Of a stretch of DNA of 37,593 nucleotides, positions 1 to 37,593 are shown piece after piece (position 1 is the first letter of the stretch; every line of letters begins with the position of its first letter). A model generated the notes under the pieces. That model did not search any database and was not told the origin of the DNA. It was given only the letters and a program-made list of their open reading frames with translations. Origin of the DNA: Planctomycetota bacterium (GTDB lineage Bacteria > Planctomycetota > Planctomycetia > Pirellulales > PLA5); NCBI GenBank assembly GCA_003576845.1, contig QEVJ01000051.1:1-37593 (forward strand), given 5' to 3'. The position numbers and the translations under genes were made by a program.

Positions 1-10
1 AAACGGAATC

Positions 11-81
11 TGTAGGAGGCGAATCCTTTCGCCGACAGGCCTGGTTAGCGATTCTAGCGGCGAAGGGATTCGCCTCCTACA
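11..81. repeat. 71-nt paired inverted-repeat element, copy 1
   Basis: Two 24-nt arms (11-34 and 58-81) are reverse complements with one mismatch, which is a G-U pair in RNA. They surround a 23-nt loop. The core of the arm reads GAGGCGAATCCTTTCGCC. The same 24-23-24 design with nearly the same arms occurs at 33535-33605, while the loop sequence differs. It lies just past the stop codon of the thioredoxin-like gene, so it may end or protect that transcript. No T-run follows on the minus strand, so a classical terminator is not shown. Confidence 0.85.
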
Positions 82-122
82 ATTCTGGGATAGCCCTTAA
101 GGCGGCAACCGTTGCGACCGAT

Positions 123-1331
123 CTACAGCTTCTTCAGCAGTGCCTCGGCCCGCTTAGCGAGCTCCGTGCCCGGCACGAGCTTGACGACCTGTTCGGCCTT
201 CTTCTTGGCTTCGGCCTTGTTAATGCCGGCCAGAACTTCGGCCGATTCGAGGAGCCCCTTGGCCGTCCGCTCGGCGACTGCCTTGTCGAGCTTCGCGCCG
301 CCCTTGGGCGTCGTCGGCTTCGTCGTGCCGGCGGTCTTCGCGTCGCCCGACGAACCCGTGCTCTTCGAGTCGCCCGAGTCCACGATTACGATCGTGTCCG
401 AGCCAAGCTCCTTGAGCTTCGCCTGCGCGTAGGTCGCCGCCGGCGTATTGGGCCACTTGCGAACGGCCAATTCATACTTGGCGATCGCGTCCTTTTTGTT
501 CTTGGTCGCGACGCGCATCGCCGCCTGATCGAGCAGGCGCGCTTGCTCGAACACCTCGCGGTGGTCCTTGTGGTTCTGAACCGTCCGCAGCTTCTTGAGG
601 TCGTCGGCCAGCGCCTTCATCTTTGCGTAGTCGCGGCTCATTTCCAAAATCGCCACGGCCGCTTCGAGCGAACCATCCGTCGAGGCGAGCTTTTCCTCGG
701 CCTCTTTGAACTTCGCCTTCGCGTCGTCGATCAGCTTCTTGCCGAATTCCTCGGCCTTTTGCACGTCCTCGCCGGCCCCGCCGGTGCCGAGCACGGGCGA
801 AATGGTCGAAACGGCCGTCGACACGTCGCCGGCATCGAGCGCCTTCTGCGCCGCTTCGACCGCGGCACGGATTTGCGCGAGCGCCTTTTCGCCGAGCAGC
901 TTGCCCGACTTCGTCAGATATTCCGTCAGGTCGTCGAGGCCGACGCCGCCGCTCTTGTTGTGCAATTCGCGCCCGTCGGAACTGACGATCGTGACCTGCG
1001 GGATGCCGGAACCCTTGGAGGGATACTTCTCTTCCCAAGCGCGGCGACTGTCTTGCTCTTTATTCAGGTCGATGTGGAGGTACACGTACCGTGCAACCAC
1101 GCTCTGCCAACTCGGATCTTTTTCGATCTTGTTGCGCAGAGCGACGCACGGGCCTCACGTCTCGCTGCCGAGCACGGCCAAGATCGGCTTGCCCGACTTC
1201 AGCGATTCCTTGAATGCGTCGGCCGGGGTCTTGGCCGATTCCGCGGCGGCGGCATACTGAGTCCACGCGAGTCCGGCCATAACGGCCAAACCGACGCGCA
1301 GTCCAAGGCCGCCCGATGCCAGAGATCTCAT
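123..1331 (-). CDS. Exported thioredoxin-like protein, probable selenoprotein (in-frame TGA = Sec59)
   Basis: Read from ATG 1329-1331 the frame encodes 402 residues if TGA 1155-1157 is decoded. A strong ribosome site (AAAGGAG) lies 9 nt upstream of this ATG. Residues 1-30 form a signal peptide ending in AAAA, so the protein is exported. A thioredoxin-like domain follows: a strand (PILAVLGSET), then U59-G-P-C62 where thioredoxins have CGPC, then a helix, and the cis-proline motif GIPQ with Pro111. The remainder is helical and Ala/Lys/Glu-rich, possibly TPR-like, with a Gly/Ser/Thr/Lys linker near residues 310-345. The frame is open on both sides of the TGA, and only the joined reading yields a complete signal peptide plus thioredoxin fold. 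Automated annotation would probably start at a codon near 1100 and lose the export signal and active site. Selenocysteine is inferred; a true nonsense mutation or a base error (TGC to TGA) is the alternative. Confidence 0.8.
1100..1143 (-). promoter_or_regulatory. Candidate bacterial SECIS hairpin
   Basis: Eleven nucleotides after the in-frame TGA the minus strand can fold into a 44-nt hairpin. The stem is CGCTCTGC (1143-1136) with GCAGAGCG (1107-1100), then CAAC (1134-1131) with GTTG (1111-1108), then GATC (1128-1125) with GATC (1118-1115). That is 16 Watson-Crick pairs with small bulges. The apical loop is GAAAAA (1124-1119), so it starts with G 31 nt after the TGA. Bacterial SECIS elements lie within the coding sequence just after UGA and usually have a G at the start of the apical loop, and I recall an 11-nt gap in E. 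coli fdhF. The fold was found by eye; no energy was computed. Confidence 0.7.
1155..1157 (-). other. In-frame TGA at the first Cys position of a CGPC motif
   Basis: The codons around it read GAG ACG TGA GGC CCG TGC, i.e. Glu-Thr-stop-Gly-Pro-Cys. In thioredoxin-fold proteins the stop position is the nucleophilic cysteine, the place where selenocysteine most often replaces cysteine. Confidence 0.8.
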
Positions 1332-1440
1332 CGAAGGGCACTCCTTTCAGGAAAAACTCGAGTCAATGGATTCCGCAACGCACCGGGACCACCCAATTTA
1401 CCGCGTTGCCCAAACTTTCCCGGCGAACAGATAAGTCGAT

Positions 1441-1470
1441 ATTGTAGCGTCCCGTCCCCCTCAACTGCAA
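1441..1470 (-). promoter_or_regulatory. Sigma-70-type promoter for the thioredoxin-like gene
   Basis: On the minus strand TTGCAG (1470-1465) and TACAAT (1446-1441) are separated by 18 nt. They lie about 110 nt upstream of ATG 1331, in a non-coding stretch. The -10 box differs from consensus at one base. Confidence 0.5.
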
Positions 1471-2070
1471 CACGCCGTCGAACCTTCTTGGCGACCGGGT
1501 GAGCCAGCCGGTCATCTCAGGCCCTCGTCCGCATCCAAATTCCGTCGGGCGCCATTCGCCCTTTGACGCCGCGCCCCATCATTTAGTTCCCGCGCCGCCA
1601 ACGGCGATACCGGCACGCGCCGCCGGCGGCGGACCGAACCGACGCTCCACGTCTTCAAGCGTTCGTCCGCGGCATTTGGGCCCACTTTCCAAGGAATTCG
1701 TCAAAAAAGGGCGCACATTGGATTGCTCCAACGAGGGAAACGGTTCAATGCGCCGCGAACGGCTCTCCCGTTGCTGCTTCCGAGCTACGGGCGGCCTTTC
1801 GTCCCGCTTTCAGTAATTTGGGGACTCGGAGCCGACTTTACCGACCGCCAAACCGGTCCCCGTCCAATAGGAACATCCCCAAGTCAGCCTAATTCGGCCA
1901 ATTTTTGCTCTGGCGGCGAATTCACGACCTCGGTACGATCCTCGCCGCGCAAAGGCTTTCGCCGCACGTTGGTTGCGACCGCGTCGTTGCCCTCGACCAG
2001 GAGGGCCACCCCGTCGCGTCCGGGATCGCAACGCAATCCGCCATTCCGCGTATCGTCAGGGAGGACGATC
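1471..2070. other. Long intergenic stretch without a recognisable gene
   Basis: Open frames here (for example 1499-1816) give low-complexity Arg/Ser/Pro-rich translations with no known motif. A small perfect hairpin, GCCCTC-gaccag-GAGGGC at 1989-2006, lies 64 nt before the next start codon and could sit in its 5' leader. No tRNA-like fold was found. Confidence 0.5.
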
Positions 2071-3108
2071 ATGCACCTGGTGCGAAACGGGATCGTAATT
2101 CTCGTCCTCATCGGCGTCGGATACGCCGTCTACACGTACGTCAACAAGCCCGAACCCACCCCTCCGCCGGGCATCGACACCGAAATCCCGCAAGCCTCGA
2201 TCGAAAGCGGCACCTTCGTCGAGCTTGGGACCGAAGTCGCCAGCCCCGATTCCGTGCCAACCTTCCCGAAGTTGCCGCCGAACGCGCTCCCCGGCGATGC
2301 TTCGAGCGAGGCCCCGCCGTTTAACGCTACCGGCGCCGATAAGTCCGCTTCCGACGCCAACGCGCTCGCGCCACCGGCGTCCCTGACGCAGTCCAAGTCG
2401 CCCTCACTGTCGGCAGCGACGGCCGCCAAGACGTCGGCCGCAACGGGTAAGTTCTCCGACGCCTGGGCCGAGGCCCACAAGCTGCTCGGCGAGAACCGCC
2501 TGGTTGACGCGCACGCGCTCCTCTCCGCTTGGTACGGAAGCCCCGACCTGTCGCCCGACGAGGAACGCCAACTCGTCGACCTGCTCGGCCAGTTGGCGGG
2601 CACGATCATCTATTCGAACACGACGCACCTGTTGGAGCAGCCCCACATCGTCCGCGAAAACGAATCGCTCAAGACCGTCGCCGCGCTCTACGGAGTCCCG
2701 CCGCGCCTGCTGGCCAAGATCAACGGCATCGACGAGCAACAGCCGCTGCGGCCGGGCGAGAAGCTCAAGGTCGTCCGCGGACCGTTCGACGCCGTCCTCG
2801 ATTTGCAGCGCAACGAGGTCTCGCTCCAACTCCGCGGCCAGTACGCCGGGCGGTTCCCCGTCGTCCGCACGGGCGTGAAACCCGAACATTTCAAGGGCGG
2901 CCCGACCGATCTCCAGGTGAAGGAGAAAATGAATGCCCGGGGCGAACATTACGTTGGCCTCGAACGTAATCTAGGCATTTACGCCGAAGACTATTCCGAA
3001 AACTCCCTCAAGATGCCGGCCGAGTCGTCGATCGTGCTTTCCGCGCGCGATGCCGAAGACGTGTACGACATTCTGACGTACGAATCGAAGGTCGCCATCG
3101 CGCCGTAG
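2071..3108 (+). CDS. Membrane-anchored LysM protein with degenerate L,D-transpeptidase domain
   Basis: 345 residues. The start is ATG 2071, preceded by GGGAGGA. Residues 4-23 form one transmembrane segment (IVILVLIGVGYAVYTYV), so the protein is probably periplasmic with an N-terminal anchor. A Pro/Ala/Ser-rich linker and a short helical region follow. A LysM domain comes next (HIVRENESLKTVAALYGV ... LRPGEKLKVV), which in this family binds peptidoglycan. The C-terminal part resembles a YkuD L,D-transpeptidase, from FDAVLDLQRNEVSLQL to SARDAEDVYDIL. The catalytic signatures are lost: GIHG appears as GIYA, the (S)xGCIRL motif reads ESSIVL, and the whole protein has no cysteine. It therefore probably binds cell wall without cross-linking it. 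Function beyond this is unknown. Confidence 0.75.
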   Translation: MHLVRNGIVILVLIGVGYAVYTYVNKPEPTPPPGIDTEIPQASIESGTFVELGTEVASPDSVPTFPKLPPNALPGDASSEAPPFNATGADKSASDANALAPPASLTQSKSPSLSAATAAKTSAATGKFSDAWAEAHKLLGENRLVDAHALLSAWYGSPDLSPDEERQLVDLLGQLAGTIIYSNTTHLLEQPHIVRENESLKTVAALYGVPPRLLAKINGIDEQQPLRPGEKLKVVRGPFDAVLDLQRNEVSLQLRGQYAGRFPVVRTGVKPEHFKGGPTDLQVKEKMNARGEHYVGLERNLGIYAEDYSENSLKMPAESSIVLSARDAEDVYDILTYESKVAIAP

Positions 3109-3243
3109 GGCGGCCTCCGCACCAGGAATTGCGCCCGTAGCACGTTCCGCCGCGGCCTATATTTCCACGTGCGCTCCGGGCCACATGGGCCGAATCCGCC
3201 TCCAAGGTTCGGCCATTCTTAGGGCATCAACGCGGCGGCTGCA

Positions 3244-4815
3244 ATGAGTCTGGCCAAGTCCGCCACGAAAATCGGCAAACTCAGCACGATCTACCTTGTC
3301 GGCTCCATCACGCCGCAGGTGATCAACATGCTGGTCCTGCCGATCTACACGGACTATCTCTCGAAAGAGCAGATGGGCGTCGTCAATCTCGCCGCGAGAT
3401 TGAGCGTGCCCCTGGCCATCGTAATCCAACTCGGCGCCTTGGCCGGTTTCAAGAGCTGGTTCTTCCGCACCGATCCGCCGCTTCGTCCGCAATTCGTGCG
3501 GACCATGCAGCTCAGCCAACTCGGCATCAATGCCGCCGTCGTCGGCATCTTGGCGCTAACCGGACTGGTCGCGAGCCAGTGGATCCTGCCGGGCCTCCCG
3601 TACTCCGCGACCGCGGTCTATGTCCTGTGGCTCTTGATCCTCGCCGACGCCTTTGGCGACGCGAGCACGAAACTGGCGACCATGGTCATGCGGCTCATGG
3701 AACACGCCAAACAGTCGGTAACGCTCAACTTTGCCTGGTACATCCTCCAAACCACCGTCAGCCTGTCCGTCGTATTCATGCTCGCCCGCCGCGGACTCGA
3801 CGAATGGCAAGGCTTTGGCCGCCAGGCGTCCTCGACCGTCGCCGCGTTGATCACCGCGGTCGCCGCCGCCGCCATCGTCTGGCGCTACGGCGGCGGCCGA
3901 TACGACCCGCACATGGCAAGGCAAACCTTGCGAACCGGCGTCACCTTCGTTCCCCATCAGCTCTCCGACGGGCTGATGCTGACCGCAAACGCCTGGATGG
4001 TCAACGGCCTGTTCTCGACCGCGGCCTTGGGCGTGTATGGCATCGCGATCTCGTTCGCCCAAATCATTCAACTCGCGATCTTCAACTTCAGCGACGCCGC
4101 CTATCCGACACTCTCCAACTTGATGCGCCAAGGCGGCGCCGAAAGCCGGCGCAAACAAGCCCGCATCTACACCCTGACGTTGCTCATTCTCATCGTCGTG
4201 CTGCTCGGTCAACAGTTGTTTGCGACCGTGGGCATTCGCGTCCTCACGAATCCGGCGTTTCACGAAGCCGCTGCGATCGTGCCGATTCTGATCCTCGCTT
4301 GGACGTTTCAGGCGTTCTACATGATCGTCGTCCAGCCCGTATTTTTTTTCGGCGGAGGCTTCTGGCTGTCCTGCGCGACTTTCGCCTCGATCGTCGTCAG
4401 TATCGGCTTGGGCGCGTGGACAATCCCTGAGTTCGGCATTTACGGCGCTGCCTGGTCGGTCGTCGCCGGGTTCGTTTCGCGGTTTGTCGTCGCCGTCTCG
4501 GCGAGCACCTACCTCTACCCGCTCCCCTGGGAAATCACGAAGCTCGCGCGCGCGCTCGCCTGCGCGGCGCTGATCGTCTGGATCGATGGGACGTTCGTCG
4601 ACGGCTGGCTCGTCGTGGTGAAGGACCTAGGTAGGCCCGGCGGGTTTTTCGAGCGCGTCGAGTGGATCAACCTCGTCGTCATGAGCTCCGTCAAGCTGTT
4701 GCTGCTCGCGTCGATGGTTCCACTGCTCTGGGGCGTCGGCGCCGTAACGTCGCGCGAGCTGAAAATGTTCGCCGACGCCGTTCGCGGCAAACTCAAGGCC
4801 ACGTTCGGCCGCTAA
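3244..4815 (+). CDS. Polysaccharide flippase (Wzx/MVF-like)
   Basis: 523 residues with about 12-14 hydrophobic helices across the whole length, typical in size and pattern for the MOP superfamily flippases that move lipid-linked sugars across the inner membrane. The N-terminus (STIYLVGSITPQVINMLVLP) matches the usual first helix, in which a Pro sits before a polar motif ending in YTDYLS. The two genes downstream on the same strand are a sugar-type oxidoreductase and an epimerase, which supports a role in surface glycan export. The substrate cannot be read from sequence. The ribosome site before ATG 3244 is weak. Confidence 0.8.
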   Translation: MSLAKSATKIGKLSTIYLVGSITPQVINMLVLPIYTDYLSKEQMGVVNLAARLSVPLAIVIQLGALAGFKSWFFRTDPPLRPQFVRTMQLSQLGINAAVVGILALTGLVASQWILPGLPYSATAVYVLWLLILADAFGDASTKLATMVMRLMEHAKQSVTLNFAWYILQTTVSLSVVFMLARRGLDEWQGFGRQASSTVAALITAVAAAAIVWRYGGGRYDPHMARQTLRTGVTFVPHQLSDGLMLTANAWMVNGLFSTAALGVYGIAISFAQIIQLAIFNFSDAAYPTLSNLMRQGGAESRRKQARIYTLTLLILIVVLLGQQLFATVGIRVLTNPAFHEAAAIVPILILAWTFQAFYMIVVQPVFFFGGGFWLSCATFASIVVSIGLGAWTIPEFGIYGAAWSVVAGFVSRFVVAVSASTYLYPLPWEITKLARALACAALIVWIDGTFVDGWLVVVKDLGRPGGFFERVEWINLVVMSSVKLLLLASMVPLLWGVGAVTSRELKMFADAVRGKLKATFGR

Positions 4816-4903
4816 CGGCTCCTGACGCATCAAACGGCAAAATGCTAGACTTCGTGCGTAGCGTCGTCCTCCTCGGCATACCTTCTTGCTGCCCGAACCT
4901 AGC

Positions 4904-5947
4904 ATGTCAGAACCGCTTCGCATTGCCGTCATCGGGGCCGGCAAGATCGCCGAAGGTTCGCATGTTCCCGCGGTGCTCGCTTCGCCCGATGTCCGGCTCG
5001 CGGCATTAGTCGACCCGGAAATCGAGCGCTGCCGCCGGATTGCGGCGCGGCACGGGATTGACCCGAAAATCGCGGCTGACGTCCGCGAGGTCCTCGGCCA
5101 CATCGATGCGGCCATCATCGCCACGCCCAACCACACGCACCATGCCGTCGCGCTTGCGTGCATCGAAGCCGGCGTGCATTGCCTCATCGAAAAACCGCTC
5201 GCCGCGACCGTCGCCGGAGGCGAAGCGATCGCCGCGGCCGCCGAACGGCAGCGCGTCGTGGCCGCCGTCGGCTATTCGTCGCGGTTCATCGACGCCGTCG
5301 AGTTGCTCGGGGACCTGATCGCCAAGGATTATTTCGGCACGATTCATCGGTTTGCATACCAGTTCGGCACGCGCGGCGGCTGGAATCCCGCGTCGAGCTA
5401 CATCCTCGACCGCAAGTCGATCGGCGGCGGCGTGACGGTCGTCGTCGGCACGCACTTCATCGACTGGATGCTCGCCTGGTTCGGATTTCCCGACGAAGTT
5501 GCCTTCGCCGACGACTCGCTCGGCGGCCCGGAGGCCAATGCCCATGCGACGTTGCGCTTCGCGCGCCGCGATGCTCCGCTCGTCGGTACGATGCGGCTCT
5601 CGAAAACCGTCCCCTTGCCGCCGGGCTTCGTCATGGAGACGGACCGCGGCATCGTCAGCTTCGAGGACAAGTCGATCGCGGCCGACGTCGTGCTGCGGCC
5701 CAGCGACGCACGGGATTGCGAGATGATTCTGCGAAAGTCGCCCGCGCCGGTTGCGGCATCGCGGCCCACGGGAAACTTCGCTCGCCAACTCGTCGATTTC
5801 GTCGCCGCCTGTCGCACCGGTTCGCCGCCGCGCGTTTCGGCTCGCCAAGGCGTCGAATCGTTGCGGCTGATCGACGCGCTGTATTCCGTCCGCACGCCGC
5901 TGCCGGAATTCGCCCCGCTACCTCGGCTTGAAGAGGCGAGTGCATGA
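4904..5947 (+). CDS. Gfo/Idh/MocA family NAD(P)-dependent oxidoreductase
   Basis: 347 residues from ATG 4904; a TTG 18 nt upstream is less likely. The N-terminal Rossmann fold starts with IAVIGAGKIAEGSH (residues 7-20). The family signature EKPLA is at 96-100, with the catalytic-type Lys97. The C-terminal alpha/beta domain contains GGGVTVVVGTHFIDWML, where the conserved Asp and His/Lys positions of the family fall. Members oxidise or reduce sugars and cyclitols, often nucleotide sugars in polysaccharide clusters. The stop codon overlaps the next start by 4 nt (ATGA), so the two genes are translationally coupled. The exact substrate is unknown. Confidence 0.85.
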   Translation: MSEPLRIAVIGAGKIAEGSHVPAVLASPDVRLAALVDPEIERCRRIAARHGIDPKIAADVREVLGHIDAAIIATPNHTHHAVALACIEAGVHCLIEKPLAATVAGGEAIAAAAERQRVVAAVGYSSRFIDAVELLGDLIAKDYFGTIHRFAYQFGTRGGWNPASSYILDRKSIGGGVTVVVGTHFIDWMLAWFGFPDEVAFADDSLGGPEANAHATLRFARRDAPLVGTMRLSKTVPLPPGFVMETDRGIVSFEDKSIAADVVLRPSDARDCEMILRKSPAPVAASRPTGNFARQLVDFVAACRTGSPPRVSARQGVESLRLIDALYSVRTPLPEFAPLPRLEEASA

Positions 5948-7128
5948 CTCGGCGAGTCGCGGTTTTCGGCGCTTCAGGCCACGTCGGCGGCACGCTCGTC
6001 GAGCGGTTACTCGCCCGTGGAACGTACGACGTGCGGCCCGTGATTCATACGGCCGGCAACGCCTGGCGGCTCGCGCGGCGCGGAATTCGTCTCTGGCAGG
6101 CCGACCTCGCTCGCCGCGAAGAGATTCGCGAGGTCGTCGCGGGTTGCGACGTGGTCGTCAATTGCACGTACCCGCCCGGCGAGCAAATGGAGCCGACGGC
6201 CAAGAACCTCACCGCCGAGTGTCTCGCGGCCGGCGTCAAGCGATTCGTCCATCTGAGCAGCATCGCGGTCTACGGCGAGTTCCCGTCGCGTGCCGCGGAA
6301 TACGAAACGGCAACCGAGCGCGCGCCCAAGCGAACCTACGGCTACTATAAGCTCCGCCAGGACGAAATCGTCGAACGCGCGGCCAAGAGCGGGCTGCCGA
6401 GCGTCGTCCTCTGCCCGCCGAACATCACGGGTCTCAATTCGCGGTATCTATTCGAAATCCTCGAAGCCCTGCGCCGCGGCATGTTGCCCCTCGTCGGCGA
6501 CGGAAGCGCGCCTTGCGTGCTCGTCGATGTCGTCAATCTCGCCGCCGCCATCGAACTCGCTTTCGACCACGGCGCCGCCGACGGACGGCGAGTGTTCATC
6601 AACGACGACGAGCCGACGACGTGGCGCGACGTGGTCGACTCGCTCTGGCCAATCGTCGGCGACGCGCCGCCGGTTGGCTCGATCGGCGTCGACGAAGCAC
6701 GGCGATTTGTCGCGAACCAGCGCGATGGGTTTACGCTGGCCCAAGCCGCCCGCCGGATCGCCGGCCTGGGCGAACTCAAACGGGTCGTCAAACAAACGCC
6801 GACGTTGCTCCGTTGGGCACGACGCTGCAAGAACTGGTCGAAGTACGGCCCGCGACGCCTGCGTCAGGTATTCGAAGGCGTGCCGCGCATCGCCCCGGCG
6901 TCGGCCGCTTCGCCCGACTGGAGCCGACTCGTCGCCCACCAACTCCGCGGCGTCCGCCACCGCTGCGATCGTGCTCGGCAAGAACTCGGCTATCGTCCCG
7001 AATTGACGTTCGCTCAAAGCACGGCCGAGTTCCGCCGCTGGTACGAAGCGTATTGCGGCTTCGGCGCCGACGAATGGCCGCTGCTCTGGCAGTTGCACCA
7101 TCGCCTTTCAGCAACGCGCGGCGGTTGA
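5944..7128 (+). CDS. NAD-dependent epimerase/dehydratase family protein
   Basis: 394 residues. An extended SDR fold is clear: the nucleotide loop GASGHVG (9-15), the serine region HLSSIAVYG (103-111) and the YxxxK catalytic pair in YGYYK (Tyr132, Lys136). These enzymes act on sugar nucleotides. The C-terminal third (about 270-394) is Arg-rich and longer than in standard UDP-glucose epimerases, with several Trp/Arg/Tyr motifs of unknown role. It overlaps the upstream oxidoreductase gene by 4 nt, so the pair likely acts in the same pathway. The gene ends 40 nt from the convergent gene at 7169. Confidence 0.85.
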   Translation: MTRRVAVFGASGHVGGTLVERLLARGTYDVRPVIHTAGNAWRLARRGIRLWQADLARREEIREVVAGCDVVVNCTYPPGEQMEPTAKNLTAECLAAGVKRFVHLSSIAVYGEFPSRAAEYETATERAPKRTYGYYKLRQDEIVERAAKSGLPSVVLCPPNITGLNSRYLFEILEALRRGMLPLVGDGSAPCVLVDVVNLAAAIELAFDHGAADGRRVFINDDEPTTWRDVVDSLWPIVGDAPPVGSIGVDEARRFVANQRDGFTLAQAARRIAGLGELKRVVKQTPTLLRWARRCKNWSKYGPRRLRQVFEGVPRIAPASAASPDWSRLVAHQLRGVRHRCDRARQELGYRPELTFAQSTAEFRRWYEAYCGFGADEWPLLWQLHHRLSATRGG

Positions 7129-7168
7129 GTCGCATTCGATTCGGAACGTGGCTCCGCAATCGAGGCGA

Positions 7169-8233
7169 TCATCGCAGCGGCGAAATCCACAAAATCGGCT
7201 TGTCGGCTTCGTCCAGGCGCAATTCGTATTTGAGATTCGCCTGATACAGCATCTTCTTGAGCACGTTCGAGTACGTCAGCCGCTCGGCAGGCAGCGAGAC
7301 CTTCGCTTCCGCGAGATCGACGCCCTTGCGGGCCATGTTGTTGTGGTCGAACAGCACGGGCACTTCGAGCCGCTTTGCCACGATCGCCAGCGCGCCCGCG
7401 AGCGGTGTATCGTCCTCGATCTCCGCGTTCGTCGGCTTGATGATCGCAGGCAGCACCTTGGCCGGCGCGGTTTCCGTGGCCCAACCGATCGGCCAGAGGT
7501 CTTTCGCCCCGGCGCTTGCGGTAATGGCCAATTCGATCTCATCGCCGCGCTGCCGCGGCACGAGAATCAAGCCCGCCGGACGAATCGCCGCGGCCAGGGC
7601 CGTGCCGCTCGCCACGCCCGAAAGCTCGTCGAGCACCGTTTCTCCGCCAGCGAGCGTCTTGGCCGCCGAGCCGTCGATCGTTACACGGTGCGCCAGCGGC
7701 GCCGCGATCCGCGCGACCACTTCATCGGTTCGCCGGCCCTTGGTCGAGAACCCGACGGTTTGGGCCAGATCGCGCTTGAGCTTGGAAAACTGCTCCTCGG
7801 GCAATCCAAACGCGGCGAGCTTCGGCTTTTTCTCGCCGTTGGGGCCAAATTCGGCAAGCTGCTTGAGCCAGTCGCCGATGCGCCGCTTGTCCGACACCTT
7901 GAACCGCCCGCCGGTGACGTGCAGCGTGCCATCGACCGCCAGGATGCCGGTGACGTGATAGACCGGAGCGGCATCCGTTCCGCGCGTGTCGATTTTCGCC
8001 TCGTCGCCGATCTGTGCCGCGTTGATGCGGATATTCTTGACGCCCAAGCCCACGAACACGTCGAGCCAATCCCGCGTACTCTCGAACGGAAAGCCTTTTT
8101 CGGTCAGCAGTTCGACCTCGACGGTCCCGGCGGCCGATGCGGGCCGGGAACCGCCGAAAAGCACCGCCATCGCTACGCCGGTCGCGATGACGATCGAGAC
8201 AGTTCTCGCGTGCAAATCGTAATCGCATCGCAT
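7169..8233 (-). CDS. Exported protein with C-terminal STN-like domain, function unknown
   Basis: 354 residues from ATG 8233; a longer frame to 8329 exists, but the signal peptide begins here. Residues 8-33 are a signal peptide (VSIVIATGVAMAVLFGG ... ASAAG). The middle has no recognised domain. The final 85 residues (TPLAGALAIVAKRLEVPVLF ... YELRLDEADKPILWISPL) resemble the short secretin/TonB N-terminal (STN) domain, which is found at the start of outer-membrane secretins and is also common alone in secreted planctomycete proteins. No secretin barrel is present. A periplasmic role is inferred. Confidence 0.65.
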   Translation of the reverse strand: MRCDYDLHARTVSIVIATGVAMAVLFGGSRPASAAGTVEVELLTEKGFPFESTRDWLDVFVGLGVKNIRINAAQIGDEAKIDTRGTDAAPVYHVTGILAVDGTLHVTGGRFKVSDKRRIGDWLKQLAEFGPNGEKKPKLAAFGLPEEQFSKLKRDLAQTVGFSTKGRRTDEVVARIAAPLAHRVTIDGSAAKTLAGGETVLDELSGVASGTALAAAIRPAGLILVPRQRGDEIELAITASAGAKDLWPIGWATETAPAKVLPAIIKPTNAEIEDDTPLAGALAIVAKRLEVPVLFDHNNMARKGVDLAEAKVSLPAERLTYSNVLKKMLYQANLKYELRLDEADKPILWISPLR

Positions 8234-8279
8234 GGCAAGTTCCGTTTGCGGACGTGGACGAAACGGGTCATTTGCCGCA

Positions 8280-8288
8280 ATTGTACCA
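8280..8288 (-). promoter_or_regulatory. Extended -10 promoter element
   Basis: The minus strand reads TGG-TACAAT, an extended -10 box about 47 nt upstream of ATG 8233. No convincing -35 box is seen. Confidence 0.35.
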
Positions 8289-8380
8289 CATAGACGAACG
8301 AGCCGATCGTTCGGGTCCCCGTTCCCCAAGTCGGCTCAGCAGGTTCGCGGCTCGGCCCGCGACGGCGCAAAGATCCGAGC

Positions 8381-8408
8381 GAACCGCGGCGTCGCGGATG
8401 CGTAAAAT
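8381..8408 (+). promoter_or_regulatory. Possible ECF-type promoter upstream of the sigma gene
   Basis: GAACC (8381-8385), the usual core of ECF -35 boxes, is followed after 17 nt by TAAAAT (8403-8408), about 90 nt before the sigma gene. Self-regulation of ECF sigma genes is common. The -10 part is not diagnostic. Confidence 0.25.
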
Positions 8409-8498
8409 ACGGCGGTTTCGGCCCGGTCTGCCGGAAAAGAACCGCCCGACGCTCCCGCGTGCAAGATTCGCGGGCGGCCGGCAACTTATCTGTGAGCC

Positions 8499-9077
8499 AT
8501 GAGCAACCCGAACACCCTCGAGCGTCGCGGGGTGACTGGCGGTCCGTCGCCGGTCGATTGGGTCGCTGCGCTGGCCGAACACGACCGCTGGCTGCGGACG
8601 ATCGTGCTCGCCCGCACCGGCGAGCCGCAGGCGGTGGACGAGGTGATGCAGGAAGTGGCGCTGGCGGCGGTTCGGCAACGTTCGCCGCTGGCCGATCCGA
8701 CGAAAGTTGCCCCGTGGTTGTATCGGCTGGCCGTTCGGCAATCGTTGCTCTACCGCCGGCGAATGGGCCGCAAACGCCGCCGCGAACAGGGCTACGGCGA
8801 GGAATACCGGCCGACCGAAGAAGACACCCGCGGTTACGACCCGCTCGGCTGGCTCCTGGCCGAGGAACGGCGGTCGCTCGTGAGAACGGCGATCGCCCGA
8901 TTGCCGCGCAAGGACGCCGAAATCCTGTTGCTCAAATACACCGAAGGTTGGAGTTACCACGACATCGCCGCCCACGTCGGTATCAGCCACAGCGCCGTCG
9001 AGTCGCGGCTGCACCGCGCGCGGGCACAACTCCGGCGGCAACTTGCGGCGCTCGATGTAGCCGAAGCGAAGTCGTAA
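8499..9077 (+). CDS. ECF-type RNA polymerase sigma factor
   Basis: 192 residues, the normal size for a group 4 sigma factor with only regions 2 and 4. Region 2 is at about 22-95 (VDEVMQEVALAAVRQ ... WLYRLAVRQSLLYRRR), where it would bind core polymerase and the -10 element. Region 4 is at about 118-180 (LPRKDAEILLLKYTEGWSYH ... SHSAVESRLHRARAQLRR) and holds the -35-binding helix-turn-helix. A Glu/Asp/Arg-rich linker separates them. The next gene is a probable membrane anti-sigma factor 42 nt downstream, then an exported PDZ protein, which suggests response to an envelope signal. The start at ATG 8499 has only a weak ribosome site. Confidence 0.9.
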   Translation: MSNPNTLERRGVTGGPSPVDWVAALAEHDRWLRTIVLARTGEPQAVDEVMQEVALAAVRQRSPLADPTKVAPWLYRLAVRQSLLYRRRMGRKRRREQGYGEEYRPTEEDTRGYDPLGWLLAEERRSLVRTAIARLPRKDAEILLLKYTEGWSYHDIAAHVGISHSAVESRLHRARAQLRRQLAALDVAEAKS

Positions 9078-9081
9078 GTCC

Positions 9082-9108
9082 CATTTCTCATTTTGCATTT
9101 TGCATTTG
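9082..9108 (+). repeat. Heptanucleotide tandem repeat (CATTTNN)
   Basis: Four units of period 7 (CATTTCT, CATTTTG, CATTTTG, CATTTGC) fill the gap between the sigma and anti-sigma genes, 12 nt from the next start. The unit resembles the arrays near 22256 and 36864. Confidence 0.7.
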
Positions 9109-9119
9109 CTTGACTTGCC

Positions 9120-9854
9120 ATGTCCGAAATCGGTTCTACTATCGACCCCGTGTTGCTCGATCGTTTGGTCGACGGCGAGTTGGATGCGCGTACGCAAGCC
9201 GAGTTGCTCGCGCGGCTCGACGAGCGGCCGGGCCAGTGGCGGCGATTGGCTTTGACGTTCGTCGAAGCGCAAACGCTTGGCGTCGAACTGCGCTCGGCGG
9301 TCGCCGACGCGCGGCACTCGCCGGTTCGCGCCGCGCCCGTTGATGCGCAAGGGCACGTCGCCGCCCGCTCCGCCAACGCTCCGTGGACGAAACTCCTCTC
9401 GCTGGCCGCCACGATGCTGATCGCCGTGGGCATCGGCTTCGGCGCAGGTCGCGTGTGGCACGCCTACGACGCGCAGCCAGCAGACACGACCAAACCGCCA
9501 AATCCAGCGGCGATCGCCGCAAACGAACCGTCTGATCCTTGGAGCGATCCGTTCATTCCCGCGGTCCCGGCGTCGCTCGACGCACTGAGCCCCGAGGGTT
9601 TGATGACGGTCCAGGCGGCCGACGGTTCGCCGGTGCAATTGCCGGTCTACGAAGTTTCCCAAGGCACGGGACAGTTATTGAATTCGTTGGAATCGTCCGT
9701 GCCGCCGGAAGTGATTCGCGCGTTGCGAAGCCGCGGGCACGACGTCAAGCAGCAACGCCGCCTGTGGCCGATCGACCTCGGCGACGGCCGGCAAATCATC
9801 GTGCCCGTCGATCAGGTCGACGTCGAATACGTCGGCCACCGGGCGTACCAATAA
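9120..9854 (+). CDS. Probable membrane anti-sigma factor
   Basis: 244 residues. The N-terminus (DPVLLDRLVDGELDARTQAE ... LARLDERPGQWRRLAL) matches the small helical domain with which many anti-sigma factors and related planctomycete proteins begin. A single transmembrane helix lies at about 98-118 (LLSLAATMLIAVGIGFGAG), so the N-terminus would be cytoplasmic and the C-terminal 120 residues outside. The outer part ends with a charged segment (DLGDGRQIIVPVDQVDVEYV). No ZAS zinc motif (HxxxCxxC) is present. Its role is inferred from shape and from its position directly after the sigma gene. No Shine-Dalgarno sequence is seen before ATG 9120. Confidence 0.7.
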   Translation: MSEIGSTIDPVLLDRLVDGELDARTQAELLARLDERPGQWRRLALTFVEAQTLGVELRSAVADARHSPVRAAPVDAQGHVAARSANAPWTKLLSLAATMLIAVGIGFGAGRVWHAYDAQPADTTKPPNPAAIAANEPSDPWSDPFIPAVPASLDALSPEGLMTVQAADGSPVQLPVYEVSQGTGQLLNSLESSVPPEVIRALRSRGHDVKQQRRLWPIDLGDGRQIIVPVDQVDVEYVGHRAYQ

Positions 9855-9863
9855 ACCGCTCGT

Positions 9864-9908
9864 CCGGCAAGCGGCTGCGACGGCTTGCCGGCTGTTCGTC
9901 GTTTTTTT
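9864..9908 (+). terminator. Hairpin with T-run between anti-sigma and PDZ genes
   Basis: CCGGCAAGC (9864-9872) and GCTTGCCGG (9883-9891) form a perfect 9-bp stem with a 10-nt loop. A run of seven T follows at 9902-9908, ten bases after the stem. The gap makes it an imperfect terminator; it may reduce read-through into the PDZ gene. Confidence 0.55.
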
Positions 9909-9938
9909 CCAAACCCCATGTCATCGAAGGAGTCGGCC

Positions 9939-11057
9939 ATGCAACTTACTCGTATCCGCCAGTTCGCCTCGGCGCTGGGCCTCGTCGCCGCGGTGCTCGG
10001 CGCCGGGGCGCTTGCCCAGCAGCAGCCGTCGGACGAACCGCGTTCCGCCGACGTGGATGCCGCCGTCCGCCATTTGGAAGTGCTCGCCGTCGAGGACGAA
10101 GCTCCACCCGAAGAAGGCAAGACCCGCAAGGTCGAGAAGTTCAACATCCGTCTGGCGGGGCCGGCGGACGGATACTGGATCGGGATGCAACTCGATCCCG
10201 CAAGCGATGCACTGCGTAGCCAGCTCAAGATCGAAGGCGAACGAGGGCTCGTCGTTACCGAATTGTTTCCCGACACGCCCGCCGTCAAGTCGGGCTTCGC
10301 CAAGCACGACGTCATCGTGAAAGTCGACGACCAGCCGGCAACCGACGTCGAGGCGTTCAACAAGATCGTCCAAGAGACCAAAGGCGAAAAGGAACTGACC
10401 GTCACGGTTTATCGCGGCGGCGAGCCGCACACGATCAAGGTCACTCCCGCCAAGCGACCCGGCGATCAACAGTTCAATATCCGCGTGGGCGCGGCGCCAG
10501 GGCAAGGAGATGCTGAAGATGCTCTTATTCCGTGGATGCCTCAGGGGATTGACCTCGAACATCCGATGCGGGTTGAGTTCTACAATCCGGGCCTTGTGGT
10601 CGGCAGGTCGGCCGAGTGGAAGCTCGGCGACCTTCCCAAGAATTTGAGCATTTCGATCAGCAAGTCGGGCGAGCAGGCGGCCAAGATCGTCGTCTCGAAA
10701 GACGGCGAGAAATGGGAAGTGACCGAAAAGGAACTCGAGAAGCTGCCGCCGGAGATTCGTGGGCACGTCGAGCGGTCGCTGCGTCCGGGACCGTGGGAGG
10801 CACGCATGACCCACGTTCGGCCGCACATCGAGTTCGTCCGACCCGGAGTGGCGATGCCGCGTCCGACGCCGCCGTCGGTGCCCGGCGTCGCGGCGTCTTC
10901 CCCGGTCGTTCCCCCGCAGGCGCTGCCCGCTCCGGCCGCCGGCAATGTGGATCGCCGACTCGAAGAAGTGAACGACCGGCTCGAACGGTTGCAAAAGGCG
11001 GTCGACGCGCTGATCGAGCAGCGGGCCAAGGAGGCCGACGTGAAACCGCAGCAATAG
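9939..11057 (+). CDS. Exported PDZ-domain protein
   Basis: 372 residues from ATG 9939, chosen because GAAGGAG lies 8 nt upstream and a signal peptide begins there (ASALGLVAAVLGAGALAQ, cleavage near residue 27). A PDZ domain follows at about 85-170, with the GERGLVVTELFPDTPAVKSG carboxylate-loop region and HDVIVKVDDQPATDVEAF. A Gly/Pro-rich stretch and a C-terminal coiled coil come after (VDRRLEEVNDRLERLQKAVD, near 345-366). There is no trypsin-like protease domain, so it is not a complete DegP/HtrA. It probably binds C-termini of other periplasmic proteins or assembles with itself. It is the last gene of the sigma/anti-sigma operon and ends 37 nt before a strong terminator. Confidence 0.75.
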   Translation: MQLTRIRQFASALGLVAAVLGAGALAQQQPSDEPRSADVDAAVRHLEVLAVEDEAPPEEGKTRKVEKFNIRLAGPADGYWIGMQLDPASDALRSQLKIEGERGLVVTELFPDTPAVKSGFAKHDVIVKVDDQPATDVEAFNKIVQETKGEKELTVTVYRGGEPHTIKVTPAKRPGDQQFNIRVGAAPGQGDAEDALIPWMPQGIDLEHPMRVEFYNPGLVVGRSAEWKLGDLPKNLSISISKSGEQAAKIVVSKDGEKWEVTEKELEKLPPEIRGHVERSLRPGPWEARMTHVRPHIEFVRPGVAMPRPTPPSVPGVAASSPVVPPQALPAPAAGNVDRRLEEVNDRLERLQKAVDALIEQRAKEADVKPQQ

Positions 11058-11093
11058 TCGCCGCGTGCCGGCGCAATCGGAAGTCGATGCTAG

Positions 11094-11137
11094 CAGGCCG
11101 CCTGCGGGACCACGTTCTCCCGAGGGCGGCCTGTTTT
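11094..11137 (+). terminator. Rho-independent terminator
   Basis: CAGGCCGCC (11094-11102) pairs with GGCGGCCTG (11125-11133), and an inner CGGGA/TCCCG stem continues it. TTTT follows at once. It closes the sigma/anti-sigma/PDZ operon. Confidence 0.75.
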
Positions 11138-11487
11138 CGTCGCGGCCTCCCCCGATCGCGCGGCCCCAAAAAAACTGGGCTGGATTCGTCCGGAAAAAAT
11201 GGGTTAGGTTGTGCAAACTTTACAACCGCCTCGGCCGCGAACGAGGGCTTCTTCTTTGACGAGGAATTCCTAGCGGCCGCGGCACACGACCGACCCGTTT
11301 CACGACTTACGGCATTCGCACCGCACGGATCGAACTTAGCCGAGACACGATTGGCTCGGCGTTTGCACCGCTGGTCGACATGGGAAGCGTTCGCCCGGCC
11401 GGGAGGGCCGCAAGGGCAGCGCTTCCTCGAGCGGCCGCAGGGACGTGGCCGTAGCAATCGAAACTCCTCTCACGGAGCGCTTGGAGC
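11138..11487. other. Intergenic region, no gene seen
   Basis: Frames here are short and GC-driven. A small dyad, GGTTGT-N9-ACAACC at about 11206-11226, is the only structure noted. It could hold the promoter of the next gene, but no clear -35/-10 pair was found. Confidence 0.4.
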
Positions 11488-12603
11488 ATGGAAGCTCGTC
11501 TCTTCCGCGCCGCGATCCTCGCGGGCGCGATCCTGTCGTTGGGCGCCGGCTACCGCACCCAAAACTTCATCGTCGAAGCCCCCACGCCGCAACTCGCCGA
11601 GGAATTCGGCCGGGCCGCGGAAGGATTCCGCAAAGACCTCGCCGTCGAATGGCTCGGCCGCGAACTGCCGCCCTGGCGCGAGCCCTGTCCGATCACCGCA
11701 ACCGTCGGTCCTCAAGTCGGCGCCGGCGGAGCCACCTCGTTCATGTTCGATCGCGACGCCAACGGCCAACCGACGGTATTCGGTTGGAAGATGAACGTCC
11801 AAGGCTCGCGCGAACGGATTCTCGATTCGGTCTTGCCGCACGAAGTGACGCACACGATCTTCGCCACGCACTTTCGCCGCCCGCTTCCCCGCTGGGCAGA
11901 CGAAGGCGGCTCGACCACCGTCGAGCACATGAGCGAACGGGCCAAGCAACACGCCATGCTGATCACGTTCCTCAAAACGAGCCGCGGCATCCCCTTCGAC
12001 CAGATGTTCGCGATGCGCGAATATCCCCGCGACATCATGCCGCTCTACGCTCAGGGCTACGCCACCGCTCGATTCCTGATTTCCCAGGGCGGCAAGCGCG
12101 AGTTCGTCAAATTCATCGAAAGCGGCTTCGAGCGCGAAGATTGGCCCAGCGCGATCAAAAAGCATTACGGCTACGAAAACTTGGCCTCCCTGCAAAACGC
12201 CTGGCTCGGTTGGATCCGCGAAGGCGGCCCGAATACGATCCCTGTGAAGTACGCCGGCCGTCCGGCAAGCGGCAACGTGCTGTTGGCTTCGAATACGCAA
12301 CCCAAATCTCGGTCGGAGCAAGCTCCACCCGTCCACGAAGCGGCAGCGCCGCCGCCGGCGGGCGCGTTAAGCGAGCCGACGCCGACTTCGTCCGTGTCGG
12401 CAGCAAATACGGTCGCCGCCAGCGGAGGTTGGTACGCCCGCGCATCTCGGGGCGAAGTTGCCGATGTCCCGCGTCGTCAAAGCCCGACGCCGGTTCCAAT
12501 TTCGCACGAAGCGACGCACCCGCAAGGAATCGAACCGGCCCGACAGATCATTCTCGAATGGAACCGCGCCGCCGGCGGTCGCAGCGACACCATCCTTCGC
12601 TAA
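11488..12603 (+). CDS. Putative exported zinc metallopeptidase (gluzincin-like)
   Basis: 371 residues. Residues 6-21 form a short signal segment (FRAAILAGAILSLGAG). A zinc-binding HExxH motif reads HEVTH (His118, Glu119, His122). The expected third ligand lies 17 residues later in WADEGG (Glu139), the spacing of peptidase MA-type gluzincins. The domain continues to about residue 265 (QGYATARFLISQGGKREFVKFI). The last 100 residues are Pro/Ala/Ser-rich and low in complexity. The protein is probably periplasmic; the substrate is unknown. It stands alone on its strand. Confidence 0.7.
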   Translation: MEARLFRAAILAGAILSLGAGYRTQNFIVEAPTPQLAEEFGRAAEGFRKDLAVEWLGRELPPWREPCPITATVGPQVGAGGATSFMFDRDANGQPTVFGWKMNVQGSRERILDSVLPHEVTHTIFATHFRRPLPRWADEGGSTTVEHMSERAKQHAMLITFLKTSRGIPFDQMFAMREYPRDIMPLYAQGYATARFLISQGGKREFVKFIESGFEREDWPSAIKKHYGYENLASLQNAWLGWIREGGPNTIPVKYAGRPASGNVLLASNTQPKSRSEQAPPVHEAAAPPPAGALSEPTPTSSVSAANTVAASGGWYARASRGEVADVPRRQSPTPVPISHEATHPQGIEPARQIILEWNRAAGGRSDTILR

Positions 12604-12625
12604 TTCGCTCGGAACGACAAATAAC

Positions 12626-12693
12626 GTAGGTCAGGACAAGCGGCGCTAAGCTCACCATCAAGAAAAACCTCATCCCGCGCCGTCCTGACATAC
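12626..12693. repeat. Inverted repeat between convergent genes
   Basis: GTAGGTCAGGAC (12626-12637) and GTCCTGACATAC (12682-12693) are complementary except for one base, with a 44-nt loop. It lies between the stops at 12603 and 12711, so it may act as a shared transcript end or be a dispersed repeat. Confidence 0.6.
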
Positions 12694-12710
12694 CCCCGGC
12701 GCTCGCTTCA

Positions 12711-13379
12711 TCAACCATCTTCGGACGCTCCTCTCGCCGCCATCCGCCGCCCGAGCAACCATCGCGCAAACGCCGTCGCGGCGAGCGGCGCGGCTACCGA
12801 AATGCCCAGCGCCAGCGGCAGCCAGGCATATTCGCCCGCCACGTCGCCGAACGCCGCATAGGCGAGCGCAATTCCCAAATTGCTCGTCCACAACGCCGGC
12901 AGAAACCGCCGCCACGCGAGCCGATTGACGCCGAGCAAGAGCACGCTCGCTTCCGCCAGCACCGGCACCGCCCGCGTCACGACGATCAATCCCGGCCCAA
13001 GCCGCGTCGCCAGCCGGTCGAGGCGATCGAGATCGTCGGCCGCCACCAGCCGCTCCGCCAGCGGTCGCCCCCAGGCCCGAGCCAACGCGAACGCCAGCAT
13101 CGCCCCGGCGGTCATTCCGACCCACGACGCGCTCGTCCCGCCGAGCACGCCTAGCTCCGCGCCGGCGAGCGTGCTCACCATGCTCGAAGGCACCGGCAGC
13201 GCGACATCGGCCGCCATCGCCCCGGCCACGAGCCACCACATCGTTGCCGTCGAGGGCGGCGGATCGAACAGCCCCACAAACCATCCCTCGAGCCGGTCGC
13301 CAAATAGTACAAACGGCACGATCGGCGCGGCCAGCACCAGCGTAACGATCAGCAGCGGTCGGCCGAACGATCCGAGCAT
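12711..13379 (-). CDS. DedA/VTT-family membrane protein
   Basis: 222 residues with about five hydrophobic segments. The central motif (GMTAGAMLAFALARAWGRPL ... GPGLIVVTRAVPVLAEAS) fits the VTT (SNARE-associated) domain, including the Arg within the re-entrant helix region (TRAVP). Bacterial DedA proteins act in the inner membrane as probable lipid-carrier flippases and help maintain membrane potential. The exact substrate is not shown. There is no clear Shine-Dalgarno before ATG 13379. Confidence 0.75.
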   Translation of the reverse strand: MLGSFGRPLLIVTLVLAAPIVPFVLFGDRLEGWFVGLFDPPPSTATMWWLVAGAMAADVALPVPSSMVSTLAGAELGVLGGTSASWVGMTAGAMLAFALARAWGRPLAERLVAADDLDRLDRLATRLGPGLIVVTRAVPVLAEASVLLLGVNRLAWRRFLPALWTSNLGIALAYAAFGDVAGEYAWLPLALGISVAAPLAATAFARWLLGRRMAARGASEDG

Positions 13380-13556
13380 CTCGAAGATGGGTACGTTTCC
13401 AGCGGTTGCCGAGAAGCGGCGTTTGCGTTGACTGCGGACGGCGCTAACGTAGCCTTATAGTGATCTCACGTCCGATTCGTGCGGCGCTCGCCTGTCTTCC
13501 TTCGCGCCGCAACCGACCCAACACGTCCAACGCCTATCTTACGTGGAGCCGCTGCC

Positions 13557-14624
13557 GTGAGGCTACTGTGGGCGATTTTCGCTGCGCTGGCGCTTGTCGC
13601 GCTTCCGCTCGTGGCCGCGCCGGGTGCGGACGGCCGCGAACGCGCAGAGTCCACGCCGCCCGCACGCGACGACCTCGAACGCGCGGCCCGCGATTATCGC
13701 ATCGCCGTCTATAACACATTTCGCCAGAACCGTCCGGAATTCGAACGCCGCGACGCTGCATGGCGCAAGCTGCTTGCCGATTGGAAGGCAAACGGCGCGA
13801 AAGCCGAACACCTGCCGCAACTGAGCGCTTGGCTGGACACTGCTACCGCCGCAAGCCGCGCTGGCCACGTGATGCCGTTGCCGCCGCGACCGCAATTCGC
13901 GACGGTCGCCGAACTCCCCGACCGGCCGCCGCCGGCTGAAACGAATCTTCGCCATCGCGAGGCAGAACCGGCCATGCCCGTGCCCCCGCCGCTAGCGAGG
14001 CGAACGACCGAAGCCGCGCCGCCATCGCGCTCCGCCGCCGCCGCCGGACTACCGCAAGTGCCCCTGACTATTAGTCCCGGCGTCGCACGGTCGACGCGGC
14101 CGCAAGCGTCGCAAGCCGATCGAGTCGCGGCGCTTGCCGATGCGCCGCCGCGTCGCCCCGCGCCGCCCGTTGGCATCGAGCCTCCGACGGAGACAATTCC
14201 GCCGCAACCCGGCGTTGCCCAACCCGTACGACCGGAAGCCACCGACGGCATCGACGTCGAGGAAGTCGCCGTTCGCGTCGCGGGCCACAACCTCGCCGTG
14301 GCAACGCTCGCGGAAGAAGTTCGCAAGCTCGAAAGTCCGGCGGCGGAGCAGCTTGTGGCCTATGTGGAACGCTTAGAAGCCCACGCGATCCGCGCCGGCG
14401 ACTTGTCGCCCTATTACGCGCTCGTCGGCGAATCCGACCGAGTCCGCCTGCGCCCGCTAGTTTCCATCGACGAACCGCGGCGCCTGCTCGCCGAGCGCAT
14501 CGACCACGCCATCGCCACAACCTCCGAGGACCCAGCGCTTCCGGCAGTGACGCGCTCCGAGCAACTTGCTCGGCTCAACGAACTTCACCGCCGTCTTTCT
14601 CAGCTCTCGTCACGTACTCCCTGA
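13557..14624 (+). CDS. Exported Pro/Ala-rich protein of unknown function upstream of flagellin
   Basis: 355 residues from GTG 13557. This start gives a signal peptide (LLWAIFAALALVALPLVAAP) and has GGAG 10 nt upstream; an ATG at 13479 would place extra charged residues before it. Three parts are visible: a helical region at about 35-105 (DLERAARDYRIAVYNTFRQN), a Pro/Arg/Ala-rich linker at about 110-230, and a helical C-terminus at about 240-355 (EEVRKLESPAAEQLVAYVER). No known domain was recognised. The gene ends 30 nt before the flagellin gene and probably shares its transcript, so a flagellum-linked envelope role is possible but not shown. A TATAGT box at 13456-13461 might be part of its promoter. 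Confidence 0.6.
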   Translation: MRLLWAIFAALALVALPLVAAPGADGRERAESTPPARDDLERAARDYRIAVYNTFRQNRPEFERRDAAWRKLLADWKANGAKAEHLPQLSAWLDTATAASRAGHVMPLPPRPQFATVAELPDRPPPAETNLRHREAEPAMPVPPPLARRTTEAAPPSRSAAAAGLPQVPLTISPGVARSTRPQASQADRVAALADAPPRRPAPPVGIEPPTETIPPQPGVAQPVRPEATDGIDVEEVAVRVAGHNLAVATLAEEVRKLESPAAEQLVAYVERLEAHAIRAGDLSPYYALVGESDRVRLRPLVSIDEPRRLLAERIDHAIATTSEDPALPAVTRSEQLARLNELHRRLSQLSSRTP

Positions 14625-14654
14625 ATCCTGACCCCCGAATCCCGACCCCTGCTC
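14620..14654 (+). repeat. Heptanucleotide tandem repeat abutting the flagellin start
   Basis: Five units of period 7 (CCTGAAT, CCTGACC, CCCGAAT, CCCGACC, CCTGCTC) run from the stop of the upstream gene to the base before ATG 14655. They replace any Shine-Dalgarno sequence. Confidence 0.75.
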
Positions 14655-15512
14655 ATGACTCGCATCTCCAGTTCCCTCTCCGCCATCGACCGCACGCTGC
14701 AAGCCAGCCTGACCCGCGCATTCGCCGACTTACAAGAAAGCGGTTTGCGGCTCGCCACGCTCAAGCGGGTCAATAGCGGCAAAGACGACCCGGCCGGTTT
14801 GATCGCCATCGGCCAGATCGAAGCGGAACTTGTCGCCCTTGAACAGGCCGACGAAAACGCCGCCCGGGCGGAGTCGATCGCGAGCGTCGCCGATAGTGCC
14901 CTGGGCCAGGTCGGCTCGCTACTCAACGGCATCCGCGGCCACGCCGTCGCCGCGGCAGGAGATACCCTCACCGACGCAGAACGCGCCGCCCATCAACTCG
15001 AAGTCGACGCCGCCTTGGACGCCGTCAACCGCATCGGCGCGTCGACCAATCTCGGCGGACGCAATCTGCTCGACGGTTCGGCCGCCGAACTTCAGTTCGT
15101 CGTCGGCGCGGACGTGGGGAACACGGTCTCGCTCAATCTGCCGCACGTTTCGACCGCGAAGCTCGGCGACGCAGACGGGACGCTCGAAGACTTTCGTTCC
15201 GGCGGCAAGTACGGCCTCGCGTCCGGCAACCTGCAAGCGGCCGTCGCCAGTTTATCGAGCGCGAGCAGCCAGATTGCCCAAGCACGCGGCCGCGCCGGCG
15301 CCTTTGCCAGGTACACGGTCGATACAAGTCGCAACGTCCTCCACGCAGCCCAGATAAACCTCTCCGAAGCCGTAAGCCGCATCCGCGATACCGACGTCGC
15401 CGCCGAAACCGCCCGCCACATTCGAGCCCGCATCCGCGGCAACGCGGCGCTGGCATCAGTCATTCTCTCCGGCAAGAGCACGTCGCTCGTCTCCGGGCTG
15501 TTCGATCGTTGA
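14655..15512 (+). CDS. Short flagellin
   Basis: 285 residues, the size of a flagellin made only of the D0/D1 core. The N-terminal D0/D1 part has the family pattern: a start in RISSSLSAIDRTLQ, LKRVNSGKDDPAGLIAIGQI in the place of the usual RINSAKDDPAGLAIS, and ADSALGQVGSLLNGIR. The C-terminal part ends in the paired helix typical of flagellin (NLSEAVSRIRDTDVAAETA ... SLVSGLF). There is no variable D2/D3 insert. The subunit is exported by the flagellar type III system and forms the filament. It lies about 12 kb from the flagellar cluster, downstream of an exported protein of unknown role. Confidence 0.9.
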   Translation: MTRISSSLSAIDRTLQASLTRAFADLQESGLRLATLKRVNSGKDDPAGLIAIGQIEAELVALEQADENAARAESIASVADSALGQVGSLLNGIRGHAVAAAGDTLTDAERAAHQLEVDAALDAVNRIGASTNLGGRNLLDGSAAELQFVVGADVGNTVSLNLPHVSTAKLGDADGTLEDFRSGGKYGLASGNLQAAVASLSSASSQIAQARGRAGAFARYTVDTSRNVLHAAQINLSEAVSRIRDTDVAAETARHIRARIRGNAALASVILSGKSTSLVSGLFDR

Positions 15513-15571
15513 GCCGCGCCGCTCCGTCGACGCGCAGCGGTAGAACACGTCCGTCGCGAGAACGCGGCTCA
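15510..15571. terminator. Dyad spanning two convergent stop codons
   Basis: TGAGCCGCG (15510-15518) and CGCGGCTCA (15563-15571) are perfect complements, and an inner CCGCT/AGCGG stem lies at 15519-15540. The outer arms contain the stop codons of both flanking genes. It may act as a two-way terminator, although no T-run follows. Confidence 0.45.
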
Positions 15572-16207
15572 TTGAGCCTTGGGTGGCGACGCGGATTGCT
15601 TCTGCATCCGCTCGATATAATCCTTCGCCTTCGCTTCCAGGGCCGGTAGTTTGAGCCCCACGGTTTGGGCTTCCTTTCGGGCATCCTCATACGACTTGCC
15701 GCCATCGAGCACGCGATGCGCCAACCAGATGGCCCCCACGCGATTGGCGGAAGAGCAATGCACGAGGATCGGCCGCTTCTCCTTGTCGTTCAGCAGCTTC
15801 CGCGTCGCATCGAACACCTCGTCCGTCAGTGCTTCCGGGGACTTGAACGGGACATTGACGTACTCCAGCCCCAACGACTTGACGACCTCGGCTTCATCCC
15901 AATCCAATTCGTCTTTTGGGCGAAGATTGAGAACGGTCTTGACGCCGCATTCCTTGACGAGCGCGAAGTCGCCTTTCGCCGGCTGGCTCGCGAGAAACAC
16001 ATCCGCAAGCGCATGCATCCGCTCGATTTTCCCGCACTGCTGCGGCTCGAGTTTTTCCGGCTCAGCTTTTCCCGGCTGCGCGGCGCCAGGTTGCGTGGCC
16101 GGGGCGCCAGGCGAGCCTGCCTCCCGTGGCGGCTCGGCGGCCACCCCCGAAGCGACAGCTACGCCAATTACAACAAATGACGCAAGCCGTCTCAAAATGA
16201 TCGACAT
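15569..16207 (-). CDS. Exported CX4R phosphatase-like protein (DUF442-type)
   Basis: 212 residues from ATG 16207; an in-frame GTG at 16213 is possible. Residues 5-24 are a signal peptide (ILRRLASFVVIGVAVASGVAA), followed by a Pro/Gly/Ala-rich linker. The catalytic domain (about 60-205) has the early motif LASQPAKGDFALVKECGVKT, the acid region RPKDELDWDE, and the phosphate loop HCSSANRVG with Cys151 and Arg156. The CX4R spacing is that of the DUF442 branch of dual-specificity phosphatases, not the usual CX5R. Export of a phosphatase of this fold is unusual; the substrate is unknown. It converges with the flagellin gene. Confidence 0.75.
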   Translation of the reverse strand: MSIILRRLASFVVIGVAVASGVAAEPPREAGSPGAPATQPGAAQPGKAEPEKLEPQQCGKIERMHALADVFLASQPAKGDFALVKECGVKTVLNLRPKDELDWDEAEVVKSLGLEYVNVPFKSPEALTDEVFDATRKLLNDKEKRPILVHCSSANRVGAIWLAHRVLDGGKSYEDARKEAQTVGLKLPALEAKAKDYIERMQKQSASPPKAQ

Positions 16208-16323
16208 AGCCACCGCTCATCCAAGGTTGGCGTGAGGTTCGCGCGACGGCAAAGTTGCCGGCCCGCGGCCGCCGGCCTGTCCGGCATTGGTCCGCAACCG
16301 CCGCACCGGGTCGTCCCCAGGCA

Positions 16324-16569
16324 TTATGGCTCTACCGTCACGTTGTTGTCTACTTGCTGTACGCCGGCGACGCGCTGACAGCAATGCCCGGCAAGTTGCT
16401 TCTGATAGAACGAGCGCACGCGGCCGCTCAATACGACGTGCCCACGGTAGACGTCGACCGCGATTCGGCGGAGCGGCGCTTCGTTGCGTTGATGCAGGAA
16501 CGTGAGGATGCGTTCCTTGAGCTCGGCGTCGTTCTCCTCGCCGATGGCTTGTTGGGTGGCAGTGGTCAT
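16324..16569 (-). CDS. Small BON-domain protein
   Basis: 81 residues, made up almost wholly of one BON domain (ELKERILTFL ... DVYRGHVVLSGRVRSFYQKQ ... VAGVQQVDNNVTVEP). BON domains bind phospholipid or interact with membrane proteins. There is no signal peptide, so a cytoplasmic location is expected. GGAG precedes ATG 16569 by about 10 nt. It lies 84 nt downstream of the CBS-pair gene on the same strand and is probably in its operon, a pairing often seen in stress-related clusters. Confidence 0.8.
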   Translation of the reverse strand: MTTATQQAIGEENDAELKERILTFLHQRNEAPLRRIAVDVYRGHVVLSGRVRSFYQKQLAGHCCQRVAGVQQVDNNVTVEP

Positions 16570-16653
16570 GGGGAGGGTCTCCGGTGAGAAACGCGAGGGT
16601 CCGGCGATCGTGGCCTCGGATCGGAGGACCGAGACCGATGTCGTGATGTTTTC

Positions 16654-17151
16654 CTATTCGTGGCCTCCAAATCTTTCGGCTTCGTCGGCGAGGTTCACGA
16701 GCGCGGCCACAACGTCCATCGTGCTGATGATGCCCACCGGGCGATGCGAACGGTCGAGGACGATCAGCCGGTGATAGTGCTGCGCGCACATCATCCGTGC
16801 CGCCGTCACGAGCGGCGTCGCCTCTTCGACCGTCTGCACCGCCGACGTCATGTAGGTCGTCACGGGTTCGTCGTACGAAAGCGGCGTCGCCAACGTCCAT
16901 TCCGGCGGCCGGCGCTCGCCTTCCTCGGACGTCGGACTGTTGATCGCCGCCACGCACTTCGCAAAGTCGGTCGTGCTCAAGATGCCGATGCACCGCCCCT
17001 GCTCGTCTACCACAGGCGCTGCCGATACCCGGTTCTGCGTCAGAATCTCCGCGGCTTCGGCCATCGTCTTGAATTCGGGAATCTCCACGATCCGCCCGCA
17101 CATGGCGTCGCCCACGCGGAGCGTTTCGAGTCGTTCGAGCAGCACGTTCAT
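16654..17151 (-). CDS. CBS-domain pair protein
   Basis: 165 residues with two tandem CBS domains: about 12-70 (RIVEIPEFKTMAEAAEILTQ ... QGRCIGILSTTDFAKCV) and about 98-155 (TYMTSAVQTVEEATPLVTAA ... SHRPVGIISTMDVVAALVNL). Together they form one Bateman module, which in this family binds AMP, ATP or other adenosyl ligands. No other domain is attached. A sigma-54-type promoter lies about 105 nt upstream, which suggests control by the NtrC-type regulator encoded divergently. Confidence 0.85.
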   Translation of the reverse strand: MNVLLERLETLRVGDAMCGRIVEIPEFKTMAEAAEILTQNRVSAAPVVDEQGRCIGILSTTDFAKCVAAINSPTSEEGERRPPEWTLATPLSYDEPVTTYMTSAVQTVEEATPLVTAARMMCAQHYHRLIVLDRSHRPVGIISTMDVVAALVNLADEAERFGGHE

Positions 17152-17255
17152 GACAGCACCTACGGCGAAGGGGTCGTGTTGCTACATCTTGTTGTTACGC
17201 TGTCCGATCGGGTCTGGATCGCGCGGACGCAGCGCCCGTGGTGCCGGTGAACAAG

Positions 17256-17271
17256 GGCAAACAATGTGCCG
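17256..17271 (-). promoter_or_regulatory. Sigma-54-type (-24/-12) promoter for the CBS-BON operon
   Basis: The minus strand reads CGGCAC-ATTGT-TTGCC. The invariant GG and GC are exactly 10 nt apart, and only the outer bases differ from TGGCAC-N5-TTGCW. It lies about 105 nt upstream of ATG 17151. Confidence 0.6.
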
Positions 17272-17326
17272 CGGACTCGAAAGCCGCGGCAACGCCAAGA
17301 AAGCCCGATAGTTGGCGGCTGCGAAG

Positions 17327-17346
17327 CGTCCCCGATATCTGGGACG
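17327..17346. promoter_or_regulatory. 20-bp palindrome, candidate activator binding site
   Basis: CGTCCC-c-GATATC-t-GGGACG is a perfect dyad apart from one facing pair. It lies between the two divergent sigma-54-type promoters, about 55 nt from the leftward one and about 115 nt from the rightward one, within the usual range for an enhancer bound by an NtrC-type regulator. Confidence 0.5.
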
Positions 17347-17459
17347 GTGTGCTATATTGCGCGCAACGGGCCAAGCCGCGCGCCCGCCAAATCCGGCCCA
17401 TCTGTGGACTTTGCTGCAAAAACCCCGAGAATCGCGGCGTTCCGCGCGACGCGCAAGCT

Positions 17460-17475
17460 TGGCATCGGGTTTGCT
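17460..17475 (+). promoter_or_regulatory. Sigma-54-type (-24/-12) promoter for the regulator gene
   Basis: TGGCAT-CGGGT-TTGCT matches TGGCAC-N5-TTGCW at all but one base, with GG and GC exactly 10 nt apart. It lies 85 nt before ATG 17560, so transcription would start near 17486. Confidence 0.65.
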
Positions 17476-17559
17476 CTCTGCATTAGCTCGGCTGCCAAAG
17501 GGGGGTGGGTTCCCTCGCGCGTGCCGGTCACATTGCACCAGTTCATCTGGCTCCTAACT

Positions 17560-18927
17560 ATGTCCGAACAGCAACCGATTGACGTCCTCGTCGTCGACGA
17601 CGACGCCGAGTTTCGCGATACGCTGGTAAGCCGCTTCGAGCGGCACGGTTACCGCGTCGCTCAGGCCGCCGACGCCGAACAGGCCCTTGAACACGCCCAG
17701 CGCCGCGATTTCGACGTCGCCACGTTCGACATGATGATGCCGGGCATGTCGGGGCTGGAGTTGCTCCGCCGGTTCAAGGCCAATCACGTCGAGTGCGAGG
17801 TCATTCTCTTGACCGGCCAAGGCACGATCGAAACGGCCGTCGAGGCGATGAAACTCGGCGCCTACGATTACCTCACCAAGCCCTTCCCGCTCAAGGAACT
17901 CGAAGTCCTCGTGGAAAAGGCGTGGGAACGCCGCCGGCTCAAGAAGGAGAACAGACAACTCAAGGCCCTGCTCGAACGATCGCAGCCGCCGAGCGACATG
18001 ATCGGCCAGTCGGCCGCGATGCAAGAGGTCTTTCGCCTCATCGAACGCGCCGGACCGAGCGAAAAGGCGATCTTGATTCAAGGCGAAAGCGGCACGGGCA
18101 AGGAACTCGTCGCCCGCGCTCTGCACGCACGCAGCAAACGCGCCGACAAGCCGATGGTCGTCATCAATTGCGCCGCATTGCCGGAACCGCTGCTCGAAAG
18201 CGAATTGTTCGGGCACGAAAAAGGTTCGTTCACCGGTGCGATCGCCGCCAAGGCGGGCCTGTTCGAGGTCGCCGACGGCGGCACCCTGTTCATCGACGAG
18301 ATCGGCGAAATGCCCGGCCCGCTCCAGGCCAAGTTGCTCCGCGTCCTCGAAGACGGGTCGTTGCGGCGTGTCGGTTCGATCAAGGAGCGCCGCGTCGACG
18401 TGCGGTTGCTCGCGGCGACGAATCGAAATCTATCCGCCGAAGTTCAATCCGGGCGATTCCGCGAGGACCTCTTCTACCGCATCAACGTGATGTCGCTGGA
18501 ACTGCCGGCGCTGCGCAAACGGACGGGCGACGTCTCGCTCCTGGTTCGCCATTTCCTCGGTCCCGATTGGTCCGTCGATCCCCAGACGCTCGAAACGATG
18601 GAACGGTACAGTTGGCCCGGCAATGTCCGCCAATTGATCAACGCCATCGAGCGGGCCAAGATCATGGCCGACTCGCGGTCGATCCGCCTCCGCGACCTCC
18701 CCCGCGAGATTTGGGAATCCGGGAACGGCGTTCCGCGGCCGATCCTGGTCGATACCGACGACCTGGCGACCATCGAGCGGTCCAAGGTCATCGAAGTGCT
18801 CCGCCGCGAGCACGGCAACAAGGCCCGGGCCGCCCGGGCATTGGGAATCGAGCGCCGCAAGCTTTACCGGCTGCTCGAAAAGTACGCGATCGGCCAGACG
18901 GAGTGGCTCGCGACGGCAAGCACATAG
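17560..18927 (+). CDS. NtrC-family sigma-54-dependent response regulator
   Basis: 455 residues from ATG 17560; the open frame reaches further upstream but across a promoter. The receiver domain (about 5-120) has the acidic pair Asp13/Asp14, phospho-acceptor Asp57 in TFDMMMPGM, and Lys107 in LTKPFP. The AAA+ domain (about 147-375) has Walker A GESGTGKE (175-182), the sigma-54 contact loop as GSFTGA (222-227) instead of GAFTGA, Walker B TLFIDEIGE (242-250) and the arginine-finger region FREDLFYRINV. A Fis-type helix-turn-helix closes it (KARAARALGIERRKLYRLLE). It would open sigma-54 promoters when phosphorylated, probably by the kinase encoded 200 nt downstream. A sigma-54-type promoter before its own gene suggests self-activation. 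No Shine-Dalgarno is seen. Confidence 0.92.
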   Translation: MSEQQPIDVLVVDDDAEFRDTLVSRFERHGYRVAQAADAEQALEHAQRRDFDVATFDMMMPGMSGLELLRRFKANHVECEVILLTGQGTIETAVEAMKLGAYDYLTKPFPLKELEVLVEKAWERRRLKKENRQLKALLERSQPPSDMIGQSAAMQEVFRLIERAGPSEKAILIQGESGTGKELVARALHARSKRADKPMVVINCAALPEPLLESELFGHEKGSFTGAIAAKAGLFEVADGGTLFIDEIGEMPGPLQAKLLRVLEDGSLRRVGSIKERRVDVRLLAATNRNLSAEVQSGRFREDLFYRINVMSLELPALRKRTGDVSLLVRHFLGPDWSVDPQTLETMERYSWPGNVRQLINAIERAKIMADSRSIRLRDLPREIWESGNGVPRPILVDTDDLATIERSKVIEVLRREHGNKARAARALGIERRKLYRLLEKYAIGQTEWLATAST

Positions 18928-19127
18928 TGCGAATCCGAGCCGTCTAGCCGGCGCGGATGTGGACGGTCGCCCGACCAGGTGGCGGCGGCTCGACGGGCCT
19001 TCCGGCTTGCCTCGCCGAACGATAGCGGGTGGTACGTGCCAAAGTTCTGTCTTGCCGAAGGCATCGATCCCCAACGAGAGCGTTGCTTCGCCGGGCCCGC
19101 GGCTGCCGACGGCGAGCGGAGCCAACG

Positions 19128-20840
19128 ATGACGCGTCCGAAACGTCGAACTCGCGCAGACTCCCCCTCGCGGCTGGCGGAGGCTAAACTTGGTCTATCGG
19201 AACAACGACTCGTCCCTCGTTCACCCGACCCAATGGACCTCGGCGCAGCCTATGAACGCTTTGTCGATCTGCAGTCCTATGTCGGCCTCAGCGCCGACGA
19301 ACGGCGGCTGATCGTGGCGGCCGGCGAGTTCGTCGCCCCCCACATTGCCGCCCTGATCGACGATTTTTACGAAGAAATCCAACGCCACGAGCCGACGCAA
19401 CGCGTCGTCACGGGCGGCGCGGTTCAAATTGCGCGCCTCAAACAAACACTGCGGGATTGGCTCGCCCAGCTCGTGACGGGACCCTACTCAGAGGAGTATC
19501 TCGAGCAACGCCGCCGCGTCGGACTCAAGCACGTCCAGATCGGCCTGCCGCAGATATATACCCACGCTGCTCTCGCCCGGCTCCGCAACGGAATCTTGCG
19601 GATCCTCTGCGACAACTGGACCGGCGAGCACAGTGCGCTCGTCGACACCGTGCAGGCGGTCAACAAGGTGCTCGACCTCGATCTGGCGATCATCGGCGAC
19701 GCCTACGAATCGGAGCGGCTCAGCCGGCTCCAGCGCGCCGAACGCGAACGCAGCGACGCCGTCTTCCAAGACCTCGTCGAGGCCGCCGGCTGCATGATCG
19801 TGATCCTCCGCGCCCGCGGAGAAATCGCCTATTGCAACTCGTTTGCCGAACAACTCACCGGTTATACGGCCGGCGAGATGATGAATTGCGATTTTGCCGA
19901 ATTGCTGTTTGCGGAAACCGATCGCGAGGCCCTGCGATCGGTGCTCCGCCAGGTTCTGTCCGGCGAGTATGTCCGCGGATTTCAGGACGAGTTGGTCTGC
20001 CGCGACGGGACGCGCCGGGCCATGCTCTGGAACGTCCGCCGGCTCGACACCTACGAAGTCGAGCCCGTCGTGCTGGCCGTCGGTCAAGACATCACGAACC
20101 TCAAACAGGCCCAACATAAGGCCTTGCAAGCCGAACGCCTCGCCACGATCGGGCAAATGAGCGCCGGCCTGGCCCACGAAAGCCGCAACGCCTTGCAGCG
20201 CATTCAAGCCAGCGCCGAAATGCTCGAATTCGAAGTCGAAGACAATCCGGCAGCTATGAGACTCGTGCGCAGCATCCAGAACGCCGAAGACCACATGCAC
20301 CGTCTGTTCGACGAGGTCCGCGGATATGCGGCCGCCATCACGCTCGATCGCAGTTTTTGCCGCGTGGCGGACGTGTGTCACGAAGCCTGGGACTTACTAC
20401 GCACGCAGCGGCAGGGACGCGAGGCCGAATTGCGGGCCTCGCCGGCCTGTGCCGACGCGCGGCTTCTGCTCGACCGCTTCCGGATGACCCAGGTGTTTCG
20501 CAATCTGCTGGAAAACTCGCTGTCGGCGGGCGAAGGACCGGTCGCGATCGATCTCGAATGCAAGCGAGAATCGTCCCTGCCGCCACCGGTGCGCCGAGGT
20601 CGCGATGCGATCGAGCGCCGCGGCTGGGTCATCTCCGTTCGCGACAACGGACCCGGAATGACCGCCGAGCAACGCCAGCGGGCCTTCGAGCCGTTTTTTA
20701 CGACGAAACCGAAAGGCACGGGACTGGGAATGTCCATTGCCCAACGCATCGTCGAAGCCCACGGAGGCCAGATCGAGATCGCAGCATCGTCCGCCGAGGG
20801 AACGGAAATCCTCATTCGCCTGCCGTGCGACGAAACCTGA
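19128..20840 (+). CDS. Globin-coupled (protoglobin) sensor histidine kinase with PAS domain
   Basis: 570 residues from ATG 19128, with CGGAG about 8 nt upstream; ATG 19233 is an alternative. The N-terminal protoglobin domain (about 36-200) includes RRRVGLKHVQIGLPQIYTH. Its His135 is at the proximal haem-ligand position of globin-coupled sensors, in the family's typical H-x-x-I-G-L context. A PAS domain follows at about 210-320 (GCMIVILRARGEIAYCNSFA). The kinase core has phospho-acceptor His350 in LAHESRNALQ, the N box FRNLLENSLSAGEG, DNGPGM and KGTGLGM. There is no transmembrane segment, so it is cytoplasmic. It probably senses O2, NO or redox state through haem and phosphorylates the regulator upstream. 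Confidence 0.88.
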   Translation: MTRPKRRTRADSPSRLAEAKLGLSEQRLVPRSPDPMDLGAAYERFVDLQSYVGLSADERRLIVAAGEFVAPHIAALIDDFYEEIQRHEPTQRVVTGGAVQIARLKQTLRDWLAQLVTGPYSEEYLEQRRRVGLKHVQIGLPQIYTHAALARLRNGILRILCDNWTGEHSALVDTVQAVNKVLDLDLAIIGDAYESERLSRLQRAERERSDAVFQDLVEAAGCMIVILRARGEIAYCNSFAEQLTGYTAGEMMNCDFAELLFAETDREALRSVLRQVLSGEYVRGFQDELVCRDGTRRAMLWNVRRLDTYEVEPVVLAVGQDITNLKQAQHKALQAERLATIGQMSAGLAHESRNALQRIQASAEMLEFEVEDNPAAMRLVRSIQNAEDHMHRLFDEVRGYAAAITLDRSFCRVADVCHEAWDLLRTQRQGREAELRASPACADARLLLDRFRMTQVFRNLLENSLSAGEGPVAIDLECKRESSLPPPVRRGRDAIERRGWVISVRDNGPGMTAEQRQRAFEPFFTTKPKGTGLGMSIAQRIVEAHGGQIEIAASSAEGTEILIRLPCDET

Positions 20841-20862
20841 CGCCCGCCAAGAACCCCAGGGC

Positions 20863-22194
20863 CTATTCGTGCCGCAGCGCTTCGATCGGATCCATCGCCG
20901 CCGCCCGCACCGCCGGATATAGCCCGAACAGCACTCCGACCACGACCGAAATCCCAAACGCCAACGGAATCGACCACGGAACGATGACGGGAGCAGCCGT
21001 CTTGACGACCTCGGGCAGATTCGCCATCGCCTCGGGGAACGCGCTGTCCAGGCCGCTGCGAATCCACTCGACGGAGATCGGACACGCCAGCCCCACGACG
21101 ATGCCCGTCACGCCGCCGACGACGCTCAGCGCGATCGTTTCGACCAGAAACTGCCGCGTGATGTCGGCCTTCTTCGCGCCGAGCGCGCGGCGAATCCCGA
21201 TTTCCCGCGTCCGTTCCGTCACCGTGGCGAGCATGATGTTCATGATCCCGATGCCGCCGACGACCAGCGAAATCGCGGCGATCAGGCCCATCAGCACGAT
21301 AAACATCAGCCGCGTCGTCTTGGCCTGCTCGATCAGCTCCTGCGGCACGACGACGGAGTAATCTTCCTGTTGGTGCCGCGCGGCGAGCAGATTCCGGATG
21401 GCGTTGGTCGTTTCGAGAACCTCGTCGACGCTGCGCACTTGCAGCGTCAATTGGGTCAGCTCCACGACCTCGCCCGTGAACGAACCGGGCCGCGGCACGA
21501 CCAGCAGGTCGCCGTATCGCGCCCAGAACGTCGAAATCGGAATGTAAATGTCCGCGTTGAATTGCACCGAATCGAGCGAGCCGCCGATGCCCGCCATCGC
21601 CGCCCGCGGCTCCATCACGCCCACGACGAGAAAAGCCTCGGGCGCGCCGTCCGTTTTCTCGACGGCGATCCGTTTCCCGATCGGATCGGAAAGCGGGAAC
21701 AGTGTCTGCGCCAGTTCCGCCGCGAGCACGCATACGTTGTCCGTCGCGTTGAGCTCGACCTGCGTGAGAAAATGTCCCTTGTGAACGGTGAGCCGCATCA
21801 CCTCGGCATATTCCGGCGTACAGCCGACCAGCCGAACGTCGAGACTCTTGGGGCCGTACGTCACGCGCCGCGGAATCTCGCGAATCGGCAGCACCCGTTC
21901 GATCGTCGGAATCGTCGCTTCGATCACGTCGCGGTCGGCCCGCGTCACGCCGTACTGCGGAAAGCCGTCTCCTTCGATGATCGTCGGCTTCACCGAACGG
22001 ATGATGATGTTCGTCGCGCCCAGGTCTTCGATCTGCCGCTGGGCTTGAAGACTGATCCCCTCGCCGATCGCCACGAGCCAGATCACGCTCGCCACGCCGA
22101 TAAAAATGCCGAGCACGGTGAGCAGCGAGCGCAAGGGGTGCACCAGCAGGCTCTTCACCCCGAGTTGCCACGTGCGTAGCCAGCGAAACGTCAT
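20863..22194 (-). CDS. MacB/FtsX-type ABC transporter permease
   Basis: 443 residues from ATG 22194. One transmembrane helix near the start (LRSLLTVLGIFIGVASVIWL) leads into a large periplasmic MacB_PCD domain (about 45-280). The C-terminal FtsX domain has three helices, with the conserved IMNIMLATVTERTREIGIRR and ALGAKKADI coupling segment and the ending AAAMDPIEALRHE. Such permeases work as mechanotransmitters with a separate ATPase and a periplasmic adaptor. Neither partner lies in this window on either side, so they must be encoded elsewhere. It converges with the kinase gene, 22 nt apart. Confidence 0.88.
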   Translation of the reverse strand: MTFRWLRTWQLGVKSLLVHPLRSLLTVLGIFIGVASVIWLVAIGEGISLQAQRQIEDLGATNIIIRSVKPTIIEGDGFPQYGVTRADRDVIEATIPTIERVLPIREIPRRVTYGPKSLDVRLVGCTPEYAEVMRLTVHKGHFLTQVELNATDNVCVLAAELAQTLFPLSDPIGKRIAVEKTDGAPEAFLVVGVMEPRAAMAGIGGSLDSVQFNADIYIPISTFWARYGDLLVVPRPGSFTGEVVELTQLTLQVRSVDEVLETTNAIRNLLAARHQQEDYSVVVPQELIEQAKTTRLMFIVLMGLIAAISLVVGGIGIMNIMLATVTERTREIGIRRALGAKKADITRQFLVETIALSVVGGVTGIVVGLACPISVEWIRSGLDSAFPEAMANLPEVVKTAAPVIVPWSIPLAFGISVVVGVLFGLYPAVRAAAMDPIEALRHE

Positions 22195-22201
22195 GACGCG
22201 G

Positions 22202-22283
22202 AAAAATGAAGAAGGCAAAATGAAAAATGCAAAATGACCAATCGCGCGGACACCGTCATTTTGCACTCTTCATTTTGCATTTT
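22202..22283. repeat. Opposing heptanucleotide arrays between two transporter genes
   Basis: 22202-22236 holds five 7-nt units (AAAAATG, AAGAAGG, CAAAATG, AAAAATG, CAAAATG). 22256-22283 holds four units of the opposite strand type (TCATTTT, GCACTCT, TCATTTT, GCATTTT). The arrays are largely complementary and could pair into a long hairpin. Confidence 0.75.
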
Positions 22284-22288
22284 TGCCT

Positions 22289-23821
22289 TTATTCGCCCCG
22301 CGCCGCCGGCCGCGTCCGCGCCCACAAATAGTATATCACTCCGACCACGATCAGACTCATGCCCGCCATCGACGTCTCAAACGCATCGATCAACATGCTC
22401 GCCATCACCGCCACGAAGAAGACCATGTACAGTGCGGGAACAAAGGGATAGCCCCAGGTCCGATACGGACGTTCCCACTCCGGCCTTCGCACCCGCAGCA
22501 CGAACACCGCGGCCACGGCCATCGCGTAAAAGATCGACCCGCCGAAAATCACGAAATTCGTCAGCGCGTCGAATGCCTCGTCCGGGCTGAGCGTCGTAAA
22601 CGTCATCTCGTAATTCCGCGCCCGAAACCACGCGCCCACCCCAAATCGTTCGAGCGCCGGCCCCAATTCATAGCACGCCACGATCAGTGCCACCGTCCAC
22701 ACCGTCTGCGCGAGGATCGCGTTCGACGGCGTCTGAAACCGGGCATGAACCGTGCAGATCGACTTCGGCAACAATCCATCGCGGGCCATCGCGAAGTAGA
22801 TGCGCGGGCCCGTAATCATGTTCGAGTTCACCGCGCCGAACGTCGAGCACATCACGCCGAGCGCGACGATGATCCCGCCGGCCGGACCGACGAGCTTCTG
22901 TACGACGTTCGCCGCCACCTCGCTGTTCGCCTTGACTTCGTCGATCGACAGCGTCAAGTGATATGCCACGTTCGCCAGCACATAAACGGCAATCACCGTG
23001 AGCAACCCGGCGGTGAGCGCCAGCGGCACGTTGCGCTGTGGCTCCTGAATTTCCTCGGCGACGGGTCCGATATTGATCCAGCCGTCGTAGGCCCAGAGCA
23101 CGCCGATCGCCGCGAGTCCGAATGCTCGCCAGAACGAAACGTCGGTCGATCCCGGCACGAGCGGCAAAAGGTTCTCGCTGCTTCCCCCGCCGGTAACGAA
23201 CGGCAGCGCGATCACGCCGACCAGAAAGCCGACCTTGACGACGACGGTCGCGTTCTGCAGATTCGCCCCCCAGCGCGTGGCCACGAAGTTGATCGCCGAC
23301 AGCCCCGCGACGATCGCAATTGCGAGCATCTCTTGCCCAGCCATGCTCAATCGCAACCGCTCGGGATCGTACAGCACGAGGGCTTTGTTCAAGTAAATGA
23401 CGGTCGCCACGGCGAGCGCGCCGAGCGAACCGGTGCGGATTACCCAGAACTCGGTCCAACCCCACAGAAACGCGGGCATGCGGCCGTAGGCTTCGCGGAG
23501 ATAAACGTAAGGCCCGCCGGCGTGGGGAAGCATCGCCGCCAACTCCGCCAGCGCCAGCGACCCGCAAAGCGTGACCAGCCCGACAACGATCCACACGCTG
23601 ATGATCGCGCCAAAGCCGTAGGCCCCGAGCGTGTCGGCGATCGTCGATGGCTTCAAGAAGATGCCCGAGCCGATGATCGACCCGATGACGACGGTAATCG
23701 CGTCGAACCTCCGCAGCACGCGGGGAAGCTCGCGATAATGCGCACCCGACGGGGCGTGAGCGAGCGTTTGCCCGGAGGACGAGACGGCGTCGGACGACCG
23801 ATCGGAATGCGGTGTGGCCAT
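22289..23821 (-). CDS. APC-family amino acid permease
   Basis: 510 residues from ATG 23821, with about 12 transmembrane helices. The first helix carries the family hallmark VVIGSIIGSGIFLKPSTIA, the unwound GSGIF substrate-binding segment of LeuT-fold transporters. LAELAAMLPHAGGPYVYLRE is the usual helix 2-3 signature, and VLWAYDGWINIGPVAEEIQE is the helix 6 region. The sequence is close in style to LAT/SLC7-like bacterial permeases. The substrate is probably an amino acid, not further defined. A small membrane protein gene ends 74 nt upstream on the same strand. Confidence 0.88.
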   Translation of the reverse strand: MATPHSDRSSDAVSSSGQTLAHAPSGAHYRELPRVLRRFDAITVVIGSIIGSGIFLKPSTIADTLGAYGFGAIISVWIVVGLVTLCGSLALAELAAMLPHAGGPYVYLREAYGRMPAFLWGWTEFWVIRTGSLGALAVATVIYLNKALVLYDPERLRLSMAGQEMLAIAIVAGLSAINFVATRWGANLQNATVVVKVGFLVGVIALPFVTGGGSSENLLPLVPGSTDVSFWRAFGLAAIGVLWAYDGWINIGPVAEEIQEPQRNVPLALTAGLLTVIAVYVLANVAYHLTLSIDEVKANSEVAANVVQKLVGPAGGIIVALGVMCSTFGAVNSNMITGPRIYFAMARDGLLPKSICTVHARFQTPSNAILAQTVWTVALIVACYELGPALERFGVGAWFRARNYEMTFTTLSPDEAFDALTNFVIFGGSIFYAMAVAAVFVLRVRRPEWERPYRTWGYPFVPALYMVFFVAVMASMLIDAFETSMAGMSLIVVGVIYYLWARTRPAARGE

Positions 23822-23895
23822 GAGTTGCGGCGCGTCGTGCGGCACGGGATGGAAACCGCTCGGAAGTATAGCCTTGCCGCCCATCGGCCGCGACG

Positions 23896-24225
23896 TTAGC
23901 CCGCGTGATTGTCTTCCCCGCGAAAAGCGTCGCCGGGGTGATCCGCTTCCGACGGCCGAGGGCCAAGCACCTTCCACAGCAGGAAAAAGATGGGCGCCTG
24001 CGCCAACACCAACGTACCGAGCAACACGACCGGCACGACGGCGAAGACGAACAGCGGAACCGCGAGCCAGCCGACGGCCGTCAACAGCTTCGACGGCAAA
24101 AAGAACGCCAACTCAACCCACGGGAATACCGACGTTGCCCGTCGCACGATCGACGCCGTGGCGGCCTTGTCCGCCGACGTTGCGGCCGCTTCCTGCTCGA
24201 TGACGAAGCGTGTAGCAGACGACAT
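23896..24225 (-). CDS. Small two-helix membrane protein, function unknown
   Basis: 109 residues from ATG 24225. The N-terminal 35 residues are polar and Ala-rich. Two hydrophobic segments follow at about 38-58 and 58-82 (LLTAVGWLAVPLFVFAVVPV, VLLGTLVLAQAPIFFLLWKV). The C-terminal tail is charged (EADHPGDAFRGEDNHAG). It has no known domain. It precedes the permease gene on the same strand and may be co-transcribed. No Shine-Dalgarno is seen, so the exact start is uncertain. Confidence 0.55.
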   Translation of the reverse strand: MSSATRFVIEQEAAATSADKAATASIVRRATSVFPWVELAFFLPSKLLTAVGWLAVPLFVFAVVPVVLLGTLVLAQAPIFFLLWKVLGPRPSEADHPGDAFRGEDNHAG

Positions 24226-24597
24226 GGGAGGCTGAGCACAGCGCGGTATATACACGGCAAGCGACTTATTCGCCGCCGGCGTCGATGCCCGTCTATCGTA
24301 TCCTGCGGCCCAATTCCTGTCGACGTAACTGTTTGCGCCAGTTGCGTTTGACGCTCGCAATCGAGAGCCAAACCGAAAACGCGGCCCTGGCCTTCCCGAG
24401 AACCGTTCGCTAAATTGACCGTTCGGCCAGGAAACGGTCGCACTCAAAGGCCGACGCCGACCGTCGGCAGCGGTCGCCCAATACCGGCGGCGAGCACGAC
24501 GCGGCCGCAACGAGGCGCAGGGCTTGCGCGGTCTGATGACGAATAGGCAACGTTCGACATTGCTTTCCCCGGGGGCCGACGCCCCCATCGTGTGCCG
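24226..24597. other. Intergenic region between divergent genes
   Basis: No gene is seen. Immediately before ATG 24598 lies a perfect hairpin, GGGGGC-CGAC-GCCCCC (24571-24586), with its 3' arm only 11 nt from the start. Such a stem would cover the place where a ribosome site should be. No clear promoter was found for either side. Confidence 0.5.
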
Positions 24598-25284
24598 ATG
24601 CTTGCCACGCCGCCATTCTATTGCAGGGCTGCCGCCTATCGCGCCTTCGAGCGCGCCGTGCCGCTTCTCGACACGACCGATGGGTTGGTCTCCGCCGCGA
24701 TCGCGGTTTCGATGCACGAACTCGACGACGTCAACCCCGGCCTCGTCTTCGACGTGATCGAGTCGCTCGCCGACGAAGTCCGCGCCCGGGTGCAAAGCGC
24801 TTCGCCGCAAGCGCTCGTGGCCCACCTGCACGAGATTCTCTTCGAAGAGTTCGATCTGGCCGGCAATACCGAGGACTACTACAGCACCGCGAATAGCTAC
24901 GTGCCGGAGGTCATCCTGACGAAGCGGGGGCTGCCGATCACCTTGTCGCTCGTCTACAAAGCGGTCGCCGAACGCGTCGGGCTTCGCGTGACGGGCGTCA
25001 ACGCACCGGGCAACTTCATGGTCGCCGTGCAGGTCAACGGGTCGCGGATGCTCGTCGATCCGTTCTGCCGCGGCCGCACGCTTTCGCCGCACGAAGCCGA
25101 GGCCCGCATCGAGGAAACCGTCGGCCAGAAAATCCCGCCGGGTGAAAACGTCCTCTCAGAGGCGTCGAATCGCCAGTGGATCGCCCGCATCTTGCGCAAC
25201 CTGCAAACGATCTTCTTCCACATGGGTCGGCACCGCGACTTGGCGGCGATGCGCGAGTTACAGGACTTGTTGCCTTCGCCGTAA
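24598..25284 (+). CDS. SirB1/transglutaminase-like family protein
   Basis: 228 residues from ATG 24598; GTG 24592 is possible. The N-terminal half is helical (VSAAIAVSMHELDDVNPGLV). The centre has the family pattern SYVPEVILTKRGLPITLSLV-YKAVAERVGL and the strand GVNAPGNFMVAV, where most relatives have PGHF; here His is replaced by Asn. DPFCRGRTLS follows. The fold is related to transglutaminases, but many SirB1 proteins lack the catalytic triad, and this one probably does too. The biochemical role of the family is poorly known. It stands alone after a 370-nt gap. Confidence 0.7.
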   Translation: MLATPPFYCRAAAYRAFERAVPLLDTTDGLVSAAIAVSMHELDDVNPGLVFDVIESLADEVRARVQSASPQALVAHLHEILFEEFDLAGNTEDYYSTANSYVPEVILTKRGLPITLSLVYKAVAERVGLRVTGVNAPGNFMVAVQVNGSRMLVDPFCRGRTLSPHEAEARIEETVGQKIPPGENVLSEASNRQWIARILRNLQTIFFHMGRHRDLAAMRELQDLLPSP

Positions 25285-25694
25285 GCGCCCGGTGTGCGTT
25301 CCGGCACGATCGGCCGACGGGTTGTGTGCGGGCAATGCCAGCAAGCTCGTCGCGGATCTGTTGCGTGGAATAATCGCAAGTCTGCCGAGAAACTTCTCGC
25401 GGGCCGCGGAGTTAGATTACGTGCCGGGCGCGATCACAAGACTCGTTCGACGACGAGCCGAGCGGACCGGCAACTTTCCAAGGCGGGCGTCCTTGGCGGT
25501 TCGTGCGATGCCCGATGTGGACCGTGTTTGCGCACGGTTCCCTTCATACCGTAGGCACCTTGTGCCGCTGCGCGCGCTGTTTCGCTGCGAGAAATCAATT
25601 CCGCGTTCCACACCTATCGCTAAGTGAGTTTGCGCTCGGGGCGCAAACGCTGGGTGTAGCGTCGGTGAAGTTGTTCGACATGGGAGAGTAAGTT
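25285..25694. other. Intergenic region with a leader hairpin
   Basis: No gene is supported; open frames here are Arg/Ser-rich artefacts. GTTTGCGC-TCGGG-GCGCAAAC (25628-25648) is a perfect 8-bp hairpin with a 5-nt loop, 46 nt before the next ATG. It would lie in the 5' leader of that gene. No T-run follows, so regulation or mRNA stability is more likely than termination. Confidence 0.5.
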
Positions 25695-26630
25695 ATGCGA
25701 AAGTTGTGGACATGGGCGAAGAGCTGCCGCGCGGCAACCGCGCTTGGTGCGCTCGCGGTCGCCTCGGCGCTGCCGATCGCCGCGCGGGCCGACGAAGCCG
25801 ATCGCGGCTGGCTCGCCAGCGCGTTTGCGAAAGCGGCCGGCGAAACCGAGAGTGCCGGCGCGGCATGGGACGAAGGGGACAAGGAGATTGCTGCCGTGAT
25901 GGTCGCCGACGAACGCGGCCGGCGCGGACGCGACGATGACGACGATGGCGATGATGATGACAAGGACCGCCGTGGCGGCGGACGCGGCGACATGCGCCGC
26001 GATGACGATCACCGTGGACCGCAGGGCCGCGGACATCGCGGCGGCCCGCCGCAAATGGGACCGCAGCGTCGCGTTCCGCAGCATCGCGGTCCGCAATCCG
26101 GTCCGTCGCAGATGGGAATGCACCGCGGTCCAGGACCGCAGTTCGGTCCACCGCCGCGCCGCGGGTTTGCGTCCGGTCGGCCGCAGGGTCCGGCGATGAT
26201 CGACGCCCGGCTTCGCGAAATCGAACGCAAGCTCGACATGCTTCTCGCGCAATCGCGCGGCGGTCGCGGTGAAGCCGGACCACGCGGCCCCGGCCGTGCC
26301 GCACAACCCGGTCAGCCCCCGCAACCTCGTGCCGACCGCGGGCCGGGTGAACGTGGTCGAGGTGGTCCAGATGGTCCCGGCGGCCCAGGCGCCGCCGGCG
26401 GTCCTGGCCGTGGTCCCGGTCCTGGTGGACGCGGCATGGGACCGGGCGCGTTCGGCGGCATCGGCGGGTTTGGCCCGCCTCCGGGCGCTCCGTTCGGCCG
26501 CGGCGGCGGCTTCGGCGGACGCGAAGCACGCGACCGTGACGACGATCGCGATGACGACGAACGTGGGCCGCGCCGTCCGCGCGACGACGACGAACGACCT
26601 CGCCGCAACCGCGATACGCGTTCGACGTAA
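25695..26630 (+). CDS. Exported low-complexity Gly/Pro/Arg/Asp-rich protein
   Basis: 311 residues from ATG 25695, with GGGAGAG 8 nt upstream. A signal peptide (residues 1-32, ending ALPIAARA) is followed by a normal stretch to about residue 70. An acidic/basic block comes next (DDDDDGDDDDKDRRGGGRGD). After that come repeats built on GPQ (PPQMGPQRRVPQHRGPQSGP), a short helical section (DARLREIERKLDMLLAQSRG) and a collagen-like Gly/Pro tract (GPGGPGAAGGPGRGPGPGGR). The tail returns to Arg/Asp-rich sequence. No enzyme domain is present. The Asp runs might bind divalent cations; the mid helix could oligomerise. The function is unknown. Confidence 0.65.
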   Translation: MRKLWTWAKSCRAATALGALAVASALPIAARADEADRGWLASAFAKAAGETESAGAAWDEGDKEIAAVMVADERGRRGRDDDDDGDDDDKDRRGGGRGDMRRDDDHRGPQGRGHRGGPPQMGPQRRVPQHRGPQSGPSQMGMHRGPGPQFGPPPRRGFASGRPQGPAMIDARLREIERKLDMLLAQSRGGRGEAGPRGPGRAAQPGQPPQPRADRGPGERGRGGPDGPGGPGAAGGPGRGPGPGGRGMGPGAFGGIGGFGPPPGAPFGRGGGFGGREARDRDDDRDDDERGPRRPRDDDERPRRNRDTRST

Positions 26631-26851
26631 CCCGGAGTCCGGCATCAAACGCCCGCAACACTCAAGCCGGCTCGGGGGCGCGCAACCGCCTTCGAGCCGG
26701 TTCCGTTTTTGCTGGCTCAATTCAGTCCAACGCTTTCCGGACCAACAGACGCCGAAGTTTGTCGACCGCTATCGGCCTATTGGACCAAGCGGGACTGGTC
26801 GCCATAATCGAAAGACCCGAAGCGCACCGACGGCGTGTCGCGTCCGCCTCA

Positions 26852-26886
26852 CTCCTCATTCCTCACTCCTCATTCCTCACTCCTAT
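26852..26886 (+). repeat. Heptanucleotide tandem repeat abutting trmB
   Basis: Five units of period 7 (CTCCTCA, TTCCTCA, CTCCTCA, TTCCTCA, CTCCTAT) end one base before the trmB start codon. No Shine-Dalgarno is present. Confidence 0.8.
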
Positions 26887-26887
26887 C

Positions 26888-27535
26888 ATGGGTCGACGCG
26901 CGCTTCCCAAGATCGATCCCGCGCTCGATCTGTCGGCCGCGCTGCGTACCTTGGACGAGTTGCCGCGTCCCTTCGACGCTGCCGGAGTCTTCGGCCGCGA
27001 GGCCCCGACGGAACTGGAAGTCGGCAGCGGCAAGGGCCTATTTCTCGCCACGGCGGCAACGGCTCATCCCGAGCGGAACTTCCTCGGCACGGAGGTCGTG
27101 CCCAAGTACGCGCGATTCGCCGCCGCACGCTGCGTGAAACGCGAGCTTGCCAATGTCCGCGTGGTTGCGGGCGATGCCATGCGGCTTCTGGCCGAGTGGA
27201 TTCCCGATGCTTCGCTCGCGGCGATCCACGCCTACTTTCCCGACCCGTGGTGGAAGAAACGGCACCACAAACGCCGCGTGTTCAAGCCGTCGTTCGTCCG
27301 CGACGTCGAGCGGGCGCTCGTTCCCGGAGGCAGTCTGCACTTCTGGACCGACGTGGAGGAGTATTTCCGCAACGCAGTCGAACTGCTCGCCGCGGAAACG
27401 AAACTCGTCGGCCCGCTTTCCGTCGCCGAACGCTCGGCCGAGCACGATCTCGACTATCGCACCCACTTCGAACGCCGCACGCGACTCTCGGGCTTGCCGG
27501 TATATCGCAGCGAGTTCCGCAAGGGGAAGGAGTGA
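26888..27535 (+). CDS. trmB: tRNA (guanine-N7-)-methyltransferase TrmB
   Basis: 215 residues from ATG 26888. The SAM-binding motif I reads ELEVGSGKG (42-50), followed by NFLGTEV (64-70). The TrmB-specific motif YFPDPWWKKRHHKRR (116-130) is intact, with the catalytic-type Asp and the Lys/Arg/His cluster. The ending RTHFERRTRLSGLPVYRSEF also matches the family's C-terminal T-x-F-E motif. The enzyme makes m7G46 in the variable loop of tRNA, using S-adenosylmethionine, in the cytoplasm. Length is normal. It converges with flgL. Confidence 0.93.
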   Translation: MGRRALPKIDPALDLSAALRTLDELPRPFDAAGVFGREAPTELEVGSGKGLFLATAATAHPERNFLGTEVVPKYARFAAARCVKRELANVRVVAGDAMRLLAEWIPDASLAAIHAYFPDPWWKKRHHKRRVFKPSFVRDVERALVPGGSLHFWTDVEEYFRNAVELLAAETKLVGPLSVAERSAEHDLDYRTHFERRTRLSGLPVYRSEFRKGKE

Positions 27536-27644
27536 GGGTCGGGGATCGAGGATTGAAGATCGAGGGTAGGGCGCGACGCGTGAGTTCAATCTTTCCCTCC
27601 AGCCTCCAACCTCACCCCTCGATCCTCGTTCCTCGCCCCTACAA
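27536..27644. repeat. Opposing heptanucleotide arrays between trmB and flgL
   Basis: 27536-27570 holds five units (GGGTCGG, GGATCGA, GGATTGA, AGATCGA, GGGTAGG). 27596-27644 holds seven units of the opposite type (CCTCCAG, CCTCCAA, CCTCACC, CCTCGAT, CCTCGTT, CCTCGCC, CCTACAA). The second array includes the flgL stop codon. The arms can pair over GATCGAGG-type stretches and may end both transcripts. Confidence 0.75.
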
Positions 27645-30600
27645 GTAATCGAGCAACGTCAGCCGCACGGTCTGCGCCGTCATTTGCAGCGACGCCTGGT
27701 AGGCGGCCTGCTTTGCCACGAGGTTCGAGATCGCCTCGGTCAGGTCGACCTCAATTTCGTTCGACAGCACCGACTTGAGATCGATCACTTCCGTGTCGAG
27801 ACGCTGATTGAGCACGTCGAGGCCTTGCTGCCGCGCGCCGACTTCCGCCCGCGATAGGGTCACGTTGTCGGCCGATGCGTCGAGTTGCGCCAGCAGCCGC
27901 TCGACTTCGAGGATGTCGTTCTGGTTGAGCGCATCGGCCAGGCGGATAAGCACGTTGAACACGCCCTCGACTTCCACCGGATTGCGGTCGCCCGTGGCGA
28001 TCGTGGCCGATTGCCCGCCGTCGGTGACGCCGACGTCGCCCGTCGCCGTGACCGTGTCGCCCGGCGCCGTCGTTGCGCCGCTGGCCAGCGCTGCCGCAAA
28101 CGTGCCTTCTGTATTGATCGCGCTCAGCACATTGGCGACCGTCGCGCCCGGTGCGACTTGTACGGTAAGCAGCTTGCTCGCGCCGTCGAAGGTCGCTCCC
28201 GTCGTCGCGCCCGAAACCAACCGGATCGTCACGTCGTCGGCTAGCGTGCCCGCCGCCGCGGCCGTAAGCTGCACGTCCGGTTGCCCGGTCACCAGAGCGA
28301 TCGTCGCCGTCGCGGGCGAAGGCGTCGCTGCCGGCGAACTTATCGACTCGCCTTGGGCGATCAATCCCAAATCCCACGCGATGTTCGACAGATTGAGCCG
28401 TTCGACTTGCAGCGTGGCCGTCGTCGAGACGATTTCCTCGACGAGTTCGATGCCGTTGCCAAACTCGGCCAGCCGCGCCGTAACTTTTCCCGCGCCCGTG
28501 TTGCCCGCGTGGTTGTTGATGGCGTCGAGGACTTCGCCGACGCTGCGCGCGGCGGAGAGATCGACCTCGAAGCTCGCGCCGTCGCTGCGGCGAATGCGGA
28601 TATCGGCCCCGACGAACTCGGTCGGCGCGCTGCGATGAACGCCTCGCCCGTGGTTCAGGTCGTCGAGCCGCGTGTCGGACGTATACGAGCGGATGCCGAG
28701 TTCCGTCGCGGTCGTGCCGCCGTTTTCGCCGACGCCGAAATCTCCGCCGCTGATTCGCGAGCGGACGTCGATGCCGGTCCGCGCCGCGTTAAGCGTCGCC
28801 ACGACGCCGGCCGACGAACCGTTGAGCAGGTTCAGCAGATCCTCGATCGTTTCGGCGCTGGACACGTCGATTGTGTGCGTCGTGCCGCCGTTGGTAATTT
28901 GCAGGCCCGAGTCCTGGTCGAACTCGATCCCCGCGCCGCCCGCGGTGATGGCGCTCGCCGAAGTCGAGACGGCGCCCGTCCCTTGTTCGGCCAGAACCCG
29001 CGTGTCTTTGGGGTCGATCGAGGCAGTGACGAGCGCACTCGCCGTGGAATCGCCGTTGATTGCATCGATCACCTGGTTCGCGGTCGTCTCCCCGCTCTGC
29101 ACGTAAACGAACAGTGTATTCGCCTCGCCACCGCTCTGTCCCGTGTTGCCTGCCAGCGGATTGACGTCGCCCGCCACAAAGACGTAACTACCGTCGTTCG
29201 TGGCGTCGAGCGACGAATCGAGCGCGGCGGTGAATGCACCGCCGGTTCCTGCGTCGGCGTTGATCGCATTGACGATGTCGCTCGCCGTCGAGACGCCGTC
29301 CTCGACCGAGATCGTGTACGTCTTCGTCGTGGCGTTAAAGTTGATCTGTACGCCGCCCGCGTCGGCCGAACGGACGGCGAGCGCAATCGTCGTGTTGTTC
29401 TGTCCCACGCCGGCAGTCGTCGCGGTCAGCAAGATGTCGTTGTTCGGCGTGGAATTGAACTCGACCGAAGCCTGTGCCGCAACGGCGTTGGCGCTGTAGA
29501 CGACGGTTTCGTTGCCGGCCAGCAGTCCCGGACCGGCGTGGACGAGGTTGTCGTCGACAAATTGAACCGCGAGGCCGTTCTGCGCGGCGCCGCGAAGCTT
29601 GGCCTCGATCAAGATGTCGTTATTCTGACCCGCTGAAGCAACGGTGGCCGAGGCGCGAACGCCGAGCAAGTCGGCGAGCCGCGTGGTGAGCGTCATCCGC
29701 GGGTCGAGATCGCCGCCGGCGATCGGGCCTGTGCCCACGTTTGTGTCGTTGAAGATTCCCAAATCGCGGGCGGTGAACCCGTTGCCGACTTCGCGGATTC
29801 GCAAGTCGCCTCCGCCGGCCGAATCGAGCGAAATCTGCAATCCGGTCGCCGTGACATCGACGCGGACCGTGCGGCTCGAAGGCGGATCCGCGTCGTAGCC
29901 CGGCGGCGCCGCTTCGATCGCCGCCACGATGTCGCCGACATTCGCCGCGCGGCTCAAATCGACGATGCTCGTGTACGTGCCGTCGGAAACGGCGATGCTG
30001 CCGAGCCGCACTCCCTCGCCACCGTTCAAGTCCGAAAGCCGCGTTGCCGCGGTTACGATCGGGTTCAGATCGGCCGTCCCGCGGACTTCCGCCGAAAGCG
30101 CGCCGAACACTTGTGAGCCGTTGACGTTCGACTCGAGCAGCAAGTCGATGTCCGCGTAGCTCGAAAGCGTGCCCTCGTTTCCGTTGTAGCGGACGAACTT
30201 GTTGTCTTCGAGCGAGAACGGCGTTTGCGTCAGATTGGTGCCCGCGAATAGATAGCGGCCGCGAAACTTCTGATTGCCTACGTCGACGAGTTGCTGCAAC
30301 GCGCGTTGGACCTCGATTGCCGCGGCGGCGCGTTGCGAGTCGTTCGACTGGATGCCGATCGAGCCGAGGGCCGTGCCGCGAATGTTGGCCAGCAGATTGG
30401 CGACGTTGCCCAGCGCGACGTCGGTCGCGCCCAAATAGGTGTTGTTGGTCTGCAGGTTGCTGCGGACTTGGTCTTTGCGCTCGATGAGCCGCTGCAACTC
30501 GATCGCCCGGCCGGCGGCGGGCGCGTCTTCGCTGGGAAGCGAAATCCGCTGGCCCGTGCTGATCTGCGATTGCAACCGGAACAGTTCCTGCTGGTCGAGC

Positions 30601-30674
30601 TGCGCCTGCGCGAGCAGACGCTGCCGCGTCAGCAGGTCGCTTACCCGCGTCGTCGGTACGGGACTGATGGCCAT
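27639..30674 (-). CDS. flgL: Flagellar hook-associated protein 3 (FlgL), greatly enlarged
   Basis: 1011 residues, about three times the length of E. coli FlgL. The N-terminal core (1-165; QISTGQRISLPSEDAPAAGR, then KFRGRYLFAGTNLTQTPF) and the C-terminal core (about 905-1011; ISNLVAKQAAYQASLQMTAQ) are typical and form the hook-filament junction. Some 700 residues are inserted between them. They include two flagellin-IN-like units (starting LSDLNGGEGVRLGSIAV and LDDLNHGRGVHR) and several Ala/Thr/Asn/Gly-rich beta repeats (NNDILLTATTAGVGQNNTTI; VQLTAAAAGTLADDVTIRLV). The insert would project from the junction surface. The ATG shares one base with the flgK stop (TAATG), so the two are translationally coupled. 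Confidence 0.88.
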   Translation of the reverse strand: MAISPVPTTRVSDLLTRQRLLAQAQLDQQELFRLQSQISTGQRISLPSEDAPAAGRAIELQRLIERKDQVRSNLQTNNTYLGATDVALGNVANLLANIRGTALGSIGIQSNDSQRAAAAIEVQRALQQLVDVGNQKFRGRYLFAGTNLTQTPFSLEDNKFVRYNGNEGTLSSYADIDLLLESNVNGSQVFGALSAEVRGTADLNPIVTAATRLSDLNGGEGVRLGSIAVSDGTYTSIVDLSRAANVGDIVAAIEAAPPGYDADPPSSRTVRVDVTATGLQISLDSAGGGDLRIREVGNGFTARDLGIFNDTNVGTGPIAGGDLDPRMTLTTRLADLLGVRASATVASAGQNNDILIEAKLRGAAQNGLAVQFVDDNLVHAGPGLLAGNETVVYSANAVAAQASVEFNSTPNNDILLTATTAGVGQNNTTIALAVRSADAGGVQINFNATTKTYTISVEDGVSTASDIVNAINADAGTGGAFTAALDSSLDATNDGSYVFVAGDVNPLAGNTGQSGGEANTLFVYVQSGETTANQVIDAINGDSTASALVTASIDPKDTRVLAEQGTGAVSTSASAITAGGAGIEFDQDSGLQITNGGTTHTIDVSSAETIEDLLNLLNGSSAGVVATLNAARTGIDVRSRISGGDFGVGENGGTTATELGIRSYTSDTRLDDLNHGRGVHRSAPTEFVGADIRIRRSDGASFEVDLSAARSVGEVLDAINNHAGNTGAGKVTARLAEFGNGIELVEEIVSTTATLQVERLNLSNIAWDLGLIAQGESISSPAATPSPATATIALVTGQPDVQLTAAAAGTLADDVTIRLVSGATTGATFDGASKLLTVQVAPGATVANVLSAINTEGTFAAALASGATTAPGDTVTATGDVGVTDGGQSATIATGDRNPVEVEGVFNVLIRLADALNQNDILEVERLLAQLDASADNVTLSRAEVGARQQGLDVLNQRLDTEVIDLKSVLSNEIEVDLTEAISNLVAKQAAYQASLQMTAQTVRLTLLDYL

Positions 30675-32371
30675 TACAAGTTCACCAAAACGTCGAGCAG
30701 GTCGGCAACGGCGCGAATGTACTTCGCCGCCGCCTGGTAAGCACGTTGATAGGTAATCAGCTTGATCGCTTCCTCGTCGATGCTCACGCCGCTGACGCCG
30801 AGGTGCTGTCCGCGCAAGGTTTCCTCGAACACCCGCGAGCCTTCGGCCACGCCGCGGGCGACGGCCGCCGCCTGCGTCGTTTTGCTCGTCAAGCTGTCGT
30901 AGAGCGTGCTCAATGTCTCTCCGCCGGCCGATTCGAGCGGCCGATCGAGAAACCCGGCCAGTTGGATTGCCATTCCGGTGCCGCCGCCGATACCTTCGTC
31001 GCTGGCGGCAAATAGGGCAGGATTGGCGGCAATCGCGGAATTGACGCCGACGTTGATCGCCGAAGTGCCGGAGAAAAACGTGTTGATGCCGAGCGCCGCG
31101 AGAACGCCCGACGTGTCGTCGGCGAACGCGAACTCGACGTCGACCGATTCGCTTTCGATGTGCAGCCGGCCGGTCGCGGTTACGTCGGCGGAAAGCCCGT
31201 CGGCCGCGTCGATCTGCGCGGCGAGACTTTCGAGCGAGGTGTCCAGATCGAAGCCGTTGAGATCGACCGTGATGTCGTAGTTCTTCGTCAGCCCGGTCTG
31301 GCGATTGTAGGTCTGGACCTTGAAGCTGCCGTTGACCGGCGTGAATGCGAGACCCGCCGCGTCGAGCGGCTTCTGCACGCCGTCGACGGCAAACTCGCTG
31401 GTGACTTCGTCGTAGCCCCGCAGCCCCTGACCCGACGAGAACAGCTTGTTGAACTCGAAGACCAACGTCGACGTGAACGCATTGAGGTCGTCGAGATAAT
31501 CGCCGGTAATCAGATCGCGCGCGTCCGTGAGTCCCGCCACCTTGCCGCTCGAAATCTCCAAGCGAGAGTTGGTATCGACGAGGTCGATCGTCGTGGTGAG
31601 CAGGCCGTCGATGGACTCGTCGCGCGTCTTGACCTCGCGGCGCTGGCCTTGAAACACGAGATAATCGCCCCCGACGAACACGGTGACGGTCCCGTCGCTT
31701 TGTTCCTCGGAGCGGAAATTGATGAGCTCGGCCAGACTCGCGAGGGCCACGTTGCGCTGATCGCGCAGGCCGACCGCGTCGCTGGCCGTCGCCTCGCCGC
31801 CTTCGGTCGACGCGATCTTGATGTTCAGCTTGGCGATCGTCTCGGTCAGCCGGTTGATGTCGTCGGCATGTTGGCCGATTTGCTTGTTCAAGTCGTTGCG
31901 AATCGCCAGCACGCGGTCGTTGAGCCGGTTCAATTGGCCGGTCAGTGTCTCGCCTTGCAACACGGCCAGGTTGCGAACGGAAACGCTATCGGGCTGGTTG
32001 AGCACCTCGTGGATCGACGAGATGAAGTTGTCGATTGCCGTGCTCAGATCGGTGTCGGAAAGCTCGCCGATCACCGATTCGAGCTGCAAGTAGGTCTGTT
32101 CGCGGATTTCGTTGCCTGCCCGATCGCTCGTGGCGCCGCGGAGCCGTTCCTCGACGAACTTGTCGATTTTCTGGATGATCGCCGTAACTTGAACGCCCAG
32201 GCCGAGCAGCAATCCGCCGAGCCGTTGCGTCGGCGCCGGCGTGAAGACGACTTCCTCGCGGATGTAGCCGGGCGTGTTGGCGTTGGCGATATTCTGCCCG
32301 GTGACTTGCAGGCCGATTTGTTGGGCCTGCAAGGCGTTGTTGCCCAGTTGTAGCGCGGAGAACAGCGACAT
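30674..32371 (-). CDS. flgK: Flagellar hook-associated protein 1 (FlgK)
   Basis: 565 residues, normal for FlgK. The N-terminus has the rod/hook family signature (SALQLGNNALQAQQIGLQVT, then GQNIANANTPGYIRE). A long coiled-coil region follows (RNDLNKQIGQHADDINRLTE). The C-terminus ends in the conserved helix (SIDEEAIKLITYQRAYQAAA-KYI). FlgK is exported by the flagellar apparatus and joins hook and filament together with FlgL. flgN lies 63 nt upstream and encodes the likely chaperone; flgL follows with a 1-nt overlap. Confidence 0.93.
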   Translation of the reverse strand: MSLFSALQLGNNALQAQQIGLQVTGQNIANANTPGYIREEVVFTPAPTQRLGGLLLGLGVQVTAIIQKIDKFVEERLRGATSDRAGNEIREQTYLQLESVIGELSDTDLSTAIDNFISSIHEVLNQPDSVSVRNLAVLQGETLTGQLNRLNDRVLAIRNDLNKQIGQHADDINRLTETIAKLNIKIASTEGGEATASDAVGLRDQRNVALASLAELINFRSEEQSDGTVTVFVGGDYLVFQGQRREVKTRDESIDGLLTTTIDLVDTNSRLEISSGKVAGLTDARDLITGDYLDDLNAFTSTLVFEFNKLFSSGQGLRGYDEVTSEFAVDGVQKPLDAAGLAFTPVNGSFKVQTYNRQTGLTKNYDITVDLNGFDLDTSLESLAAQIDAADGLSADVTATGRLHIESESVDVEFAFADDTSGVLAALGINTFFSGTSAINVGVNSAIAANPALFAASDEGIGGGTGMAIQLAGFLDRPLESAGGETLSTLYDSLTSKTTQAAAVARGVAEGSRVFEETLRGQHLGVSGVSIDEEAIKLITYQRAYQAAAKYIRAVADLLDVLVNL

Positions 32372-32434
32372 GGACGCACCGACGGCACGAGAAGGCGGTG
32401 CGTTTCGCCGCGTTGGGAAGCGGCGCGGCGGCGG

Positions 32435-32932
32435 TTAGCCGGCCTGATCGATCAGGTTGCCGGTCGCCAGCGAGGACGCACCTTCTCCATAAGTCGGCTG
32501 TAGGCGTCCGCCAGTCGCGATAATCTCTATCATCTGCGAAAGATGGACGAGCGCCTGCTGTGCTAGCACCCAGTTGGCGATGCTCTGATGGCGGAGAAGC
32601 TGCATCCGATTTGCGGCCGTCTTCACTTGTTCGCCCAAATCGCCCCGTTGTTCCGTTTGCAGCGACGCCGCCAGCGACCGGATGCTATCGCTTGCGAATC
32701 CATTGTCGCCGGCCTTCTCCAGCAGTTCCGACCGCTTCCGGTGACACTGTTCGAGCCGTTCGAGCACCCGCTGCTCGCGGTGTTGCACGTCGTCGAGTCC
32801 TTCGGTCGTGCCCTTGGCGATGCGGTTCCGCCGCTCGTTCAGCACGGCGAACAACTCGTCCTGCGTCGCCGAAAGCTCGCTGAGCATTTCCGCGATTTCG
32901 CTGTCCCAGGCGATCGGAGAGGCGGTTTCCAT
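32435..32932 (-). CDS. flgN: FlgN-like flagellar export chaperone
   Basis: 165 residues from ATG 32932; the frame is open to 32995, and the start is uncertain because no ribosome site is clear. The protein is helical throughout, with heptad-rich segments (AEMLSELSATQDELFAVLNE-RRN; HREQRVLERLEQCHRKRSEL) and late helices (ANRMQLLRHQSIANWVLAQQ). The YGEG ending resembles the YN/YG-type tail found in FlgN. Family members bind FlgK and FlgL before export, which fits its place directly before flgK. Sequence identity in this family is low, so the call relies partly on context. Confidence 0.75.
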   Translation of the reverse strand: METASPIAWDSEIAEMLSELSATQDELFAVLNERRNRIAKGTTEGLDDVQHREQRVLERLEQCHRKRSELLEKAGDNGFASDSIRSLAASLQTEQRGDLGEQVKTAANRMQLLRHQSIANWVLAQQALVHLSQMIEIIATGGRLQPTYGEGASSLATGNLIDQAG

Positions 32933-33010
32933 CACTCGTTCATTCCGTAGGACAAGAAACGCAGGATCACCGCGAGTAGACACATTCACATACATGTCGC
33001 TGGCTTGCTC

Positions 33011-33134
33011 AACGCCGAGGACGCAGACGACGCGGAGGGAACGCAGAGAATTCAGCTAACGAGGCAACGTGGCAAGAAGGACTCTTCCTCGTTCTTCTCT
33101 GCGCCACCTCTGTGTCCTCCGCGTCCTCTGCGTT
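33011..33134. repeat. 40-nt imperfect inverted repeat inside the flagellar cluster
   Basis: The arms 33011-33050 and 33095-33134 are reverse complements at 32 of 40 positions, separated by 44 nt. Each arm is itself built of short related units (ACGCAGA, ACGCGGAGG and the like). It lies between flgJ and flgN and could form a long mRNA hairpin that separates the expression of the two sides. Confidence 0.75.
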
Positions 33135-33173
33135 TAACGAACCAACTTCGCGCTCGGACAAGGCTCCGCGCTC

Positions 33174-33512
33174 TTATTGCCGCGGCAGGTTGTCGAGTCC
33201 CGCCTTGAACTGCTCGAACATCGCGCCGGTGAACGTGTGGGCGTTGTTCTTGGACATATTCTCGGCGAGCATCTGATCGAGCTGCGTCTGAAACACTTCC
33301 TCGGCGCGGCCGCCGTGGAAGTACGCCGGTTTATCGACCGTGCTCCTCAGGGCCTTGAGCATTTGCCCGTAAAATGTTTGGCCGACGAATGCGTCGAACG
33401 CTTCGCGCGTCTTCTTGTCTTTGGCGAGCTTGGCGCCGTTCGCAGCGCTCGAAACATCGGCGGCGCTCGCCGCCTGTTGCGCCTGCGTGAAACCGAGCGA
33501 GTTGACATTCAT
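33174..33512 (-). CDS. flgJ: FlgJ-like rod-binding protein (single domain)
   Basis: 112 residues from ATG 33512, with GGAG 7 nt upstream; ATG 33530 is an alternative. Only the N-terminal rod-binding domain of FlgJ is present: TREAFDAFVGQTFYGQMLKA-LRST, FHGGRAEEVFQTQLDQMLAE and GAMFEQFK. The peptidoglycan-hydrolase domain of the enterobacterial protein is absent, as in many other phyla, so rod passage through the cell wall must use a separate enzyme. It lies between flgI and flgN on the same strand. Confidence 0.83.
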   Translation of the reverse strand: MNVNSLGFTQAQQAASAADVSSAANGAKLAKDKKTREAFDAFVGQTFYGQMLKALRSTVDKPAYFHGGRAEEVFQTQLDQMLAENMSKNNAHTFTGAMFEQFKAGLDNLPRQ

Positions 33513-33534
33513 CGCCGTGCTCCGCTTCATCTGC

Positions 33535-33605
33535 TGTGAGAGGCGAATCCTTTCGCCGACGGAATGGCCTGCCGACGCAATCGGCGAAAGGATTCGCCTC
33601 CCACA
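33535..33605. repeat. 71-nt paired inverted-repeat element, copy 2
   Basis: Arms 33535-33558 and 33582-33605 (24 nt each, one mismatch) flank a 23-nt loop. The arms match copy 1 at 11-81 almost exactly. It fills the gap between flgI and flgJ within the operon. Confidence 0.85.
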
Positions 33606-33617
33606 GCTTCGGTTTTG

Positions 33618-34724
33618 TTACTCGATAATCAGCCGCGCGTGCAGTTTGCCGTTGCGGTCGAGGCCTTTGATGATTTCGATCGTATCTTCCTCCGATGCCC
33701 GCACGGCATTGAGCGCGTCGAGCAGGCCTTGCAGCCGCGACGTGCCCGGTTGCTGCTGCAGGTTCCGGCGTTCCGGGTCGATCGCGACGAACCCGCCGCC
33801 CGTCGTGCCCGTTTCGATGACGATGTTCTTGAGCCTCACGACGGCCGCGCCGATCTCGACATCGCCGCCGACTACGATGGTCTTCGTCCGCTCGTTGATG
33901 ACGACTCGGGCTTCCGTCTCCGGCTCCGGAATCGACTGGCTCAGCACTTGCGATACGAAGAATACCGGATCGGCCTTTTGATTCTCCGACTGCGGATTGA
34001 GATACACCTGCGGAATCGGCACTTCGATTTGCGTGTGGTCGACCGCTCGCGCGCTTAGGCTGTGGACGTTGAGCAGTTGCGTGTTGAGCAGTTCGGCGAT
34101 GTCGGACGCGACCTGATAATCGGCTCGGTCGCGGTCGAGAATCAGCACCAGCTTGCCGCCGGAAAAGTCCGGGCTGGGAAAGCTCTCTTCGAGCCGGGCG
34201 CCGCCGTGAACCTTCGCCGCGACCGGCATCCGCGCCGCGTCGTCGAGTTCGAGCTGACCCTGGGCCAGGGCGAACACGCGGCGGCTCTTCACGTCCGGTC
34301 CCAACAGCGGCGTCATGAACAAGCGGCCGCCGACGAGACTCTTCGCGGACAGCGCGCTCACGTGGCAGTCGAGCGTGTCCCCTCGCTGTGCGCCGGCCGG
34401 AATCGTCGCCGTCACCATGACGAGCGCGATGTTTTTGGCGTCCTTGAGCTCACGCAACCCGCCCTGCCCCTTAGCGTTCGCCGGACTCAGCGGCATTCCC
34501 ATCAGTTCCATCGTCCGAGCCATCGCCCGAATCGTCGGCAGCGAATCCGCCCCATCACCGGTGCCCTTAAGCCCGACGACGAGTCCCAGCCCTTGCAGCG
34601 TCACCTCTTCCATCCCCTTCACGCGGCAAATGCTCTTCAAAAGAATCCGCGCGTCAGCAGCAGGAGCGAACGCCAACAAGGCAACCAGTGCGGCAACGAT
34701 TCGCAAGCAAGAAAATCGTGTCAT
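33618..34724 (-). CDS. flgI: Flagellar P-ring protein FlgI
   Basis: 368 residues from ATG 34724, with GAAGGA about 8 nt upstream. A signal peptide (ALVALLAFAPAADA) precedes the mature protein. The family signature is clear: RILLKSICRVKGMEEVTLQG, LGLVVGLKGTGDGADSLPTI, KNIALVMVTATIPAGAQRGD and the C-terminal VNERTKTIVVGGDVEIGAAV-like strand (here VINERTKTIVVGGDVEIGAA). FlgI forms the ring around the rod in the peptidoglycan layer, assembled with FlgA as chaperone. Its presence with FlgH shows a rod that crosses both a wall layer and an outer membrane. Confidence 0.93.
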   Translation of the reverse strand: MTRFSCLRIVAALVALLAFAPAADARILLKSICRVKGMEEVTLQGLGLVVGLKGTGDGADSLPTIRAMARTMELMGMPLSPANAKGQGGLRELKDAKNIALVMVTATIPAGAQRGDTLDCHVSALSAKSLVGGRLFMTPLLGPDVKSRRVFALAQGQLELDDAARMPVAAKVHGGARLEESFPSPDFSGGKLVLILDRDRADYQVASDIAELLNTQLLNVHSLSARAVDHTQIEVPIPQVYLNPQSENQKADPVFFVSQVLSQSIPEPETEARVVINERTKTIVVGGDVEIGAAVVRLKNIVIETGTTGGGFVAIDPERRNLQQQPGTSRLQGLLDALNAVRASEEDTIEIIKGLDRNGKLHARLIIE

Positions 34725-34736
34725 GACAACATCCTT

Positions 34737-34812
34737 CTGTCCACTATCCACTGTCCACTGTCCACCGCCCGCTTCCCCAGCCCCCAGCCCCCAGCCCCAG
34801 CCCCAGCCCCCG
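34737..34812. repeat. Heptanucleotide and CCCCAG-type repeats between flgH and flgI
   Basis: 34737-34764 holds four 7-nt units (CTGTCCA, CTATCCA, CTGTCCA, CTGTCCA). 34772-34812 continues with repeats of 6-7 nt (CCCCAG, CCCCCAG). Together they fill the gap between the flgH stop and the flgI ribosome site. Confidence 0.75.
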
Positions 34813-35637
34813 CTAAAACGGATTGATCGTATCGATCACCTTCGTCATCCACCCGCGGCGATAGCCATCGCGAACGTGCCCGCGCGACTTGCGATAGATC
34901 TTCGGCTCGGCGATGTCTTCGCTGAGCACCGTGTTGTCCGCATTCACGTCGTCGGGCCGGATAATGCCGGTAATCGACGTATCGAACACTTCATTATCCT
35001 GCTGAAACGTCCCGTGAGCTTCCAGCACGAGGTTGCCGTTCGGGCGAATGTCGACGACCGTCGCCGCAACGCGAAACTCGATCCGATTGCGCAATTCCAA
35101 CTCGCTGTCGGTGCGATAGGTCTGTTGGATCGTGCCGCTGGCCTTTGGATCGCCGTCGGCTTGCTCGGCCGGCTTGAGCGTGAGTCCGCTCGCGAGCTTG
35201 ACCCAATCCTTGAGCACCGCGTCGTACAATCCGTTCTTGCGGCGGTCGACCGAGCCTTCGCTCAAGTAGGCGGAGTTTTCCTTGACGACCACCGTAATGA
35301 TGTCGTGCACCTTGAGCTTTCGCGGCAGAATCGGCTCCTGGTAGTACGGCGAAATGTTGTCCAGCGTCAAATACGGCGCCGACGGCGGAACCACAGCGCC
35401 TTGAACCGCCATCGGCTGCGGGGCGTAACCTGGCGATCGGGCGCCCTGAGTTCGCGCGTCTTGAGGTCGGGCATCTTGCGCCCGGGCAATTCGCGGCGGA
35501 ACCGGCGACGTCGCCTGCAACGCCGCCCGCGAAACGGGTTGCTGCGCAAGCGACGCCGTCGCCGCAGCGCCGGTAACGGCCACGCCGATCGTCCAGCGGA
35601 CGGTGGAGGAAATCGAGTGGAGGCGTTTGGCGGTCAT
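34813..35637 (-). CDS. flgH: Flagellar L-ring protein FlgH (no lipobox)
   Basis: 274 residues from ATG 35637, with CAGGA about 9 nt upstream. A signal peptide (WTIGVAVTGAAATASLAQQ) is followed by a Pro/Arg/Gln/Ala-rich linker at about 40-90, with the repeats QDARPQDARTQGARSPG. The FlgH core then begins (KLKVHDIITVVVKENSAYLS) and continues through ELELRNRIEFRVAATVVDIR, PNGNLVLEAHGTFQQDNEVF and ITGIIRPDDVNADNTVLSED to the C-terminal INPF. Standard FlgH is a lipoprotein with Cys after the signal peptide; this protein contains no cysteine at all. Either the ring is held in the outer membrane without a lipid anchor or another protein supplies it. Confidence 0.9.
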   Translation of the reverse strand: MTAKRLHSISSTVRWTIGVAVTGAAATASLAQQPVSRAALQATSPVPPRIARAQDARPQDARTQGARSPGYAPQPMAVQGAVVPPSAPYLTLDNISPYYQEPILPRKLKVHDIITVVVKENSAYLSEGSVDRRKNGLYDAVLKDWVKLASGLTLKPAEQADGDPKASGTIQQTYRTDSELELRNRIEFRVAATVVDIRPNGNLVLEAHGTFQQDNEVFDTSITGIIRPDDVNADNTVLSEDIAEPKIYRKSRGHVRDGYRRGWMTKVIDTINPF

Positions 35638-35700
35638 CGCGGTTTCCTGTGGGCTCGGCTTGAAATACATCGTTCGCTTATTGAGCGGTTGGCTGTCCCG

Positions 35701-36765
35701 TTACTCGGCGGCGAATGTGCCGCGCGTCGATGAGGCATCGCTCGCTTGCGCGGCGCTGGCGAACACCTCGACGACTTGCACGTCGGCCACGCGGGCGAAA
35801 TACCGCTTGCGGTCGGCGAGCGATTCGATCTCCACGAGCTCGCCCCGGCCGCCGTCCTGCCGCGTGCGTCCCGTCGTCTTGACGCGAACGCCGGCCGAAT
35901 AGGCATACACGGTCACGACGTCGCCGCGTTTTACCAGCAGCGGAGGCCGGACGTAGTTGGCGTCGAGCACCTGGCCCGCCGCGATGGAACGCACCGCTTC
36001 CTGGCCGATAAGTTCTTGCGGTGAGTGGAAAGCACCTTTCTGAGCCACGCCGCGCTTGGCCGGCGCGAGCGCCAGGTCGCTCGCGCGAATCACGTCTCCC
36101 TTGACCAGCGGCCGAACTGCGACGACGACCATGTCGGGCCCTTCAAGCGTCGCTTCGACGGCGAATTGCGCTTCCTTCGCGCCCAGGACAATGTTGAACG
36201 ACTGTGGTCCTTGCCAAGGTTCGGCGCCGCCTTCGACCGCGATTCGTCCGAACGCGCCCTGCACGGACCGCACCTGGTCTTCGTTCAGTTCCACGTTCAC
36301 GCGCCAGTCGCGGTCGGCATCGACGTTGCGCGCGAGGTATTTTGCGATGGCAGCTTCCACGGCCGCATTCGCCCCGCGAGCGGCGCTGCCGTTCGAGCGG
36401 AATTTGCGTTGCGTCGCCGAATTGATCGCTGCCGAGCCGAGCCGCACTTCGCTCGCCCCGCCGAAACGATGCTCGCCGGTCGCGATTCCGCGGAGAGCAA
36501 GCAGGTCCTGCACTTCGCGAAGCTTCAACGTTCGCTCGCCCGGCACGGCCGGCGTGGGCAACAACTCGACGCTTGCCAGCACCGCCCGTTCCGTTTCGTT
36601 GGCAGCCTGGATGTCGGCCACATCGCCCAGCGTAATCACGCGCCCGCCGACCGCGGCATCGGCGCGAAGCTGAATCTCCGCCCCCCGCACCGGCGCCGTC
36701 CACGACGACAGCACGATCGCGATGGCCAAGAACCAGTAGCCAAGGTTCGTTCGTAGTTCGGACAT
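35701..36765 (-). CDS. flgA: Flagellar P-ring assembly chaperone FlgA
   Basis: 354 residues from ATG 36765; the frame is open to 36876, but the upstream part crosses a repeat array. A signal peptide is present (LGYWFLAIAIVLSSWTAPVR-GA). The N-terminal half is longer than in E. coli FlgA. The C-terminal SAF/ChapFlgA part is clear: VRPLVKGDVIRASDLALAPA, LIGQEAVRSIAAGQVLDANY, VRPPLLVKRGDVVTVYAYSA and VKTTGRTRQDGGRGELVEIE. FlgA works in the periplasm to help FlgI assemble, and the gene is followed by flgH and flgI. No Shine-Dalgarno is seen. Confidence 0.9.
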   Translation of the reverse strand: MSELRTNLGYWFLAIAIVLSSWTAPVRGAEIQLRADAAVGGRVITLGDVADIQAANETERAVLASVELLPTPAVPGERTLKLREVQDLLALRGIATGEHRFGGASEVRLGSAAINSATQRKFRSNGSAARGANAAVEAAIAKYLARNVDADRDWRVNVELNEDQVRSVQGAFGRIAVEGGAEPWQGPQSFNIVLGAKEAQFAVEATLEGPDMVVVAVRPLVKGDVIRASDLALAPAKRGVAQKGAFHSPQELIGQEAVRSIAAGQVLDANYVRPPLLVKRGDVVTVYAYSAGVRVKTTGRTRQDGGRGELVEIESLADRKRYFARVADVQVVEVFASAAQASDASSTRGTFAAE

Positions 36766-36792
36766 GGCGTTAGATATGGTCGGTTTTGGGGA

Positions 36793-36898
36793 GAATGCAG
36801 AATTCGAAACGCAAAAAGCAGAATGTAAAACGAAGAATGATGGGTCTTGCGAATGATGGCGTGTTTCATTTTTCATTCTTCATTTTGCATTCTGCATT
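36793..36898. repeat. Opposing heptanucleotide arrays between flgG and flgA
   Basis: 36793-36841 holds seven 7-nt units (GAATGCA, GAATTCG, AAACGCA, AAAAGCA, GAATGTA, AAACGAA, GAATGAT). 36864-36898 holds five units of opposite type (TTTCATT, TTTCATT, CTTCATT, TTGCATT, CTGCATT). Only 22 nt separate them, so a long imperfect hairpin can form between two genes of one operon. Confidence 0.8.
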
Positions 36899-36931
36899 CC
36901 CCTTCTCTGTGTTTAAGGCTCCGCATCGCCA

Positions 36932-37593
36932 CTAGAACCGCCTCAGGTTCGCCACGAGTTGCAACATCTGGTCGCCGGCTTGGACCGCCTGGCTGTTGAG
37001 CTCGAATGCCCGCTGGGTAGTGATGAGGTCGATCAGTTCTTCCACCGGTTCGACGTTCGAGATTTCGAGCGTCCCCTGCCGCACGCGGCCGACGCCTTGC
37101 ACGCCGGGATTGCCGACCGTCGCCGCGCCCGACGCTTCCGTTTCGGCGTACAGGTTCTCGCCGAGCTTGAGCAAGCCCTCAGGATCGACGAAGGTGGCGA
37201 GTTGCAACTGCCCCACTTGCGACAGCGCCGATTGTCCCGGCTGCCGCACCGAGACAATGCCGTCCGGGCTGACGACGATTTCCGTTGCGTCTTGCGGAAT
37301 CTGAATGGACGGTTCGAGCAGCCGCCCGGTGCTCGCCGAGCCCATGACGAGCTGTCCCTGTGCGTTCTGCGAAAAGTTGCCGGCCCGCGTATAGACGATC
37401 GTTCCGTCGGAGTCGGTGACTTGGAAGAAGCCGTCGCCTTCGATCGCCCAATCGAGTGGCCCGCCGGTGATGTTGAACTCGCCCTGCTCGAAGTTCGTCT
37501 GCACGCTCGACACCTTCGAGCCGAGGCCGATCGACGTGCCGGTCGCCGTGAGGTTGCCTTGAGCGTCGACCGCGCCGGGCAACATCTCGTGGC
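36932..37593 (-). CDS. flgG: Flagellar distal rod protein FlgG (partial, N-terminus beyond window)
   Basis: The frame runs off the window edge; about 220 C-terminal residues are present, and an internal ATG lies at 37585. FlgG hallmarks are visible: GSKVSSVQTNFEQGEFNITG, GPLDWAIEGDGFFQVTDSDG, YTRAGNFSQNAQGQLVMGS and the C-terminal helix SNVEPVEELIDLITTQRAFE-LNSQAVQAGDQMLQ. FlgG forms the distal rod, exported through the flagellar apparatus. It is the first gene of the cluster seen here and precedes flgA. Confidence 0.92.
   Translation of the reverse strand, partial: HEMLPGAVDAQGNLTATGTSIGLGSKVSSVQTNFEQGEFNITGGPLDWAIEGDGFFQVTDSDGTIVYTRAGNFSQNAQGQLVMGSASTGRLLEPSIQIPQDATEIVVSPDGIVSVRQPGQSALSQVGQLQLATFVDPEGLLKLGENLYAETEASGAATVGNPGVQGVGRVRQGTLEISNVEPVEELIDLITTQRAFELNSQAVQAGDQMLQLVANLRRF

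Follow-up and report, generated by a model that had tools for sequence, protein, structure and literature searches.

A putatively exported selenoprotein with a Thioredoxin_7 domain and a predicted TPR-like tail in planctomycetes

A gene interrupted by a single in-frame TGA

The window analyzed here is a 37,593-nucleotide stretch of a Planctomycetota bacterium (contig QEVJ01000051.1 of assembly GCA_003576845.1; order Pirellulales), and the gene under study occupies positions 123-1331 of its minus strand, reading from 1331 to 123, a strand assignment absent from an earlier sequence-only reading of this DNA. The frame opens with an ATG (1331-1329) that is preceded at a distance of 9 nt by a Shine-Dalgarno-like AAAGGAG (1347-1341), and it runs for 402 codons to a TAG at 125-123. 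Its sole internal stop is a TGA at 1157-1155, located at the catalytic position, where a randomly placed stop would fall with a chance of 1 in about 400. When this TGA is read as selenocysteine (Sec), the product has 402 residues and the active-site context becomes S-E-T-U59-G-P-C62, with the codon of the resolving Cys62 at 1148-1146. The sequence-only reading had described both the upstream ribosome site and a TGA at the first cysteine position of a CGPC motif, and both descriptions hold at this locus. A gene finder that halts at the TGA would split the gene and lose the active site of the family. Scanning the window for Rfam families and tRNA genes returned no matches. Elsewhere in the window, N-termini encoded on the minus strand at 27639-36876 suggest what we take to be a flagellar cluster (FlgL/FlgK/FlgI-like).

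Predicted architecture of the product

By inspection, residues 1 to about 30 (MRSLASGGLGLRVGLAVMAGLAWTQYAAAA; 1242-1331, minus strand) form a signal peptide, with a basic start, a hydrophobic core, and an AAA end, and a hydrophobic N-terminus is also present in the full-length homologues that were read, in agreement with the signal peptide proposed earlier for the upstream part. Residues 33-145 (897-1235, minus strand) form a thioredoxin fold according to both the structure model and the Pfam family Thioredoxin_7 (PF13899), which scores 30.4 bits against a curated cut-off of 27 and is matched by all 31 family members described below at an E value of ≤0.001. The pLDDT of the predicted model is 87.6 overall and about 94 in the thioredoxin (Trx) domain, for which the closest PDB structures are ERp18, a DsbD-like C-domain, and a Xylella disulfide isomerase (1sen, Z 12.7, rmsd 2.3 over 110 aligned residues; 3f9u, Z 12.6; 3fk8, Z 12.6). 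Cys62 (1146-1148, minus strand) is at least 90% conserved in the family, and the cis-proline position P111 of the motif GIP111Q (999-1001, minus strand) is invariant.

The remaining residues, 146-402 (126-896, minus strand), are predicted to form a TPR-like helical tail, with paired helices at 148-308 and 345-401 and a disordered linker at about 320-345. The similarity of this tail to TPR proteins of the BamD/YbgF/CnoX type is weak: TPR profile hits are weak and occur in some members only, a Pfam search of the window protein gave no TPR hit, a search with the tail alone retrieved BamD, P58(IPK), and YbgF at E values above 0.02, and a comparison of the tail model with the PDB yielded no match below an E value of 0.02. 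Of the features assigned earlier to the part downstream of the TGA, Cys62 and GIPQ were borne out, while the helical extension spans about 257 residues rather than the 290 first proposed. As a separate observation, 10 of the 31 members (L032, L033, L035, L037, L039, L043, L044, L047, L048, and L053) match SHD1 (PF03983), and these 10 have in common a C-terminal R-x-W...L-S-x-x-D segment, picked by eye from the alignment. Export and fold, together with the SECIS element described below, are supported by computation, and the product is very probably an exported Sec oxidoreductase with a Thioredoxin_7 fold.

Selenocysteine and cysteine members of the family

Since a single base change would restore Cys and draft assemblies contain errors, the TGA might represent a miscalled or mutated TGC or TGT, with the two halves of the gene being remnants of a broken one. 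However, the orthologue in a congener, 76% identical, retains the TGA, and the two genes differ with a dN/dS of about 0.17 over the portion 3' of the TGA and of about 0.07 over the Trx part, which shows purifying selection on the downstream half. The host genome also encodes a second paralogue (G000:C283:36926-37822; L005:1421-2347, minus strand), in which a signal peptide is followed by a Trx domain carrying the TGA in its UGPC motif and then by a helical tail; the congener orthologue of this paralogue (L027) has the same architecture and TGA. The TGA is shared by two paralogue pairs and by dozens of other genomes, and its recurrence in independent genomes makes a read error untenable. Together with a SECIS-like hairpin that is present in the Sec members and absent in the Cys members, these observations leave a broken gene or sequencing error vanishingly improbable.

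An order-wide search of 397 genomes returned 31 strong matches (E values up to 8.4e-11), 23 of which contain exactly one TGA and 8 none. All aligned TGA members have U at the start of a UxxC motif (UGPC, UPPC, UGAC, UPAC, UQPC, or UPSC), and the non-TGA members have Cys at the Sec position within CxxC, except for two with CxxA. Relatives thus carry Sec or Cys at position 59, the site at which the sequence-only reading had looked to homologues for a redox residue. The two CxxA members (L045 and L049, from genomes G025 and G199) have CEEA/CREA and have lost the second, resolving Cys; no convincing tRNA-Sec or SelA was found in these two genomes. Many Trx-only proteins were also recovered in the same search; they had almost no TGA and were set aside as ordinary Thioredoxin_7 relatives.

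In a second, named collection, a TGA was found in 28 of 29 related loci, all from planctomycete metagenome-assembled genomes (Rhodopirellula, Rubripirellula, Mariniblastus, Pirellulaceae, and others). Of the two patterns used to scan this collection, one did not overlap the motif, and the second specified Cys codons there and was thus unable to favor TGA; the 31-member profile offered no stretch conserved enough for such a scan, and a tighter member set succeeded. In a sample of 392 genomes from across the phylum, only nine matches passed an E value of 1e-15, comprising the host genome itself, three Cys members from the class to which it belongs, and five Sec or Cys relatives that are more distant and lie elsewhere in the phylum. 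Two distant Sec relatives from elsewhere in the phylum (L089 and L090, from genomes G401 and G419) have a DWUGYCK motif and possibly represent another group of exported Trx-like selenoproteins.

A tree of 53 rows, in which Sec was coded as Cys so that the Sec/Cys label did not inform the topology, calls for 8 changes between Sec and Cys, at least 5 of them on well-supported branches, with several long branches being unsure. The presence of Sec and Cys members within one family provides a natural series for what selenium buys.

A SECIS-like hairpin downstream of the TGA

A SECIS-like hairpin lies at 1100-1143 on the minus strand, and its predicted apical loop, GAAAAA, occupies nt 31-36 downstream of the TGA. 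Folding was assessed over 48 nt starting 9 nt past the TGA, with synonymous codon shuffles made for each sequence separately. The minimum free energy for the window gene is -23.5 kcal/mol compared with -8.9 kcal/mol for its shuffles (z -6.16), and the mean z is -2.62 among Sec members (n = 24) versus +0.11 among Cys members (n = 8), with a Mann-Whitney p of 3.8e-7 that overstates independence because the sequences are related. For segments elsewhere in these genes, the mean z is -0.17. Each of the 30 distinct sequences has its predicted apical loop 28-39 nt past the TGA. When the 30 hairpins were passed to RNAalifold as a gapless alignment, no shared structure emerged, as the register differs from one sequence to the next; for this reason, we used the per-sequence shuffle tests and do not claim covariation. 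Taken at the level of sequence, these comparisons indicate that the hairpin is under synonymous selection and is present as a SECIS-like element in the Sec members.

Selenocysteine machinery and the meaning of UGA

UGA read-through occurs in bacteria, and the codon could accordingly be decoded as an amino acid other than Sec, either by a near-cognate tRNA or through a reassigned code. Reassignment is not simply the case in this genome, as TGA terminates other frames of the window (5944-7128 and 13479-14624). Moreover, the host genome (7.05 Mb, 99% complete) has the full Sec machinery: the sequence-only reading had tied its proposal to selA, selB, selC, and selD, and all four were found (SelA, 513 bits; SelB, 365 bits against a cut-off of 242; tRNA-Sec, 69.9 bits with anticodon TCA; SelD, 362 bits). 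The host SelD (L023; G000:C145:10145-11071) has its own in-frame TGA, in SCAGUAGK, and is thus a Sec-containing SelD.

Across the order, tRNA-Sec was found in 22 of the 23 genomes with a TGA member versus 2 of the 8 Cys-only genomes (Fisher p 2.5e-4, only indicative because the genomes are related), with true tRNA-Sec scores of at least 63 bits being cleanly apart from a background of other tRNAs at ≤53 bits. SelA at ≥500 bits shows a similar split (20/23 versus 2/8). The single TGA genome that lacks tRNA-Sec is G288 (91% complete), in which no convincing tRNA-Sec or SelA was found. Two further observations concern individual genomes: in G363, tRNA-Sec (C82:122785-122881) lies about 0.7 kb from a family member (123557-124468), and G279, a genome without a convincing tRNA-Sec, has a SelA match of 354 bits (G279:C99:14908-16257), possibly a SelA-like paralogue or the result of an assembly gap.

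The complete machinery, the distribution of tRNA-Sec, the use of TGA as a stop in the same window, and the fact that the replacing residue in homologues is Cys all argue against non-Sec decoding, which we regard as very improbable. From the sequence comparisons, it is near certain that the window gene encodes a selenoprotein in which UGA codon 59 specifies Sec.

Relation to known proteins

No NCBIfam family matches the window protein, the best results being weak hits to other Trx-like proteins. A 2026 table of prokaryotic selenoproteins (PMC13188914) includes Sec thioredoxins and a Trx7/PDZ protein (CxxU), but it contains neither a Trx-TPR UxxC family nor any planctomycete. Within NCBIfam and this table, the earlier suggestion of an undescribed selenoprotein type therefore holds up. 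Planctomycete Sec machinery and some selenoproteins were already known (PMC4807772), and the selenoprotein candidates of two planctomycetes in the supplement of that paper may include family members under a generic name. Two marine surveys (PMC1088965 and PMC2398784) describe generic "thioredoxin" and Trx-like Sec families, which might include fragments of the present family; the main texts of both make no mention of planctomycetes. Given that Sec thioredoxins are known and that neither NCBIfam nor PMC13188914 holds a matching family, the protein is apparently, within NCBIfam and the cited literature, of a known kind, the Sec thioredoxin-fold proteins, but represents a new family with a new architecture.

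Sec thioredoxins and Trx-like selenoproteins (PF00085 and PF13098; PMC13188914) resemble the present family in their Trx fold, the Sec of a UxxC motif, and a downstream bacterial SECIS, whereas the present family has a Thioredoxin_7 domain, is predicted to be exported, has a TPR-like tail, and was found here mostly in one planctomycete order. The Trx7/PDZ (seleno)protein NF041199 is likewise a Trx7-fold selenoprotein and weakly matches 7 of the 31 members (best E value 1e-4), but it combines CxxU with a PDZ domain, in contrast to UxxC with a TPR-like domain, and neither NF041199 nor PDZ is among the profile matches of the window protein. The group of ERp18 (TXNDC12), AGR2, DsbH, and the DsbD C-domain provides the nearest Trx-domain folds (Z about 11-13) but lacks both Sec and a TPR-like tail.

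With the whole chain, the top Foldseek hits are Escherichia coli YbbN and its Salmonella homologue (PDB 3qou and 3qdn). YbbN is CnoX, in which a Trx domain is followed by a TPR domain (PMC6282202 and PMC8129009), and the model of the window protein has the same order of an N-terminal Trx fold and a C-terminal TPR-like part. However, CnoX is cytosolic, has SxxC or WCGPC, and lacks Sec, whereas the window protein has Sec and, by inspection, an N-terminal signal peptide; in addition, a Pfam search of the window protein gave no match to a CnoX-type TPR family, and superposing the two-domain structures gives a poor fit (TM about 0.22-0.30, rmsd ≥13). Because of this poor superposition and the weak tail matches, CnoX serves as a working model and not as the family to which the protein belongs.

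Proposed mechanism and possible roles

We propose that UGA codon 59 is recoded as Sec by SelB and Sec-tRNA, directed by the hairpin starting about 11 nt past the UGA, and that the product crosses the inner membrane, where a Sec-Gly-Pro-Cys Thioredoxin_7 domain would be followed by the TPR-like helical domain. The protein would most likely be a periplasmic thiol/selenol oxidoreductase, although its physiological role is inferred only. By the chemistry of Trx-fold enzymes, U59 would act as the nucleophile on client disulfides or sulfenic acids, and Cys62 would resolve the selenenylsulfide. The enzyme may be recycled through DsbD-type transmembrane electron flow, and the TPR-like part may hold or recruit clients as in the cytosolic CnoX chaperedoxins; we put client holding and DsbD-type recycling at an even chance or slightly less. 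A plausible electron source for the window protein is the one DsbD-type protein of the host genome, whose C-terminal domain has a W-C-L-T-C motif.

Alternatively, the protein could be an exported Sec thioredoxin serving one partner (e.g., a periplasmic peroxidase, Msr, or c-type cytochrome maturation), with the TPR-like part merely docking that partner and having no holdase function. This would fit with TPR domains chiefly mediating specific protein contacts, with the BamD/YbgF-like similarity of the tail, and with the suitability of Sec for fast peroxide or disulfide chemistry. However, no gene neighbors are conserved beyond close relatives, and thus no partner is suggested by a neighbor conserved across clades; the tail also diverges fast (dN versus the congener of 0.18, compared with 0.05 in the Trx part). 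We consider a dedicated partner a serious possibility that falls somewhat short of an even chance. A selenium-dependent exported chaperedoxin, which would hold unfolding envelope proteins and repair or shield their thiols with its selenol, is a tentative, rather doubtful idea. If true, it would extend a class of folding factors whose described members are cytosolic and use sulfur only.

The present analysis adds a well-supported selenoprotein family that is widespread in one planctomycete order. Within that order the family uses Sec broadly, and one planctomycete genome carries two Sec paralogues that are both predicted to be exported. Because a selenol active site is joined here to a TPR-like domain that may bind clients in the cell envelope, a selenium-dependent role in oxidative folding or repair becomes directly testable.
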